A DNA stretch of 64,000 nt from Candidatus Fermentithermobacillaceae bacterium (GCA_012840345.1 DULO01000066.1:21571-85570); one strand, 5' to 3'. Shown: positions 1-64,000, counted from the first letter of the stretch. The notes: a model not told the origin generated them from the letters alone. Translations and numbers: made by a program.

Positions 1-2
1 AA

Positions 3-707
3 GGCAAAGCCAAAGTCGTGTATCCTTCCGGAGATCCAGGGCTGGTTCATATGGTGTTCAAAGACGACGCCACCGCTTTTAACGGGGAAAAGAGGGGCAC
101 CATTAAGGGGAAGGGCCACCTGAACGCCCAGATTTCGGCGATCCTGTTTAAGTATTTAGAGGAAAACGGCATTCCGACTCATTTCGTCTCGCTGGACGAC
201 AAAACGAGCATGACGGTAAAGTTACTTAAGATTTTCCCCATCGAGGTTGTGGTCCGGAACATCATCGCTGGGCACTTGGCCGAGAGAGTCGGGCGTCCCG
301 AAGGCGAGGATCTGCCGTTCCCCATCATCGAGCTCTACTACAAGTCGGATGAGCTGGGCGACCCGCTCCTAAATGATGACCACATCCTGGCTCTCGGCCT
401 CGCCTCAAGAGAGGAGATCGACCACCTAAAGAGCCAGGCCAGGAAGATTAACTCGCTGCTTAAGAACTTTTTTATGGAAAGAGGCCTGCTCTTGGTAGAC
501 TTCAAACTGGAGTTTGGCAGGGTGGTCTCAGTCGCGGAAGACGGAACCGTGGTCGAAGGGGAGATCGTGTTAGGCGACGAGATTTCGCCCGACACCTGCC
601 GGTTCTGGGATGCCGAGACCCGAATGAAGCTTGATAAAGACAGATTCAGAAGAGACTTAGGCGGCGTGGAGGAAGCTTACGCCGAGGTACTTAGGCGGAT
701 TTCATAA
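3..707 (+). CDS. purC: Phosphoribosylaminoimidazole-succinocarboxamide (SAICAR) synthase, 5'-truncated by window edge
   Basis: Frame is open to the window start (GKAKVVYPSGDPGL...). SAICAR synthetase motifs KDDATAFNGEKRGTIKGKG, EVVVRNIIAGHL, LVDFKLEFG, LGDEISPDTCRFWD. Followed by purS-purQ-purL. Confidence 0.95.
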   Translation, partial: GKAKVVYPSGDPGLVHMVFKDDATAFNGEKRGTIKGKGHLNAQISAILFKYLEENGIPTHFVSLDDKTSMTVKLLKIFPIEVVVRNIIAGHLAERVGRPEGEDLPFPIIELYYKSDELGDPLLNDDHILALGLASREEIDHLKSQARKINSLLKNFFMERGLLLVDFKLEFGRVVSVAEDGTVVEGEIVLGDEISPDTCRFWDAETRMKLDKDRFRRDLGGVEEAYAEVLRRIS

Positions 708-746
708 CGGATTTTGCAAGGAAAACACGCGGGGAGGGACTTCTCA

Positions 747-998
747 TTGAGGTTTAGGGGCACCGTCACAGTAGCGTTGAAGGAAGGCATCTTCGATCCC
801 CAGGGGGAAGCCGTAAGGTCGTCCCTGGTTTCCATGGGGTACAACCGGGTAAGCAGAGTGCGGATGGGAAAAGACATAGTTCTCACCCTTGAGGCTAAGG
901 ACTCGGCCGAGGCCCACGCGCTTTTGGACGACATGGCCAGGAAGCTTCTGGCTAATCCCGTGACCGAGTTCTACCGCGTGAAGGTGGAAGAGGCATAG
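747..998 (+). CDS. purS: Phosphoribosylformylglycinamidine synthase subunit PurS
   Basis: ~83 aa, LRFRGTVTVALKEGIFDPQGEAVRSSL...; TTG start at 747 preceded by GGGGAGGGA. ORF track extends to 714. Sits between purC and purQ. Confidence 0.9.
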   Translation: MRFRGTVTVALKEGIFDPQGEAVRSSLVSMGYNRVSRVRMGKDIVLTLEAKDSAEAHALLDDMARKLLANPVTEFYRVKVEEA

Positions 999-1060
999 AG
1001 CCGCTCGGGCACGCCGCGCGAGATACGTTTGACGCACTATGAGAGGCTGGTGACCTTCTT

Positions 1061-1840
1061 ATGAAATTCGGAGTAGTTGTTTTCCCGGGCTCCAACTGCG
1101 ATGCCGATGCTTTCCACGCGATACGTGACGCGGTTTCCCAGGAATGTGAATACATTTGGCACCAAGACACGGACCTCTCGGGATTTGACGCCATAATCCT
1201 CCCGGGCGGTTTTTCGTACGGCGACTACCTCAGGACGGGGGCGTTGGCAAGATTCTCGCCGGTGATGAAGTCGGTTCAGAAGTTCGCGGAGGACGGCGGA
1301 TTGGTCATCGGCATATGCAACGGTTTTCAGATCCTCTTGGAGGCGGGACTCCTGCCGGGAGCGATGCTTCCCAACGATGTGCTCGAGTTCAGGTGCCAAT
1401 GGGTCAACCTGAAGGTCGAGAACAACCGGACTCCGTTTACCTGCAAGTACGCTCCGGGCGAAATCGTAAGGGTACCCATCGCCCACCACGAGGGCAACTA
1501 CTACGCCGAGCCTCACATTTTGGACGAACTGGAGCGTTCCGGGCGGATCGTGTTCAGGTATGTAGATGAAGCCGGAGTTCCCTCCAGGGAAGCCAATCCC
1601 AACGGGGCAGCGAGGAACATTGCCGGGATAATCAACGAGCGCGGCAATGTGCTCGGTATGATGCCCCACCCGGAGAGGTGCTGCGACTCGTTACTGGGCG
1701 GTGAGGACGGCAAGAGAGTGTTCTTGTCAATGATAGAGTGGTTCGCCTCAAAGCGGGCATGCGGCGGGGCGGAGTTGTCTTCAGGCGCCGTACCCGGCGG
1801 GTCATCAACAGCGACAAGCGTCGCCAAGGATAGGAGCTGA
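1061..1840 (+). CDS. purQ: Phosphoribosylformylglycinamidine synthase subunit PurQ (glutamine amidotransferase)
   Basis: [59 protein letters not shown]. Confidence 0.95.
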
Positions 1841-1845
1841 ATGAG

Positions 1846-4146
1846 ATGGCTGAGTGCGTAACCCCAAAAGACCCGGCTCCCCTTTGGAGACAGATGGGCT
1901 TAAAAGATGAAGAGTACAGCATGATCGTGGAGAAGCTCGGCAGGGAGCCCAACTACACGGAACTTGGAATGTTCGCGGTGCTTTGGTCGGAGCACTGTGC
2001 CTATAAGCACTCAAAATCGCTCCTTCGGACCTTGCCCACCAAGGGCGAGAGGGTAATGGTAGGACCCGGGGAGAACGCCGGAGTGGTGGATATCGGCGAC
2101 GGGCTCGCGTGCGCGTTCAAAGTGGAGTCCCACAACCATCCTTGCGCCGTTGAACCCTATCAAGGAGCGGCGACCGGCATCGGAGGCATCGTGAGGGATA
2201 TCTTGGCCATGGGCGCGAGGCCGGTGGCGCTCTTGGATTCGTTGAGATTTGGTCACTTGGATGACGCCAGGACGCGGTTTCTGTTTGGCGGCGTCGTCTC
2301 GGGAATCGCCGGATACGGCAACTGCTTGGGTATTCCGACCGTGGGCGGCGAAGTCTACTTCCAAGCGCCCTACAGGCAAAATCCCTTGGTGAACGTGCTC
2401 TGCGCCGGGATTATGGATCACAAGGACCTTCACAAGGGTCAGGCCTACGGCGTTGGAAACGTGGTTATGATCGTGGGGCACTCGACCGGACGTGACGGCA
2501 TCCACGGGTGCACGTTCGCGTCTGAGGAGTTGGGCGAGGACACCGAGTCCAAGAGACCCAACGTGCAAGTGGGAGACCCGTTCATGGAGAAGCTCCTCAT
2601 TGAGGCCTGCCTGGAAATGATGCAGAAGGGCGCCGTCGTAGGCATCCAGGACATGGGCGCCGCGGGCATCACCTCTTCGTGCGCGGAGACCGCCGCCAGA
2701 GCGGGCACTGGCCTTGCTATCGAGGTTTCCAAGGTACCCATGCGGGAAGAGGGCATGACCGCCTACGATGTGATGCTTTCTGAAAGCCAGGAGCGGATGC
2801 TCCTCATCGTGAAGCCCGAGAAGGTAGAGGAAGTCAAGGCTATAGGCAAAAAGTGGGGGCTTAACGCGGCCGAGATCGGGCAGGTGACCAGTTCCGGGCA
2901 GTTGCAGGTATTCCACAACGGTAAGCTCGAAGCCTCGATCCCGGTTAATCTCCTGGCCGAAGGCTCCCCCGTATATAATCCCGAATGGAAGGAACCCGCT
3001 TACTTCAGTGAAAACCAGCGCTTTGACTATAGCGCCGTCAAGGTTCCTGAGCTCAAGCAGTTTGGAGAAATCCTATTGAAACTTCTGGCCGCTCCCAACA
3101 TCGCGTCCAAGGAGCCGGTTTTTAGGCAGTACGATTACATGGTGCGGACCGACACGGTCCAGGGTCCTGGAGGCGGCGCCGCTCTCATAAGGGTGAAGGG
3201 GACAACCAAAGCAATGGCCATCGCCACTGACTGCAACGGCCGGCTTGTCTACCTGAACCCCAAGGCCGGCGCGAAGTGGGCGGTGGCGGAGGCGGCGCGG
3301 AACGTGGCCATCACCGGGGCTAAGCCAGTGGCCATCACCAACTGCCTGAACTTCGGAAATCCGGAGAAGCCAGAGATATACTGGCAGTTCAAAAACGCCA
3401 TCGAAGGAATGGCTGAAGCTTGCCTCGCCCTGTCTACTCCGGTTACGGGCGGCAACGTCAGTTTCTACAACGAGACCGAGGGAGAGGCCGTCTACCCGAC
3501 TCCCGTAATAGGAATGCTGGGAGTCCTTGATGATGTCAGCAAGAAGGTAACCCCCGGCTTCAAAGCTACCGGTGACGTGATCGCCCTGCTCGGCACAATC
3601 AGCGGCGACGCGGTCTCCCTCGCCGGCAGCGAGTATTTGGAGACGGTCCACGGCGCTGTCGCCGGGTGCCCGAGAGATCCCGACCTCGCGCTTGAAAAGA
3701 GCTTGGTCGATGTCTTGGTCAAGGCGGCGTCCGAGGGGCTTCTAAGGTCCGCTCAAGACCTGTCTGAAGGCGGGTTGGCAGTTGCCCTTGCCGAGTCTTG
3801 CATCTTGGCAGAGAAGGGCGCGGATGGCGCCGTCATTGAACTGGGCGGCACGGGGTGCAAAGCGGTCGCGGACCATCGCCCGGACGCCGTGTTGTTTGGA
3901 GAGTGCAACTCGGCTGTCGTGGTCAGCTTGGTCGAAGAAGACGTTTCCCGTCTCAAGGAGATTTGCGGAGAGCTTGGGGTACCCTTCGGCGTGCTGGGTA
4001 AAGTGAGTGGATCATCTTCTTTGAGGATAGAGAGTTGCATGGGCACCGCGGTTTTGGACGTTCAGGTCAGCGAGTTGCGGGATGTTTGGAAAAACGGTTT
4101 GTTGAGAGCGATGGCGGGCGATACCGCGAGAGGAACAACTGAATAG
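1846..4146 (+). CDS. purL: Phosphoribosylformylglycinamidine synthase subunit PurL
   Basis: 766 aa small-type PurL: LGREPNYTELGMFAVLWSEHCAYKHSK, VGPGENAGVVDIGDG, KVESHNHPCAVEPYQGAATGIGGIVRDI. Confidence 0.96.
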   Translation: MAECVTPKDPAPLWRQMGLKDEEYSMIVEKLGREPNYTELGMFAVLWSEHCAYKHSKSLLRTLPTKGERVMVGPGENAGVVDIGDGLACAFKVESHNHPCAVEPYQGAATGIGGIVRDILAMGARPVALLDSLRFGHLDDARTRFLFGGVVSGIAGYGNCLGIPTVGGEVYFQAPYRQNPLVNVLCAGIMDHKDLHKGQAYGVGNVVMIVGHSTGRDGIHGCTFASEELGEDTESKRPNVQVGDPFMEKLLIEACLEMMQKGAVVGIQDMGAAGITSSCAETAARAGTGLAIEVSKVPMREEGMTAYDVMLSESQERMLLIVKPEKVEEVKAIGKKWGLNAAEIGQVTSSGQLQVFHNGKLEASIPVNLLAEGSPVYNPEWKEPAYFSENQRFDYSAVKVPELKQFGEILLKLLAAPNIASKEPVFRQYDYMVRTDTVQGPGGGAALIRVKGTTKAMAIATDCNGRLVYLNPKAGAKWAVAEAARNVAITGAKPVAITNCLNFGNPEKPEIYWQFKNAIEGMAEACLALSTPVTGGNVSFYNETEGEAVYPTPVIGMLGVLDDVSKKVTPGFKATGDVIALLGTISGDAVSLAGSEYLETVHGAVAGCPRDPDLALEKSLVDVLVKAASEGLLRSAQDLSEGGLAVALAESCILAEKGADGAVIELGGTGCKAVADHRPDAVLFGECNSAVVVSLVEEDVSRLKEICGELGVPFGVLGKVSGSSSLRIESCMGTAVLDVQVSELRDVWKNGLLRAMAGDTARGTTE

Positions 4147-4223
4147 CGAAAAACGACACTACGGAACAACAAGGGAATAGCAGCCAGAAACGCCAAGCAA
4201 CCGAATGGCGGTTAGGTTCCCCC

Positions 4224-4263
4224 ATGCCCTCATGGTCTATGACCATGGGGGCATTGTTTCTTA
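4224..4263 (+). terminator. Rho-independent-like terminator after the pur operon
   Basis: ATGCCCTCATGGTC-TAT-GACCATGGGGGCAT (14-bp stem with one G-T, 3-nt loop) followed by TGTTTCTT. Confidence 0.8.
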
Positions 4264-4414
4264 TGCTGAAAATCCCATCTAGCAGGCATTATGCCACACA
4301 TTAACTGTGCTATGGGGAAGGACGAGCCTGTATAATCCCCAAATGTGATCGTCTACGGTTGCGTCATTGCGCCGTCCATGTGCCAGAGGATGCAGCTTGA
4401 GGAGGAGGTAGTTT

Positions 4415-5044
4415 ATGAAGAACGCAAGAATTATCGTCTCAACCATCGTAATCGTGTTCGTGTTGCTGGCGACCAGCGCCGGGCACGCTTTTGCGATGAC
4501 ACCTGAACAGCAGGCTATGTACGACGCGTGGTACCAGGCCCGTTTTGGGGTTGCCCCATCGCACTCAGCTCCGGCCGAGCCTGCTCCGTCTCAGCCCTCG
4601 CCTTCCCAACCGGCCCAGCAACCCCCTAAGACCGCGGGAGGATCCATCCAGCCTGTCCAGCCCAACGCTTTCGAACAAGGGGTACTGGACTTGTTGAACC
4701 AGCAAAGGGCAAAGAGCGGGTTGGCTCCGGTCAAGCTCGATCCTTACGTATCCGCCGTCGCACGCGTCAAGGCGGAGGACATGATCAAGAACAATTACTA
4801 CGGTCACGGCTCAAGCTATGGCTATTCAGGGAGCATGCTTCAGTACTTCGGCATCTACGTGAAGCTTTCCCGGGAGAACATTTGCCAGGCAGCCACAGCC
4901 CAGTCTGCTCACAATACATGGATGGGCAGCTCGAGCCACAAGGATAACATGTTGAAAGCATGGTGGACCGATGTGGGAATCGGCGTCGCGCGCAAGCCCG
5001 GTTCATCGCTCTACTATGTAGTTGAGATATTTGTGCAGAAGTAA
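4415..5044 (+). CDS. Secreted CAP-domain (SCP/PR1-like) protein
   Basis: Signal peptide MKNARIIVSTIVIVFVLLATSAGHAFA, Pro-rich linker, then CAP domain: LDLLNQQRAKSGLAPVKLDPYVSAVARVKAEDMIKNNYYGHGSSYG... AHNTWMGSSSHKDNML. Confidence 0.9.
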   Translation: MKNARIIVSTIVIVFVLLATSAGHAFAMTPEQQAMYDAWYQARFGVAPSHSAPAEPAPSQPSPSQPAQQPPKTAGGSIQPVQPNAFEQGVLDLLNQQRAKSGLAPVKLDPYVSAVARVKAEDMIKNNYYGHGSSYGYSGSMLQYFGIYVKLSRENICQAATAQSAHNTWMGSSSHKDNMLKAWWTDVGIGVARKPGSSLYYVVEIFVQK

Positions 5045-5205
5045 CGTCGTACCGGTGGCACCTCTGCGATCGGTGTTCGGCTAGGGGAGACGCGGGCAGC
5101 ACGCTTGGCGCTCGTACCCGCTTACCGGTTCAAGTAGCCCTCTATATGTAATGGTCATAAAAATGGATGAAGCATTGTGATCGTTTCATATAGGGGTGAA
5201 GGACC

Positions 5206-6549
5206 ATGCACCTACTCATGAACAACGCAGAGGTGCCGCAACACAGAATTGCCTCACCTCCCGCTGAAGCTCTTGAAGCAGTCTGCCAGCTATTCGGCTT
5301 ACCTTTTAGACACGAGAAACGAGCCGGCGTTTTTGCTGTCCACCCGCCGCTATTGGGTAGGAGGATAATCATCCGATCTTTCGCGGTTGACGGCGAGGCA
5401 AGCGACGGTCTCAGCGAGCAGGTAACGTTCGAGCTTCGGTTACTGGAGCGGCTCCTTTGGGTCTCAGGGGCCGACGTGACGCTGCTCTTGTCCCAAAAGA
5501 CCCCGGTGGAGGTCCAGGACAAGATCGACGAATCAGTCTTCTGGGACCTGGCGCTGTATGTATATCCAGGTCAGGCGGTCCCGGGACGCATTAATCCCCT
5601 AGTCCTCTACTCATGGTGGCACAGTCCGATGAAGAGCCGTAGCCTTGCCGGTTGCATCGAACGTGGATGCAAACCCGGGGACAAAGCCGGCGATAGGGTC
5701 GGTGACACCGGTTTCCGACGAGCCTCAACCATGCGCATGGCGAAAGAACTCAAGAACTGGTATTACCGCGCGCTTTCCCAAACTCGGGCTCCAGCGGTGC
5801 TGTTGTCCATACCCTTGGTAGACGGCTACGTCGAGTCCTTCTTGGATAGGCTGTCGCTCAAGATTTGCGATGGCATACTGCGGTTCTTCCGTAAGCAGCC
5901 TGTACCTCCGGAGACTTCCGCTACCTTAAGGCTCAAGTCGGTGATACCTGAGTCACACGTGGAGCGGAGACCTGCTGTGGTGGTGTCGCCTGATCATCGT
6001 CAAGACATACAAGAGATACAGGAGAGACAGGAGAAACAGGAGACAGAGGAGAGACAGGAGACAGAGGCCGACAAGCCAGACGAAACGGCGCCTCCAGTGA
6101 CCGAGAAGCCGTCCGCGCCTCCGAAGCCGCAATCGACTGAACCACAAAGCCTGCTCGAAAAGCGCGAGGCTGCGATCGTAATGGCCCAGCAGGCCCGTGC
6201 TAGGCAGGCTCGTCCCACCGCCTCTACTCCCACGGATGTCGCGGGCACTTCTGAGTCGCGAGCTACGTTTGCCCAAAAGCAGGGCCGCGAGCCTCCGAGA
6301 CTCTACGGTTATTCAGTAAACGTTTCCAGTTTGCCGAGACAGGCTCAAAAGACCCAACAAGACGCTGTTCAGGAAATGGAAGAGATGCGACGGTTGCTTG
6401 TTGAAGCTCCTGATCTAGCCAGGAAGCGCGCCGAGGAAATCCTGGTAAATAAGAGGATCAAGCCGACAAAGGCGCTTCTTGATGAGTACGTTGAGTACCT
6501 AAAACGCATGCTTCTGAATGTTGAGGGTGACGGTGGGGGAGAGGCGTGA
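5206..6549 (+). CDS. Hypothetical protein; N-terminal region resembles a degenerate N-acetylmuramoyl-L-alanine amidase (Amidase_3) fold, followed by a charged low-complexity segment
   Basis: 447 aa ORF with ATG and upstream GGGGTGAAGGA. Pattern ...EQVTFELRLLERLLWVSGADVTLLLSQ... and ...MRMAKELKNWYYRALSQTRAPAVLLSIPL follows Amidase_3 order but lacks zinc ligands. QERQEKQETEERQETEA repeat. Confidence 0.7.
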   Translation: MHLLMNNAEVPQHRIASPPAEALEAVCQLFGLPFRHEKRAGVFAVHPPLLGRRIIIRSFAVDGEASDGLSEQVTFELRLLERLLWVSGADVTLLLSQKTPVEVQDKIDESVFWDLALYVYPGQAVPGRINPLVLYSWWHSPMKSRSLAGCIERGCKPGDKAGDRVGDTGFRRASTMRMAKELKNWYYRALSQTRAPAVLLSIPLVDGYVESFLDRLSLKICDGILRFFRKQPVPPETSATLRLKSVIPESHVERRPAVVVSPDHRQDIQEIQERQEKQETEERQETEADKPDETAPPVTEKPSAPPKPQSTEPQSLLEKREAAIVMAQQARARQARPTASTPTDVAGTSESRATFAQKQGREPPRLYGYSVNVSSLPRQAQKTQQDAVQEMEEMRRLLVEAPDLARKRAEEILVNKRIKPTKALLDEYVEYLKRMLLNVEGDGGGEA

Positions 6550-6663
6550 CTCGTGACGTCTGCCGTTGGCTACCAACAAGGCTCCGTGTCTTGTTGTGAC
6601 ATGTCCTGTCGCGACCCCCTGTCGTGAAGTGCCTTGCTGACACGTACTCTCTTGAGATTGTGA

Positions 6664-6688
6664 GCCAGGAGGGGTGGACCCTCCTGGC
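6664..6688. terminator. Intergenic hairpin, likely bidirectional terminator between convergent genes
   Basis: GCCAGGAGGG-GTGGA-CCCTCCTGGC perfect 10-bp stem between the 5206 (+) and 6711 (-) genes. Confidence 0.6.
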
Positions 6689-6710
6689 CACGTCTGGTTT
6701 CTTCCCCTCG

Positions 6711-7568
6711 CTACTTTTTCGTAAGACTGTCTGTGACCACAGGCGGTACCAGATAGTCCTGTAACTGAGGTGGGTTGAATGACGGGAACGGCCTGTTGAC
6801 GAACTCGATGCAGGGGTTCTCCGCGAAGGGCGGCGGCAAGAGCTCCCAGTCGCACTCTCCGTACGCCGTAGTGACTAGTTGTACGTCAGCCCATGTCTTG
6901 ACAATGACGTGAGCCCCAACGGTGACGCTGACTCTGAGTACGTCTAGGAACACGTCTACAGTGCAATCGAGGATTTCCCACGACGATTCAGTCTTGACGC
7001 TGACCTGGCCGACCAGATCTTGATCGGGGAAGAACAGGACCAGCGATTTGATGAATTGAACAGGGCACACCTCTATATATCCGGTTGTCGGAGTTCTGTT
7101 GGGTGTGTTGTTCTGCAACTGCACGAGCACCGTGTTCTTTACAAGGCAGTCACCGATCGATGGGGTCGGGTCCGTTCCTGGCGTGACAGTTACGGTGATT
7201 TCAGCGGCGGGCGGCACGCCTCCAATGGGGTTGACCGTGAACTCCTGAGGCGGCCTCTCGATTACGAAGATGTGCTCCCGTTGGTTCTGTTTGAAAACAG
7301 CGCCCAGACAGACAATGTCATCTTCAGGCTGCCAGTCTACACCGTCGATGGGGTTCTGGTCGATGTCTATGAGAGGCAGCGTGGGCACGTCCTCAGCGAA
7401 TTCCTCGAGCCGGAAGAAGGTATCGCATTCAATCTGCTTCCGGGCGTCAAGAACCTTGGGTACTTCGATACACACGCACTCGCATCTGAAAACGTCAGGA
7501 CGTATGGGCGTGTTTGGCGGCGGCACTGGCGGCAACTGCATTGGTATAGCGAGATTCTTGGGTTTCAT
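6711..7568 (-). CDS. Hypothetical Cys-containing, Pro-rich protein (possible spore/surface structural protein)
   Basis: 285 aa: MKPKNLAIPMQLPPVPPPNTPIRPDVFRCECVCIEVPKVLDARKQIEC...; beta-rich, no catalytic motif recognised. Confidence 0.6.
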   Translation of the reverse strand: MKPKNLAIPMQLPPVPPPNTPIRPDVFRCECVCIEVPKVLDARKQIECDTFFRLEEFAEDVPTLPLIDIDQNPIDGVDWQPEDDIVCLGAVFKQNQREHIFVIERPPQEFTVNPIGGVPPAAEITVTVTPGTDPTPSIGDCLVKNTVLVQLQNNTPNRTPTTGYIEVCPVQFIKSLVLFFPDQDLVGQVSVKTESSWEILDCTVDVFLDVLRVSVTVGAHVIVKTWADVQLVTTAYGECDWELLPPPFAENPCIEFVNRPFPSFNPPQLQDYLVPPVVTDSLTKK

Positions 7569-7760
7569 CTACTATCCTCCTCCAGGTGTGATTGTTGTTG
7601 ATCCGGGTCCCTCCCGTATCTAGTGCACATTATGTGAAGCCCACCATGAAGGTTACAGAATCACCGTTCCAGTCAAGAAACTTGCTGATCCACAGGCACT
7701 GAGTCCTTGGGAGGCGCATAGAATGTGTACCGGAAAGTTAACATAAGGAGTTGACCGTCC

Positions 7761-8141
7761 ATGGCACGCATCGAAATAACCATCATGGGCTCTCGCAAGA
7801 TAAAGCACCGGACCGGATGCTGTGGCTCGAGGACTCAAGAGGAAGTGATCTTAGGCTATATCCCCAGCCTTTACAGGCGTTTTGGGCAGCGGCGCATAAG
7901 TTGTCGCTATCTTGACATCGATGATCCCGGAGCGCAGGACTATCCTGAGGTGGTAGACGCTGTAAGGCGCAAGGAGATAAGCCTTCCTGTAGCGTTACGA
8001 GAAGGGAAGGTCATCTTTCACGGACAGGGCACGCTGTTCAAGCTGCCTGACTACATCCAGCAAGAACTTGAGGCCGCGGGAGATGCCGGCCTCAGAACTC
8101 CTCCGCAATCAAGGAGAGAGCAGGGCCGAGGATCAGAGTAG
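7761..8141 (+). CDS. Small conserved hypothetical protein, possible thioredoxin-like fold with a CC motif
   Basis: 126 aa: MARIEITIMGSRKIKHRTGCCGSRTQEEV...; upstream AAGGAG. Confidence 0.55.
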   Translation: MARIEITIMGSRKIKHRTGCCGSRTQEEVILGYIPSLYRRFGQRRISCRYLDIDDPGAQDYPEVVDAVRRKEISLPVALREGKVIFHGQGTLFKLPDYIQQELEAAGDAGLRTPPQSRREQGRGSE

Positions 8142-8275
8142 CCCAAAGACGGCCACTGGGTTTGAACCTCCGTCCGCGAACGAAACGCTTAGCGTGAGAG
8201 CCGTCGCTCGGTTGAGCTTATCCACCGTTTGGACGTAAAGTAATATAGACGTCCCACGCGAACGGAGGATTCCCA

Positions 8276-9040
8276 ATGCTAAAGATATCGAGAGTATCCA
8301 AGAGTTACACGCCTGGCGTCAAGGCCGTAGACGCCTTGGACCTCGAGGTCAAACCCGGAGAGATTTTCGGGTTTCTCGGACCTAATGGAGCGGGTAAGAC
8401 GACCACCATCAAGATGGTTGTAGGCATTCTCAACCCCGACAGTGGGTCGATCAAGATCAACGGTCACGATATCGAAAAGGACCCCATCGAGGCAAAGCGC
8501 CAGATCGGTTATGTTCCCGATGAGGCCCAAATGTGGGACAAACTGACCGGTGTCGAGTACTTAAGTTTCATGTGCGATGTATATGGGGTTCCTGTCAATG
8601 AGAGGGACAAGAGGGTGCGTCCGCTTCTTGAGGCTTTCGAGATTCTGGACGCGGCCCGCGACCCGATTGGAAGCTACTCAAGGGGTATGCGCCAGAAAAT
8701 GGCGATCACCGGCTCGTTGGTACACCGGCCTCCACTGTGGATCCTCGACGAGCCCATGGTCGGACTGGATCCCAGGTCTTCGTTCCTCCTCAAAGAGCTC
8801 ATGCGGTCACATACAGATCAGGGCGGGGCCGTGTTCTTCTCTACCCACGTCATGGAGGTTGCCGAGAGGCTTTGCGACCGGGTCGGCATCATCCACAAGG
8901 GTAGACTCATAGCGGTCAACACGGTCCAGGAGATGAAAGACCTGTTCGCTAAGGAGAAAGACGCGTCGCTGGAGGAGATCTTCCTGGAGATCACAGAGGC
9001 GAAGCTGCCAGAAGAGCAGTTGCGGTCTTTGGCGAAATAA
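8276..9040 (+). CDS. ABC transporter ATP-binding protein (ABC-2 exporter type)
   Basis: Walker A GPNGAGKTT, signature YSRGMRQKM, Walker B LWILDEPMVGLDPRS, H-loop STHVMEVAERL. Confidence 0.95.
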   Translation: MLKISRVSKSYTPGVKAVDALDLEVKPGEIFGFLGPNGAGKTTTIKMVVGILNPDSGSIKINGHDIEKDPIEAKRQIGYVPDEAQMWDKLTGVEYLSFMCDVYGVPVNERDKRVRPLLEAFEILDAARDPIGSYSRGMRQKMAITGSLVHRPPLWILDEPMVGLDPRSSFLLKELMRSHTDQGGAVFFSTHVMEVAERLCDRVGIIHKGRLIAVNTVQEMKDLFAKEKDASLEEIFLEITEAKLPEEQLRSLAK

Positions 9041-9065
9041 TGTCGGTACGGGGGAGGTTGTTATC

Positions 9066-10769
9066 ATGAGCGTTCGGGAACGGCTCCTTAAGGCCGGTGA
9101 GAGGAGTCCCTTTTCCGCTTTGGTGCGGATTCAGTTGAAATCTGAATTCGGCATCCGGGGACTTTCCGAAAAACTTGGATTGGGCAAGAGGCCCCAATTC
9201 GTGTACCTGTACTTGGCATTACTGGGTATAGCGCTGATGTCGTTCTTCGGGGTTTTGTACAGCATGTTCTACTCCTTCGCGGAGATGGCCATGTTGTTGG
9301 GCCAGCCGGGACTGGTGGTCATGATGACCGTTGCCGCGGGGCAAGCATTGGTCGTCTTCGTAGGGATAAGCGGAATCATGTCTATCCTGTATGACAGCCG
9401 TGACCTTGAGACGCTTCAGGCAATGCCTTTCACACCCAAACAGATCATGTCCGCCAAGGTGCTTTGCGCTTACTTCCCTCAGTTGCTCTCGGTGGCATTT
9501 GTCGCGCTCCCGTCGTTCATAGCACTTGGCTCGGTTCTTGACTCGCCCTTGTTCTGGGTCTCGGCTCCTTTCATCGTGCTGGCTACGCCGTGCATCCCGA
9601 CAGCTTTGTCGCTTATCCTTGTGGTCCCTCTGATGAAGCTGACAAGCAGGTCCAAGAGGCGGGATTTCTTCAGGGTTGTGCTCGGGTTGGTCTTCTTTGC
9701 CCTGGTGATCGGCTTCCAGTATGTCAACATGAACATGGTGAAAGATCCCCAGGGATTTGTGCAGCTGCTTATGGAGCGCAACGGCATCATACAGGCGCTG
9801 TCGGTATACTACCCGCCTCTCAGATGGGCGGCCTTGGCTACGACCTCTGATGCCCCGTTGACGCTTCTGGCTAACCTGGTTCTGTACGTTGGTGTCTCGG
9901 TAGCGGCTTTGGTCCTGGTTACTTCTGTGTCTCAGAGATGGTTCCTGGGAGGGATCGCCAGGGATGTGCGCCGCGCGGCTCCGGCAGCCAAGGGGAAGGC
10001 GGGGGCACGGGAAGTCTCCATAGGAGGCGGCTCGTTGCTCATGTCTCTCATAGCCAAGGAACACAGGACTATGGTCCGCAACTCAAACTGGCTTTTGGTC
10101 ACTCTCACGAACCTCACCATTGTTCCGCTGATGCTGCTCATCAGCAGCTTTGGAGCCGGAAAGGGCGAGCTCTCCGTGGCGCTCGAACAGCTAAGGACTA
10201 TGATCCCTACTGAGTTTTTGGTCCTTGCCGTAGCCGCGGTGCAAGGACTGACGGTATCTCTGAACCAGGTGGCTTCTACCGGGCTCAGCAGGGAGGGCAC
10301 TTTGTTCTTTTTAAGCAAGACTCTGCCGGTTTCACCGCGAGTCCAGGCGAGGGCGAAACTCCTGTATTCCATGGGGTTTGCTTTGGTGCAGCTGGTGATC
10401 CTGATGGCGTCGTTCGTGTTCATTCTGCGTCCGGACCCGATCACGTTGGCCTTGACTGCCGGGTTAGCCTTGCTGGTCTCGTGGCCTGTTAGCGCACTAT
10501 GTCTCATCAACGACCTCATGTCCCCGAAACTGAAATGGACTAACCCTCAGCAGGCCATGAAGGGCAACTTCAACACGCTAATCGCGGGGATCTTTTCAGC
10601 CGCGTACCTGGCAGCCTTCTATTTCGGGGTGAGGGCACTGTACCCCAGAGTCCTGACAGGATGGGCGCTCTACGGCCTCGTGGGTGCCGCCTTGCTGGTC
10701 ACTGGAGTTCTCTTGCACAGAGGGATGGAGTCTTTCGCTGTGTCCCGGTATAAAAGCATTGAGTTGTAG
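9066..10769 (+). CDS. ABC transporter permease (ABC-2 type, large multi-TM)
   Basis: 567 aa with many hydrophobic TM segments, 25 bp downstream of the ATPase gene. Confidence 0.85.
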   Translation: MSVRERLLKAGERSPFSALVRIQLKSEFGIRGLSEKLGLGKRPQFVYLYLALLGIALMSFFGVLYSMFYSFAEMAMLLGQPGLVVMMTVAAGQALVVFVGISGIMSILYDSRDLETLQAMPFTPKQIMSAKVLCAYFPQLLSVAFVALPSFIALGSVLDSPLFWVSAPFIVLATPCIPTALSLILVVPLMKLTSRSKRRDFFRVVLGLVFFALVIGFQYVNMNMVKDPQGFVQLLMERNGIIQALSVYYPPLRWAALATTSDAPLTLLANLVLYVGVSVAALVLVTSVSQRWFLGGIARDVRRAAPAAKGKAGAREVSIGGGSLLMSLIAKEHRTMVRNSNWLLVTLTNLTIVPLMLLISSFGAGKGELSVALEQLRTMIPTEFLVLAVAAVQGLTVSLNQVASTGLSREGTLFFLSKTLPVSPRVQARAKLLYSMGFALVQLVILMASFVFILRPDPITLALTAGLALLVSWPVSALCLINDLMSPKLKWTNPQQAMKGNFNTLIAGIFSAAYLAAFYFGVRALYPRVLTGWALYGLVGAALLVTGVLLHRGMESFAVSRYKSIEL

Positions 10770-10819
10770 ACCTCCTATCACGAGCTTGAGGATCACTAAC
10801 TAAGGAGGGTATCGCGGGG

Positions 10820-12040
10820 ATGGTTTTGGAAGCGGCACGGAAGCTCCAGGGACAGATCGTCGCATGGAGGCGGGAAGTCCATCAAAACCCGGAGCTGGGT
10901 CTAGAGACACCGATGACTGAAGCTCTTGTAGCCAAAGCGCTGTCGGATATGGGGATTGAGGTTCGTACAGGAGTGGGCGGACATGGAGTCGTCGGTCTGC
11001 TCCGGGGGACCGGCAGGGTGGAACAAGCCGAGGACGGGGGTCAAGAGTCGGCGCCTCCAGTCAAGACTTTTGCCATTAGGGCAGACATGGATGCGCTTCC
11101 CGTCACCGAAGAAACTGGGTTACCCTTCGCGTCCAAGATTCCGGGACGAATGCATGCGTGCGGTCACGATGCCCACGTCGCGATGCTGCTTGGCGCCGCG
11201 AAGGTACTCTCCGATATGAAGGACAAGGTGCGCGGGAACGTCAAGTTCATCTTTCAGCCCGGCGAGGAGGGCCCTGGCGGAGCTCATCCGATGATTCTTG
11301 ACGGCGCCTTGGAAGACCCGAAGGTTGATGCGATCATCGGTGCTCACGTCGGCCCGTTGTGGGACGTTGGCCCCGGCCAGATTGGGTTTAGGACCGGTCC
11401 CGTGATGGCCGCCACGGACCGCTTTGCTGTGAGAATCCAAGGCAAGGGCGGTCACGGCGCTGCCCCTCATTACTCGGTGGACCCGGTAGTCATCGCGGCT
11501 CAGATAGCCGTGTCGCTGCAGACCATCGTATCCAGGGAAGTGAGCCCGATATCTCCCGCCGTGGTCACCGTCGGGATCATCAAAGCCGGCACGGCCCCCA
11601 ACATTATTCCGGATTACTGCGAGATGAACGGCACTGTCAGATACCTTGACAAGTCGTTGGCTTCTTTCATCCCCCGGCGGATTAAAGAAATCTGCGAGGG
11701 GATCGCCTCAGCTATGAGAGGTACCGCGACGGTGGAGTACACTCACGGATACCCTCCGCTCGTAAATGACCCCGGGATGACCGATTTCGTGAGGAAGGTG
11801 GCTGCGTCCATCGTTGGGCCCGAGAACTGCGTGGAAGTCCAGCCGACCATGGGCGGTGAGGACATGGCCTACTTCCTCAATGAGGTTCCCGGCGCGTATT
11901 TCGCGCTTGGAACCCGAAATCCGGACAAACGCGCGGACTTCCCGAACCACCACCCGAAGTTTGACATTGATGAAGACGTACTGTACCTGGGCTCAGCGGT
12001 GTTTGCTCAGGCCGCGATTGATTTCTTGGCCCGGGAGTAG
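10820..12040 (+). CDS. M20 family amidohydrolase / N-acyl-L-amino-acid amidohydrolase
   Basis: WRREVHQNPELGLETPMTEALVAKAL, IRADMDALPVTEETGLPFAS, MHACGHDAHVAMLLGAAKVL, FQPGEEGPGGAHPMI, MGGEDMAYFLNEVPGAYFALG. Confidence 0.93.
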   Translation: MVLEAARKLQGQIVAWRREVHQNPELGLETPMTEALVAKALSDMGIEVRTGVGGHGVVGLLRGTGRVEQAEDGGQESAPPVKTFAIRADMDALPVTEETGLPFASKIPGRMHACGHDAHVAMLLGAAKVLSDMKDKVRGNVKFIFQPGEEGPGGAHPMILDGALEDPKVDAIIGAHVGPLWDVGPGQIGFRTGPVMAATDRFAVRIQGKGGHGAAPHYSVDPVVIAAQIAVSLQTIVSREVSPISPAVVTVGIIKAGTAPNIIPDYCEMNGTVRYLDKSLASFIPRRIKEICEGIASAMRGTATVEYTHGYPPLVNDPGMTDFVRKVAASIVGPENCVEVQPTMGGEDMAYFLNEVPGAYFALGTRNPDKRADFPNHHPKFDIDEDVLYLGSAVFAQAAIDFLARE

Positions 12041-12072
12041 CGGGAGTACCAGGAGTAGCGAGAGTAGAAGGA

Positions 12073-12099
12073 GGGGCCGGTTATCCCGGCCCCTGATTT
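12073..12099 (+). terminator. Hairpin between convergent genes
   Basis: GGGGCCGG-TTATC-CCGGCCCC followed by TGATTTA. Confidence 0.55.
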
Positions 12100-12135
12100 A
12101 CTACCTACATCTGGTAACACGTTTCAAGCAACAAG

Positions 12136-12954
12136 CTAGCGGTCGAGGAACGACCAGTTTTCGCGGTTAAACTTCCATCCGGTCCGGTCCATCTCCTTAA
12201 TGAAGCGCGCAAGATAGTCAGCTAGGGCGGTTACCAGCAATCTGCCTTTTTCGGCCGTTGCCGGAGTAGGGTCTCCGGTAGCGCCCGAAACCGACAGCTC
12301 AGGAATTGTGGCCAGGAGGCGCACTTCTTTAGGAGAAGCCGGCCACTCTCCTTTCGCCGCGTCCATATCTACATAGTCGGGAACCAGGTATAACGCCGTG
12401 GAAGTCTCCGCTTCTCCCGCATGACCTATGCCGTAGTCTTTGGCGAACGTCCCTTCTGGCAGTAGCTTTGGACCGGAGATCCACCAGGCCAGGGAAGCTG
12501 CCATCTTGACGTCGGGATACAGGCGCCTGATCTTGCGCATGGCTACGTCAATGGCGGAATTGTTGCCTCCGTGGCCGTTGACCAGTAGGAGCTTCCTTAT
12601 GCCCTGAACCAGGCAAGATTCCGCGACCTCGAAGATGACCTGGGCCAGCGTTTCGGCCGTCAGGGTGATTGTGAATGGGAAGGGCATCAACTGATCGCTG
12701 ACTCCGAAGGGGATAGGGGGAAGGAGCAGGGCTCCGTCAACCCGCTTGGCGGTCTCCTCAGCAACGGCGTACGCGGCGAAGGTGTCTGTCCCCATGGGAA
12801 GATGGAATCCGTGGTTCTCCGTGGCGCCGGTGACTATTATGGCTTTGTCGAAGGACTGTCTTTCAAAGCGGTGACGGTTCAAGTACTCGAGCCTGAACTC
12901 GGTCCCGGACTTGGCCGGCTTTCTAAGTGCTGCTCTACGTGTGATCCTTGCCAA
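12136..12954 (-). CDS. Creatininase family protein (creatinine amidohydrolase-like)
   Basis: VTGATENHGFHLPMGTDTFAAYAVAEETAKR, LLLVNGHGGNNSAIDVAMRKI, GIGHAGEAETSTALYLVPDYVD. Confidence 0.9.
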   Translation of the reverse strand: MARITRRAALRKPAKSGTEFRLEYLNRHRFERQSFDKAIIVTGATENHGFHLPMGTDTFAAYAVAEETAKRVDGALLLPPIPFGVSDQLMPFPFTITLTAETLAQVIFEVAESCLVQGIRKLLLVNGHGGNNSAIDVAMRKIRRLYPDVKMAASLAWWISGPKLLPEGTFAKDYGIGHAGEAETSTALYLVPDYVDMDAAKGEWPASPKEVRLLATIPELSVSGATGDPTPATAEKGRLLVTALADYLARFIKEMDRTGWKFNRENWSFLDR

Positions 12955-13106
12955 TGGATGCTGTCCTCCTTCCTGTTATGCTGTACACCTCATTGGCCTC
13001 TTTCCTCAGATCTCTCTGTTCTTACTTTCTCTCTTCTCTGTCTGATCTTTGCCTCCTTTTCCCTCCCGCCTTCCTTCCGCCGCGAGTCTTTCTGGAGTGT
13101 TCAGTA

Positions 13107-13200
13107 GGTGACGACTGCGGCCGGAGGAGTCGTCAGCCAGAGACGCCTTCGCCGGGAGCAGTCATCAGCAGTTGACGACTTGACTCCTGGTGGCTGGCGG
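13107..13200 (+). repeat. Dispersed single copy of the ~94-bp palindromic repeat family (see 38576-39245)
   Basis: TGACGACTGCggCCGGaggAGTCGTCAgCCAgaGACGCCTTCgccGGGaGCAGTCATCAgcaGTTGACGACT... matches the unit at 38587-38680 in order and spacing. Confidence 0.8.
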
Positions 13201-13273
13201 AGGTACCGGCATGGTAATTGGAGAACTCTTGCGACAGGCCGAAAGCTTTGTCCAGTAGTGAGCATCTGTTGAA

Positions 13274-14334
13274 GTGGGGGAATCTACCATGACCGCCAAG
13301 AAGACCGGGCTTTCTATCAACGCAGACCGTCTGTGGTCCGACCTTGAGGAACTGGCACGGATAGGAGGCGCAGAACCCGGGCGAAGGCGAGGTATCTCCA
13401 GGCTGGCGTTCACCCCTGAGGACATGGCGGGCCGAAGGTGGCTCCTAGTCAAGATGCGGGAAGCCGGTCTCAGTGCCTGCATGGACGGAGTGGGAAATGT
13501 CTTCGGCAGGTACGAGGGCGCGCCTTCTTGCATCCGCGGTTCCGGCGATGCAGATTCTCCCGCCATCATGCTCGGCTCACATATTGACACCGTCCCAGAA
13601 GGGGGAAGGTTCGACGGCGCCTTGGGGGTGCTTGGAGCGCTGGAGTGTGTTCGGACTCTTAGGGAGAGCGGCATCACGTTGAAACATCCTCTGGAAGTGG
13701 CGGCTTTCGCCAACGAGGAAGGGACGCGTATTCTCCCAGGCACGTTTGGCAGTCGCGCCTTTGTTGGGGGACTGTCCCGGGACGAAGAGGAGAGGCTGCG
13801 ACCGGTGTTGGAGCAGGCGGGAATCAGCGGGGAGCCTCGAAGGCTCAAAGACCGCGAAATCGCGTCCTATCTGGAACTCCACATAGAGCAGGGTGGAGTG
13901 TTGGATGCTTTCGGAGACGACATCGGAGTAGTCACCGGAATCGTCGGTATCAGATCCTTTACCGTGAAGTTCCTCGGGATGGCCAACCATGCGGGTACAA
14001 CCCGAAGCGCGCTCATGAGATAGGCAGCTTGCGCGGCGTTGAAGTTCGGCTCTCACCGGTTTCGTCCATACTCGGGACCCCGCTGGACGAGCAAGTCCAA
14101 GGGGATATCGAGGCAGCAGCGGTGGAGCTCGGATTGCGTTCGCGGAGGATGCCGTCGGGCGCCGCCCACGACTGCATGCACTTGGCGCGTTTGGCGCCCT
14201 CTGGAATGATCTTCGTCCCGAGCAGGGGCGGGATTAGCCACAGCCCAGATGAGTGGACGACAAAAGAGCAGTGCGCGGCGGGCGCCAACGTCCTGCTTCA
14301 TACTGTGCTGCGCGTAGATGAGCGGTTGAAGTAA
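13274..14334 (+). pseudogene. M20-family N-carbamoyl-L-amino-acid hydrolase / allantoate amidohydrolase, frameshifted with internal deletion
   Basis: ORF 13274..14023 (frame 2) carries the N-terminal catalytic part (MLGSHIDTVPEGGRFDGALGVLGALE, FANEEGTR, LELHIEQGGVLD, ANHAGTTRSALMR*). ORF 14029..14334 (frame 1) carries the C-terminal part (RRMPSGAAHDCMHLARLAPSGMIFVPSRGGISHSPDEWT). The intervening ~100 aa lid/dimerisation segment is missing. Confidence 0.85.
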
Positions 14335-14357
14335 AGGCGCCATTTATCGTAGCTGCC

Positions 14358-14466
14358 TATTCGGAGCAAAGGCTATATGCTTGAAGCAAGTGTCTGATCG
14401 AAGCAAGGGTTGTCTGCTCGAAAACACGACCGCATATTCGAAGTAAAGCACCCTCTATTCCAAGAA
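14358..14466. repeat. Degenerate ~20-nt tandem repeats
   Basis: TATTCGGAGCAAAGGCTATA / TGCTTGAAGCAAGTGTC / TGATCGAAGCAAGGGTTGTC / TGCTCGAAAACACGACCGCA / TATTCGAAGTAAAGCACCCTC / TATTCCAAG. Confidence 0.5.
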
Positions 14467-15876
14467 TCCTGACTGCTTCGCCAGTATTTGAAGAAGCGCT
14501 GTCACGCACCGGATGGAGAAGCGGACCTTGTCTGAGCCGGGTCCGGTCCTTGACTCTTCTCGTCCGGCGGTGATGTATATCGAGGCGTCCAGCACGCTTA
14601 CGCCTGCGGCTCCCATCAAATCCAACGCCAGCTGCATGAGGTGTGTGCCGGCGCTTGTGTCAGCCACGGTGAAGATGGGGATGCCCATTTCTTCCTTCCA
14701 TGTATCCTCGTAGTTGAGCTCCACTGAAAGCATGCCGTAGGACGGCGTGACCCTGAGGCAGTCCCGGAGTTTGGCGGGCAAGCTGCCTAGCTCCTCGAGT
14801 ACCACCCGGTTCAGGTGATCAATCTCGTCCGCGAACCTGCGCGGCCTTTCCCTCAGTTCCCGAAGCATGTGAAGCTGTTCGGCCATCACGGCAGGGCTTG
14901 GTACTAAAGACGCGTAGGTCGTACTCCTCGTGACGTACCCGCCCAATGGAGGCACCCTGAACAGACCGGCTTCCTTGCGGATAGGTGTTACGAGGCCCTC
15001 CAAGCCTACAATCAAGGCCGGAGCTTCCCGACCGGTTCCCTGGCCCAGGCTGTAAACTGCCAGCGACGCGCGGGTCCGGGACGGAACGGCTCCCAGCAGG
15101 GGCACTGAATACCCGCAGTCCATGATATACGGGACATCGAACTCTCTGGCCAGTTGACCGATACCGGACTGCAGCAAGGGGGTCCCCTTCTCGTCGCGGG
15201 AAGAAGCTCCGAATCCCGGAGTGTCGTAGCCCGACGACACAAAGCCGGCAAGGTGGGAGGCGTGAACGTCCGCGGTCGCGGCCATTATCTCAAGCGACGA
15301 TTCTGCCTCGACCCCGGTAAGCAAGGCAGCTGGGGTGTAGGCGATGCCGTGGTGGACGTACGACGCGCCCTCAAGGGGGACCACCACAGCATCCAGGTCG
15401 TCTATTTGCCGGATGGTGTCGCCGCACCGATCGTCCGCCGCGTCGTCCTCGCAAAGGAACCGCTTGTACTGAGGAGGGTAGACCTGGCCGTATGAAGAGT
15501 GTCGGCCGGTGCCTTTTTCCAAGGGTGTGATGTAACGCGCCCTGTACCTGCGGCCGCTTGCCGATGCGGGAGGGGCGAACGCCGACCTGCAGGCCAGCCA
15601 CATGGCCGCTCCGACGGAAGCCACCGGGCAGGCGTCGTAGGCGTCCCCGTAGACATCCTTGATGATCTCCCGCATCTCTGACGCGGCTTTTGAGATAGAA
15701 GCCACGGGCTTTACCGGCGGAGTTTCAGCGGCGACCGAAGGCCCGCCGTCCTCTATGCCTAAGTCTGTCTTAATCTCCTTGGCCGTCTTTTCGGCAGCAA
15801 GCATTATTTCACGCGCGTTCGCTCCTAGGTGTTCGTAAAGCTGCGACCTATACTTGAAGCGCGGCATCCTCGACAC
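14455..15876 (-). CDS. Conserved hypothetical protein; possible diverged PLP fold-type I (SelA/aminotransferase-like) protein
   Basis: 473 aa intact ORF. IDDLDAVVVPLEGASYVHHGIAYTPAALLTGVEAESS... and FDVPYIMDCGYSVPLL...ASLAVYSLGQGTGREAPALIVGLEGLVTPIRKEAG resemble fold-type I PLP enzymes. Confidence 0.5.
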   Translation of the reverse strand: MSRMPRFKYRSQLYEHLGANAREIMLAAEKTAKEIKTDLGIEDGGPSVAAETPPVKPVASISKAASEMREIIKDVYGDAYDACPVASVGAAMWLACRSAFAPPASASGRRYRARYITPLEKGTGRHSSYGQVYPPQYKRFLCEDDAADDRCGDTIRQIDDLDAVVVPLEGASYVHHGIAYTPAALLTGVEAESSLEIMAATADVHASHLAGFVSSGYDTPGFGASSRDEKGTPLLQSGIGQLAREFDVPYIMDCGYSVPLLGAVPSRTRASLAVYSLGQGTGREAPALIVGLEGLVTPIRKEAGLFRVPPLGGYVTRSTTYASLVPSPAVMAEQLHMLRELRERPRRFADEIDHLNRVVLEELGSLPAKLRDCLRVTPSYGMLSVELNYEDTWKEEMGIPIFTVADTSAGTHLMQLALDLMGAAGVSVLDASIYITAGREESRTGPGSDKVRFSIRCVTALLQILAKQSGFLE

Positions 15877-16203
15877 TCTCCCGGTGACAAAGGTGGCTCA
15901 ATGGGTTTTCGGACCACATTTCCATCCTTCCCTTAGGGAGCGGGGCGAATACAAGGGACGGCTTCGCCCGGTTTGCTCCAAAGAGTAAACCTGTTCGACT
16001 CTCAGAAGTTCTGCTGCGTCCCTTGGGGACAGCAGCACGAGCGTCAACTCAGATTCCGGAGTCATTTGGGTACAGGCGAAATTGTGAAGGAGTTGGAACC
16101 CCCCGTAAAGAACCCCCTTCCGGTGATGTGGACATCTGTTTAGATACCGGCTTGGACGCCCATCTGAACGATGTCCGAGCTAACAGGAACGGGGGTACAT
16201 AAA

Positions 16204-17004
16204 GTGAAGGTTTTCATTTCCGTGGATATGGAAGGGATCTCGGGCGTTGTGGCATGGGAGCAGACCGACCGGGGTAAAGATGACTACCAAGTGTTCCGCA
16301 AGTATATGACGCAGGAAGCCAACGCTGCTATCGAGGGAGCTTTGGCTGCCGGGGCGACCAAGATAGTCGTGACGGACTCCCACGATGGCGGCCGTAACAT
16401 CCTGCCTGAGGAACTCCATCCTGAAGCCCTGCTTGTATCTGGCGGAGGCAAGCCGATGAGCATGGTTGAGTGTCTCGATTCCACTTTCGACGCGGCATTT
16501 TTCATCGGTTACCATTCCAGGTGCCTGTCTTCCGGAATCCTCAATCACACTTACAGCTTGCAGGTCCAGAATTACTTCGTGAACGGGAAGGTAATGGGGG
16601 AGACGGGGATGAACGCCTTGATGGCGGCCTATTACGGTGTTCCTGTAGTCCTCGTTTCCGGCGACACCGAAGTGTGCCAAGAGGCCAAAGACCTGCTTGG
16701 AACCGTGGAGACCGTTGCGGTGAAGGAGCCTCGCAGCCAGACCGCGGCCATGGGTATTCATCCCGTGAAAGCGCGTGCCCTTATTAAGGAGGCTGCTCAA
16801 AGAGCCCTCAGCAATCTGAGCTCGTACAAACCGCTTCCCGCACCAGCTCCGGCGACTGTCAGGCTGCAGTTCCGTGCCTCAGCCAAAGCCGACGCGGCTT
16901 CGATTATGCCCGGTGCGGTGAGGGTAGACCCCGTAACGGTGGAGTACACGGGTCCGGATTACCTGATGGCCTACCGCGGCGCGCTTACGATGCTGCACTT
17001 GTAG
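16204..17004 (+). CDS. dppA: M55 family D-aminopeptidase (DppA-like)
   Basis: VKVFISVDMEGISGVVAWEQ, VVTDSHDGGRNILPEEL, FIGYHSRC, HTYSLQVQNYFVNGKVMGETGMNALMAAYYGVPVVLVSGD. GTG start chosen; ORF extends to 16171. Confidence 0.92.
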   Translation: MKVFISVDMEGISGVVAWEQTDRGKDDYQVFRKYMTQEANAAIEGALAAGATKIVVTDSHDGGRNILPEELHPEALLVSGGGKPMSMVECLDSTFDAAFFIGYHSRCLSSGILNHTYSLQVQNYFVNGKVMGETGMNALMAAYYGVPVVLVSGDTEVCQEAKDLLGTVETVAVKEPRSQTAAMGIHPVKARALIKEAAQRALSNLSSYKPLPAPAPATVRLQFRASAKADAASIMPGAVRVDPVTVEYTGPDYLMAYRGALTMLHL

Positions 17005-17052
17005 GTAGTTGGCGTATTGGGCAGTCCCAAGCCCAAGAATGAAACCATCATG

Positions 17053-17077
17053 ACCCCCGGGGAACCGGGGGTTTTTC
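17053..17077 (+). terminator. Rho-independent terminator downstream of dppA
   Basis: ACCCCCGG-GGAA-CCGGGGGT followed by TTTTCGTTT. Confidence 0.85.
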
Positions 17078-17160
17078 GTTTCACCGATAGCTAGGCTCCG
17101 ATGAGCCCTACTGGACGTGCTTTGAGGGGTGCAGACGGGTATCGCCAGGGAAACCAGCCA

Positions 17161-18042
17161 TCAAACAGAACGCAGCGACACGTCTCCCACGTCAAAAGCC
17201 TTAGTGACGCCATCCATGTCTAGGAGTAGCCTACCGCTTTCATCAATGCCCACAAACACGCCTTCTTGGCCTGTTTCTGTTGAGACAATCTGAGGGCTCA
17301 CCGATCCGGTCGCGTGTAGTCTTGCTGCTTCAGGGCCTTGGGATCCGGGTCCGAGAGTCCGGTTATGAACGACAACTCTCTCGCCTAAGTACGCGGCCAC
17401 AGAGGTTATGTGACCAGCTAGGTCCGTCAAACCTCTTTGGACGTACTCTTCGTATACCGGCTCAAAGTAATTTAAGATGCTTGCGACAACGAGGTCTTGG
17501 TCCACGTTATGTCCCAGCTCCGCGGCAAGGGACGTCGCGGTATCCTTGACCTCCGGTGGGAAGTCGTCAGGACGGAGGTTCGCGTTCACGCCTATTCCTG
17601 CCACCACGTAGTGGACCCGGTCCTGTTCCGCCTTCATCTCGCAGAGTACGCCGCAGATCTTGCGTCCGGAGACCAGTACGTCATTGGGCCACTTGATCTT
17701 GGCGTCTAGGTCGAAGCTTTCTCTAAGGGCGCGCGCGACAGAGTACCCTACCGCCAAAGACAAGCCCGGCACTTGCGCCGGGGGCAGATCGGGTTGGAGG
17801 ATGATCGACATGAAGACGCCGCCTCGTGGGGAAGCCCATCGCCTTCCCAGTCTGCCCTTTCCTCTCGATTGGGTCCGCGACAAGAGGACCGCGCCGTGCC
17901 CGAGTAGGTTTTCATCTGCCAGCAGTTTCGCGTCGTCGTTGGTGGAAGCGGTGTCTTCGGTAATCAACAAGGGTCGTCCCAGCACTTTGGTTCGTAGATG
18001 CTCTAGGTCTTTCACTTCCTCGTAAATGTCGCCCGGCCTCAA
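17161..18042 (-). CDS. birA: Biotin--[acetyl-CoA-carboxylase] ligase (no N-terminal HTH)
   Basis: ITEDTASTNDDAKLLA, TQSRGKGRLGRRWASPRGGVFMSIIL, KWPNDVLVSGRKICGVLCEM, VAGIGVNAN. Confidence 0.92.
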   Translation of the reverse strand: MRPGDIYEEVKDLEHLRTKVLGRPLLITEDTASTNDDAKLLADENLLGHGAVLLSRTQSRGKGRLGRRWASPRGGVFMSIILQPDLPPAQVPGLSLAVGYSVARALRESFDLDAKIKWPNDVLVSGRKICGVLCEMKAEQDRVHYVVAGIGVNANLRPDDFPPEVKDTATSLAAELGHNVDQDLVVASILNYFEPVYEEYVQRGLTDLAGHITSVAAYLGERVVVHNRTLGPGSQGPEAARLHATGSVSPQIVSTETGQEGVFVGIDESGRLLLDMDGVTKAFDVGDVSLRSV

Positions 18043-18087
18043 TGGATTCGAACCTCTTTCGCTCTCCGACTTCTGGACTCTCCGCTA

Positions 18088-19272
18088 TCAGGGAAACGCC
18101 ACTTTTCCCATTATAGTGGGACGGGAGGCTCCTGTCGCTCCCGGAATGTTGTTGGGTACCCCTCCGAGCAGCTCGTTTCCTAGGATAGCGAAAGCCAGCG
18201 CTTCCTTGGCTTTGGACGGTATGCCGGCTTGATCGTGGGTCTGCACGCTCACACCGGGCAGTTCCTCTCTGAGGCGCCGCATGAAGTAGGGGTTGAGGGC
18301 TCCTCCGCCTCCGACTATCACTTCGTGGACGGGGCCGCGCGGAAACACCCAAGCCCGGTACGAATCCACCATCGATCGGACGGTCAGTTCCGACACTGTC
18401 CTGATGACGCTCAAATACTGCGCCTCGTTTGCCGGGTTGGCGAACTCAAGGATGCGATTGACATAATCTCGGCCGAAAAGCTCCCTTCCCGTGGATTTCG
18501 GCGGAGGAACGCTGTAGTAAGGCTCGCTCAGCAGGTAGTCCAGGAGCTTAGAGTCGACCTCGCCGGCTTCGGCCATCTTGGCGTCCCTATCCATCGTCTC
18601 GCGCCCTCCGGAAATGATAGAGGCCAGCATGTCAACCATCATGTTTCCAGGTCCGGTGTCGAAGGCGATGACGCTGTCCATATCGCAGTCCGGAGGCAAG
18701 TAGGTCAGGTTTCCGATCCCGCCGATGTTCTGGATTATCCTGCCTTTGGCCGGGTCTCGGAAGAGTATCCAGTCGGCATAGGGGACCAGCGGGGCACCTT
18801 GTCCGCCGACCGCCATGTCGGACGGGCGGAAGTCCCCGGCAGTCATTATGCCTGTCCTCTTGGCGATGACCGAGATGTCGCCGATCTGCAGCGTCGCCCG
18901 CACCGGGAATAGGGGATGGTTGGTGTCTGGAAAGTGGGCGATAGTCTGGCCGTGGGAGGAAATGAGGTCTATGTCTACGGGAGCGAATCCGGCTTCTCTG
19001 ATGCATTTAAGAGCAGCTTCCGCCAGCATTTCCCCCAGGAGGAAACTTAGGCGCGCCACGCTCTCCGCGTTCATCTCCCACGGATTGCCCACCAGGGCGC
19101 CGCGCATCGACTCGGGGTAGTCTAGGGTCGACATATGAAGAATTCTCGCCCGGCAGTCTTTTCCGAACCCCTCGATGGCGCACAAGACCGCGTCGATCCC
19201 GTCGGCCGACGTTCCGGACATTAGGCCGACGATGTGCCTCACCGGCTTTTTGCGTAAGGACTCAAAAGACAT
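18088..19272 (-). CDS. anmK: Anhydro-N-acetylmuramic acid kinase
   Basis: VGLMSGTSADGIDAVLCAIEG, SHGQTIAHFP, QIGDISVIAKRTGIMTAGDFRPSDMAVGGQGAPLVPYAD, QNIGGIGNLTYLP, FDTGPGNMMVD, VGGGGALNPYFMRRL. Confidence 0.95.
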   Translation of the reverse strand: MSFESLRKKPVRHIVGLMSGTSADGIDAVLCAIEGFGKDCRARILHMSTLDYPESMRGALVGNPWEMNAESVARLSFLLGEMLAEAALKCIREAGFAPVDIDLISSHGQTIAHFPDTNHPLFPVRATLQIGDISVIAKRTGIMTAGDFRPSDMAVGGQGAPLVPYADWILFRDPAKGRIIQNIGGIGNLTYLPPDCDMDSVIAFDTGPGNMMVDMLASIISGGRETMDRDAKMAEAGEVDSKLLDYLLSEPYYSVPPPKSTGRELFGRDYVNRILEFANPANEAQYLSVIRTVSELTVRSMVDSYRAWVFPRGPVHEVIVGGGGALNPYFMRRLREELPGVSVQTHDQAGIPSKAKEALAFAILGNELLGGVPNNIPGATGASRPTIMGKVAFP

Positions 19273-19302
19273 GGCTATGTCTCCTCAAACTGCGCGTTAT
19301 GA

Positions 19303-21087
19303 CTACGTGTCAAACTCTACGGGCGCTACCCCTGTAGCGCGCCGCAATCCCAGGAGTACCTGGGCTAAGGCCTCCATCGCCTCCGGCTTATGGCTGTAGG
19401 TGCAAATGCACGTTCCGACGCCCTTCACTATCCTTAGGTCGTGTGGGTTTCCGGTTGCCACGTGGATGCAGCGAACGTCCCGGGCAGCCAGAGCGGATGC
19501 CCTGAGTACCTGGGCTTCGTCCGACGCAGCGTTGCGGGTGAGGATGATCACCGCGTCGGCTGCGGCAGCTTTCTCGATTGCGCGCGATAGAACGTCCGGG
19601 GAACGGTCCGGTAATGTGGCCGGCTCGCTACTGCGTTGTGGCCCGGCGAGGCTGTCACGCTCTCGCGGTTGGCCGAGGTCTCCCGCGCCCTGTTGCTGGG
19701 TGGGGGCGCCGCCACCCAGTTGTTCGGTGGGATCTCCTCCGTCTTGCCGCGCACCGGGCTCCAGGTAGATCTCCTCGACTGTGACCCCTTCTTGCGCGAG
19801 ATACTCGCCGAGAGGGGAGAGGGGGCTTGTACCAGGCCTGTTTGGCCTTCCTTTGGCGTAAGCCAACAGCACGCGCAGTGGAGCCTCATCTTCCGGAGAC
19901 CGCTTGCGCAGCGGCAGGAGGTGGTTCTCGTCCTTGACAACCGTTATGGACGCCAAGTGAGCTTCCTTGGAGAACGTCCAGAAATCAGGGCAGGTTGCCT
20001 GATTAGGCGGCAGGGGATTTGGCAGACCGAGTTTTCGCTTCACAGTCAGAATCCGCTCGACCGCCTCGTCCAGTCTCGATTCGGGCAGCTCGCCGGACCG
20101 CACGGCGTACAGCACCGCCTCATATGCCGCTCTCTGCAGTTTCTTGGTGTGGCAGATGACCACAATGTCAGCGCCGGCTTTCAGGGCCATGACCGCGCCT
20201 CGCACTGTTCCTGGGTCCTTTGCAATAGCTGCCATCTCCATGCAGTCCGTGATGATGATGCCCCTAAACCCCAAGTCCCTCCTGAGGAGGCCCCGCAGCA
20301 CTTTCTCTGACAGGGTCGCCGGCAACTCGGGATCGATGGCTTGAAACACGATGTGGGCGGTCATTATGGCCGGGATTCCGGCTCCTATGGCCGCGCGGAA
20401 AGGCTTAAGTTCAATGTTATTGAGCCTCTCCATGGGATGCGGCAAGACCGGAAGGTCCAAATGGGAGTCTACTGAAGTGTTGCCGTGCCCCGGGAAGTGC
20501 TTTCCCACAGGCATGACTCCTGCCGACATTATCCCGCTGACGGCCTCGACTCCGTATCTTGAAACCAGCTTCGAGTCCTGCCCGAACGACCTCACACCTA
20601 TGACGGGGTTCTCGGGGTTGTCGTTCACATCCAGGACTGGTGCGAGGTTTACGTTGATCCCGGCGGCCCTGAGCTGAATGCCGGAGGAGTAATAGGCGCG
20701 GCGGACGAGTTCCTCGCCTGCCGGACTCTTGCCTGGACACGTGCTGGCCGGACCCTCGTCAGGGCGTACGCTTGTCAAGCCCAGGGATGCCGCCGCGAGG
20801 GACATAGGACCCGGCATGAGAGGTACCCCTTTCGTAAGGCGGGCCACGATGCCGCCTTCTTGGTCAGCGGCGATAAAAAGGGGGATCCCCGGCGGCGACG
20901 ACATAGCCCAGTTTTGCAGGGTCCTAGATAGGTCCGCAGCCTGCTCAACGGTATCCAGATTGCGGGCCATGTAGATGATCCCGCCGGCGTGTAGATCCTT
21001 CACGAGTTCGGCGGCTCCTTCAGGATCCCTTGAGGGGAACCCGAACATGAATACCTGTCCGACTTTCTGTTCCAGCGTAAGGTTCAT
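19303..21087 (-). CDS. nagZ: Beta-N-acetylhexosaminidase, GH3 family
   Basis: ADQEGGIVARL, NLAPVLDVNDNPENPVIGVRSFGQD, VGKHFPGHGNTSVDSHLDLP, GIIITDCMEMAAI, then a C-terminal domain. ATG at 21087 follows GGAGG; ORF extends to 21102. Confidence 0.93.
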   Translation of the reverse strand: MNLTLEQKVGQVFMFGFPSRDPEGAAELVKDLHAGGIIYMARNLDTVEQAADLSRTLQNWAMSSPPGIPLFIAADQEGGIVARLTKGVPLMPGPMSLAAASLGLTSVRPDEGPASTCPGKSPAGEELVRRAYYSSGIQLRAAGINVNLAPVLDVNDNPENPVIGVRSFGQDSKLVSRYGVEAVSGIMSAGVMPVGKHFPGHGNTSVDSHLDLPVLPHPMERLNNIELKPFRAAIGAGIPAIMTAHIVFQAIDPELPATLSEKVLRGLLRRDLGFRGIIITDCMEMAAIAKDPGTVRGAVMALKAGADIVVICHTKKLQRAAYEAVLYAVRSGELPESRLDEAVERILTVKRKLGLPNPLPPNQATCPDFWTFSKEAHLASITVVKDENHLLPLRKRSPEDEAPLRVLLAYAKGRPNRPGTSPLSPLGEYLAQEGVTVEEIYLEPGARQDGGDPTEQLGGGAPTQQQGAGDLGQPRERDSLAGPQRSSEPATLPDRSPDVLSRAIEKAAAADAVIILTRNAASDEAQVLRASALAARDVRCIHVATGNPHDLRIVKGVGTCICTYSHKPEAMEALAQVLLGLRRATGVAPVEFDT

Positions 21088-21169
21088 CCGGTACTCCTCC
21101 ATCTGGCCAACTTCTTCCGGTCAAGCGCTGTCGGCTGTCCCCGTCCGCAGTCCTAAGACTGCTCCATCC

Positions 21170-23296
21170 CTACTCAACCACTGCCGCCATCACCGCGTTC
21201 GCGAACATGGGGCGGAGCCTGATCGCCGCGTTGGACGCCCTCCCAGCGTGTACGCGGTTTGTCAGCAGCACGATTCCTACGCCCGCATCAGGGTCACACC
21301 AAAGACTCGTACCTGTGAAGCCGGTGTGGCCGTACGCCCTGTCTGAAATGAAGTCACCGCCTGAAGAGAATGTGGGCGATTTCAGCATCCAGCCGAGGCC
21401 CCTCCTCTCGCCTGCGGCGGCATGTTCTTGAATCGCGGTGCGTACCGTGCTGGAGGACAGAATGCGCGTTCCATTAAGCTGGCCTTCGCCGAGCCACATG
21501 GCAGCGTACTTGCAAGTGTCCCAAACGGTGCTGAACAACCCGGCGTGTCCTGCCACTCCTCCCAGAGCCAGGGCGTTTTCGTCGTGGACCTCGCCCCACA
21601 TGATCTTACCGAGGTCGGCCCGGTACTCTGTGGCGGCTATGCGGTGGCGGAGCGACGGGTCGGGTTTAAAGCACGTCTCCGTCATCCCAAGCGGCTCGAA
21701 CACAATCTCCCGAGCGAGTTCCGCCACAGTCTTGCCCGTGAGCACTCGTACCAGCTCTCCCATCATAATGAAGCCGAGATCGCTGTATACGACCTTGAGA
21801 CCAACCACGCTCTCGCCTAACGGCAGAGCGCAGATGTCGGCTATTATGTCGTCGCCGAACAGGCCCTTCTCCCAGAAGCGGATGTGGTCGGGCAGACCTG
21901 AAGTATGGGTCAGGAGGTGTCTTAGGGTGATCTTATCCTTGCCGCCCTGGCCGAACTCGGGGATGAAACGGGAAAGCGCGTCGTCCAAGCGGAAATAACC
22001 CTCTTCGCAGAGACGGAGGATCACGGGGGTGGTCGCCACTACCTTCGTCAGTGACGCCATGTCGAACATTGTGTTCGGAGTCATGGCTATGCGTTCGGGC
22101 TCCCTTGAAGCCCATCCGAAGGCTCGAGGGCCGATGATCTTCCCGTTTCTGACGATGGCTGCCACCGCTCCAGGAAGGTCTCGCTCTCCGTCACCGACAG
22201 CGCGGCGCACCACGTCGAAGGCTTCTTCCACTCTCCGGCTGTCCAGGCCGACTTCTTCCGGCAGCGCTTGAGGAAGCCTGTCAGTCTTGGCCGCGCACCG
22301 GGGAGAGGTGACGCATGCCTCCAGAGCAGAGGCGCTAACCGGGTGCCGGGGAGAGGTGTCTGGCTCCTCCGAAGCTGAGGCATCGCTTGCGCGTCCTGCC
22401 TTATTAAGGACGGTTTCCACGGTCTTTCTTATTGTCCCGTTGTTGGATTCCAAAGCCGCCCTCGCGTCATCGGGCCCGAGCCCCGTGAGTAGCATGACAA
22501 GAGCAACGTCCAGAGCGCCTCCGCAATCCTCAAGGGCTTTTCCGGCTGTCTCCGGAGATTTGCCGGAGGCTTCAGCCAGAATCCTCAACGCCCGTCCAGT
22601 GAGCTTGGTATTGCGGGGAGCGGTGCCTGCCATGAGGTTGGAGTACGTCCGGCCCATGGCAATCATCGAGGCAGTGGAAATCATGTTGAGGACGAGTTTT
22701 TGGGCGGTTCCGTTCTTCATCCTGGTTGAGCCCGCCACGACTTCAGGGCCGACGTCCACGAAGATGGTGAGTTCCGCTGCTTCGACTACCGGTCCGGAAT
22801 CATCGCCTACTATAGCCACGGTCTTCGCGCCTGCGGAGCGCGCTTCTCTCAAGACGCCCACCACGAAGGGGGTGCGTCCTGAAGACGCCACGCCGATGAC
22901 CGTGTCGGAGGCGCATACTCCGTGAGCCCGTAGTTCCCTCATACCGCCGGCTTCGTTGTCTTCCGCCCCCTCGTCGGCCGTGAACATGGCCTTGGGTCCG
23001 CCGGAAATCAGCGGGACGAACCTTTTGCCCAAGTCCCCGTAGGTCGGAGGGAGTTCGGCGGCGTCCAGCACCGCCAGCCTGCCGCTGGTCCCTGAGCCCG
23101 CGTAGAACACCCGGCCTCCCGAGGACAACGAGGCGGTGACCCAGTTTACCGCCTGCTCTATTTGCTTGAGGCTTCGGGCGACCGCGGATGCTACCCGGTG
23201 GTCCTCCGCGTTCATCACTTCTAGCATCTTGGCTACCGGCCAGGTGTCGATACCCCTGGTCACCGGATTATTCATTTCTGTTCTAGGGTGCGCCAC
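21170..23296 (-). CDS. murQ: Fusion protein: N-terminal N-acetylmuramic acid 6-phosphate etherase (MurQ) plus C-terminal serine hydrolase (class C beta-lactamase-like)
   Basis: N-terminus: GGRVFYAGSGTSGRLAVLDAAELPPTYG, ISGGPKAMFTADEGAEDNEAGG, VGPEVVAGSTRMKNGTAQKLVLNMISTASMI. C-terminus: SLTK (SxxK), YSD in VVYSDLGFIMMGEL, GHTGFTGTSLWCDPDAGVGIVLLTNRVH. Single 708 aa ORF. Confidence 0.93.
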   Translation of the reverse strand: MAHPRTEMNNPVTRGIDTWPVAKMLEVMNAEDHRVASAVARSLKQIEQAVNWVTASLSSGGRVFYAGSGTSGRLAVLDAAELPPTYGDLGKRFVPLISGGPKAMFTADEGAEDNEAGGMRELRAHGVCASDTVIGVASSGRTPFVVGVLREARSAGAKTVAIVGDDSGPVVEAAELTIFVDVGPEVVAGSTRMKNGTAQKLVLNMISTASMIAMGRTYSNLMAGTAPRNTKLTGRALRILAEASGKSPETAGKALEDCGGALDVALVMLLTGLGPDDARAALESNNGTIRKTVETVLNKAGRASDASASEEPDTSPRHPVSASALEACVTSPRCAAKTDRLPQALPEEVGLDSRRVEEAFDVVRRAVGDGERDLPGAVAAIVRNGKIIGPRAFGWASREPERIAMTPNTMFDMASLTKVVATTPVILRLCEEGYFRLDDALSRFIPEFGQGGKDKITLRHLLTHTSGLPDHIRFWEKGLFGDDIIADICALPLGESVVGLKVVYSDLGFIMMGELVRVLTGKTVAELAREIVFEPLGMTETCFKPDPSLRHRIAATEYRADLGKIMWGEVHDENALALGGVAGHAGLFSTVWDTCKYAAMWLGEGQLNGTRILSSSTVRTAIQEHAAAGERRGLGWMLKSPTFSSGGDFISDRAYGHTGFTGTSLWCDPDAGVGIVLLTNRVHAGRASNAAIRLRPMFANAVMAAVVE

Positions 23297-23299
23297 GAT

Positions 23300-24256
23300 C
23301 TAGTCCCTCTTTTCTGGACTTTGTTGGAGCGAGTATTCTCTAGCCAGTATTGCCGCGCCCTCACACGGCGGAAGTGACGGCCAGCAAAGTGAAACGCCGG
23401 GCATCATAGTTTCCGCGTGCTTGCGCAGCATGTCAACGTAGGAAGGGTTCTTAAAGCATCCGCCTACCAGCGCGATGCTGGGTGCGTCTAATCCGAGAGA
23501 GCGGGATACCGCTCGCGCCATCAGGGCCAACTCCCGCGCTTCCGCGTCCAGAATGCCTGCGGATACGGTGTCTCCAGACGCTGCCGCGTCGAAGACTACC
23601 CTGGATAACCCCGCGATCTGCGTGCGGTCCATCCCGTGCATGCGTCCCAATAGGTTGCCCGGCTCGTCGGCGCCCAAGACCTCCATGAACTTGTCCATGA
23701 GGCAGCTTTTTTCGAGGCGGCCCTCGTGAGACTTGATGGCGGCCCTAAGCCCCAGGATGGCTATGCTGTATGCGCTTCCTTCATCTCCTAGGAGGGCTCC
23801 CCAGCCCCCCGCGGAGGCGTACTTGCCGTCCTTCACGCCTATGCAGTTGGAGCCTGTGCCTGCGATGATGACCATCCCGTCGCGGCCCTTGTGCGCCGCT
23901 GCCAGAGCCGAGTGTGTGTCCTCCACGACGAGGAGAGGTATGTCACCGGTGATGGGTTTCAAGGCCGTACGTATTCTTTGTCGGTCTTGTTCGCGTCCCG
24001 CTCCGGCAAGGGCCGCGCAGACGGCTGATAGATCGTTAAGGGACAGACCAGCGGCCGAAAGAGCCTGGTCCAGCGCTGTCTTGACCGAATCTTTGAGTTG
24101 GGATTCTCCTCCGTAGTGGACGTTGCTGGGTCCTCCGCGCCCTGTCCCTAGGACCTTTCCCTGGTCGTCGGTGACGCAGGCTTCGGTGGAGGTCCCTCCA
24201 CCGTCTATTCCCGCGAAATACCTACCGGTAGAGGAGGTATTGTTGCCTTTTGTCAT
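23300..24256 (-). CDS. BadF/BadG/BcrA/BcrD-family sugar kinase (MurK/NagK-like amino sugar kinase)
   Basis: FAGIDGGGTSTEACVTD, LAGAGREQDRQRI, VVEDTHSALAAA, IIAGTGSNCIGVKDGKYASAGGWGALLGDEGSAYSIAILGLRAA. Confidence 0.9.
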   Translation of the reverse strand: MTKGNNTSSTGRYFAGIDGGGTSTEACVTDDQGKVLGTGRGGPSNVHYGGESQLKDSVKTALDQALSAAGLSLNDLSAVCAALAGAGREQDRQRIRTALKPITGDIPLLVVEDTHSALAAAHKGRDGMVIIAGTGSNCIGVKDGKYASAGGWGALLGDEGSAYSIAILGLRAAIKSHEGRLEKSCLMDKFMEVLGADEPGNLLGRMHGMDRTQIAGLSRVVFDAAASGDTVSAGILDAEARELALMARAVSRSLGLDAPSIALVGGCFKNPSYVDMLRKHAETMMPGVSLCWPSLPPCEGAAILAREYSLQQSPEKRD

Positions 24257-25361
24257 CGAATTCTCTTGCCTCCTTTTGCCAAGTCGCCAACAGGGAATCG
24301 GGAGACGCTCCGGCGAGCAGGGCCTCGCTGAGCGCGGTCCCGCCTGAAAGCAGGTCTAGCGAATAATGGGAACCCGGCGGGCGTTCTCTGACGCGGAATT
24401 CCGGGAACGTATCCCTCAGCGCGAATAACAGCCTCACGCCCAGCTCGACCGGCGCGAGCTTGTGGCGGTCCACCACATGGAATTGGACTCCCTGACACTG
24501 TGTCCCCTCGTGCTTGCCTGATGACGGGGTGAAAAAGGTGGGGCGGATCAATACTCCCGGCAGGTCCAGGGCACGTAGGGTGGACGCCAGCTTGCGCCCG
24601 TCAATCCACGGCGCTCCTACGGTTGTGAAAGGGGTCGCGGTTCCGCGTCCTTCAGAGACGTTTGTCCCTTCGAGTAGGCAGGTCCCGGGGTATAAGAACG
24701 CCATCTCGGTGGTAGAGGCCGCGGGTGATGTGGGTACCCACGGGCGGCCCGTGTCTTCCCAATACATGTGACGGCGCCATCCTTCCATCCGGACGATCTC
24801 AGGTTCGGGAAGCCCCTTTTCCGACGCAACCATACGGGCGATTTCCCCGAGCGTCATCCCGTGCCGAATGGCGACATTTGCTCCGCATACGAACGACAAG
24901 TGCCCGGGAGAGGGCAGGTTGCCTTCCACAGCCAACCCCCCGAGCGGGTTTGGGCGGTCAAGCACGGTGAACGGGATTCCTGCCTTCGCGGCGGCTTCCA
25001 TGGAAAGCAACATGGTAGACATGTAGGTGTAGTAACGGCACCCGATATCCTGGATGTCGAACACGAGCCTGTCCAGGCCAGCAATGCTTTCGGGCGACGG
25101 CGATGTCCTATCCCCATACAGGCTGTGGACCTGCAGTTCATCGTGCTGGCGGGAGGGTACGGAAAGCCCGTCAGGATGATCGCCGTAGAGCCCGTGTTCG
25201 GGAGCGAAGAGGCATCCGATCCGGTAGCCGTTCTTGCGCAGGATATCGAGGTTCTGGTCCAAATGGGCGTCCAGCCCCGAGTGGTTTGTAACGAGTCCCA
25301 AACGTTCGTTTTTGTGGAGGCCGGTTGAGACCATTACTTCCAGACCAACTAAGAATCCCAA
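24222..25361 (-). CDS. namZ: DUF1343 protein, NamZ-type exo-beta-N-acetylmuramidase
   Basis: LGLVTNHSGLD, LFAPEHGLYGD, LVFDIQDIGCRYYTYMSTM, VLDRPNPLGG, GTNVSEGRGTATPFTTVGAPWID. TTG start with GGAGG upstream. Confidence 0.9.
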   Translation of the reverse strand: MGFLVGLEVMVSTGLHKNERLGLVTNHSGLDAHLDQNLDILRKNGYRIGCLFAPEHGLYGDHPDGLSVPSRQHDELQVHSLYGDRTSPSPESIAGLDRLVFDIQDIGCRYYTYMSTMLLSMEAAAKAGIPFTVLDRPNPLGGLAVEGNLPSPGHLSFVCGANVAIRHGMTLGEIARMVASEKGLPEPEIVRMEGWRRHMYWEDTGRPWVPTSPAASTTEMAFLYPGTCLLEGTNVSEGRGTATPFTTVGAPWIDGRKLASTLRALDLPGVLIRPTFFTPSSGKHEGTQCQGVQFHVVDRHKLAPVELGVRLLFALRDTFPEFRVRERPPGSHYSLDLLSGGTALSEALLAGASPDSLLATWQKEAREFDDKRQQYLLYR

Positions 25362-25490
25362 GACACGTTTCCTCCTTCAAGAGGCACTTATCTTGGGATT
25401 CTATGAATTGGGATGACTTTCCTTTAGGCCGGTGCGCGTCGTTCCAGGTTACTGGCGGATCCGGCGTTCCATACAGCCGCGACCGGCTTC

Positions 25491-26018
25491 CTATCGCTCT
25501 TTAGCGACGAGCCTTGCCGGAAGCGCCTTGAGCAGCGCGAACGACAACACCGTGTTAATACCCGCGTGAATCAAGTTAAACGGGACGATAATCGGGATAA
25601 TCATCCCCATGATGGCGCTCCTCGGAAGCCCGGTGTAAATCGGGGTGATCAGCAGATTAAGCGGCACCATCAAAGCGATCCTGGTCAGTATCCCTGCCAG
25701 CATGCCCAGGTGAGTCCGGCCTGTTTTCTTGGATATCCATCCAATCACCAGCACCATGCCGCCCGAGGCGATGAAGTGCATAAGCGCACCCCACGGTCCG
25801 CCTTCCCCGGTCAACAGAACAAAGAGCGTGGCGTTGGCAAACGCCGCGGCGACGCCGGCCGCTGGTCCGATAATGACCGATGCCAGGATAATGGGCAAAT
25901 CTCCCGGCGAGTAGAGCAGGTATGGCGCCGCGGCTAAAACAGGGAAGTGCACAAAGACTTCCAGAACCAGAGACATCGCGGTAAGAATTCCGAGAAGCGG
26001 TAGATCCTTGCGGTTCAT
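25491..26018 (-). CDS. ECF transporter S component, riboflavin type (RibU-like)
   Basis: MNRKDLPLLGILTAMSLVLEVFVHFP... hydrophobic ~175 aa S-component, directly downstream of an FMN riboswitch. ORF-track start 26195 lies inside the riboswitch. Confidence 0.85.
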   Translation of the reverse strand: MNRKDLPLLGILTAMSLVLEVFVHFPVLAAAPYLLYSPGDLPIILASVIIGPAAGVAAAFANATLFVLLTGEGGPWGALMHFIASGGMVLVIGWISKKTGRTHLGMLAGILTRIALMVPLNLLITPIYTGLPRSAIMGMIIPIIVPFNLIHAGINTVLSFALLKALPARLVAKER

Positions 26019-26083
26019 TTGTAGTTCCCCCTTACGTAGTATCAAGGGGGACCCCCGGGGAAAATCTGTCTCCGATCTTCCAA

Positions 26084-26211
26084 GATCTTCTACCATCCGG
26101 ACTATACCGTCGGTCCCGGAGTTCCACCGGGTCAATCGCTGTCGCGAGTCGCGGACTTTTACCGCCGGTGAGGAATCGCGGCCGTAGCCGCTCACCTCGC
26201 CCCGAAGATCC
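26084..26211 (-). promoter_or_regulatory. FMN (RFN element) riboswitch
   Basis: Minus strand: GGATCTTCGGGGCGAGGTGA...ATTCCTCACCGGCGGTAAAAGTCCGCGA...GCGATTGACCCGGTGGAACTCCGGGACCGACGGTATAGTCCGGATGGTAGAAGATC. Confidence 0.95.
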
Positions 26212-26417
26212 TCTCCACAATGGACACTCTAGCACGAAGTAGGGGCCAGTTCAACACCGGGTTGTTCGGGAGGTTAGCCAAGCCGGTCGTCCAGGGTTTT
26301 GAAAACCAACGTGACCCGAGGCCCACTCCGAGTTTGTGTGATAGGATCTTCACCAGAGGATGTTACCGATACGGTTGGACGGTCATTTTGCATACCGCTA
26401 CGGCTAGGAGGACACGA

Positions 26418-27023
26418 ATGAGCAACGGTAGAGGCCGCACACTAAAGGGGCTTATGGTCCGATCCACTCTCACTCCGGAAGACTTCGCGCAAGTATACTC
26501 GATTCTGGACGTGGCTCCGCTGGACGGTGACTGCGGCGGCCTCTGCGAAAAGAGATGCTGCCAGGAGTACGAGCCCGGCGTGGGGATGTATTTGCTTCCC
26601 GGCGAGGACTGCATGTTTGACGGAAACGAACCGTGGCTCGAGTGGAGACTCCAATCCGCATCCCACCAAGATTTCCCTCCGGAATGGGACGGTATGGTCT
26701 ATTTCGTCATGTGCCGGGGCACGTGTCCTCGAGAGCGACGACCCATCCAGTGCCGGACCTTTCCTCTCATGCCGTACCTTGATCCGGAAGGGAACCTTGA
26801 GGTGCGCCTGGACACCTTGACAGGATCGCTGCTCTGCCCGATGGTCCGCTACCCGGAGTCCTACCCGCTGAGGAAGGAATTCATGGACGCGGTCTTGTCC
26901 GCTTGGCGCATCCTGATCAAAGACCCCCTGATTAGAGCCGATGTTCTCTGGCAATCGAGAAAGCTGGACCAAGACAACCTGTCACCCTGGCGGAAGCTCT
27001 TGTCGTGGCGGAAACGAAAGTAA
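26418..27023 (+). CDS. Conserved hypothetical Cys-rich protein (YkgJ-like CxxC cluster)
   Basis: DGDCGGLCEKRCCQEY...CMFDGNE...CRGTCPRERRPIQCRTFPLMPYLDPEG. ATG at 26418 after CTAGGAGG. Confidence 0.75.
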   Translation: MSNGRGRTLKGLMVRSTLTPEDFAQVYSILDVAPLDGDCGGLCEKRCCQEYEPGVGMYLLPGEDCMFDGNEPWLEWRLQSASHQDFPPEWDGMVYFVMCRGTCPRERRPIQCRTFPLMPYLDPEGNLEVRLDTLTGSLLCPMVRYPESYPLRKEFMDAVLSAWRILIKDPLIRADVLWQSRKLDQDNLSPWRKLLSWRKRK

Positions 27024-27177
27024 CGACGGAAGCAACAGTGTCGGTTCCTGCAAAATCCTCGCGAACAGGGACGGCCGCACATTACACAAGCATCTTGATG
27101 CTACAATGGACTGTAACCCCGTTGTGTCGGCACTCAATTCTGGCGAACTAACTAGATGATTCCGGGGAGGCTACGAG

Positions 27178-27858
27178 GTGTTGACCGACCAGCTCAACCA
27201 TCCGGTACTGGGACCTATCTACGCGCTGGTGGCCGGCATTCTGACTTCGGCCAGCCCTTGCGCTATAGGCGCTATGCCGTTGTTGGTCGGGCATATGGCC
27301 GGGGCACGCGGGAAGGCGAGGGGTCGAGACCTCGCCCTTTTTGTGCTCGGAATGTCTGTCAGCCTTACTGCCGCCGGCTTGGTGGCGGGATTGCTCGGCA
27401 GGTCCATCTCTCTGAGCGCTCCTTGGTTGAGGGTGGTCGCGGGGGCGGGTTTCTTGGTTTTAGGACTCGTTTATCTTGGAGTATTTGAAGGCTCGCGCAC
27501 GTGTCCGGTTCCTTCCGGGGCCTTGAGCCAGGAAGGCCAACGTACTTGGCTAACCAGCGTTTCCATGGGGCTCATGTACGGCATTTCGGCGTCCCCATGC
27601 GCGACCCCCGCTCTCATCACGATTCTGGCTCTGGTCGCGACAACCGGATCGGTCCTAAGGGGAGGCTCGCTCCTCTTGGCGTACTCGCTGGGCCAGTCCA
27701 TGCTGGTGATCGCGGCCGGATTGGCCACGTCCAGACTTAGAGATTTCCTAAGCTTCGGCAAGAACGCTTCCATCCTGCCCTTGCTGCGGAAGATCGGAGG
27801 CGCCATCATATTCGCGTTTGGCCTGTATATGTTGTTAACTCAGTCGGGCCTGCTCTAG
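27178..27858 (+). CDS. ccdA: Cytochrome c biogenesis protein CcdA / DsbD-like membrane protein
   Basis: GILTSASPCAIGAMPLLVGHMAGARG, GLMYGISASPCATPALITILALVATTG; ~6 TM; followed by a thioredoxin-like gene. Confidence 0.88.
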   Translation: MLTDQLNHPVLGPIYALVAGILTSASPCAIGAMPLLVGHMAGARGKARGRDLALFVLGMSVSLTAAGLVAGLLGRSISLSAPWLRVVAGAGFLVLGLVYLGVFEGSRTCPVPSGALSQEGQRTWLTSVSMGLMYGISASPCATPALITILALVATTGSVLRGGSLLLAYSLGQSMLVIAAGLATSRLRDFLSFGKNASILPLLRKIGGAIIFAFGLYMLLTQSGLL

Positions 27859-27870
27859 GCCTCCTAAGGA

Positions 27871-28320
27871 GTGAGTCGCGTGGATGAATCTAGAACGAGG
27901 CCTGTGCTGACGATAGTAGGTATACTGTTCCTGGCTTTAGCGGTGTCCCTCGCCACGTGGTATCTGCGAGGCAGGAACACCGGACCCGACCAGCCGCTTC
28001 CCGACATTGGCGCCGGTGAATTCGCTGACTTCCTTGGCAGCGGGAAGCCGGGGATCATAGAGTTCTACACCGATACGTGCCAGTGGTGCGCTCTCTTGGA
28101 GCCTGAACTCGCTGAGGTTAGGGCCAAGTACGGCGGCAAATTGCTTGTCGCGAAGATGAACGCTCAGAACCACTATACTTTGGCCACGCGATACTCGGTC
28201 AGAGTGGTCCCAACTATGATATTCTTCAATAGATCGGGCAACGTGCAGTCCACGATCGAGGGCTTCATGGAGGCCGGCGATATAGTCAAGTTAATTGAGA
28301 GTATGGGGATAGCGCGATAA
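27871..28320 (+). CDS. Membrane-anchored thioredoxin-family protein
   Basis: N-terminal TM, IIEFYTDTCQWCALLEPELAEV (CxxC), VRVVPTMIFFNRSGN (cis-Pro). Confidence 0.92.
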   Translation: MSRVDESRTRPVLTIVGILFLALAVSLATWYLRGRNTGPDQPLPDIGAGEFADFLGSGKPGIIEFYTDTCQWCALLEPELAEVRAKYGGKLLVAKMNAQNHYTLATRYSVRVVPTMIFFNRSGNVQSTIEGFMEAGDIVKLIESMGIAR

Positions 28321-29273
28321 TGTCTCAAGTTACGGCCGATATTCTGCTTCTCTTGGTTACCCTTGTGTGGGGCAGTACCTTCGTGCTAGTCAAGAACGCT
28401 ATAGAGACTATGGGGCCGCTTACTTTCCTGGCGGTGAGGTTTTTCATAGCGGGAACGGTCCTTTTGGTTTGGCACGCTGTAAGGAACAGGACGAACTCCA
28501 AACCCATCGATGAGAACCGCGAGATCGTCGGCGATACGAAAAGGCACTCGCCCAACAACAGGTTTTACGTTGGAGGAGTGTTGGCCGGGCTCGCTTTGGG
28601 TTTCTCCTATGCCATGCAGACTCTCGGGTTGGTCACCGTACCGGCCGGGAAGGCGGCGTTCATTACAGGGTTGTACGTGGTCTTGGTACCGATCGGGGCC
28701 GGGCTGCTTCTAAGGACCGCTCCGGACCTGGCTTCGGTCATCGGAGTGTCTTTGGCTACCGTCGGCTTGGCTCTTCTGTCACTCCAGTTTCCTTTGAGCA
28801 TCGCTCCGGGTGACTTCCTCGTCCTGATGTGCGGGGTTGGGTTCGCTGCCCACATCCTCCTGGTGGGAGTGTACTCCAACGAAGGCGATCCGGTGTTGTT
28901 CACGGGCATCCAACTTATCGTCGTCGCCTTGGGTACCGGCCTCGGAGCGCTCATCTTCGAACGTCCGCTGTTCGTCCCCAGCTCCGCTTGGGGAGCCATC
29001 ATCTTCACCGCGCTGGCTGCCACGTCTTTTGCTTTCCTAATCCAAACCGCGATGCAAAGATACACGTCCCCTACGCATACGGCCCTGATCTTCTCGGCCG
29101 AACCGGTATTCGGAGCCGTGTTTGCCTGGCTCTTGACGGGAGAGACGTTAAAGGGACGGGAGATCCTGGGGGCTGTGTGCATACTTATCGGCATGCTCGT
29201 ATCGGAACTGAGGAGCATACAAAAGCCGAGCCCGGTCCCGAGTACATCCGAAGACCGGGCCGTTGACGCCTAG
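28320..29273 (+). CDS. DMT superfamily (EamA) transporter
   Basis: LLLVTLVWGSTFVLVKNAIETMGPLTFLAVRFFIAG, SPTHTALIFSAEPVFGAVFAWLLTGE; 10 TM pattern. Confidence 0.93.
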   Translation: MSQVTADILLLLVTLVWGSTFVLVKNAIETMGPLTFLAVRFFIAGTVLLVWHAVRNRTNSKPIDENREIVGDTKRHSPNNRFYVGGVLAGLALGFSYAMQTLGLVTVPAGKAAFITGLYVVLVPIGAGLLLRTAPDLASVIGVSLATVGLALLSLQFPLSIAPGDFLVLMCGVGFAAHILLVGVYSNEGDPVLFTGIQLIVVALGTGLGALIFERPLFVPSSAWGAIIFTALAATSFAFLIQTAMQRYTSPTHTALIFSAEPVFGAVFAWLLTGETLKGREILGAVCILIGMLVSELRSIQKPSPVPSTSEDRAVDA

Positions 29274-29316
29274 ATTTAGCCGGAGGCTACACTTGCGGTC
29301 GCGCTAACCGCGCTTC

Positions 29317-30675
29317 CTACACCGCCGCCAGGTTGTCGATGAACGCCATCACCATCTTGATGCCGTTTCGGTAATCCACCAGCCGTATGTTTTCATTTGG
29401 CCCGTGGTTGTTCGAAGCCCAATAGCCTACGCCAAACGAAACCAAAGGCAGGTTGAGATACTTCCGGAAAGGATGCATGGGTCCTGAGCCGCCCTGTGTC
29501 GGCGCGATAGAGGGAGACTTGCCGTAGACCAGCTTCGCGGCCTTGGCCGCCGCTTCCACTACAGGATGGTCTGCCGTGGTCTTCACCGGGTAGTCCATGC
29601 TTACCAAGCGCACAATGACATCATCAAACCCCTTGCCGGCCAGGTGTTTCTTTAACTTGGCCAGAATGTCGGCAGGGTCTTGGTTGGGGACCAAACGGAA
29701 GTCCATCTTGACCAGGGCCTTTGAAGGCAGCACAGTCTTCTGACCCTCACCCAGATAGCCGGCTCTAAACCCGCAGATATTGGCGGTCGGGCTGAACAGC
29801 GAACGGACCCTAAGGTCAAGCCCCGAAAGCTCGAGAAGCGGCGACTTGACTCCGATGGACGCGCGCCTGTCGTCTCTCTGGCTGTCTCCTTGGGCTCTTA
29901 GCAGCTCCAGCTCGGTATCGGTGGGGTCGAGCACGTCGTCGTAGAATCCCGGGATCAGGATCCGTTCGTTCTCGTCTTTGATGGTGGAAAGAGCCCAGAC
30001 CAAACGCCACGCGGGGTTGGGTACGCTGGACGCGGCTCCCGAATGCATATCCGAAGGCGCTCCCCGGGTCTCCAGTTCCACGTACAGGATCCCTTTGACT
30101 CCCAAGTACATGCCCGGGATTTCTCCCCGTCCCATGTACCCCGATTCCCATACACCGTAGTCCGCTCGCAGGAGGTCCGCGTTTTCCTGGATGAAGGCCG
30201 AAAGGTTTGGACTCCCGATTTCCTCCTCGCCTTCGATAAGGAATTTGACCGTAAGCGGGAGTTCGCCCCTCAGCCTAAGGAGAGTCCCGATGGCTTGAAT
30301 GCGCGAGCAGGCATGTCCTTTGTTGTCTGAGACGCCGCGGGCGAAGATCTTCCCATCTCTGATTTCTCCCGAAAAGGGAGGCGATACCCACTCGTCCAAA
30401 GGGTCCGGGGGTTGGACGTCATAATGGTCGTAGAACAGCACCGTCTTGTCGGATTTGCCTTTAACCTCACCGTAAACGCAGGGATAACCCTTGGTGGGTA
30501 TGATCCGCGCGGAGATGCCGTAGGACTCCATCATCTGCCGGAAATGCTCGGCCATCTCGCCCATTCCTACGTTTTGAGCGGCGATGCTGGGCTTCTGGAC
30601 GGCCTTTCGCAGCTCGTCCACGAATTGGCCGAAATGGGCGTCAACGTATTGGAACTCACCGTTGTCCATTGTCAT
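29317..30675 (-). CDS. M20 family dipeptidase
   Basis: VLFYDHYDVQPPDPLDEWVSPPFSGEIRDGKIFARGVSDNKGH, LIEGEEEIGSPNL, GGSGPMHPFRKYLNLPLVSFGVGYWASNNHGPNEN. Confidence 0.93.
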   Translation of the reverse strand: MTMDNGEFQYVDAHFGQFVDELRKAVQKPSIAAQNVGMGEMAEHFRQMMESYGISARIIPTKGYPCVYGEVKGKSDKTVLFYDHYDVQPPDPLDEWVSPPFSGEIRDGKIFARGVSDNKGHACSRIQAIGTLLRLRGELPLTVKFLIEGEEEIGSPNLSAFIQENADLLRADYGVWESGYMGRGEIPGMYLGVKGILYVELETRGAPSDMHSGAASSVPNPAWRLVWALSTIKDENERILIPGFYDDVLDPTDTELELLRAQGDSQRDDRRASIGVKSPLLELSGLDLRVRSLFSPTANICGFRAGYLGEGQKTVLPSKALVKMDFRLVPNQDPADILAKLKKHLAGKGFDDVIVRLVSMDYPVKTTADHPVVEAAAKAAKLVYGKSPSIAPTQGGSGPMHPFRKYLNLPLVSFGVGYWASNNHGPNENIRLVDYRNGIKMVMAFIDNLAAV

Positions 30676-30710
30676 AGCCCTCCTTGACGGTTGTCCGAAC
30701 CGGTTTCGGT

Positions 30711-31679
30711 TCAGAGTTCCAGGTGTCGTATTAGGTACGGAGTCACAAGCATGGCCGCGAAGGTCAGGGCGATTAGCAGCAGGATCACCTTGTATGACCA
30801 GTGCTTGAGTAGCAAGCGCATCCTGACCCCGAACTGAGGCCTAGCGAAGAACTGCTTCAGTAAAGAACGGAATTCCAGCCACAGTTCTTTGATATACCGC
30901 CTGTTGATAACCAGGACGGTCAGTACCAAGAGGTGGACGACAATCAGCAGCAATAGGAGAGTGTACGGAGAAGACGCTGCCAAGAGTAACGCCGCTACGG
31001 TGAGGAACCCGTTGCAGACCGCGTGCACCAACATCGTTGCCAGCAGGGAGGATTGCCGTCTTAAGATCGATAAGAGCATCCCTGCCAAGAACGCGCTGGG
31101 GATCCCCAATGGGTGGTGGAAACACGCGAATATCAGGCTGGGAAAGACCGCGGACCAACCGGTGTTCCAACCCGTGAAGCACTCGTAGCAGAAACCGCGG
31201 AAAACCAGCTCCTCGACTACGGGAGCAACAACGGCTGTGGCAATCAGAGCCTGGGGGAGAGAGAGCCCAGTGCCCGCGGACGGGAACATCTCTCCCCAGC
31301 CGGAGAGGCTTCCGCCTGACAGCAAATCGATAGCGACCATGATGTCCACTTCGATCACTTTCACGGACAAGTAAACGAGCATAGATGTTACGAGGAGGGC
31401 ACGGGGCACGGGTGTCAACGGGAAGGCTCTCGACAGCGGAACCCCGCGTTTTCGGGTGTAGCGGACCGCTAGAAAGACCATGGGTAACATCCCAATCAAA
31501 GAGACCAGGAACGCGTGGTTTACTACGATGCCCACTACGTTGCCAAGCAGCGTTCCCAAAGCAATGACTATGCCTGCGTCCTCCGGGCGGAGGGAAGGCA
31601 CGTTTTCTTCGGGCTGGCCCGGGATGTCATCAAGAGTGCCCGGCTGGGGCCCGGGAACGGAACCGGGGTTCTCCGCCAC
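30711..31679 (-). CDS. CPBP family intramembrane metalloprotease
   Basis: PVVEELVFRGFCYECF and FACFHHPLGIPSAFLAGMLLSILRR in a multi-TM protein. Confidence 0.88.
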   Translation of the reverse strand: MAENPGSVPGPQPGTLDDIPGQPEENVPSLRPEDAGIVIALGTLLGNVVGIVVNHAFLVSLIGMLPMVFLAVRYTRKRGVPLSRAFPLTPVPRALLVTSMLVYLSVKVIEVDIMVAIDLLSGGSLSGWGEMFPSAGTGLSLPQALIATAVVAPVVEELVFRGFCYECFTGWNTGWSAVFPSLIFACFHHPLGIPSAFLAGMLLSILRRQSSLLATMLVHAVCNGFLTVAALLLAASSPYTLLLLLIVVHLLVLTVLVINRRYIKELWLEFRSLLKQFFARPQFGVRMRLLLKHWSYKVILLLIALTFAAMLVTPYLIRHLEL

Positions 31680-31833
31680 TTTAGATCCTCCTCACAACAA
31701 TCAATTCCTCACTCAGTTTCTGTATTCACAATTCTGATACCTCTTTCGGGTCGCGTGAGTCGCGAAGCGCGAGCTCCCCGGTTGCCCTGACCGTTCGAAC
31801 TCATGTACAGTTTATAGACAGGAGGTGGGATCC

Positions 31834-32742
31834 TTGGGCCTGTTGGAGTCGCAAAGAGAAGTGTTGTTGGCCGCCGGTATGGGAGTCATGCGCGCGTTTG
31901 CCGTCATCGTCCTGGCCGCCCTCGGCGTCAAGCTGGGGGATTCGGTGATAGAGAAGCTCTTCAAGGAAGCCGCCGAGGTGAGAGGGCCTCGCTTGGACGA
32001 CAGCAGGGCAAGAACCCTGAAAGGCCTGATGAAGAGCGCCCTGCGCTATCTGGCCTTCGCCATCGCGTCCATAACCATCTTGGAGATCGCGGGCATCGAT
32101 ACTAAGGCTTTGCTGGGTGGAGCCGCCATCTTAGGTCTGGCGGTCGGCTTTGGCGCGCAAAGCCTTGTTAAGGATATCATCACCGGGTTTTTCATCATCT
32201 ACGAGCGTCAATACGACGTGGGTGACTACATAACCGCCGCGGGCCTCTCGGGCATAGTCGAAGAGATTGGGCTCAGGACCACCAGGCTGAGGGATTGGTC
32301 GGGCGATGTCCACGTGATTCCCAACGGCCTCGTGGACAAGACTACCAACAAGAGCAGGGCCGAGGCCCGAGCGTTGGTAGAGGTCAGTATCGCCTTCGAG
32401 GAAGACGTCGAGAAGGCCATATCGGTCATGCAGGCAGCTTGTGACGAGGTAGCGAAGGCCATGCCCGTCATAACCCAAGGGCCTAGAGTCCTGGGCGTGG
32501 CGCGCCTTGACGCCTCAGGTGTCGTCTTGAGCGTCTGGGCCCGAACCAAACCCCTCGAGCAGTGGGGTGTGGAACGGGCGCTAAGGCTCAAAATGAAGGA
32601 AGTGCTCGAACAGGCGGGCATCCGGCTATCCTATCCCAGAATGGTCGTCTACCACGTAAATGAGTTGGCTGAGTACAGCGAGGGCGATAGACTCGCGCAC
32701 GCCGACGCGAATGCTTCCAAGGAGGCGCGAGAAACTGGATAA
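31834..32742 (+). CDS. mscS: Mechanosensitive ion channel (MscS family)
   Basis: LLGGAAILGLAVGFGAQSLVKDIITGFFIIYERQYDVGDYI, VEEIGLRTTRLRDWSGDVHVIPNG. Confidence 0.92.
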   Translation: MGLLESQREVLLAAGMGVMRAFAVIVLAALGVKLGDSVIEKLFKEAAEVRGPRLDDSRARTLKGLMKSALRYLAFAIASITILEIAGIDTKALLGGAAILGLAVGFGAQSLVKDIITGFFIIYERQYDVGDYITAAGLSGIVEEIGLRTTRLRDWSGDVHVIPNGLVDKTTNKSRAEARALVEVSIAFEEDVEKAISVMQAACDEVAKAMPVITQGPRVLGVARLDASGVVLSVWARTKPLEQWGVERALRLKMKEVLEQAGIRLSYPRMVVYHVNELAEYSEGDRLAHADANASKEARETG

Positions 32743-33577
32743 GCCGGCGGATAGGACAGCGGATAAGACAGCGGATAGGGCGTCGGACAAACGAGCGCGG
32801 ATAAGCCTTGGTAGCCTATTGCCCGCCGTGATAGTTAGGCGCCGGGACAGGTTCACCGCGGTGATTAGAGTAAGGGAAACCGGAGTAGGAGAGACGGAAG
32901 CTCTCGCTCATATCGCCGATTCAGGCCGCCTTAAGGAACTGGTGTATCCCGGAAACCTGGGGATGGTGAGGAAGGTTCCGGCCCCGGCCGGCGGATCGCC
33001 GGCTGCCCGTGTCACTTCCTACGACTTGGTCCTTGCCTGCGCCGGAACGGACTCCGAGGGCAAACGCTCCTGGGTCTCAATTGACACGCGATACCCGAAC
33101 AAGGTCTTCGGATACGCGCTGGTGAACCGCGTAATTTCCGAGTTCGCCGGCTATTCCGAGGTCCATCCCGAGTTCTCCTACGTCCATGAGCAAAACCCCG
33201 GAAACCGCGTCCCAAAGAGCCGCCTTGATTTTCTCCTTCGCGGGGAGGGCCTGCCGCCGGCTTTGGTAGAAGTGAAGTCGGTTACCCTGTGCGTGAACGG
33301 GAAAGGATTGTTTCCCGACGCCCCTACCGTGAGGGGAGCTCGCCACCTTCGGGAACTCATGCGGGCCGTCAAAGAAGGTTACCGGGCCTACGCCGTGTTT
33401 ATCGCCCAGCGTTCAGATATCAGGACAATTTCTCCCAATCGGGAGACAGACCCCGGTTTCGCCGACGCGCTAAAAGAAGCCCAGAGAAACGGGGTCCGTC
33501 TCCTGGGCTTCAGTTGTTCGGTCACTCCGGAAGAAATCGTTTTCGATCCTTCCGGTCTTCCGGTAATCCTCAGCTAG
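32711..33577 (+). CDS. sfsA: Sugar fermentation stimulation protein homolog SfsA
   Basis: AHIADSGRLKELVYPGN, YDLVLAC, PNKVFGYALVN, SRLDFLLRGEGLPPALVEVKSVTLC, FPDAPTVRGARHLRELM. ATG 32711 chosen; overlaps mscS. Confidence 0.9.
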   Translation: MLPRRREKLDKPADRTADKTADRASDKRARISLGSLLPAVIVRRRDRFTAVIRVRETGVGETEALAHIADSGRLKELVYPGNLGMVRKVPAPAGGSPAARVTSYDLVLACAGTDSEGKRSWVSIDTRYPNKVFGYALVNRVISEFAGYSEVHPEFSYVHEQNPGNRVPKSRLDFLLRGEGLPPALVEVKSVTLCVNGKGLFPDAPTVRGARHLRELMRAVKEGYRAYAVFIAQRSDIRTISPNRETDPGFADALKEAQRNGVRLLGFSCSVTPEEIVFDPSGLPVILS

Positions 33578-33652
33578 TAGCGCTAAGTTCGTCAGGGCTG
33601 CCAAAGGCTTTCGGCTGTTGGCCTAATCCTTAGGGGAGCTCGTGGCCCTCAG

Positions 33653-34318
33653 CTAGAAACCCAACTTCTCGTTGACAACGACCACCACGAACTTCTTCTT
33701 ACCCAAAGGAGGCGCCTCGATGATGGTCGTCACCCTGCACGATTTCGGGCTGCACTGGGAGCAGTCGATTGCCTTCTGACACGGGGTATCCAGGTTCAGC
33801 CTCTTGTAGTTGACAGGGGCCGCGTACCTATAGATCCTTTCCATGGCTTCAGGTATGCCTTTGACCAGCTTGTTGTAACCGCATACCACGATGCTGATCT
33901 TGGGCCCGAAGATCATGGAAGCTACTCTGTTTCCGCTCCCGTCGCTGTTCACCAACGCGCCCGCTTCGGTGAGGGCGTTGGAACTTGAGAGGAAGACATC
34001 CGCGGTGACCTGGGCATCCCTTGCCGCGGCTCTCTCCGCGGGGGACTTGGAGGCGTCCCAATGGTCAAGGACTGTATGTCCGGCAGCCTGGAGGGCCTCA
34101 GGAAGGCCTAGCTCCCTCACTGTTACCGAACCGCCCAATCCTACGGTCACGGTCGATTTCTCCGGAATTTCGGACATCACCAGTTTCTTGGCTTCTTCGC
34201 TTGTCTCGGCAAAGTAAGCGGTGAAGCCGTTCTTTTTGAGGGCTTCCACGCAGTTTAGGGCCCTCTGCCGGTTAAACCACTTTTCCGGCGCGTACGTGTC
34301 GGTGGTCACTAAAGTCAC
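33653..34318 (-). CDS. LUD-domain (lactate utilisation, DUF162-like) protein
   Basis: VTVGLGGSVTVRELGLPEALQAAGHTVLDHWDASKSPAER, VFLSSSNALTEAGALVNSDGSGNRVASMIFGPKISIVVCGYNKLV. Confidence 0.85.
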   Translation of the reverse strand: MTLVTTDTYAPEKWFNRQRALNCVEALKKNGFTAYFAETSEEAKKLVMSEIPEKSTVTVGLGGSVTVRELGLPEALQAAGHTVLDHWDASKSPAERAAARDAQVTADVFLSSSNALTEAGALVNSDGSGNRVASMIFGPKISIVVCGYNKLVKGIPEAMERIYRYAAPVNYKRLNLDTPCQKAIDCSQCSPKSCRVTTIIEAPPLGKKKFVVVVVNEKLGF

Positions 34319-34327
34319 CTCCGGATC

Positions 34328-35200
34328 CTATGACAAGCCCAGGTAGTCCGCTATGTTGGCTTTGTCTACCTTCACGGGGCGGATCTTGCCGTCAAGGGCT
34401 GTCAGAAGGCTGGTAACGCCCGGACCGTGTCCTGAGACGTTGGAATCTCCGTGCACGACGATGCCGATAATGACGGCTCCGCGCCTGTAGCTCCTGCCGT
34501 AGAAAGAAGAGGAGTCTTGGATCGCCACGATGTCGCCCAGACGGATCTTGTCTAAGCCCAGCTCGGCTAGGCGTTCGCGTTCCATGGATGTAATGTCGTA
34601 GTCCCCTCTCTCAGCGGACGAGGCTCCGAGTCCGCTTCCCATGAACTCCGGCGGGACTATATGGGCAACGGGCACTTCGAGGACTCCATCTTTCTCAACG
34701 ATCCCCATTTTGTGAAGGAAGCCCGGGTCCAAGTTCATGCATTTCACGGAGGGGTAATCGGAAAGCTCCAGCCCTTGCCCAAAGGCTCGCACGTTGATCT
34801 TGTCGCCTATCTGGAGCTTCTCCAGAGTGTCCTGGTCAAAGTGGATAATGACGTGTTCGATCCCGCCGTGCTTGCCGGTGACTACGCCTTTGGCTCCTTT
34901 GGCGTCCCCCGAGATGACGTACGCGGTGTTTCCGACACAGGACAGAGTGTTGTACCCTGAGTTGGCCTTCTCGTCTTTGTGCTTGGTGCTGACCCCAGGC
35001 TCGACGTGGTCGCCCGCCAGGCCAAACGCGCAGTCTCCAACCTTCACGTTGTAGGTGATCCCGCCGGTGCCGGGGGTTACCCTGACGACGCCGTCAAAGC
35101 AGATCCTCGGGGCTGACGCGGGCGATGATATTTCGCCCTGAACAGAGAGCATGACCAGTTTGTCTTCATTGGTTCTAAGCATTCCGGTTCCTCCCGTCAT
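34328..35200 (-). CDS. DUF4438 domain-containing protein
   Basis: RVTPGTGGITYNVKVGDCAFGLAGDHVEPGVS, DYDITSMERERLAELGLDKIRLGDIVAIQDSSSFYGRSYRRGAVIIGIVVHGDSNVSGHGPGV. Confidence 0.85.
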   Translation of the reverse strand: MTGGTGMLRTNEDKLVMLSVQGEISSPASAPRICFDGVVRVTPGTGGITYNVKVGDCAFGLAGDHVEPGVSTKHKDEKANSGYNTLSCVGNTAYVISGDAKGAKGVVTGKHGGIEHVIIHFDQDTLEKLQIGDKINVRAFGQGLELSDYPSVKCMNLDPGFLHKMGIVEKDGVLEVPVAHIVPPEFMGSGLGASSAERGDYDITSMERERLAELGLDKIRLGDIVAIQDSSSFYGRSYRRGAVIIGIVVHGDSNVSGHGPGVTSLLTALDGKIRPVKVDKANIADYLGLS

Positions 35201-35327
35201 TGTGATGTCTAACTCTTACTCGCCATCATAGTGACGCCGTCGTGCGTGACGGAACTGTGACGATACCGTGAGGCCATCGCGGCCTATGGCTTCCGAGATC
35301 GCTCTTGCCCTCGCAAGAGGCGGTTTC

Positions 35328-37376
35328 CTAAAGCGACGGTTCGTAATCTCCCGGGTTCTTGGCGATGTGGCTGTCAAACCACCTGACTATGTGGTTTAGA
35401 CGGGCAACCCTCAGGACGGGCCTGCCGCTCCTGGACAATTCGTGGTTGGAGCCCGGGAACCTGACCATCTCTACTTCCTTCTTTTGCTTCTTAAGCGCCA
35501 CGTAGAGCTGTTCTCCCTGCTCTATGGGGCAGCGCATGTCGTTTTCCGAGTGAATTATCAGAAGGGGAGTGGTGACGTTGTCCACGTACTTGAGCGGCGA
35601 GAAGTCCCAGAGCTTCTGGGTATCCTTCCAGACGTCGCAGTAGAGTTCCCGCTCGACGAATGTGTACCCGATATCCGAAACCCCGTGGAACGACAGCCAG
35701 TTGGATATGGACCTCTGCGTTACCGCCGCCGCGAACCTGGAGGTGTGGCCGACAATCCAGTTGGTCATGAAGCCGCCGTAGCTGCCTCCCGTGACGCCTA
35801 TCCTGTTCTCATCGATGTACCCCTGCTCGACGGCCACGTCGGTCCAGGTCATGAGGTCTTCGAAGTCCATGCCGCCGTAATCTCCGCATACCGCTTTGAC
35901 GAACTCCTGTCCGAAGCCTTCGCCGCCCCTGGGGTTGGTGTAAAACACTACGTAGCCCTTGTTGGCGAGAAGCTGGAATTCAAAGAAGAAGCTGTAGCCG
36001 TACATGGAGTGAGGCCCGCCGTGGATCTGCAAGACAGCGGGGTACTTGACTCCCTGCTTGAAGCCCACCGGCTTCATTATCCATCCGTACTCCTGCAGCC
36101 CGTCTTTGGCCTTAAACGGGATGGTTTCGGGAGCCACGATAAAGACTTCGTCGAGCCATTCGTTCACCGAAGTGAGCGTTCGCTCGGTGCCGCCCAAGAC
36201 GTCATAGAAGCCGACATCTCCCGGGAGGGTGGGGGTGGAAACGGCTATGGCGAACTTGGTGCCCGAGTCGTCGGCGGTGAACCCGAATATCTGGCGGTCT
36301 CCTCCCAAAACAAGCTCTACGTCGCCGCCCTCAGTCGGAACCTTGTAGATGGACGACCTGCCGTGGTCGCTGGCCAAGAAGTAGATGGTCTTGCCGTCCT
36401 TAGAGAACGTGGGTCCGTTGTCGGAGCCTCCGAGACGCGAATCTCCCGCGCATCTGTCTCCAAACGAACGGTCAAAAGAGCCTGTAAGCAGTATCGGGCT
36501 ACCGCCCTCCACGGGGACTTTCCACAGCTTGGTGAGGGTCGGTCCGCCGTGCTCCATGTTGTGGCCGGCATACACCACAAACTTGCCGTCCGGTGTGAAC
36601 TTCGGGGAGCTGCAGGGCCCTGTGGACGGGGTCAGCTTTCGCAGCTCTCCGCCTTCAGCAGGCACCATGTATATGTCGGTAAGATACGGCTCCCAATCGG
36701 CGTCTTCCCGCCTGTTGGCGCTGAACACAATGTACTTCCCGCAGGGCGACCATTGGGGCATGGAGTGGTTGAAGTTGCCGAAGGTAAGCTGTTTTACGCC
36801 TGTCTTGCCCTCCACGTCCACAACGAAAATCTGGGAGTAGCGCGGGGGCAATAGACCCATGGCCATGTCCGCCTTCATATGTAGGCGGGTGACAACGGTC
36901 GGTTCGTCCCGTTTCTTTTTCTCCAGGGCGTCTTTGTCTTTCTTGTCCAGGGGCTTTTCGAGGTCCTCAGGCTTATCTTCAATGTCGATGGCCGACGTAA
37001 AGGCGATCTTGGTCCCGTCCGGAGACCATACCGGAGCGCCCGCGCCCCTGCGCATGTTGGTAATCTGCCTGGCTTCCCCGCCGTTAGTCGGCATCACGAA
37101 AATCTGCTTCTCGCCGTTCCTGTCGGACAGAAATGCGATCATGCTTCCGTCCGGAGACCATCGCGGGGATGTGTCGGACTTCGGCCCGGACGTATACTGC
37201 CGGGGCTTTCCCCCCGTCACAGGGACCATCCAGATATGAGACCGGTATTCCTTGGTCTTTTCGTCTATGTGGGCTTTGACGTACGCGATGTTGTGGCCGC
37301 ACGGAGATATTTGCGGATCCGAGACAAACGACAGCCTATATAGGTCGTCTGTCTGAAGACGTCTTTTTTCCGCCAT
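35328..37376 (-). CDS. S9 family peptidase (acylaminoacyl-peptidase type)
   Basis: WD40-like propeller repeats, then GVTGGSYGGFMTNWIVGH (GxSxGG), LLIIHSENDMRCPIEQ, GSNHELSRSGRP. Confidence 0.95.
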   Translation of the reverse strand: MAEKRRLQTDDLYRLSFVSDPQISPCGHNIAYVKAHIDEKTKEYRSHIWMVPVTGGKPRQYTSGPKSDTSPRWSPDGSMIAFLSDRNGEKQIFVMPTNGGEARQITNMRRGAGAPVWSPDGTKIAFTSAIDIEDKPEDLEKPLDKKDKDALEKKKRDEPTVVTRLHMKADMAMGLLPPRYSQIFVVDVEGKTGVKQLTFGNFNHSMPQWSPCGKYIVFSANRREDADWEPYLTDIYMVPAEGGELRKLTPSTGPCSSPKFTPDGKFVVYAGHNMEHGGPTLTKLWKVPVEGGSPILLTGSFDRSFGDRCAGDSRLGGSDNGPTFSKDGKTIYFLASDHGRSSIYKVPTEGGDVELVLGGDRQIFGFTADDSGTKFAIAVSTPTLPGDVGFYDVLGGTERTLTSVNEWLDEVFIVAPETIPFKAKDGLQEYGWIMKPVGFKQGVKYPAVLQIHGGPHSMYGYSFFFEFQLLANKGYVVFYTNPRGGEGFGQEFVKAVCGDYGGMDFEDLMTWTDVAVEQGYIDENRIGVTGGSYGGFMTNWIVGHTSRFAAAVTQRSISNWLSFHGVSDIGYTFVERELYCDVWKDTQKLWDFSPLKYVDNVTTPLLIIHSENDMRCPIEQGEQLYVALKKQKKEVEMVRFPGSNHELSRSGRPVLRVARLNHIVRWFDSHIAKNPGDYEPSL

Positions 37377-37468
37377 GTTTGAGCCTCCTTATGATGTGTC
37401 AAAACGCTTTTTCGGGATCGACGTACGTGAAAGGTTCAATAACCGGGTCAGAGATCCCTGCGGTTGCC

Positions 37469-38476
37469 CTAGGGATTCAGTTCTTGTTTCGCGTGGGTTA
37501 CCCAGTCCGGGTCCCTGAGCATGGCTCTCCCGACGCCTATCAGGTCGGCTTTTCCCTCCTGAAGGATTTGCTCGGCAAAAGCGCCTGTTGTGATACCGCC
37601 GGTAACCAGGACAGGTATCTTTACGGCTTTCTTGATCTCCGCGGCCGCCGGAACGAAGTATCCTGGCTCGGCCTTTGCGGGACGTGCAGACGCGTAGTTG
37701 CCTGAGACATCAATCACTGCCACTCCGGCGTCTTCCAGCATCTTGGCGGTCTCTGCGGCGTCCTTGTAGGTGAGGCCGCCCTCGATACCGTCCGTGCTCC
37801 CTAGTCTGACGAAGACAGGGTACTGGTCTCCCGTACGGGACTTGATCGCCGCGACAGTCTCAAGCAAGAACCGGGCCCGGTTCTCCACGCTTCCGCCGTA
37901 CTTGTCCTTTCGGTGGTTAGTGAGCGGGGACAGGAACTGGGACAACAGGTAGCCGTGGGCGGAGTGGATCTCCACGCCGTCGAAGCCGGCCTGTTGGGCG
38001 CGTTGGGCCGCCGCCGCGAAGAAACGCTGGACCTCCTCGATTTGTTCTTCGGTCATGGGAGTGGGCACGCGCTCGGATCGAGGGGGTGGGGTTTCGGTAG
38101 GACCGAGAGGCTCGCCTCCGGTAACATCCGGGTTCCCCTTCGCCCCGACGTGACTGAGCTGCAGGATCGCTACCGCGCCCTGTGACCGGATTCCTGTCGC
38201 GAGCTCCCTGAAAGCAGGGATGGCAGCGTCATTGTCTAGTCCAAGCTGTCCCTCGTGGGCTTTGCCTCGGAGAGTAACATAGGTATGCTCGACGATGATT
38301 ATTCCCGGGCCTCTGCCAGCCCTGTCTTTGTAATAGGCTATGGTAGCTTGGCTAGGTACGCCCTCCTTTTTTGAGCCCTCGCCATCGGGGACCTCCGGGA
38401 ACACAGATGCCATGGGCGGCATGACCACCCGGTTCCTGGCAGTTAGACCGGCGAACGACAGACTGGTGAACAGCAT
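37469..38476 (-). CDS. NADH:flavin oxidoreductase (Old Yellow Enzyme family)
   Basis: LTARNRVVMPPMAS, GVEIHSAHGYLLSQFLSPLTNHRKDKYGGSVENRARFLLE, GVGRAMLRDPDW. Confidence 0.94.
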   Translation of the reverse strand: MLFTSLSFAGLTARNRVVMPPMASVFPEVPDGEGSKKEGVPSQATIAYYKDRAGRGPGIIIVEHTYVTLRGKAHEGQLGLDNDAAIPAFRELATGIRSQGAVAILQLSHVGAKGNPDVTGGEPLGPTETPPPRSERVPTPMTEEQIEEVQRFFAAAAQRAQQAGFDGVEIHSAHGYLLSQFLSPLTNHRKDKYGGSVENRARFLLETVAAIKSRTGDQYPVFVRLGSTDGIEGGLTYKDAAETAKMLEDAGVAVIDVSGNYASARPAKAEPGYFVPAAAEIKKAVKIPVLVTGGITTGAFAEQILQEGKADLIGVGRAMLRDPDWVTHAKQELNP

Positions 38477-38575
38477 CTAGGCACCTTCTTTCAGTTGAAT
38501 TTGTGGATTTGTTTCGTTGAGTTGTTGAGTTGAGCAATCAGGGTTACCCAAGTTGTTAAGATACCTCAGATCCCG

Positions 38576-38815
38576 GTCGTCAAGAACTGACGACTGCCGG
38601 CGCGTAAGTCATCAACCAGGGACGCCTTCCTCCCGGCGAGTCATCAGCCAGTGACGACTCGGTGCCGGAGCCTACAGTTACTGAAGACTGCCGGCGCGGA
38701 AGTCATCAACCAGGGACGCCTTCCTCCCGGCGAGTCACCAGCCGGTGACGACTCGGTGCCGGAGTCTTCAGATACTGACGACCACCGGCGAGATAGTCAT
38801 CAACCGGTCCCACCT
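38576..38815 (+). repeat. Tandem array of 94-bp palindromic repeat units (units 38587-38680 and 38681-38774, partial third)
   Basis: CTGACGACTGCCGGCGCGtAAGTCATCAACCAGGGACGCCTTCCTCCCGGCGAGTCAtCAGCCaGTGACGACTCGGTGCCGGAGcCTaCAGtTA repeated with exact 94-bp period. Each unit has two inverted TGACGACT/AGTCATCA pairs. Confidence 0.9.
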
Positions 38816-39052
38816 CCGTATTTTCAAGATGTCAGTGGCTGATACCTTCGAGACGCGAAACGATCGCTTTCTCTTCTGCAGGTTGAGTAGTCGCGAAAAA
38901 ACGGTTGCCTCTTGGCAGAATATGGAATATTATGGTGTGGGATGTTCACAACAGATTTTCTTCCATATCTCATGGCCGATGCCAGGCTTTGCCCTGCGTC
39001 CAAGTTCGTAAGGATACTCTTGTCGCCGTCAAAGCCTCCGTCCATCGCCGCT

Positions 39053-39245
39053 GTTGATGACTCCTCCGCCCACAGCTGTCACTTTCTGAGGACTCCGGAG
39101 CCGAATCGTCAGCTGCTGATGACTGCCTGTAGTGAAGTCGTCTACGGTTGACGTCTCCTCGGCCCGCAGCCGTCACTTTTCGAGGACTCCAGAGCCGAGT
39201 CGTCAACAGCTGACAACTGCTTGCACCAGAGACATCAACAGACGA
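39053..39245 (-). repeat. Second tandem array of the 94-bp family in opposite orientation (units 39053-39146 and 39147-39240)
   Basis: GTTGATGACTCCTCCGCCCACAGCTGTCACTTTCTGAGGACTCCGGAGCCGAATCGTCAGCTGCTGATGACT... has 94-bp period and aligns with the reverse complement of the 38587 unit. Translations of the two arrays on opposite strands resemble each other (AGDDSVPESSDTDD.RRDSHQ vs AADDSAPESSESDSCGRRSHQ). Confidence 0.8.
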
Positions 39246-39315
39246 CGTACGTCAGAGAGAGTCTGATTTCTGCTAGCCTTCTGTGGCGTCTCGCTCTCTG
39301 GGTGCTCCCGCCGTC

Positions 39316-41688
39316 TTAGACGCCCTCGTAGAGCTCCGGGTCTACCTGGGACAGGAAGGGCGACATTGAACCGTCGCAGTACAGGAACAGCCTGTGCAGC
39401 GCCCGGGTGCAGACCATGTGCAGCAGGCGCCTGTCGTCCGGATGAGAGTAGTGGTTCTCATCCGCTCCGTACACCAAGACAGCCTCAAACTCTAAACCCT
39501 TAGCCAGGTAGGAGGGGATGACGACTACCCCACGCACAAACCGGCGGTCCCTCGCGCGTACTAGGTGGATTTTGAGCGAAGGCCCCAGGATGCCGCGGAG
39601 CCTCTCGTACACCAGCTGAGACTCAGTGGCCGTCTTGCATATGACAGCTATGGACTTCAGTCCCTGACCGGCGAGCTCCGTAAGGTCCAGGGCGATCCGG
39701 TTCAGGACGGCATTCATTCCAGATGCCCCGGCCACAAATACTCTGGGCAGAGGACCTGGCCTATCCAGCGCCTCCAGCGGTTCGCCGTCCGGGAGCAGCG
39801 CCTTGGCGAACAGGGAAATGTCCCTGGTCGAACGGTAGCTCTTGGTGAGCTTGACCAGTCCGGGGTTTCTGGCCTTAAACACTTCGCCCAAGATATCGTA
39901 TCCTTGGATGCCGAAGCTGGGGTGGACTGATTGGTTAAGGTCTCCCAAAATTGTCATGCTGGCTTCAGGGAAAGCGTCCTTGAGCACTTCGTACTGAACC
40001 GCGCTGTAGTCTTGCGCTTCGTCCAGGATGACGTGCCTGGCTTTCGTGGAAGCTGGGCGCGGTTGTCCGTCTTGAGACTCAGGCGCGGAATCGGGCAAGC
40101 CTTCAAGCAGGTACTGTAGAAGCAGCAGGGGAGCAAGGTCCTCGTAGGGGACGAAGCCTGATGACAGCTTTTCCGCCGTTTGCTTGCGGATGTCCTGGTA
40201 AAACTCAGGAAGCTCCTTGCCGTCAAATACCGCGTGGAAGACACTGTCCTCGGTCCAAAGCCTAAGGTACTCTTGAAAAGCGTTCCGCTGAGTCCAGGAG
40301 TCGAGATGCTCCCTGATCTCCCGGAACTCTTGGGCGGTTTTGAACCGGGCCACCGAAGCGATCTCCGACTCAAAATAAAATTCTTTGTCCTTGTTCTCCG
40401 ACAGCTCTTTGGCCACTTCTTTCCTGCGGGCTTGCTCCAGGGGTTGGAGCAGCCAAAGGATCCTCCGACGGATTCTATCAAGCCTCTTGTGGAGGGGCAT
40501 GTAACCGTAGTCGGAGGTCAACAGGTTTTGGAGTTCCTCGGCTGATACCACGACCTTGCCCCTCACGACGACCGGCCTCAACTGAACGTTGTCGGCCAGG
40601 TAACGGGCGTAATCCTTCATGGCCTGGATGAAGGACGGGGAGGATTTCCACCTTATGCCTTGACGCCGGATCTCGTATTCTTTCTGGGCGTGGCGTCCAG
40701 CGTCGGTTATGTCCTTCACAGCGCCCGGGATTCCCGGAGTCCGGTTGCCTATCAGGTATTCCAGCTGGTCGTGGACGTCCTCAAGGACCAGGTCCGGTCC
40801 GAGCACGTCCCTGGCGAAATCACGGAAGGTGGTCTGGGTCACGTTGGCCTCGCCCAGTTCGGGGAGGACGGCCGAGATATAGTCCGCGAAAACTCTGTTC
40901 GGAGAGAAAATCACTATGTTTTCGGACGTCATGGTGTCCCTGTGTCGGTACAGGAGGTAAGCGGCTCTGTGCAAGGCTATGGACGTCTTGCCGCTTCCCG
41001 CGGCTCCTTGCACCACCAGAATCTTTTGGTCCTCGTTTCGGATAACCCGGTTTTGCTCCTTTTGAATCGTGTTTACGATGGCGCGCATGCGGTCGCCGGT
41101 GGCCTTGCCCAAGATCTCTTGGAGTATTTCGTCATCAATTTTGAGGCTGTTGTCGAACATGAACTTGAGTACGCCGTCTTCGATGCGGAACTGCCTCTTT
41201 AGGAGGAGTTCTCCCGTGATAATCCCTCGAATGGACTTGTACTGGGCGGGGCCCAACTCGTAGTCGTAAAACATGCTGGATACCGGAGCGCGCCAGTCCA
41301 GAACCAAGTGCTCGCCCGTAGCTTCGTCCACGAGAGAAGCTATGCCTATGTAAAGACGAACGGCCTCCTGCGAGTTGGATTCCCGAAAGTCGATTCTTCC
41401 GAAATAGGGTGAGCGTTCCAACTTGGATAACCTGCGCAGCACCCCCAAGGACAGAGCCCTGTACTTGAGGTAATTGGTCACCCTCTCGGTCTCCGCCGCC
41501 ATGGCCACGGTGTCTTCGAATTCGCGAGAGGCGATCGGCAGCTCCTCTTCCCACGCGGCCCGGACCGCTTCCGCGTTTATCTTCGCTTCTTTTTCAAGAG
41601 ACGCCCTGCGCTCGGCGATTTGCCTGCGGATCTCGGCCAGTACAAGTCGCAGTCTCTGTTCTTCGTATTGGCGCTCGCAAGAGTTCAT
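39316..41688 (-). CDS. helD: UvrD/Rep-family helicase-like protein, HelD type
   Basis: N-terminal coiled coil, ILVVQGAAGSGKTSIALHRAAYLLY, VIFSPNRVFADYISAVLPELGE, HVILDEAQDYSAVQYEVLKDAFP, GDLNQSVHP, LTKSYRSTRDI. Confidence 0.9.
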   Translation of the reverse strand: MNSCERQYEEQRLRLVLAEIRRQIAERRASLEKEAKINAEAVRAAWEEELPIASREFEDTVAMAAETERVTNYLKYRALSLGVLRRLSKLERSPYFGRIDFRESNSQEAVRLYIGIASLVDEATGEHLVLDWRAPVSSMFYDYELGPAQYKSIRGIITGELLLKRQFRIEDGVLKFMFDNSLKIDDEILQEILGKATGDRMRAIVNTIQKEQNRVIRNEDQKILVVQGAAGSGKTSIALHRAAYLLYRHRDTMTSENIVIFSPNRVFADYISAVLPELGEANVTQTTFRDFARDVLGPDLVLEDVHDQLEYLIGNRTPGIPGAVKDITDAGRHAQKEYEIRRQGIRWKSSPSFIQAMKDYARYLADNVQLRPVVVRGKVVVSAEELQNLLTSDYGYMPLHKRLDRIRRRILWLLQPLEQARRKEVAKELSENKDKEFYFESEIASVARFKTAQEFREIREHLDSWTQRNAFQEYLRLWTEDSVFHAVFDGKELPEFYQDIRKQTAEKLSSGFVPYEDLAPLLLLQYLLEGLPDSAPESQDGQPRPASTKARHVILDEAQDYSAVQYEVLKDAFPEASMTILGDLNQSVHPSFGIQGYDILGEVFKARNPGLVKLTKSYRSTRDISLFAKALLPDGEPLEALDRPGPLPRVFVAGASGMNAVLNRIALDLTELAGQGLKSIAVICKTATESQLVYERLRGILGPSLKIHLVRARDRRFVRGVVVIPSYLAKGLEFEAVLVYGADENHYSHPDDRRLLHMVCTRALHRLFLYCDGSMSPFLSQVDPELYEGV

Positions 41689-41829
41689 GGCTACTCCTCC
41701 GATTGTGTTCTCCGCTTACCTTTTCATTATCGCACGATCGTTTCGGCGGTTGACACAGACCTTTGGCGATTTGTAGTATGAGGCAAATCGTCGCGCCTCA
41801 ACATCGTCACGAGACGAGGTGTTGTTCCT

Positions 41830-42094
41830 ATGACAAGGTACCTTATAACCAGCGCCCTTCCTTCTCTCCGTGGCCCCCGAATCCAATGACTCTGACTTTA
41901 CTTGGGAGGCTTTCGCGACCACAGTCAACAAGGACCTTGCGGGCAATTTCGGCAACTTCGTGAACCGGACGCTCAAGCTGACGGCAGCTCAACTGGGTTC
42001 CTTCATACCCGAAGGCGGGCAGCCCGGCGAAAGCGAGGCCCGACTGGACGCGGATTGCCGCGCGGCAATGGACGAGTACCGGGAATGGCTTTGA
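41830..42094 (+). pseudogene. metG: Severely deleted remnant of methionyl-tRNA synthetase
   Basis: ATG at 41830 gives MTRYLITSALPSL (MetRS N-terminus). A frame change follows at once into APESNDSDFTWEAFATTVNKDLAGNFGNFVNRTLKLTAAQLGSFIPEGG (MetRS segment entering the anticodon-binding domain), then stop. HIGH and KMSKS regions are absent. Confidence 0.8.
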
Positions 42095-42153
42095 AGAAGC
42101 TCTGGTCGCTGGGCAAACACTTATGCTTAACCGGACCGCGACGAACAGTGTTC

Positions 42154-43137
42154 CTACAACTCCAACTCCCAGATGCCGAGGACGCGGTCGTCGGGGGAGA
42201 AACCCAGGCGAGGCAGGATGGAGCTGGCCTGAGTGCCTGCCCTGCAGTTGGCGAAAAGCCTCGCGGCAGGAAGTCCGTCTTTGTCTCGCTTTTCTGCCAG
42301 GATGATTTCCGCCCAGTGAACCAAGGCCATGATAGCGGGTTCGTCCCCGAATATGCTTCCCAGTTCGACCATTACGGTCATGAGGCCTCCGCGCTCGTGG
42401 TCGGGCTCTACGAAGTAAGCCCCGTACCACGTCCCGCCGCGGATGGCGCCGGAGCTATCCTTTGCCGCCATCACCCGGACTCCGTCCGCCAGGTCTGTCA
42501 GTACCCCTCCAATGCTGAGCCTTCGCCAAGTATAATCGCAGCCGCCGTACTTCAGAGTTCTTAGAGCCTCGTTGACCAGGAGGGGGACATCGGAAGGAGA
42601 GAGGTCAACCACCGCGATTCCTTCCTCATCCATAGTGATCCCTTCAACGTCTCCTTTGGCTCGCGTCTTCACGTTCAGGGAATCTGCCGCAGCCGGCGTC
42701 CTCTCGTTCGCGGAACCCGCCGGCAAGTCCTTGGAAAAAACAACTAATTCGTCAACGGGCACAAACCCTATCGATCGGCTCATAGCCTGGGACTTGTAGT
42801 TGTCTCCGTCGATGGCGACCCTAGCCACTTTGGCTCCCCGTTCTCTGGCACCTTTGATGGCGGCCTCGGTCAGTCTCGTTCCGACGCCCATCCTTCTGTA
42901 ATCAGGGTGTACCCTAATCCCCTCAAACCAGGCTTCGTCAGAAGATAGATACCTTACGTGGTTTACGCCGACCGGCTTCCCTTGGACTTCCGCGACCCAG
43001 AGGTCGCCGGGTTCTTTGAGCCAGTCCTCAAGAGCATCGGCCACGTAGTCCCCCCACTCAAAGGTATTCCTGGTGAAGGTCTGGAGAAAAGGCACGTCGT
43101 CGGGCCGTCCCGGCCTGACGATGATTTCTGGGTTCAT
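42154..43137 (-). CDS. GNAT family N-acetyltransferase
   Basis: WFEGIRVHPDYRRMGVGTRLTEAAIKGARERGAKVARVAIDGDNYKSQAMSRSIGFVPVDE. Confidence 0.9.
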   Translation of the reverse strand: MNPEIIVRPGRPDDVPFLQTFTRNTFEWGDYVADALEDWLKEPGDLWVAEVQGKPVGVNHVRYLSSDEAWFEGIRVHPDYRRMGVGTRLTEAAIKGARERGAKVARVAIDGDNYKSQAMSRSIGFVPVDELVVFSKDLPAGSANERTPAAADSLNVKTRAKGDVEGITMDEEGIAVVDLSPSDVPLLVNEALRTLKYGGCDYTWRRLSIGGVLTDLADGVRVMAAKDSSGAIRGGTWYGAYFVEPDHERGGLMTVMVELGSIFGDEPAIMALVHWAEIILAEKRDKDGLPAARLFANCRAGTQASSILPRLGFSPDDRVLGIWELEL

Positions 43138-43220
43138 TGTCGTCGGACTCCTTCTATGGCTCGCTTGCTTTGATGAACTTGCTGCGATGAGCTTGCTATG
43201 CGCTCATTATCGCACGCTCG

Positions 43221-43847
43221 TCACGGCGCGCTTGGGATGGGTTTCCCCTCAGAAACCGAGATCTCAGCCCTGCCGGCGGTAAGGTCAGATATCCTCTTCG
43301 TAAGCGCAGGCACCGCTTCTTCCTTTACGAAAGCCGAGATCTGGACCGCTTCCCCGTAATCCACGTTGTCTATGACGCACCCTTGGTTTTCCAGTTCGCG
43401 CTGCAGCCTTCCAAACTGGTCGTATGCCACGCGGACCCGCATCAAGGAGTGATAGATGTACTTTAGGGCTCCCGCTTCATCTAGAGCGAGGTTCGCGGTT
43501 TTTCCGTATGCCCTGAGGAGCCCTCCCGCCCCCAAGAGAGTTCCACCAAAGTACCGCGTCACCACGCATACCACATTTCTCAGCGAACGTTTGTGGATGA
43601 CGTCCAGGATGGGGTAGCCTGCCGTGCCCTTTGGTTCGCCGTCATCGCTCAAGCGTTCTATAGGGGTGCCCAAACCCACCGAATACGCGTAGACGTTGTG
43701 GGTGGCGTCAGGATACTTGGCCCTGATGGACTCCACGAAGCTTTCGGCTTCAGCTTCGGAAAACGCGGGAGAAACCGTCCCGATAAACTTGGACCTCTTG
43801 ACGATGTACTCAGCCGAAGCCTGTTTCGCGGGGCTCAAGAACTCCAC
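43221..43847 (-). CDS. YigZ/IMPACT family protein
   Basis: KRSKFIGTVSPAFSEAEAESFVESIRAKYPDATHNVYAYSVG...RLSDDGEPKGTAGYPILDVI...VVTRYFGGTLLGAGGLLRAYG. Confidence 0.94.
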   Translation of the reverse strand: MEFLSPAKQASAEYIVKRSKFIGTVSPAFSEAEAESFVESIRAKYPDATHNVYAYSVGLGTPIERLSDDGEPKGTAGYPILDVIHKRSLRNVVCVVTRYFGGTLLGAGGLLRAYGKTANLALDEAGALKYIYHSLMRVRVAYDQFGRLQRELENQGCVIDNVDYGEAVQISAFVKEEAVPALTKRISDLTAGRAEISVSEGKPIPSAP

Positions 43848-44003
43848 TTGGGCGCTCCTCTCGGACAGGTTTTCCTAGGTATTCTCACGTGTTTTCCCTC
43901 AGGTCGTCAACTGGACGCCGGATCCCGTGGGAGCATGGAACACAACAGGCAGCGCGGCGTCAAAAGAGACAAGTGTCCACAACACCCTAAGGAGTGATAT
44001 AGA

Positions 44004-44744
44004 GTGTCCACCAAGAGTCTTCGGAACCTTCTCCTGGCGGGTGCCGTCCTTCTGGCTTTAGCTTTGGCCGTAGGGTCGGCCATTCCGCATAAGGCGTTGG
44101 CGGAGGAACCCGAGTCCCCAAGGCTCATTTCGGTCACGGGCCAAGCGGAACTCCAGGTCAAGCCCGACATGGCCACCATCAACTTTGGAGTGGAGACCCA
44201 GGCGAAGACAGCTCAGGAAGCCCAGCAGTCTAACGCTTCCAAGATGAACGCCGTTATCAACGCGCTGGTTGCCTCAGGGATTGCCAAGAACGACATACAG
44301 ACCTCCAACTTCAGCCTATACCCTGTGTACGAGTGGCAGCAGGGAGAAAAAGAGGGCAGACAGGTCCTTGTCGGTTACCGGTGCAACAACACCGTGGTAG
44401 TCCGCCTTAAGAACATCGCCAACATCGGCCCCACCATCGATGCCGCGACGGGAGCGGGAGCCAACAGCATCGGAGGCATCAGCTTCGGGCTCTTGGACCC
44501 CAAACCCCATGAAAACACTCTCCTGGCAGAGGCCGTAAAGAACGCCCGCGAGAAAGCGGACATTATGGCAAAGGCCGCGGGGGTCAACATCATCTCCGTC
44601 TACAGGATCTCGGACGGATACACCAGCGTCAGCTCAATGGACCAGGGCGGTTGGAGGGCAGCGGATGCCGAGGCTATCAAGACTCCTGTCGAACCCGGCA
44701 GCCTCACAGTGAGGGCGACGGTCAGGGTCGACTACTCCTTCTAA
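44004..44744 (+). CDS. SIMPL domain (DUF541) secreted protein
   Basis: Signal peptide; ISVTGQAELQVKPDMATINFGVETQAKTAQEAQQSNASKMNAVINAL; VRATVRVDYSF. Confidence 0.92.
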   Translation: MSTKSLRNLLLAGAVLLALALAVGSAIPHKALAEEPESPRLISVTGQAELQVKPDMATINFGVETQAKTAQEAQQSNASKMNAVINALVASGIAKNDIQTSNFSLYPVYEWQQGEKEGRQVLVGYRCNNTVVVRLKNIANIGPTIDAATGAGANSIGGISFGLLDPKPHENTLLAEAVKNAREKADIMAKAAGVNIISVYRISDGYTSVSSMDQGGWRAADAEAIKTPVEPGSLTVRATVRVDYSF

Positions 44745-44774
44745 GCCCTACTTTCTAAGGTGCGCGATATATAA

Positions 44775-44812
44775 AGCGGGTCGGGAAACCGGCCCGCTCT
44801 CTTTGTTTTCTC
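44775..44812 (+). terminator. Rho-independent terminator downstream of SIMPL gene
   Basis: AGCGGGTCGG-GAAA-CCGGCCCGCT followed by CTCTTTGTTTT. Confidence 0.85.
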
Positions 44813-44881
44813 CAGTTAACTTAGGTTACCTCAGCCTGTTTAAGGGCGCTGGCGTAGCCGCCGGGTGCCCTGCTTGACCCT

Positions 44882-46276
44882 TCACTGGACCCGCATGATA
44901 GTGAAGCCCCCGCCGCCGTTCCACCCCGCCTCTCGGGAGATGCCGCGGGGGTCAGTGCCGTCCACCACCGATTCCATCCTCTTTCGGCACATTGAAAAGG
45001 ACTTCTCGTTTGCCTCAACCATTATCCAGCGCCTGTTTAGCTTGTGGGCCACCGCTCCGGTAGTCCCCGACCCGGCGAAAAAGTCCATGACCAGGTCTCC
45101 TTCCAAGCTGAACGAGCGGATGAGGCGGCTTAGGAGACGCTCAGGCTTCTTGCCCCGCTTAAGGGCTACTCCGCCTTCATTGGCGATGCCTGTGGCGGGC
45201 ACTTCGTCGTCGGTCCATAAGTTGTTCATGTCGGCGACCCGGACGACGCGATTGCCCCTGAGCTCACTGATGTCCTTAAGGAACAGGATCACCTGTCCAT
45301 TCAAGTAGTACCTGGTGCGAAGTCCTTTATGCTTGCCTCTTGCCTGGACGAATTCCGCCGAGTACAACCGGTCCTTGTCCGGCATCTGGGACAGGAGCTG
45401 TTGCTGGAAGGTGCTCTCCCTCTGCTGGTTGGTTAACCTGCACAGATACGGGAAAAACGGCTTCATCACGCGCCACGAGTGGAAATAGGCGTGCCTCAGA
45501 TTCTCTATGCCCGCGGGTTCCATGGAAAACCAATCGTGGACAAAGATATTCACTTCATTGCCTTGGCGGTCGGTGAATTCCGCGACTTTCTCACGCTCTT
45601 TGGACATTCGAATTAGCCGTGAGTAGGTCTTAAGGGTTTTCCAGGAGATAGGTTCCTCCTTGGTCGGCGGCGGAAGGTCTCTCCTGAGGGGCCCCTTGGA
45701 ATAGATGAGGATATACTCTAGGCAATCATTTATCGGAGCGACGCCTTGGCCGAGAAGAGTCCTGTCCGGTGCCCTCTGCCAGGACACCTGGCTCACAAAG
45801 TTCTCCCTTCCGAACAGCCCGTCGAGGATAACCCTGACGTAGGCTTGCTCCACTGTGTTGAGGTGGGCGGCGAATACTCCGCCCTCCCGGATTAGTTCTT
45901 TCGCGAGCGCCGCACGTTCCTCGAACATGGATAGCCACAAGCCGTGGTCCAGATTATCGGCATAGGGTCCCGAGTTTCTCCCGGTGTTGAACGGCGGATC
46001 GATGTACACAAAGTCCACTTTGGACGCGAGAGAAGGGAGGAGCGCCCGCAAGGCGAAGAGATTGTCTCCCTTAATCAGCAGATTCCTTGCCGCATCTATA
46101 TCATTGCCTATGCCTTCGGACGCGCTTAGCGGAGGAACACTCCCGTAATCAGAAACCCAGGCCAACCTACGCACGGGAAGCGGGTCGGAACCCGCCATAC
46201 GCCAACCACCTGTAGCTTCGTCGTACAAGACATGCTGCCCCTGCGTGTGCCAAGTGAGTGCCACAGGTTGTTCCAT
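44882..46276 (-). CDS. Site-specific DNA-methyltransferase (beta class, adenine-specific type), solitary
   Basis: LLIKGDNLFALRALLPSLASKVDFVYIDPPFNTG (motif IV) precedes DLVMDFFAGSGTTGAVAHKLN (motif I). Confidence 0.9.
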   Translation of the reverse strand: MEQPVALTWHTQGQHVLYDEATGGWRMAGSDPLPVRRLAWVSDYGSVPPLSASEGIGNDIDAARNLLIKGDNLFALRALLPSLASKVDFVYIDPPFNTGRNSGPYADNLDHGLWLSMFEERAALAKELIREGGVFAAHLNTVEQAYVRVILDGLFGRENFVSQVSWQRAPDRTLLGQGVAPINDCLEYILIYSKGPLRRDLPPPTKEEPISWKTLKTYSRLIRMSKEREKVAEFTDRQGNEVNIFVHDWFSMEPAGIENLRHAYFHSWRVMKPFFPYLCRLTNQQRESTFQQQLLSQMPDKDRLYSAEFVQARGKHKGLRTRYYLNGQVILFLKDISELRGNRVVRVADMNNLWTDDEVPATGIANEGGVALKRGKKPERLLSRLIRSFSLEGDLVMDFFAGSGTTGAVAHKLNRRWIMVEANEKSFSMCRKRMESVVDGTDPRGISREAGWNGGGGFTIMRVQ

Positions 46277-46288
46277 GAGTTCCTCCCC

Positions 46289-48166
46289 TTAATTCACCCT
46301 GAACCTGCTTACAGTGTTCCGCAGTTTGGCAGCCAGTTCGGCCAAGGCGGTCGCCGACTCAGAGACTTCTCTAATAGAGTTGCTCATTTCTTCCGCCGAA
46401 GCCGATACTTCCTCGGTCGAGGCGGCGCTTTCTTCAGAAATGGCGGCGACGCTGTCGATCAGTTTTCGTACTTCCTCAGCGCTCACCGTCATTTCGTCCG
46501 CCGCGGCGGCATTTCCTTCGGCAAGTTCAACGATGGTCCTAAGAGTGTTTTGCACGCTCTGGCTGGCTTCGCCGACTTGTTTGGCCGCTTGGGACAGGTC
46601 TCGGGTGAGCCTTTCGGTTTCGGCGGCACCGTCAGAGATGTGCTTTAGGGCAAGGCTGGCTTCCCTGGCCAGCACGCTGCCGTTCTCAACTTCCTTGACT
46701 CCGGAAGTGGCCGTCGCCACGGCTTTTTGCATAGCCTGGCGAATGCTGTTAACAAGAGCGCCGATGGCCTTTGTTTCTCTGGCTGAGTCTTCCGCCAGCT
46801 TTCGAACTTCTTCCGAGACCACGGCGAATCCTCTTCCGTGTTCTCCGGCCCTGGCGGCTTCGATGGCGGCGTTTAGGGCCAAGAGGTTAGTCTGGGCGGC
46901 GATGCCGCTAATCACCTCAACGATCTTGCCTATCTCTTGGGAATACCCGTCAAGTTCGCTGATGGAGTTTGTCACATGGTCCGTGGTCTCCTTTATGCTA
47001 TCCATGCTGAGCAGGACTTTCTCGACCGCTTCCGTGCCTTGGACCGCGAAGGCGGCGTTGCGCTTGGCGGCTTCTCTTGTCTCCTCCAGCATGCCTAGGG
47101 CAGCTCGCAGGCATTCGTCAGACTGCGTGGCTACGCTCATGGCTTTGTGTACGCCTTCGGTTTGCCCCTGTGTGCCGTGAGCAACTCGGGTAATGGCCGT
47201 GTTCAACTGATCAACGGCTACCGCGGTCTTCCCGGCGCTTTCGCTCTGGTCTTGGGAACCCGCCGCTATCTGTTGGATCGCTTCGGCGATTTGCGATGTG
47301 ACCCGGGTCGATTCCTCGGCGCTTCGCGACAGGTTCTCGCTTGTGGAAGCCATATGAGCCGCGATTTCCCCGACTACGCGGACCGTGTCCGCCACTTTGG
47401 CCACGAAGGTGTTAAACCACTTGGCCACCTCGCCCATCTCATCTTTGGATGAGTCGTCAAGTACTACGGTCAAGTCCCCGTCGCCTTCCGCTGCGTTCCG
47501 CAAAGCGGCTGTCAGCTTTTGAACCGGTGAAACCACCAACTTGGTCATGACCGCGGTCACGCCCATACCGCCCAACAGGGCCAGTACGGTGCACAGAAAG
47601 ATCTCCCTCAATGCCCTCGCCCGCGCGTCCGACCCGGTTTGGCGGGTAGCCGCGGCCGCCTTGGTGGCGGCTTTGGTCATGGCGGCAAGAATGTCTCCCA
47701 TGGCTTTGAACGCCTCTTCGGATTGGCCGAATGAGACGGCGGTGGCACGTTCCCTGGCGTCGGAGCTTCCGCTTAAGACGATGGCAGCGACTTGGTTGGA
47801 CTGTTCTTCCCACTTCTTGACGGCTTGCTCATAAGCGGGGAGGAGGCTTTTCTCTTCCTCGGTCAGAGCCACCGTCTTGTACCGGTCCCAGGCAAGCCCG
47901 GCGGCCCTGAATTCCTCCCGGCGCTCCAAGTCCTCGGCTTTGGCTGTGGCCGGGTCTGCCGACAGCATCGCCCTCTCGTGTATCATGGCCTGGTGCATGT
48001 TGACGTTTAGGTCAAGCACCAGGGACACGGATTGCAGGTGCACCGCGCTCATGGATGTGAGCGTCGCGTCCAGTTTCTGAACGCCCAGGACGCTCACTGC
48101 TGCCGTCAGGACCACGAGCAGCAAGATAATGGAGTTGTTGAGCATGACCTTATGGCTGATCTTCAT
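46289..48166 (-). CDS. Methyl-accepting chemotaxis protein
   Basis: TM, 4HB-type sensor, HAMP, and [54 protein letters not shown]. Confidence 0.96.
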
Positions 48167-48293
48167 GACGCCTCATCCCTCTAGCCGTTTCGCCGCGGGT
48201 GTTTTGGACGGCTGGTAATACAGGTGCTGGCGCACCCTTTTGATTTATCGGCTTATTCTGCGGAATGGTGAGGGCGCGAGCGAGCCTCCCCGG

Positions 48294-49700
48294 CTATACT
48301 TTCGGCCGCTGCCTGGTGTTGGAGAGGTTTTGGACGACGGATCTGATTCTCTTGTAGCCGCGAACGAAGAAGTATGCCGCGCGGGTCGAGGTGTGAGTGA
48401 AGCCGTATGTGTACTGGCGGTAGTCTCCTCTCAGGAGTCCGTCCCTTCTAATCTTCTCTTCCAGAGGAGAGCCGGTCAACACTATAAGGTCGGATATGAT
48501 GCCGGTTTCCAGGCCCTTGAGCATATCCGCGTATACTTTGGGGTTTCCTCCGGACGCTTCGTCTATTATCGAAAAAGCTTTCGGTATGTCGCTAAGGCGG
48601 CGGTATGGATGCCAGAAGATAAAGCTGTAAGCCAGCTTAACTCCGCTCTCGTACACCCACCTCACCGCTTCCACCATCTGTTGGCGTGTGGTTCCTTTGC
48701 CGTATAGCTCGATATCCTCTTCGGTGGGGGCGTCGAGGCTCAAGTACATCATCTCAAGGCCCGCTTCTTTGAGGATCTTCAGGATATCGGGGTCCACTTC
48801 GTCCGCCCTGCAGTACAGTTCAAACCTCATCTTGATCCCCCGGGACAGGATGAGGCGCGCTATCTCAATCGCCCGTTCCCGCCCTTCGGGGCACCTTCCG
48901 AAGAAGTCCTCGTCCACGAACCGGAAGTGGGTAAACCCGAAATCTTTCTGGAGCATCTCGATTTCCGCCACAACGTTCTCGGGAGACCTCGCCCTCCACC
49001 TAGGCCCCGGCGATACCCCCTGGAAAGCGTGGATGGTGCAGAAGGTGCAGTGCCCGCCGCAACCGCGGCTCGAAAGAAGGCTCGCCGCGGCCAAGCCTGG
49101 GTTCTTGTTGGTCCTGTACATCTCGGCTTGAGGACGCAAGGGGAACGGAAGGTTGTCCAGGTCAACGCAAAGAGGGTTGGCCTCGGTGCGCACTATCTGG
49201 TCGTGCCGGTCTTGCGCCCGGACCGCCATTCCCGGCACATCCGAAAGGTTTCCGCCGCTCGCGAGAGTCCTCACCGCATTGGGCAACGACGATTCCGCTT
49301 CACCGATACCCACGGCGGTCAGGTGGGGGAAATCCCGCATGATCTCCTTGTGGGCGATGGTCGGGAAGTGTCCGCCGAGCAATACCGGCTTGTCCAGCCC
49401 CCGGAGAAGGTTCAGAAGCTCGGCGGTCTGTGGGAAAAACTGCTGCCAGTTGGCGGAAATCCCAACTACGTCAAAATCCCTCTTTAGGATCTCTTCCCGC
49501 GTTTGTTTCGGACCCCACCCGCGGAAAGGGGCATCCAGGATCTCCACAGATATGCCCTCTCTCTCGCAAGCAGCCGCGAGGTAACCGGTCCCGAGGTATT
49601 CGTAAAACCCCCGGTAGAAGTTGCCTTTGCCCCACGGCCAACCAAAGTTGTGGGGAGCTGAGACCAACAGAAGGTTAACCTTTGAGATTGTATCCGCCAC
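48294..49700 (-). CDS. B12-binding domain-containing radical SAM protein
   Basis: N-terminal B12-binding-like domain (FDVVGISANW, PVLLGGHFPT) plus SSRGCGGHCTFCTIHAFQG (CxxxCxxC). Confidence 0.9.
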   Translation of the reverse strand: MADTISKVNLLLVSAPHNFGWPWGKGNFYRGFYEYLGTGYLAAACEREGISVEILDAPFRGWGPKQTREEILKRDFDVVGISANWQQFFPQTAELLNLLRGLDKPVLLGGHFPTIAHKEIMRDFPHLTAVGIGEAESSLPNAVRTLASGGNLSDVPGMAVRAQDRHDQIVRTEANPLCVDLDNLPFPLRPQAEMYRTNKNPGLAAASLLSSRGCGGHCTFCTIHAFQGVSPGPRWRARSPENVVAEIEMLQKDFGFTHFRFVDEDFFGRCPEGRERAIEIARLILSRGIKMRFELYCRADEVDPDILKILKEAGLEMMYLSLDAPTEEDIELYGKGTTRQQMVEAVRWVYESGVKLAYSFIFWHPYRRLSDIPKAFSIIDEASGGNPKVYADMLKGLETGIISDLIVLTGSPLEEKIRRDGLLRGDYRQYTYGFTHTSTRAAYFFVRGYKRIRSVVQNLSNTRQRPKV

Positions 49701-49792
49701 TTCCAGCCGCGAACTTCGCGTAACCCTCCAAAAACAGATGAATTCCCATACTTCAACCGAATTTCTGCGAGGAGAAAGGAGAATCCTGCCAA

Positions 49793-50908
49793 GTGATGTC
49801 GCAGTTTGGGGAGGGAGCCGGCTCGTCCAGTTTAGGCGTGTTGCGAACTTGTGTGGAACTCCCGGCGCTGGTGCTTCCTCTCGTGTCCCGGGAGCTTTCC
49901 CATTGGAAAGACGCGGCGTCGCGCATCCCCGACGGTGAGCTTAGGCGCCAAGCGCTGTCCAGCCTCGACAAGAAACGTTTCCATTGCGTGGGAGGGGCGG
50001 TCTTGGCCCTGACCTGCAGGCCCAGGACGCGGGATCTCGTAAGGTGCATTGTGGCCATCCAAACCGTAAGCGACTACCTGGACAACCTGTGCGACCGGAT
50101 GTCAGGCGACCCTGACCACGCCAACTTCGCCCTTCTCCACGAAGCCATGATGTGTTGCGTCGACCCTGACAGGCCCACTAGAGACTATTACGGTTTGTGC
50201 CGGACTGATCTGGGCGACGGGGGGTACCTGGACTCGCTTGTGGAGACGTCCAGGTCCGTCCTCCGCGCGCTTCCCAATTACCTAAAGGCGCGGAAGACGG
50301 TATGCGATCTCGCCCGGTTGTACTGTGAGCTTCAGGCGACCAAACACCTCGAGCGGAGCGTGCGGGATGACCTCATGGAAGAATGGTTTGCCCTGAGAGC
50401 GGCTCAAGAACCTTGGAGCGGAAGGTGCGGCGGGCTCAAGTGGTGGGAGTTCGGGGCCGCGGCGGGGTCGACCTTAGGAATGTTCAGCCTTATTTGCGCT
50501 TCCGGCAAGGAAGACCTTCGCCAAGAAGATGTTCTCGCACTGGATAACGCATATTTCCCGAGCATCTCCGGTTTGCACATCCTCCTGGACTATTACATCG
50601 ATCAAGACGAAGACAGGCTCGGGGGAGATCTGAACTTCGTCTCGTACTACCCTTCCCTCGACGCGGCGGACGAAGCTCTGGTGAGGTTCATACGGAGAGC
50701 TATCGCCGACGCCGACGCCTTGCCGGACCCCGACAGGGATGTCCACCTGGCGGTGGTCAAAGGCCTCCTGGCCATGTACCTGTCAGACCCCAAGATAAAG
50801 CGACAGGGATTCTCCCGGCGGGCCGAGAAAATGATATCGGCTGCCGGTCGGGATACCGCGTTCTTGAGGAAGTCGTGCGGAATTGTCCGTAGGATATCTC
50901 GTTTTTAG
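49793..50908 (+). CDS. DUF2600 family protein (YtpB-like tetraprenyl-beta-curcumene synthase / class IB terpene synthase)
   Basis: DLVRCIVAIQTVSDYLDNLCDR, HEAMMCCVD, DYYGLCRTDLGDGGYLDSLVETSRSVLRALPNY, GLHILLDYYIDQDEDRLGGDLNFVSYY. Confidence 0.85.
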   Translation: MMSQFGEGAGSSSLGVLRTCVELPALVLPLVSRELSHWKDAASRIPDGELRRQALSSLDKKRFHCVGGAVLALTCRPRTRDLVRCIVAIQTVSDYLDNLCDRMSGDPDHANFALLHEAMMCCVDPDRPTRDYYGLCRTDLGDGGYLDSLVETSRSVLRALPNYLKARKTVCDLARLYCELQATKHLERSVRDDLMEEWFALRAAQEPWSGRCGGLKWWEFGAAAGSTLGMFSLICASGKEDLRQEDVLALDNAYFPSISGLHILLDYYIDQDEDRLGGDLNFVSYYPSLDAADEALVRFIRRAIADADALPDPDRDVHLAVVKGLLAMYLSDPKIKRQGFSRRAEKMISAAGRDTAFLRKSCGIVRRISRF

Positions 50909-51018
50909 TCCGGCCCCGGAAGACGCGCAAGAGATGCTCTCTTGGATAAACCTCGTGGTTTCAGTCTCTCTAGACTCCTACCTTTTGGCCCGGCGAGCGT
51001 AGAACTATAGGGGAGGGA

Positions 51019-51456
51019 ATGCCTGTGCAGTACTGGATCGGATGGGCCATCGTCGCCGTCATATGCGTAATTGCCGAGATTATGACGGAAGGCTTTTTCA
51101 TCGTATGGTTTGGGCTGGGAGCCGGAGTTTCCGCTCTCGCCGCTTACTTCGGCGCCTCTCTGGCGTGGCAGTTCACGCTCTTCATAGGAATATCCGCGGC
51201 TCTTGTGTTGTCCACCAAAAAGCTAACTGCTCAAGTGTTTAAGAGAGGTCAGGAACTCAAGACCAACATCAACGCTCTGCCGGGTTCTATGGCTTTGGTC
51301 ACTGAAACCATCCCGGAACAAGGTTCAGGGATGGTCAAGGTAAACGGCGAGATATGGGCGGCCAAGTCAAATGACGGCAGCAGAATCCCAGCGGGAGTCA
51401 CGGTCAAGGTCTTGCGGGTGGTCGGGGTCCACGTCATCGTGGATTCGCCGGAGTAG
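51019..51456 (+). CDS. NfeD-like membrane protein
   Basis: WIGWAIVAVICVIAEIMTEGFFIVWFGLGAGVSALAAYFGA; C-terminal OB-like domain; next to an SPFH gene. Confidence 0.9.
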   Translation: MPVQYWIGWAIVAVICVIAEIMTEGFFIVWFGLGAGVSALAAYFGASLAWQFTLFIGISAALVLSTKKLTAQVFKRGQELKTNINALPGSMALVTETIPEQGSGMVKVNGEIWAAKSNDGSRIPAGVTVKVLRVVGVHVIVDSPE

Positions 51457-51506
51457 CGACGGCCGGAACGGACAGAAACCAATAATTGAAAGGGGAGTCA
51501 AGACCT

Positions 51507-52436
51507 ATGGAATGGGTGTTCCTGGCGCTTATCGTCTTGGTGGCCGCTTTCGCCGCCACCTCAATTCGGATTATCCATCAGTCCCGGGTCGGCATCATAG
51601 AGCGGCTGGGCAAGTTTCACGCCGTTGCCCAGACAGGCGTCAACGTTCTGATTCCCGTCATTGACAACATGCGGGCCATCATCGACCTTAGGGAACAGCT
51701 GGTCGACTATCCGCCTCAGCCCGTGATCACCAAAGACAACGTAACCATTCAGATCGACACAGTGGTCTACTTCCAGGTGACCGACCCAATCAAGTATATA
51801 TACGAGATCGCCCACCCCCGGGCCGCCATTGAAAACTTGGCCGCCACAACCCTTCGTAACATCGTTGGCGAAATGGACCTGGACGAGACGTTGACCTCTA
51901 GAGACACAGTAAACACCAAACTTCGCCAGATACTGGACGAGGCGACAGACAAGTGGGGCATCAAGGTAACCCGGGTCGAGATCAAGAACATCGCTCCTCC
52001 CAGAGACCTCATGGACGCGATGGAAAAGCAGATGAGGGCCGAACGCGAGCGGCGTGAAGCCATTCTGAAGGCCGAAGGAGACAAGAGGTCCGCGATCTTG
52101 CGGGCTGAAGGAGAAAGAGAAGCTGAGGTTCAACGAGCTGAAGGAGAGCGGCAGGCCGCGATCCTGCGTGCCCAAGGTGAGGCCGAAGCTATCGTGACCG
52201 TGGAGCGGGCCAAGGCCGAGGGTATCAGAATGATCTACCAGGCCATTAAGGAATCGGATCCGACTAAGGAAGTTGTGGCCATAAGGTCTCTTGAAGCCTT
52301 GGAGAAGGTATCCGACGGCAAGGCCACCAAGATAATCATTCCGTCTGAGGCCGCTGGCGTGCTCGGAGCCTTGTCGGGAATCAAGGGGATATTGGAGGGA
52401 AAGGAGAAGGCTGAGCCCGAGGCCGCTACGGAGTAG
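51507..52436 (+). CDS. SPFH/Band 7 (stomatin/QmcA-like) protein
   Basis: RIIHQSRVGIIERLGKFHAVAQTGVNVLIPVIDNMRAIIDLREQLVDYPPQPVITKDNVTIQIDTVVYFQVTDP. Confidence 0.95.
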   Translation: MEWVFLALIVLVAAFAATSIRIIHQSRVGIIERLGKFHAVAQTGVNVLIPVIDNMRAIIDLREQLVDYPPQPVITKDNVTIQIDTVVYFQVTDPIKYIYEIAHPRAAIENLAATTLRNIVGEMDLDETLTSRDTVNTKLRQILDEATDKWGIKVTRVEIKNIAPPRDLMDAMEKQMRAERERREAILKAEGDKRSAILRAEGEREAEVQRAEGERQAAILRAQGEAEAIVTVERAKAEGIRMIYQAIKESDPTKEVVAIRSLEALEKVSDGKATKIIIPSEAAGVLGALSGIKGILEGKEKAEPEAATE

Positions 52437-52652
52437 AACACCACGGAGCAGCCTGTCGCGGAGTAGGCCATCAGTCTTTTGACCATCAGAAAAGTGAGCT
52501 AGACCGAAGCGTGTGTACAAAACTGTGCACATCCTAATTGGCAGATAAGGGTGCTTATGCTATGATCTCCACAACTATCCGGCGAGGGGCGAGACTGAAA
52601 CCCCGGCACTGACCGGGAGGTCTCCGGCATTGCCCGCAAGGAGACTGTTCCC

Positions 52653-53606
52653 ATGGCCATCCGCACCGTACTATGCGACATGCTCGGAATCGAATATCCC
52701 ATAATCCAAGGAGGGATGGCATGGGTCGCCACCGCCGAACTTGCGGCCGCGGTAAGCGAGGCCGGCGGGTTGGGCCTTATCGGAGCGGGAAACGCCCCTC
52801 CCGAAGTTGTGCGGGAACAAGTGCGAAAAGCTAGAGAACTGACGTCCAAACCCTTTGGTGTGAACGTGTATTTCTTGTCCCCCTTTGCCGAACAGGTACT
52901 CAACATGCTTGTGGAAGAGCGGGTACCTGTCATCACCACCGGCGCGGGTAACCCGGGCAAGTACATCCCGAAACTGAAAGAAGCGGGCATTAAGGTTTTG
53001 TCCGTGGTCTCTTCGGTCAACCTAGCCAAGAGGCTGGAAAGGGCCGGCGTTGACGCCCTTGTCGCCGAGGGGATGGAGTGCGGAGGGCATATCGGCGAGA
53101 TAGCTACGTTCCCCCTGGTGCCCCAGATAGTGGACGCGGTGAAGGTGCCCGTTGTGGCGGCGGGCGGGATATTCGACGGACGCGGTCTTGTCGCCGCGTT
53201 GGCCCTGGGGGCCGCCGGAGTGCAAATGGGCACTAGGTTTGTCTGCGCTAACGAGTGCACGGTGCACCCCAACTACAAAAAGGCTATCCTCGACGCCCGG
53301 GACAGGTCCACCGTAGTTACCGGCGCCTCAACCGGGCACCCGGTTAGGGTGCTGAACAACAAGTTGGCCCGACGGTTCCTCGAAGTTGAAAAGAGGGGCG
53401 CGTCTGTCGCCGAGCTGGAGGCTCTGGGGGCAGGCGCCCTGCGAAGGGCCGTGGTGGAAGGCGATGTGGAGAACGGTTCTCTTATGGCCGGTCAAGTGGC
53501 TGCCATGGTTACCCGGGAAGAGTCATGCGCCGAGATGATTGCCAGCATAGTGAAGACCGCCGAGGAGGCCCTATCTCGGGTGGCTTCGTTTGCCCTGCCT
53601 TCCTGA
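52653..53606 (+). CDS. fabK: Enoyl-ACP reductase FabK / nitronate monooxygenase family
   Basis: LGIEYPIIQGGMAWVATAELAAAVSEAGGLGLIGAGN, ALVAEGMECGGHIGEIATFPLVPQIVDAV, VAAGGIFDGRGLVAALALGAAGVQMGTRFV. Confidence 0.92.
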   Translation: MAIRTVLCDMLGIEYPIIQGGMAWVATAELAAAVSEAGGLGLIGAGNAPPEVVREQVRKARELTSKPFGVNVYFLSPFAEQVLNMLVEERVPVITTGAGNPGKYIPKLKEAGIKVLSVVSSVNLAKRLERAGVDALVAEGMECGGHIGEIATFPLVPQIVDAVKVPVVAAGGIFDGRGLVAALALGAAGVQMGTRFVCANECTVHPNYKKAILDARDRSTVVTGASTGHPVRVLNNKLARRFLEVEKRGASVAELEALGAGALRRAVVEGDVENGSLMAGQVAAMVTREESCAEMIASIVKTAEEALSRVASFALPS

Positions 53607-53711
53607 GAACTGGTAAGCAGGGTCTAGGTAAAGAGCCCCGGACTAGAAGCGCGCTGAGAAACGCCCGCGAGGCATTGGCTCCTGCCTGGAAAACCCAAGC
53701 GCTTCCCTGCC

Positions 53712-53741
53712 TTGACATTTACTGAGAATTTACTGCATAAT
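53712..53741 (+). promoter_or_regulatory. Putative sigma-A promoter upstream of the ydaO riboswitch
   Basis: TTGACA (53712) - 18 bp - CATAAT (53736). Confidence 0.65.
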
Positions 53742-53769
53742 GTAACCCGTGGGATACCACGTAGCTCGT

Positions 53770-53905
53770 TCCGTCTGATCGCTGAATCTCCGTTAAGGAG
53801 AGCGGGGGACCCAATTACTTGGGGCTAATCACCTGCTGAGACAGGTGTAGGGCCACGCCCTTCGGCCCGAGCCCGTCAGCTAACCTCGTAAGCGTGGTAA
53901 GGATT
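53770..53905 (+). promoter_or_regulatory. ydaO-yuaA class (cyclic-di-AMP) riboswitch
   Basis: GATCGCTGAATCTCCGTTAAGGAGAGCGGGGGACCCAATTACTTGGGGCTAATC...AGGGCCACGCCCTTCGGCCCGAGCCCGTCAGCTAACCTCGTAAGCGT matches the conserved ydaO core. Confidence 0.93.
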
Positions 53906-54201
53906 GGCGGCCTCTTTAGGCGGCTACATAACCGCCCTGCGGTTGATCCACCACCTCATGACAGCGGTTTTCAGAGCTGTGGAATCGTCGCCTTGTCTCA
54001 CTGTGGGCAGATTCGCCCAAGACCTGGCGACGCGGGTGCTGCGGAATGCCCCGTACTAGGTAACCGGGTGTCGCTATGGCGCGGCATTCCGGAGACTCTC
54101 GGTATCCTTTTGCGCCCTAGAGCTTGATCAGGCACGCCCTGGATCTTTTGGGGACGTGAGCGCGAGAGCCGGCGAAGAGCAAGAGAAGGAGGAAGGCTGC
54201 C

Positions 54202-55173
54202 ATGCGCGTAGCCGTAGTCACCAACCAGATAGGGGACACCCAGCTCAACAGGCTGGATCCCCATGCCGCGGAACAAGCCGAAGTGACCCTCCGAGCGGTC
54301 CTTGAGGCGTTACGCGAGTTGGGACACGAGGCCATCCCCGTGGAGGTGCGTCCATCGCTTCTCATTGACCTTCAAAACGTAGCGCCCGACGCCATCTTCA
54401 ACATAGCGACAGGGTACAGGTCCAAGCGTGACCAGGCCAATATAGTGGCCACTTTGGAGCTCTCGGGGATTCCGTTCACCGGGTCGTCTTTTCGCGCTCA
54501 CGTGATGGGGCTCCATAAGTATCTCACAAAGTTCATCATGGAGATGGCTGATATCCCCACGCCCGGTTTCTGTGTGGTTGACGCGAACCGGAAAATGCCT
54601 TCCCAAGAGCGGCTGTCCAAGCTCAAACTGCCCGTCATCGTTAAGCCGGGAGCGGAAGGCTCCAGCTTGGGCATAACCCAAGACAGCGTGACCGGCGACC
54701 TGTCCAAGGTTCCCGGCTTGGTACAGGACCTTTTGGATCGTTTCGGTCCCCCGGTCCTTATCGAGGAGTACATCGACGGGCGAGAGTTCACGGTCGGACT
54801 GTTGGGATACCCTGAGCCTGCGGTCTTGCCGGTAGAAGAGATCGTGTTCAAAGAGGGCGCGATGTACACCTACGCGGTCAAGTCGAGGGACAGAGTCACT
54901 CCGGTCTGCCCGGCGGACATCCCTGAAGAGCTTGCCCTGGAGATCCAGTCAATCGCCAAGAGGGTCTTTGAGGCGCTTGACTGCCGGGATTTGGCCAGGG
55001 TGGATATCAGGTTGTCCAGAGACGGACGGCCCTACGTATTGGAAATCAACACGCTGCCGGGGCTCATGCCCGGTTACAGCGAGTTCCCCCGTATCGCGCA
55101 GATAGCGGGCTACGACTACAAGTCTCTGGTCCAAAAGATCTTGGAAGGGGCGCTCTTGAGGCGGGGCGCTTAG
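54202..55173 (+). CDS. D-alanine--D-alanine ligase-like ATP-grasp protein
   Basis: KYLTKFIMEMADIPTPGF, LPVIVKPGAEGSSLGI, VLIEEYIDGREFTVGLLGYPE, ARVDIRLSRDGRPYVLEINTLPGLMPGYSEFPRIAQIAGYDYKSLVQKIL. Confidence 0.9.
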   Translation: MRVAVVTNQIGDTQLNRLDPHAAEQAEVTLRAVLEALRELGHEAIPVEVRPSLLIDLQNVAPDAIFNIATGYRSKRDQANIVATLELSGIPFTGSSFRAHVMGLHKYLTKFIMEMADIPTPGFCVVDANRKMPSQERLSKLKLPVIVKPGAEGSSLGITQDSVTGDLSKVPGLVQDLLDRFGPPVLIEEYIDGREFTVGLLGYPEPAVLPVEEIVFKEGAMYTYAVKSRDRVTPVCPADIPEELALEIQSIAKRVFEALDCRDLARVDIRLSRDGRPYVLEINTLPGLMPGYSEFPRIAQIAGYDYKSLVQKILEGALLRRGA

Positions 55174-55212
55174 CGAGAGGAACTCTAACACTCTACGGAA
55201 GGAGGCGTTAAG

Positions 55213-56331
55213 ATGGCAGAGTACTTTTTGACAGAATCGATTCACTCAACTCCAAACTACGTAGTGATTGGCGCGGGGAACGGTGGCCAAGCCATGGCCG
55301 GTTTCCTGGCGATGAGAGGTTTTGGCGTCAATCTATGGAACAGGTCCGCGTCGGTCGTGGAGAGGATCAACGAACTAGGCGGCATCCAGCTTGAGGGCCA
55401 TTACTCCGGATTCGCCGTTCCCAATCTTATAACCCACGACATTGACGAGGCTCTGGACGGCGCAAGGGTAATCATGGTTACCGTGCCCGCGTCGGCCCAC
55501 AGCGCGGTCGCGCGCGAAATGGCCAGGAGCCTAAAGGACGGGCAGATAGTGGTCCTAAACCCGGGGAGGACCGGCGGAGCTTTCGCTTTCAGGCGTGACT
55601 TGGAGAGAGCGGGCTGTAAAGCCGACGTTGTCTTAGCCGAGGCCGGGACTTTCATCTACGCGAGCCGTACCAAGGAGCCGGGCCGGTCCCACGTCTACGG
55701 CGTGAAGAAGCACGTGAGCGTAGCCGCGCTGCCAGCTCACAGGACCATGGACGTGCTGAGGGCCTTAAGACCCGCGTTTCCCCAGTTCATTCCCGCGGAG
55801 AGCGTGCTCGCTACGAGCCTGGACAACATGGGAGCCATATTTCATCCCGCCCCGACTCTCCTAAACGCGGGCAGAATTGAGAAAAACGAGACCTATGACC
55901 ATTACAAGACCGGGATTACCCCTGCCGTAGCCAACCTGCTCCAGAAGATGGACGAAGAGCGGCTGGCTATAGCTCATGCGCTCGGGACACCCGCCCGGTC
56001 AGCTATGGAGTGGCTAAAAGATACTTACGGCGCAGCCGGCGAGGACCTGTACACGGCCATTCAAAACAACCCCGCGTACGACGATATCAAGGCCCCCAAA
56101 TCTTTGGATACAAGATATATCACCGAGGATATTCCCTTCAGTCTGATACCGCTAATCGCCTTGGGTCAGGCGGCGGGAGTGGCCACGCCTGTCCTCGAGA
56201 CTGTCGTGTCCCTGGCCGAGAGCATGTTCAATTGCGATTTTCGGTCCACCGGCCGCGGGGCGGAGGAGATGGGGATTGCCGGTCTTAACGCCCGGCAAAT
56301 ATCGGCTCTGGCTTTGGAAGGAGTGTGCTAG
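55213..56331 (+). CDS. NAD/NADP-dependent octopine/nopaline dehydrogenase-like protein
   Basis: YVVIGAGNGGQAMAGFLAMRGFGVNLWNRS, VLAEAGTFIYASR, NMGAIFHPAPTLLNAGRIE (opine dehydrogenase-like N-P-x order). Confidence 0.9.
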   Translation: MAEYFLTESIHSTPNYVVIGAGNGGQAMAGFLAMRGFGVNLWNRSASVVERINELGGIQLEGHYSGFAVPNLITHDIDEALDGARVIMVTVPASAHSAVAREMARSLKDGQIVVLNPGRTGGAFAFRRDLERAGCKADVVLAEAGTFIYASRTKEPGRSHVYGVKKHVSVAALPAHRTMDVLRALRPAFPQFIPAESVLATSLDNMGAIFHPAPTLLNAGRIEKNETYDHYKTGITPAVANLLQKMDEERLAIAHALGTPARSAMEWLKDTYGAAGEDLYTAIQNNPAYDDIKAPKSLDTRYITEDIPFSLIPLIALGQAAGVATPVLETVVSLAESMFNCDFRSTGRGAEEMGIAGLNARQISALALEGVC

Positions 56332-58086
56332 ATGATGGCTAACGCGCGTGAGAAAGCCAAAATCAAAGGTTTGATGCTTGGCGCGGCCATGGGAGACTGC
56401 GTGCACGTGGCAGGCGTACTGAATTTTCTTAGGCTCGCGTCCGCGGAAGGCTTTAGAACCGAGTTCCTCGGCGCGGCCAAATCCCCCGAGGAGATCGCCG
56501 CGGCAGCGCGAGAACGCAAGGCTGACTACGTGGCCGTAGGCTATCGTTTAGACCCTAAGGCGGCGGAGAATCTATTTGCCAGGCTTCGCGCGTCCCTTAA
56601 ATCCCAGAACGTCTCTCCCAAGTTGCTGTTTGGCGGTACCCCTCCGGTCGCCGATGCCGCCTCACGCAGCGGTATGTTCGAACGGGTCTTCTCGGGGAAA
56701 GAAGACGTGGATGAGGTTATCGCCTACTTGAAAGGAGGACGCCCGGAGGGTAAAGCGGTACGCTACCCTGACAACCTGGTAGACCGGATCTTGGAGAAAA
56801 CCCCTTATCCGATCCTCCGGCACCATTTCGGATTGCCTTCCGTGGCGGCCACCGTGGACGGTATCAGGCAGATCGCTTTGGCCCAAGTCTTGGACGTTAT
56901 TTCCCTCGGACCTGACCAGAACTTCCAGGAGAGTTTCTTCAGACCGGAAAACATGGACAGGGATCAAGACGGCGCGGGCGGAGTGCCTATACGCTCGGCT
57001 TCCGACCTCCAGAGCCTCTATGCCGCGAGCAGGTGCGGGAACTACCCGTTGATGAGGTGCTACAGCGGGACTCAGGACGTCATCCGCATGGCCGAACTTC
57101 TGCGGGACACCATTCACAACGCGTGGGGAGCCATTCCGCTGTTTTGGTATAACGTGCTGGACGGCAGAGGGCCAAGGGAAGTAGAGCAATCGATCGCCGA
57201 ATCCCTCATGGCCATACGGTGGCATGCGGAGCAGGGGATTCCTGTGGAAGTCAACGAGTCTCACCACTGGAGCTTGAGGGACGCGCCCGACGTGGTCGCG
57301 GTGGCGGCGGCTTACTTGGCCGCGTACAACGCGAAGAAGGCCGGCGTCAGGGACTACGTGTCCCAGTACATGCTGAATACACCGCCTGGGACGTCCGCGT
57401 CTATGGATCTTGGCAAGATGCTGGCAAAGGATGAACTCATAGGCAGCCTTGTTGACGATAACTTCCGGGTCTGGCGGCAAGTCAGGGCGGGTCTCTCCAG
57501 CTTCCCGACTGACCTGGGTTTGGCCAAGGGACAATTGGCTACTTCCACCCTGGTCGGGATGAACCTGCGGCCCCATATCGTCCACGTTGTGGGCTTCTGC
57601 GAAGGGGACCATATAGCCAACCCTGAGGACGTCATCGAAAGCTGCAGGATCGCCCGGGGAGTTATCCGAAACTGCCTGGACGGCATGCCGGACATGACCA
57701 GAGATCCAAAGGTGCAGGCCAGAAAACGCGAGCTGATAAGGGACGCCAAGGTTTTGTTGGCAGGACTCGCGGAAATAGCCGGTATGCTGAACAAGGACGG
57801 GCTGCCGGGTGACGTGAACGCGACCGAAGGCGCGCCCGCGCAGTACGACCCGTACACCGATCCTCATGTGCTCGCGGCAGCCGTGAAGTGCGGCCTGTTC
57901 GACGCTCCCCACCTGGCGGGCAACCCCGCGGCGTGCGGCCAAGTCGAGACCGCCATAGTCGGAGGAGCTTGCTTGGCTGTCGACCCGGTCTCTAAGAAAC
58001 CTATCCCTGAGACGGTTAGGGTGGAGATGGCCCTGGATAAGTTCAGAAGGATGGTAGACAAGATGACCGGCAAGATGACCGCATAA
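56332..58086 (+). CDS. Cobalamin-binding-domain protein with C-terminal mutase-like barrel (uncertain substrate)
   Basis: N-terminus GLMLGAAMGDCVHVAGVLNFLRLASAEGFRTEFLGAAKSPEEIAAAARERKADYVAVGYR resembles a B12-binding domain. The remainder resembles a glutamate-mutase-like TIM barrel. Confidence 0.65.
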   Translation: MMANAREKAKIKGLMLGAAMGDCVHVAGVLNFLRLASAEGFRTEFLGAAKSPEEIAAAARERKADYVAVGYRLDPKAAENLFARLRASLKSQNVSPKLLFGGTPPVADAASRSGMFERVFSGKEDVDEVIAYLKGGRPEGKAVRYPDNLVDRILEKTPYPILRHHFGLPSVAATVDGIRQIALAQVLDVISLGPDQNFQESFFRPENMDRDQDGAGGVPIRSASDLQSLYAASRCGNYPLMRCYSGTQDVIRMAELLRDTIHNAWGAIPLFWYNVLDGRGPREVEQSIAESLMAIRWHAEQGIPVEVNESHHWSLRDAPDVVAVAAAYLAAYNAKKAGVRDYVSQYMLNTPPGTSASMDLGKMLAKDELIGSLVDDNFRVWRQVRAGLSSFPTDLGLAKGQLATSTLVGMNLRPHIVHVVGFCEGDHIANPEDVIESCRIARGVIRNCLDGMPDMTRDPKVQARKRELIRDAKVLLAGLAEIAGMLNKDGLPGDVNATEGAPAQYDPYTDPHVLAAAVKCGLFDAPHLAGNPAACGQVETAIVGGACLAVDPVSKKPIPETVRVEMALDKFRRMVDKMTGKMTA

Positions 58087-58107
58087 CACTTGTCAATCGC
58101 CCGGATG

Positions 58108-58164
58108 GGCGCCGTGACCTGCGAAGCATGTCGCAAGACTAACCGGCACGCAGGTCACGGCGCC
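58108..58164. other. Long hairpin downstream of the cobalamin-binding protein gene
   Basis: GGCGCCGTGACCTGC (58108-58122) and GCAGGTCACGGCGCC (58150-58164), perfect 15-bp inverted repeat, 27-nt loop. Confidence 0.8.
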
Positions 58165-58286
58165 GACCAATTGTTTCCATTGACTTCCATCCATTCCTCA
58201 CGGTAGAATCCTGTGGCTCGATTTGACCCCAGTTGAGATGACCCTCCAATGAACGAACTCTGTTGGCAGGCAAGCGAGGGGATACC

Positions 58287-59558
58287 GTGTCCTTGATTCT
58301 ACGCGAGTACAGGCGCGTCTATAGCGGACTCAATGGGAACGTCAGGCTGATGCTCCTCTATTACTCTCTCATCGCCCTGGGAAGCGGGATTTCCGGCGTG
58401 CTCCTCAATCTATACCTTCTGAAAGCCGGTTTGGATGAGGCGTTCTTAGGCACGCTTACCTCAGTTCAGTACACGGTCATGGCTTTGGCGGTCCTGCCCA
58501 TGGGGCTCGCGGCCGACCGGGTCAGAAAGCACTTGCTGGTAAAGGCCGGCTTTTGGATTCTGAATGCCGGCATGACGGGGGTATTGCTTACCACGGACCC
58601 CAGAGCCTTGATAGTCGCGTACTGCCTACAAGGACTCGGTTGGGCGATCGCTGCCGCGTCCGAGTATCCTTACCTCAGCGAGAATACCCAAGCGTCCGAA
58701 AGGACCCATGTTTTCTCCATGGTAGCGGTACTCTACGCGATAATGCCCTCAATAGGCACACTGACCGGCGGCTATCTGCCCGCGATAGCAGGCGGTATCT
58801 TGGGTGTGCAAGGCGACTCATCGCCGGCGTTCCGAGGCGCATTGTCTATCGGTGTGCTGGCATCGTGGCTCGCGGGGCTGGGTGTCGTGAGGCTTACGGA
58901 TAGTCCCAAGGATGAAGCCGGGCACAACGGTCCTCACGTGTTGTCACTAAAAGTATCAAGACCTGCGGTTGTGCTTGGTTTGGCCATGAACGCGGGGTTC
59001 GTAGGCCTAGGAGCGGCCATGTTTGTCCCATACATGAACGTGATCCTAGACTCCAAGTTCGCGCTGGAGACCCATGTGATCGGGTGGATTATGACGGCGC
59101 AGAACATGGTGTTGGCTCTCGGCACCTTGGTTGTCCCCAGACTCTCGGAGAGAAAGGGCCCGGCCATGACTGTAGTCCTGCTTCAGGGGCTCAGCGTTCC
59201 GGCGCTTCTGATCATGGCCTTTACCTCAAGGCTCCTGCTCTTTGTGGCGGCCTTTATATGGAGAGGCTGTCTTATGAACATGGCCGTACCGTTACTCGAC
59301 ACCTTTTCCATGGGAGTTGTGCGAAGCGAGGAAAGAGGCGTGGTAAACGCGACTTTGGGCTTGGCCAGAAACATCACTTGGGCCATAGGAGGCAAAGTGG
59401 GCGGCAACCTTCTGCGAGACAAGATGTTCGCGAGCCCCATGCTGTTAGCTTCGGCGTGCTACGCGGTGGGCATTTTGGCACTGTTTGTCATGAGAAACTG
59501 GACGCTAACCCGTACCGGCGAAGCGAGAATCGAAGAGGGGCGACACGATCCCGGCTAA
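58287..59558 (+). CDS. MFS transporter
   Basis: 12-TM pattern; LPMGLAADRVRKHLLVKAGF. GTG 58287 with GAGGGG upstream; ORF extends to 58263. Confidence 0.88.
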   Translation: MSLILREYRRVYSGLNGNVRLMLLYYSLIALGSGISGVLLNLYLLKAGLDEAFLGTLTSVQYTVMALAVLPMGLAADRVRKHLLVKAGFWILNAGMTGVLLTTDPRALIVAYCLQGLGWAIAAASEYPYLSENTQASERTHVFSMVAVLYAIMPSIGTLTGGYLPAIAGGILGVQGDSSPAFRGALSIGVLASWLAGLGVVRLTDSPKDEAGHNGPHVLSLKVSRPAVVLGLAMNAGFVGLGAAMFVPYMNVILDSKFALETHVIGWIMTAQNMVLALGTLVVPRLSERKGPAMTVVLLQGLSVPALLIMAFTSRLLLFVAAFIWRGCLMNMAVPLLDTFSMGVVRSEERGVVNATLGLARNITWAIGGKVGGNLLRDKMFASPMLLASACYAVGILALFVMRNWTLTRTGEARIEEGRHDPG

Positions 59559-59568
59559 CCCGCTATGG

Positions 59569-59979
59569 CTACGGCTGGCGGATTCTCAGTTCCGCGTTCG
59601 GGCGAAAGATGCCCACGATCCGCCGCCTGTACTTGGTGACCAACTCAAGGGCGCTGGGACGGTCCTTTAGCACGTGCAGCATTCTCCACTCGTCCACCAT
59701 CACGCCCAGGTGTGTGTATCCGCCGGGGAGATTCATCAGCACTATGTCGTCGGCTTGGGGGATCTCCACCTCGGTACCTATTTTCCGTAAGGCTTCCAAG
59801 GCCCTCGCCGGATAATCCTCCTGCTTATCTTCCAGCATTGGGAGGCCGTCGGAGTCAGGTATGTCGTACCCCCTGGACCTCAAGTACAGCCAAATGAGTC
59901 CGAGGCAGTCTACTCCAGTGTGGTCGCGACCTCGGAACTTGAAAGGGATCCCTAGGAACTGGTGATAGGACACGTTCAA
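59569..59979 (-). CDS. NlpC/P60-family (C40) protein, no signal peptide
   Basis: KFRGRDHTGVDCLGLIWLYLRSRG (Cys) and GGYTHLGVMVDEWRMLHVL (His). Confidence 0.85.
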   Translation of the reverse strand: MNVSYHQFLGIPFKFRGRDHTGVDCLGLIWLYLRSRGYDIPDSDGLPMLEDKQEDYPARALEALRKIGTEVEIPQADDIVLMNLPGGYTHLGVMVDEWRMLHVLKDRPSALELVTKYRRRIVGIFRPNAELRIRQP

Positions 59980-60343
59980 GGCCTCCTTAATGCGGCGTTA
60001 TCTTGGCGCGCTCACAAGGGTAAAACATGAGGGCCATAGGGTTCGCCAGGTCCGCTTAGGATGTCTGATTTCCCGCGCGTCCGGTTTCAGCTTGCACGTC
60101 ATTGTATGTGGGGAGGTTCCTCTTGGTAACATAATTGGGAAGCAAGGTATTGAGAAGGAATCGGGTACGGGGAAGAGGAGCAGGTGTGAGGACAGATTAC
60201 GGCGGCGAGAAGGAATCAGGGATCGGTCAGGAAGCAGGGTATCGTTGCAGGATGCAGAGATCGTGCAGGATGCAGGGTGACGATGACGAATAGGCAAAAG
60301 GTAGGCAGGAGATGGACATCCCTACTGACAGAGGTGCGTCGCC

Positions 60344-61726
60344 ATGTTTAGACCCAGAGACGAATATGCCGAACCCTACAGGATCAAGATGGTGGAGCCT
60401 ATCAGGCAAACGACCCGGGAGGAAAGGGAAGCCCTCATCAGTCAGGCGGGGTACAACCTGTTCTCTTTGCCTTCCGAAGCCGTCTACATTGATTTACTCA
60501 CAGATAGCGGAACCTCCGCCATGTCCGACGCCCAATGGGCCGCGCTCATGAGGGGCGACGAGGCTTACGCGGGGAGCCGCAGCTATTTCCATCTCAAAGA
60601 AAGCATCAAGGACATCATGGGTTTCGATTACGTGATCCCCACTCACCAGGGGCGCGGGGCCGAGCACGTCTTGATGGCGGCTATGGTCAAGCAGGGAGAC
60701 CGTGTGCTGGGCAACATGCACTTTGACACAACTGAAGGGCACATACTGTTGAGGGGCGCGGAGCCGGTTAATTGCCTCCGGGATGTGGGGTACAGGGTCT
60801 CCGAGGACGTGCCGTTCAAGGGCGACTTCGACCTGGAGAAACTCAGGCGTGAAATCGAAAAGGACCCCCGGACTGTGCCTTTTGTGCTGATCACGGTCAC
60901 GTGCAATAACAACGGCGGCCAACCGGTTTCAATGAAGAATATAAAGGCGGTAAGCCGGATCGCCAAAGAGTACGGCATCCCGGTGTTTTTCGACGCGGCC
61001 CGTTTCGCCGAGAACTGTTACTTCATCAAGCACCTTGAGGAGGGTTACGCGGACAAGAGCATTCGGGAGATTGCCAGGGAGATGTTCTCCTACGGCGACG
61101 GATGCACCATGAGCGCCAAGAAAGACGCCCTTGTCAACATAGGCGGGTTCTTGGCTACCAACAACGAGTCGATTTACCGCAAGGCCATCGAGTGGCAGAT
61201 TCCCTTTGAGGGGTTTGTGACCTACGGCGGGTTGGCTGGCAGAGACATGGAAGCGATGGCAGTCGGGCTCCAAAGCGTGCTGGACGAACTCTACCTAGAG
61301 GACCGCATAGGACAGGTGCGCTATCTGGGCGAGCTGCTCATCGAAGCCGGCATTCCCATCGTCCGGCCTACCGGAGGGCATGGAGTCTACCTAGACGCCG
61401 AAGCCATGCTTCCTCATCTTCGCCGTGACCATTTTCCCGCCCAGTGCTTGGCCGTGGAGCTTTATATCGAGGGCGGAATAAGAGGGGTTGAGCTGGGCGG
61501 CTGCGCTTTCGGACGCGAAGACCCGGTGACCGGGGAAGCCATCTGGCCCGAGTTGGAGCTGGTCAGGCTGGCCGTTCCTAGACGCGTGTACACAGACCGG
61601 CATATGAAGATGGTCGCTTCGGCTCTAGCCCGGGTGAAGGAAAGGGCTCACGAGATAAGAGGGCTAAAGCTGACCTACCAAGCGCCGGTCTTGCGCCACT
61701 TTACCGCTAAGTTCGCGAGAGAATAA
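60344..61726 (+). CDS. Tryptophanase / tyrosine phenol-lyase family (beta-eliminating lyase)
   Basis: YIDLLTDSGTSAMSDAQWAALMRGDEAYAGSRSYFHLKESIKDIMGFDYVIPTHQGRGAEHVL, SYGDGCTMSAKKDALVNIGGFL, VLRHFTAKF. FDAARFAENCYFIK is closer to TnaA. Confidence 0.93.
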   Translation: MFRPRDEYAEPYRIKMVEPIRQTTREEREALISQAGYNLFSLPSEAVYIDLLTDSGTSAMSDAQWAALMRGDEAYAGSRSYFHLKESIKDIMGFDYVIPTHQGRGAEHVLMAAMVKQGDRVLGNMHFDTTEGHILLRGAEPVNCLRDVGYRVSEDVPFKGDFDLEKLRREIEKDPRTVPFVLITVTCNNNGGQPVSMKNIKAVSRIAKEYGIPVFFDAARFAENCYFIKHLEEGYADKSIREIAREMFSYGDGCTMSAKKDALVNIGGFLATNNESIYRKAIEWQIPFEGFVTYGGLAGRDMEAMAVGLQSVLDELYLEDRIGQVRYLGELLIEAGIPIVRPTGGHGVYLDAEAMLPHLRRDHFPAQCLAVELYIEGGIRGVELGGCAFGREDPVTGEAIWPELELVRLAVPRRVYTDRHMKMVASALARVKERAHEIRGLKLTYQAPVLRHFTAKFARE

Positions 61727-61729
61727 AGC

Positions 61730-62218
61730 TCAGTGTTTCCGACCGGCCGCGTTTTTCAGGACCGGTCCGAGGTAAGCCCCAATGAGGACGCCTGAGCCGG
61801 TCTGGGCTATGTTGCCGAGGATCTCTCCTGGAACGGCGGCCGGGGAATACAGTTTAGCGGTACCGGCGGCGTAACCCAAGACTATCCACACGGCCGCGGC
61901 GATCATGGCCAGAGTTTGGGATTTCCGCCCGCGTCCGTTCCCCGCGAATCCCACAATCACGCCCGCGCCTCCTTTGATGAAGAACGTCCAAGGGGCCCAC
62001 ACCGCGTATCCTGAGAGGACGTCAGCGAGAGCCGAGCCGACCGCGGCCGAAAGACCTCCCAGCTCGGGACCCAAGGCCAAAGAAGCGGCGAAAATGACGC
62101 CGTCACCCAGATGGACGTAGCCGGTGGGAGTTGGGATCTTGAGAAACATGGTCGCCACCATGATTATCGAGGCGATGACAGCGGAAAGCGTCAGGCGCTT
62201 GAGCCCGCCATTTGTCAT
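61730..62218 (-). CDS. ECF transporter S component (predicted riboflavin/flavin-related)
   Basis: VHLGDGVIFAASLALGPELGGLSAAVGSALADVLSGYAVWAPWTFFIKGGAGVIVGF; directly downstream of an FMN riboswitch. Confidence 0.87.
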   Translation of the reverse strand: MTNGGLKRLTLSAVIASIIMVATMFLKIPTPTGYVHLGDGVIFAASLALGPELGGLSAAVGSALADVLSGYAVWAPWTFFIKGGAGVIVGFAGNGRGRKSQTLAMIAAAVWIVLGYAAGTAKLYSPAAVPGEILGNIAQTGSGVLIGAYLGPVLKNAAGRKH

Positions 62219-62234
62219 ATGCGGTTCACCTCAT

Positions 62235-62360
62235 TCTTCTCCCAATCGGACTGTTGCCGTCGGCGCCGGGATCTCACCGGACTCAATCGCTGGGGCTGTC
62301 GGGCTCGCAGTCACATCCTGCATTACCGCCGGTCGGGAATTCCACCCTGCCCCGAAGACT
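62235..62360 (-). promoter_or_regulatory. FMN (RFN element) riboswitch
   Basis: Minus strand: GTCTTCGGGGCAGGGTGGAATTCCCGACCGGCGGTAATGCAGGATGTGACTGCGAGCCC...GCGATTGAGTCCGGTGAGATCCCGGCGCCGACGGCAACAGTCCGATTGGGAGAAGA. Preceded by TATAAT at 62375-62370. Confidence 0.95.
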
Positions 62361-62507
62361 GTCCAGAACATTATATCACTGCGGTGAGGCGCATAAGAGC
62401 GCCGAAATGCTAGAATACCGGCGTAAGAGATTCTTCCTGAAACAGGTTTGCCCTAAGGCGGCACGGGCCATGGCATTGATTGTGAGCGCTCCGTACAAAG
62501 TGAGGTC

Positions 62508-63437
62508 TTGCATGTGGGCTACATAGACGCGGAATCGGTACGAAAGACGGTCAGGGATCTATGCATTCAGGCGTGCACCGTCTTGCCTGACGATGTCCTA
62601 TCGGCCTTGCGCCGGAGCAGGGATGCGGAAGGGAAGAGCCTTGCGGGCGACATCATGGACATGCTCCTGGAAAACGCCGAGATAGCTGCCGGCGAAAAAG
62701 TGCCCATCTGTCAAGATACGGGTCTCGTCCACGTGTTCTTGGACTTGGGCCGGGACGTGACCATGAAGGGGGACCTGTTTCAAGCGGTTGTCGAAGGGGT
62801 CGCCCTGGGGTATACCGAAGGCTACCTGCGAAAATCCGTGGTGGACGATCCCCTCTTCGACCGCGTTAACACCAAAGACAACTCCCCGCCCGTGATCCAC
62901 TTGGAACTTGTGCCCGGGTCTGACCTCACTATCACAGTGATGCCCAAAGGTACAGGCAGCGAGAACATGAGCCGTCTCGCTATGTTGACTCCCGCTGCGG
63001 GGCCTGAAGGCGTGAAGCGTTTCGTGTTGGATACGGTGAAGAACGCCGGGGCCAACGCTTGCCCTCCTATGATCGTCGGCGTCGGGGTTGGGGGGATGAT
63101 GGATAAGGCGGCGTATCTTGCCAAAAGGGCGTTGCTCAGGAGAATCGGGGAAAGAAACCCTGACGACAGGGTGGCCGCCTTGGAGGCCGAGCTTCTTCGG
63201 GAGATAAACGAGCTGGGGATAGGTCCGGCAGGGCTAGGCGGCAGTACCACCGCTTTGTGGGTTGCTATCGAGACGTATCCTACCCACATAGGCGCCCTCC
63301 CGGTCGCGGTGAACCTCCAGTGTCACGCGGCCAGGCGGGCCACGGCGGTTTTGCGCCCTGAGTCGGTTTCTTGTGAATGGGACCTACCGAAACGAGATGC
63401 GCTGAACGGGAAGGGCGGTGGCAAAGATGAGCGCTGA
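62508..63437 (+). CDS. Class I fumarate hydratase alpha subunit / tartrate dehydratase alpha family
   Basis: AAGEKVPICQDTGLVHVFLDLG, TKDNSPPVIHLELVPGSDLTITVMPKGTGSENMSRLAMLTPAAG, GLGGSTTALWVAIETYPTHIGALPVAVNLQCHAARRA. Confidence 0.94.
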   Translation: MHVGYIDAESVRKTVRDLCIQACTVLPDDVLSALRRSRDAEGKSLAGDIMDMLLENAEIAAGEKVPICQDTGLVHVFLDLGRDVTMKGDLFQAVVEGVALGYTEGYLRKSVVDDPLFDRVNTKDNSPPVIHLELVPGSDLTITVMPKGTGSENMSRLAMLTPAAGPEGVKRFVLDTVKNAGANACPPMIVGVGVGGMMDKAAYLAKRALLRRIGERNPDDRVAALEAELLREINELGIGPAGLGGSTTALWVAIETYPTHIGALPVAVNLQCHAARRATAVLRPESVSCEWDLPKRDALNGKGGGKDER

Positions 63438-64000
63438 TTCCCGCGCCATAGCTCCGGAGCATCGTCTAGGCGCTCATCCGCATGCCGCGTTTGCTCAGTC
63501 CTCTTCGTGGGCGGGAGCCAAAGAAATCAGGATGCCCTTTGATGACGAGACTCTGAAGGCTGTCGCGGAGCTTAGGGCAGGGGACAAAGCCTTGCTCTAC
63601 GGAACCATGTACACCGCCCGCGACGCCGCCCACAAGCGGATCGTAAACGCGCTATCGGAAGGCAAGCCTCTGCCCTTTGAGGTGGCGGGACAAGTGATCT
63701 ACTATGCCGGCCCTTGTCCGGCTCCGCCTGGCAAAGCCATAGGGTCCCTCGGCCCGACGACAAGCGGCAGGATGGACCCGTACGCTCCCATTCTTATGGA
63801 TGCCGGCCTTAAGGGGATGGTCGGGAAAGGCGAGAGGAGCCAAGAAGTGAAGGACGCGATCGTAAAGCACGGTGCCGTGTACTTTGTGGCGGTGGGCGGC
63901 GCGGGAGCGCTGTTGAGCCGGGCGGTAACAGAAGCTACGGTTGTGGCCTACCCGGAGTTGGGACCCGAGGCAGTGTACAGGCTGCAAGTCTCGGGGTTCC
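63427..64000 (+). CDS. Class I fumarate hydratase beta subunit family, 3'-truncated by window edge
   Basis: Open frame from ATG 63427: ...LRAGDKALLYGTMYTARDAAHKRIVNALSEGKPLPFEVAGQVIYYAGPCPAPPGKAIGSLGPTTSGRMDPYAPILMDAGLKGMVGKGER.... Confidence 0.94.
   Translation, partial: MSADSRAIAPEHRLGAHPHAAFAQSSSWAGAKEIRMPFDDETLKAVAELRAGDKALLYGTMYTARDAAHKRIVNALSEGKPLPFEVAGQVIYYAGPCPAPPGKAIGSLGPTTSGRMDPYAPILMDAGLKGMVGKGERSQEVKDAIVKHGAVYFVAVGGAGALLSRAVTEATVVAYPELGPEAVYRLQVSGF

Follow-up and report, generated by a model that had tools for sequence, protein, structure and literature searches.

The window, by which we mean the whole 64,000-nucleotide stretch of DNA from a Candidatus Fermentithermobacillaceae bacterium that was analyzed here, carries an operon of three genes encoding an ATP-grasp ligase (LIG), an opine-type dehydrogenase (ODH) and a B12-binding protein, which is headed by a riboswitch aptamer and closed by a hairpin (Table 1). 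This gene order had been read from the sequence in a first-pass annotation and was confirmed for all three genes by family matches. The ATG of the B12 gene immediately follows the ODH stop codon (56331/56332), exactly as annotated, and the strong hairpin described earlier was found again at 58108–58164 with a folding energy of −43.9 kcal/mol (z −5.2); it is present as a single copy in the genome.

Table 1. Features of the riboswitch-headed operon and its surroundings, in positions of the window.
Feature	Position	Strand	Evidence or remark
Sigma-A type promoter TTGACA-18-CATAAT	53712–53741	+	11/12 consensus match
c-di-AMP (ydaO/yuaA) riboswitch aptamer, RF00379	53770–53909	+	93.8 bits
Leader, aptamer end to ATG, 292 nt	53910–54201	+	weak terminator-like site 54128–54142 only
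Shine-Dalgarno AAGGAGG of LIG	54187–54193	+	read from sequence
LIG, D-Ala-D-Ala-ligase-like ATP-grasp ligase, 323 aa	54202–55173	+	PF07478, E 3.3e-43
ODH, octopine/nopaline-dehydrogenase family, 372 aa	55213–56331	+	PF02317, E 1.7e-48
B12 protein, 584 aa	56332–58086	+	B12-binding domain, residues 16–120, E 1.5e-9
Hairpin closing the operon, 16-bp perfect inverted repeat, no T run	58108–58164	+	folding
MFS gene	58263–59558		beyond hairpin

Judged by its sequence, the element at the head of the three-gene operon is an ordinary member of the c-di-AMP riboswitch class: In a covariance-model scan of the window, RF00379 matched the plus strand at 53770–53909 over its full length (model positions 1–134), scoring 93.8 bits (cut-off 38, E 8e-21), which bears out the well-conserved ydaO aptamer of the first pass. 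It is the sole c-di-AMP riboswitch within the window and was also recovered with a covariance model built from the aptamers of the host and its family. The sigma-A promoter at 53712–53741, previously called plausible, gains from the low chance expectation of 0.2 for an 11/12 match and from a promoter block that is likewise kept 5′ of the aptamer in the leaders of family relatives. Beyond the weak terminator-like site at 54128–54142, no convincing expression platform was found in the 292-nt leader of the window. A 9-bp pairing is possible between the P1 3′ strand (53905–53913) and the LIG start region (54194–54202); since no such complement is apparent by eye in the relatives L015 and L087, we do not claim this pairing as a translation switch.

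Beyond the hairpin lies a gene for an MFS transporter, which the first-pass annotation had listed after the hairpin. We rejected it as a member of the operon because it has its own promoter-like site (58180–58209, between the hairpin and the gene), lies on the far side of the hairpin and does not recur after the B12 gene in relatives; the MFS gene is probably separate. Such a gene is found downstream of the operon in the window and upstream of it in some relatives. A reading in which the product is exported by the MFS protein, for example as an opine-type metallophore or a signaling opine, appears very improbable to us: It could draw on the family of ODH and on the MFS genes that neighbor the operon here and in L004, L005, L092, L098, L101 and L102, but these homologues share only about 28% identity, vary in position and are missing from most loci, the hairpin and the promoter-like site set the MFS gene apart in the window, and we noticed no nicotianamine-synthase-like gene next to the operon.

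ODH is a predicted dehydrogenase of the octopine/CENDH type, an activity assigned from its PF02317 match and a conserved His/Asp pair. Its nearest solved relative is N-(1-D-carboxyethyl)-L-norvaline dehydrogenase (CENDH, 1bg6), to which it aligns end to end (E 4e-85). His211 and Asp306 of ODH, both invariant in the family, align to His202 and Asp297 of 1bg6, which we take to be the catalytic dyad. While ODH thus resembles CENDH over its full length and keeps the catalytic residues, it has other gene partners. LIG folds like Ddl with an ATP-grasp core, as found with Foldseek, but remains below the curated NCBIfam Ddl cut-offs (best scores 198.2 versus 243 and 165.8 versus 245.65 bits), has no match to the Ddl N-terminal domain PF01820 and, like all operon LIGs, is devoid of the GGxSxExxVS motif. 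This motif is present in the true Ddls of L016, L020, L026, L029 and L074, whose genes lie on the opposite strand, and the host genome carries a separate true Ddl as well. The D-Ala-D-Ala-ligase-like gene of the first pass therefore stands as an ATP-grasp gene with Ddl-like features, and the assignment is sharpened in that we reject LIG as a true D-Ala-D-Ala ligase. A PylC-like LIG likewise found no support, as PylC is not among its 50 best structural matches.

The third protein combines an N-terminal, S-like B12-binding domain with a glutamate-mutase-E-like TIM barrel that follows it in the same chain. With its AlphaFold (AF2) model (pLDDT 88.9), the best PDB match in Foldseek was glutamate mutase E (1cb7_B, E 1.4e-16), with lysine 5,6- and ornithine 4,5-aminomutases next in rank. 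Because searches by sequence placed the B12 domain only, and hhalign and the GlmE profile matched weakly or in part, the glutamate-mutase-like assignment is carried by the fold search. PF06368 (Met_asp_mut_E) had no match in the host genome and scored barely over or near its cut-off in few relatives. In a sister family of the same class, the B12 unit is fused to MutL, the mutase reactivase, and stands next to a divergent ODH; one further relative (L172) has an operon of the order GlmL-ODH-B12, in which the first gene encodes a GlmL equivalog (593 versus 475 bits). From the fold, the MutL fusion and the GlmL neighbor we argue for an AdoCbl-dependent mutase, which narrows the B12-binding mutase-like protein of the first pass to a glutamate-mutase-like one. 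The host genome contains four MutL-family genes, all unlinked to the operon. The MutL-fused sister system adjoins genes for D-aminoacylase-like and D-glutamate-cyclase-like proteins and a TRAP transporter, neighbors that look catabolic and speak against a reading as solute synthesis.

The likeness to glutamate mutase (GlmS/GlmE with GlmL) extends to the B12 Rossmann domain, the E-type barrel, the GlmL partner in one relative and the MutL fused in the sister family, whereas here a single fused chain begins with the B12 domain and the cobalamin motif reads CxHxxG instead of DxHxxG, with His25 and Gly28 invariant and Cys23 nearly invariant. In a distant alignment, Arg66, Arg100, Arg149 and Glu171 of GlmE correspond to His165, Gln199, Tyr244 and Gly266, and the counterpart of Glu330 is kept as Glu424. 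We take R66, R100 and R149 to be the arginine claw that binds the substrate, and Glu330 presumably contacts AdoCbl. As the claw arginines and Glu171 are not conserved at the aligned positions, the substrate is probably other than glutamate; for these replacements and the altered cobalamin motif, we rejected the protein as glutamate mutase itself. In pyrrolysine biosynthesis the tasks are divided between the skeleton mutase PylB, the ATP-grasp ligase PylC and the NAD dehydrogenase PylD. The trio shows the same split of mutase, ligase and dehydrogenase, which we regard as an analogy only: PylB is a radical-SAM enzyme, whereas the mutase here is of the B12 type, and LIG resembles Ddl, with no PylC among its 50 best structural matches.

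A search with the B12 protein of the window yielded 80 related loci from Bacillota, Actinomycetota, Aminicenantes, Armatimonadota, Chloroflexota, Gemmatimonadota, Cloacimonadota, Neomarinimicrobiota and archaea; the nearest ones belong to Candidatus Fermentithermobacillaceae (Bacillota), with B12 protein identities of at most 67%. The first-pass annotation had tied its reading to a conservation of the trio across genomes, and the genes do co-occur in many others. ODH is found in the B12 locus in 74 of the 80 cases, nearly always as the direct neighbor, and in the remaining six a contig ends within the cluster or next to it. The two frames usually share one or four bases or are separated by a few. 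LIG is part of the ODH-B12 operon in Fermentithermobacillaceae, L037 and L012, and lies near the pair in other orders elsewhere, namely B12-LIG-racemase-ODH (L036, L048) and riboswitch-ODH-B12-LIG (L193, L195, L196). An asparagine-synthase-B-type gene directly follows B12 in L041, L062, L065 and L078, and in L072 such a gene stands under a c-di-AMP aptamer of its own. We rejected these neighbors as AsnO of NAGGN osmolyte synthesis, since their scores stay well under the TIGR03104 cut-off and their best fit is to asparagine synthase B.

The gene neighborhoods also bear on a possible role of the trio in making a constituent or precursor of the cell wall, such as a D-amino-acid dipeptide or a modified side-chain residue. 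We consider this improbable. The Ddl fold of LIG, an Orr-type racemase that adjoins LIG in L036, L048 and L050, a murD gene read by eye 3′ of B12 in L049 and a wall hydrolase, likewise read by eye, as another c-di-AMP target in the host would agree with such a role; however, the host has its own true Ddl and the operon LIGs do not carry the N-terminal Ddl motif, the core pair occurs in archaea and many phyla that have no wall chemistry in common, and mur genes are not recurrent neighbors.

That c-di-AMP regulates the pathway genes, as proposed in the first pass, is supported by the recurrence of the aptamer in several lineages. We surveyed 91 sources, including the window and the 80 B12 loci, with the covariance model from host and family aptamers, and found a c-di-AMP aptamer 5′ of the operon in 26 of the 80 loci. 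The order aptamer-LIG-ODH-B12 occurs in L004, L005, L006, L015, L037 and L039, and the aptamer directly precedes ODH-B12 in L007, L011, L013, L014, L016, L020, L021, L023, L024, L025, L026, L029, L030, L035, L038, L047, L069, L072 and L074; L027 has one aptamer before ODH-B12 and a second one before a second ODH-B12 pair. Rfam's own model confirmed the aptamers in the non-family loci tested, and riboswitch-headed operons were also found in Fusibacter and Armatimonadota. Across the class, at least 29 of 70 B12-bearing genomes have a same-strand aptamer no more than about 4.5 kb upstream, a lower bound obtained by comparing the aptamer and B12 listings by hand, where a fraction of one case would be expected by chance given one to eight aptamers per genome. 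In the host's family it is present in 11 of 11 testable genomes; in G004 and G007, which have the B12 gene, the sequence ends at the contig edge. Mapped onto the B12-protein tree, the riboswitch label requires at least six changes, at least three of them forced by well-supported branches, so that the link appears to have been gained or lost repeatedly and is not a single inherited accident. LIG shifts between a position before ODH and one after B12, yet remains under the riboswitch. Since the ODH-mutase pair is common without a riboswitch in Actinomycetota, Aminicenantes and archaea, osmotic control would be a regional add-on.

The direction of the switch can be read in relatives: In Thermosediminibacter, Tepidanaerobacter and their relatives, an intrinsic terminator lies 3′ of the aptamer (e.g., AAAGCTATGGTCCTCCATAGCTTTTATTTT in L007). 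An alternative partner for the 5′ arm and loop of this terminator is the P1 3′ strand of the aptamer (GGAGGTTTGTAGC). In most loci tested, this competing duplex of terminator 5′ arm and P1 3′ strand beats nearly all shuffled controls, and strong terminators are also found in L037 and behind both aptamer copies of L027. In such a layout, which is the classical arrangement, ligand binding would free the terminator and c-di-AMP would turn the genes off; by these predicted pairings, the element is a terminator OFF-type switch in most relatives examined. For the operon of the window we only infer OFF control, as its leader contains just a weak terminator-like site.

The host genome has three c-di-AMP aptamers including the one in the window, and one gene with a DAC (diadenylate/c-di-AMP cyclase) domain. 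As read by eye, the second aptamer precedes a gene for a SleB-type wall hydrolase and the third one genes for a solute-binding protein and an oligopeptide-type ABC transporter. In its full-length, high-scoring aptamer, in the OFF-type terminators of relatives and in these other host copies, the element resembles the RF00379 class at large, from which it differs by its target, a trio of ligase, opine-type dehydrogenase and B12 protein in place of K+/osmolyte transport or wall-hydrolase genes. Riboswitches for c-di-AMP are known chiefly for turning off the import of K+ and solutes. In Bacillus subtilis, K+ importers are repressed by the riboswitch when K+ is high, and c-di-AMP links K+ to glutamate (PMC7857571), and in Lactococcus lactis, c-di-AMP oversees the pools of counter-ion osmolytes (PMC8092236).

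We tentatively propose, with a little less than even confidence, that the window contains a c-di-AMP-switched biosynthetic operon for a small amino-acid-derived solute or K+ counter-ion. An operon that is off at high c-di-AMP and includes an ATP-dependent ligase points to synthesis of such a compound when K+ is short or osmolarity is rising. Low c-di-AMP, upon K+ limitation or osmotic up-shift, would turn the operon on, and the AdoCbl-dependent, glutamate-mutase-like enzyme would carry out a carbon-skeleton rearrangement on an amino or keto acid. NAD(P)H-dependent ODH would then convert the mutase product to a secondary-amine compound of the opine type, or oxidize it, and LIG would spend ATP to couple the resulting compound to an amino acid, giving the final solute or counter-ion. 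ODH and mutase would constitute the core, and LIG, or elsewhere an adjacent AsnB-type amidotransferase or Orr-type racemase, the finishing step. We favor an opine- or dipeptide-like solute, made when c-di-AMP is low, as the product. The sequence evidence is compatible with synthesis or degradation.

The main rival is a catabolic operon, in which the mutase-dehydrogenase pair would serve to ferment or recycle an amino acid or an opine and c-di-AMP would tie this breakdown to K+ and glutamate. Precedents exist in OraSE with Ord and KamDE with Kdd, many holders of the pair are anaerobes, genes of the lysine-5,6-aminomutase and Or-4/Orr types are present in the host as well, and the MutL-fused sister system fits this picture with its neighboring genes for deacylase, D-glutamate-cyclase-like and TRAP transporter proteins. 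Nevertheless, we judge it unlikely: An ATP-consuming LIG in the operon suits synthesis, a switch that is off at high c-di-AMP would halt the removal of amino acids when K+ and glutamate are high, which is the opposite of what is needed, and the ODH-B12 pair has no conserved neighbors for uptake or for thiolase-type catabolism in the related loci.

Thus, from the first interpretation of the locus, the riboswitch, the trio, its conservation and the control by c-di-AMP hold, and the MFS transporter drops out of the operon. Searches of the open-access literature found nothing on the LIG-ODH-B12 trio and no link of ydaO to octopine or opine enzymes, which the supplements of two primary ydaO papers may mention; within this literature, neither the controlled pathway nor the fused mutase family appears to have been described. 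We see somewhat less than even odds that a widespread, undescribed pathway is at hand, in which a new AdoCbl-dependent mutase family, ODH and the ligase make a new class of compatible solute or K+ counter-ion and are switched off by c-di-AMP.

The repeated capture of the mutase-dehydrogenase(-ligase) unit by the switch in several lineages suggests that its product is handled as part of the K+ and solute balance. In this way, the function of an enzyme pair that is present in many phyla becomes testable, and the B12 protein would represent a new branch among the glutamate-mutase-like B12 enzymes, in which both the substrate pocket and the cobalamin motif are altered.

Besides its c-di-AMP aptamer at the head of the LIG-ODH-B12 operon (Ddl-like ATP-grasp ligase, octopine/nopaline-dehydrogenase family protein and glutamate-mutase-like cobalamin protein), the window carries two FMN riboswitches, the second of which faces a small, membrane-protein-like ORF, and a gene of the tryptophanase/tyrosine phenol-lyase family. 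The inverted repeat at the operon end occurs only once in the host genome.

Features in the window and at related loci
Feature	Location	Strand	Remarks
FMN riboswitch	window 26081-26213	-	100.6 bits
Perfect inverted repeat, 16 bp	window 58108-58164		very stable; without T run
Tryptophanase/tyrosine phenol-lyase family gene	window 60344-61726	+	
Small ORF	window 61730-62218	-	
FMN riboswitch	window 62230-62363	-	86 bits
c-di-AMP aptamer, second in locus	L072 4114-4270	+	directly 5' of asparagine synthase B gene
c-di-AMP aptamer	L167 11030-11173	+	immediately 3' of MutL-fused operon

Elsewhere in the host, a LIG paralogue of ~40% identity (L113, contig C52) lies apart from ODH and B12 and adjoins an acetyltransferase-like ORF; no c-di-AMP aptamer was found at this paralogue. 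The host also encodes a lysine-5,6-aminomutase-type protein and four members of the MutL/GlmL reactivase family (L176 on contig C134, listed with L177, L178 and L179), one of which, of the Or-4 type, is directly followed 3' by an Orr-type racemase gene.

Among the relatives, further aptamer arrangements were observed: At locus L072, the aptamer-asparagine synthase B pair is located just upstream of a riboswitch-ODH-B12 unit. At L203 (G167:C41:39962-41801), the riboswitch directly precedes a B12 gene without ODH, and another B12 copy of the same genome is arranged as GlmL-ODH-B12 without riboswitch. In the sister system (L166, L167, L168, L169 and L170), a divergent ODH adjoins a MutL-fused protein of 1220-1355 aa, in which the reactivase MutL shares one chain with the B12 domain and the mutase barrel. 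Nearby genes encode D-aminoacylase-like amidohydrolases, TRAP transporters and a D-glutamate-cyclase-like protein. The aptamer at L167 is followed by an ORF that, as read by eye, appears to encode a LIG-like protein.
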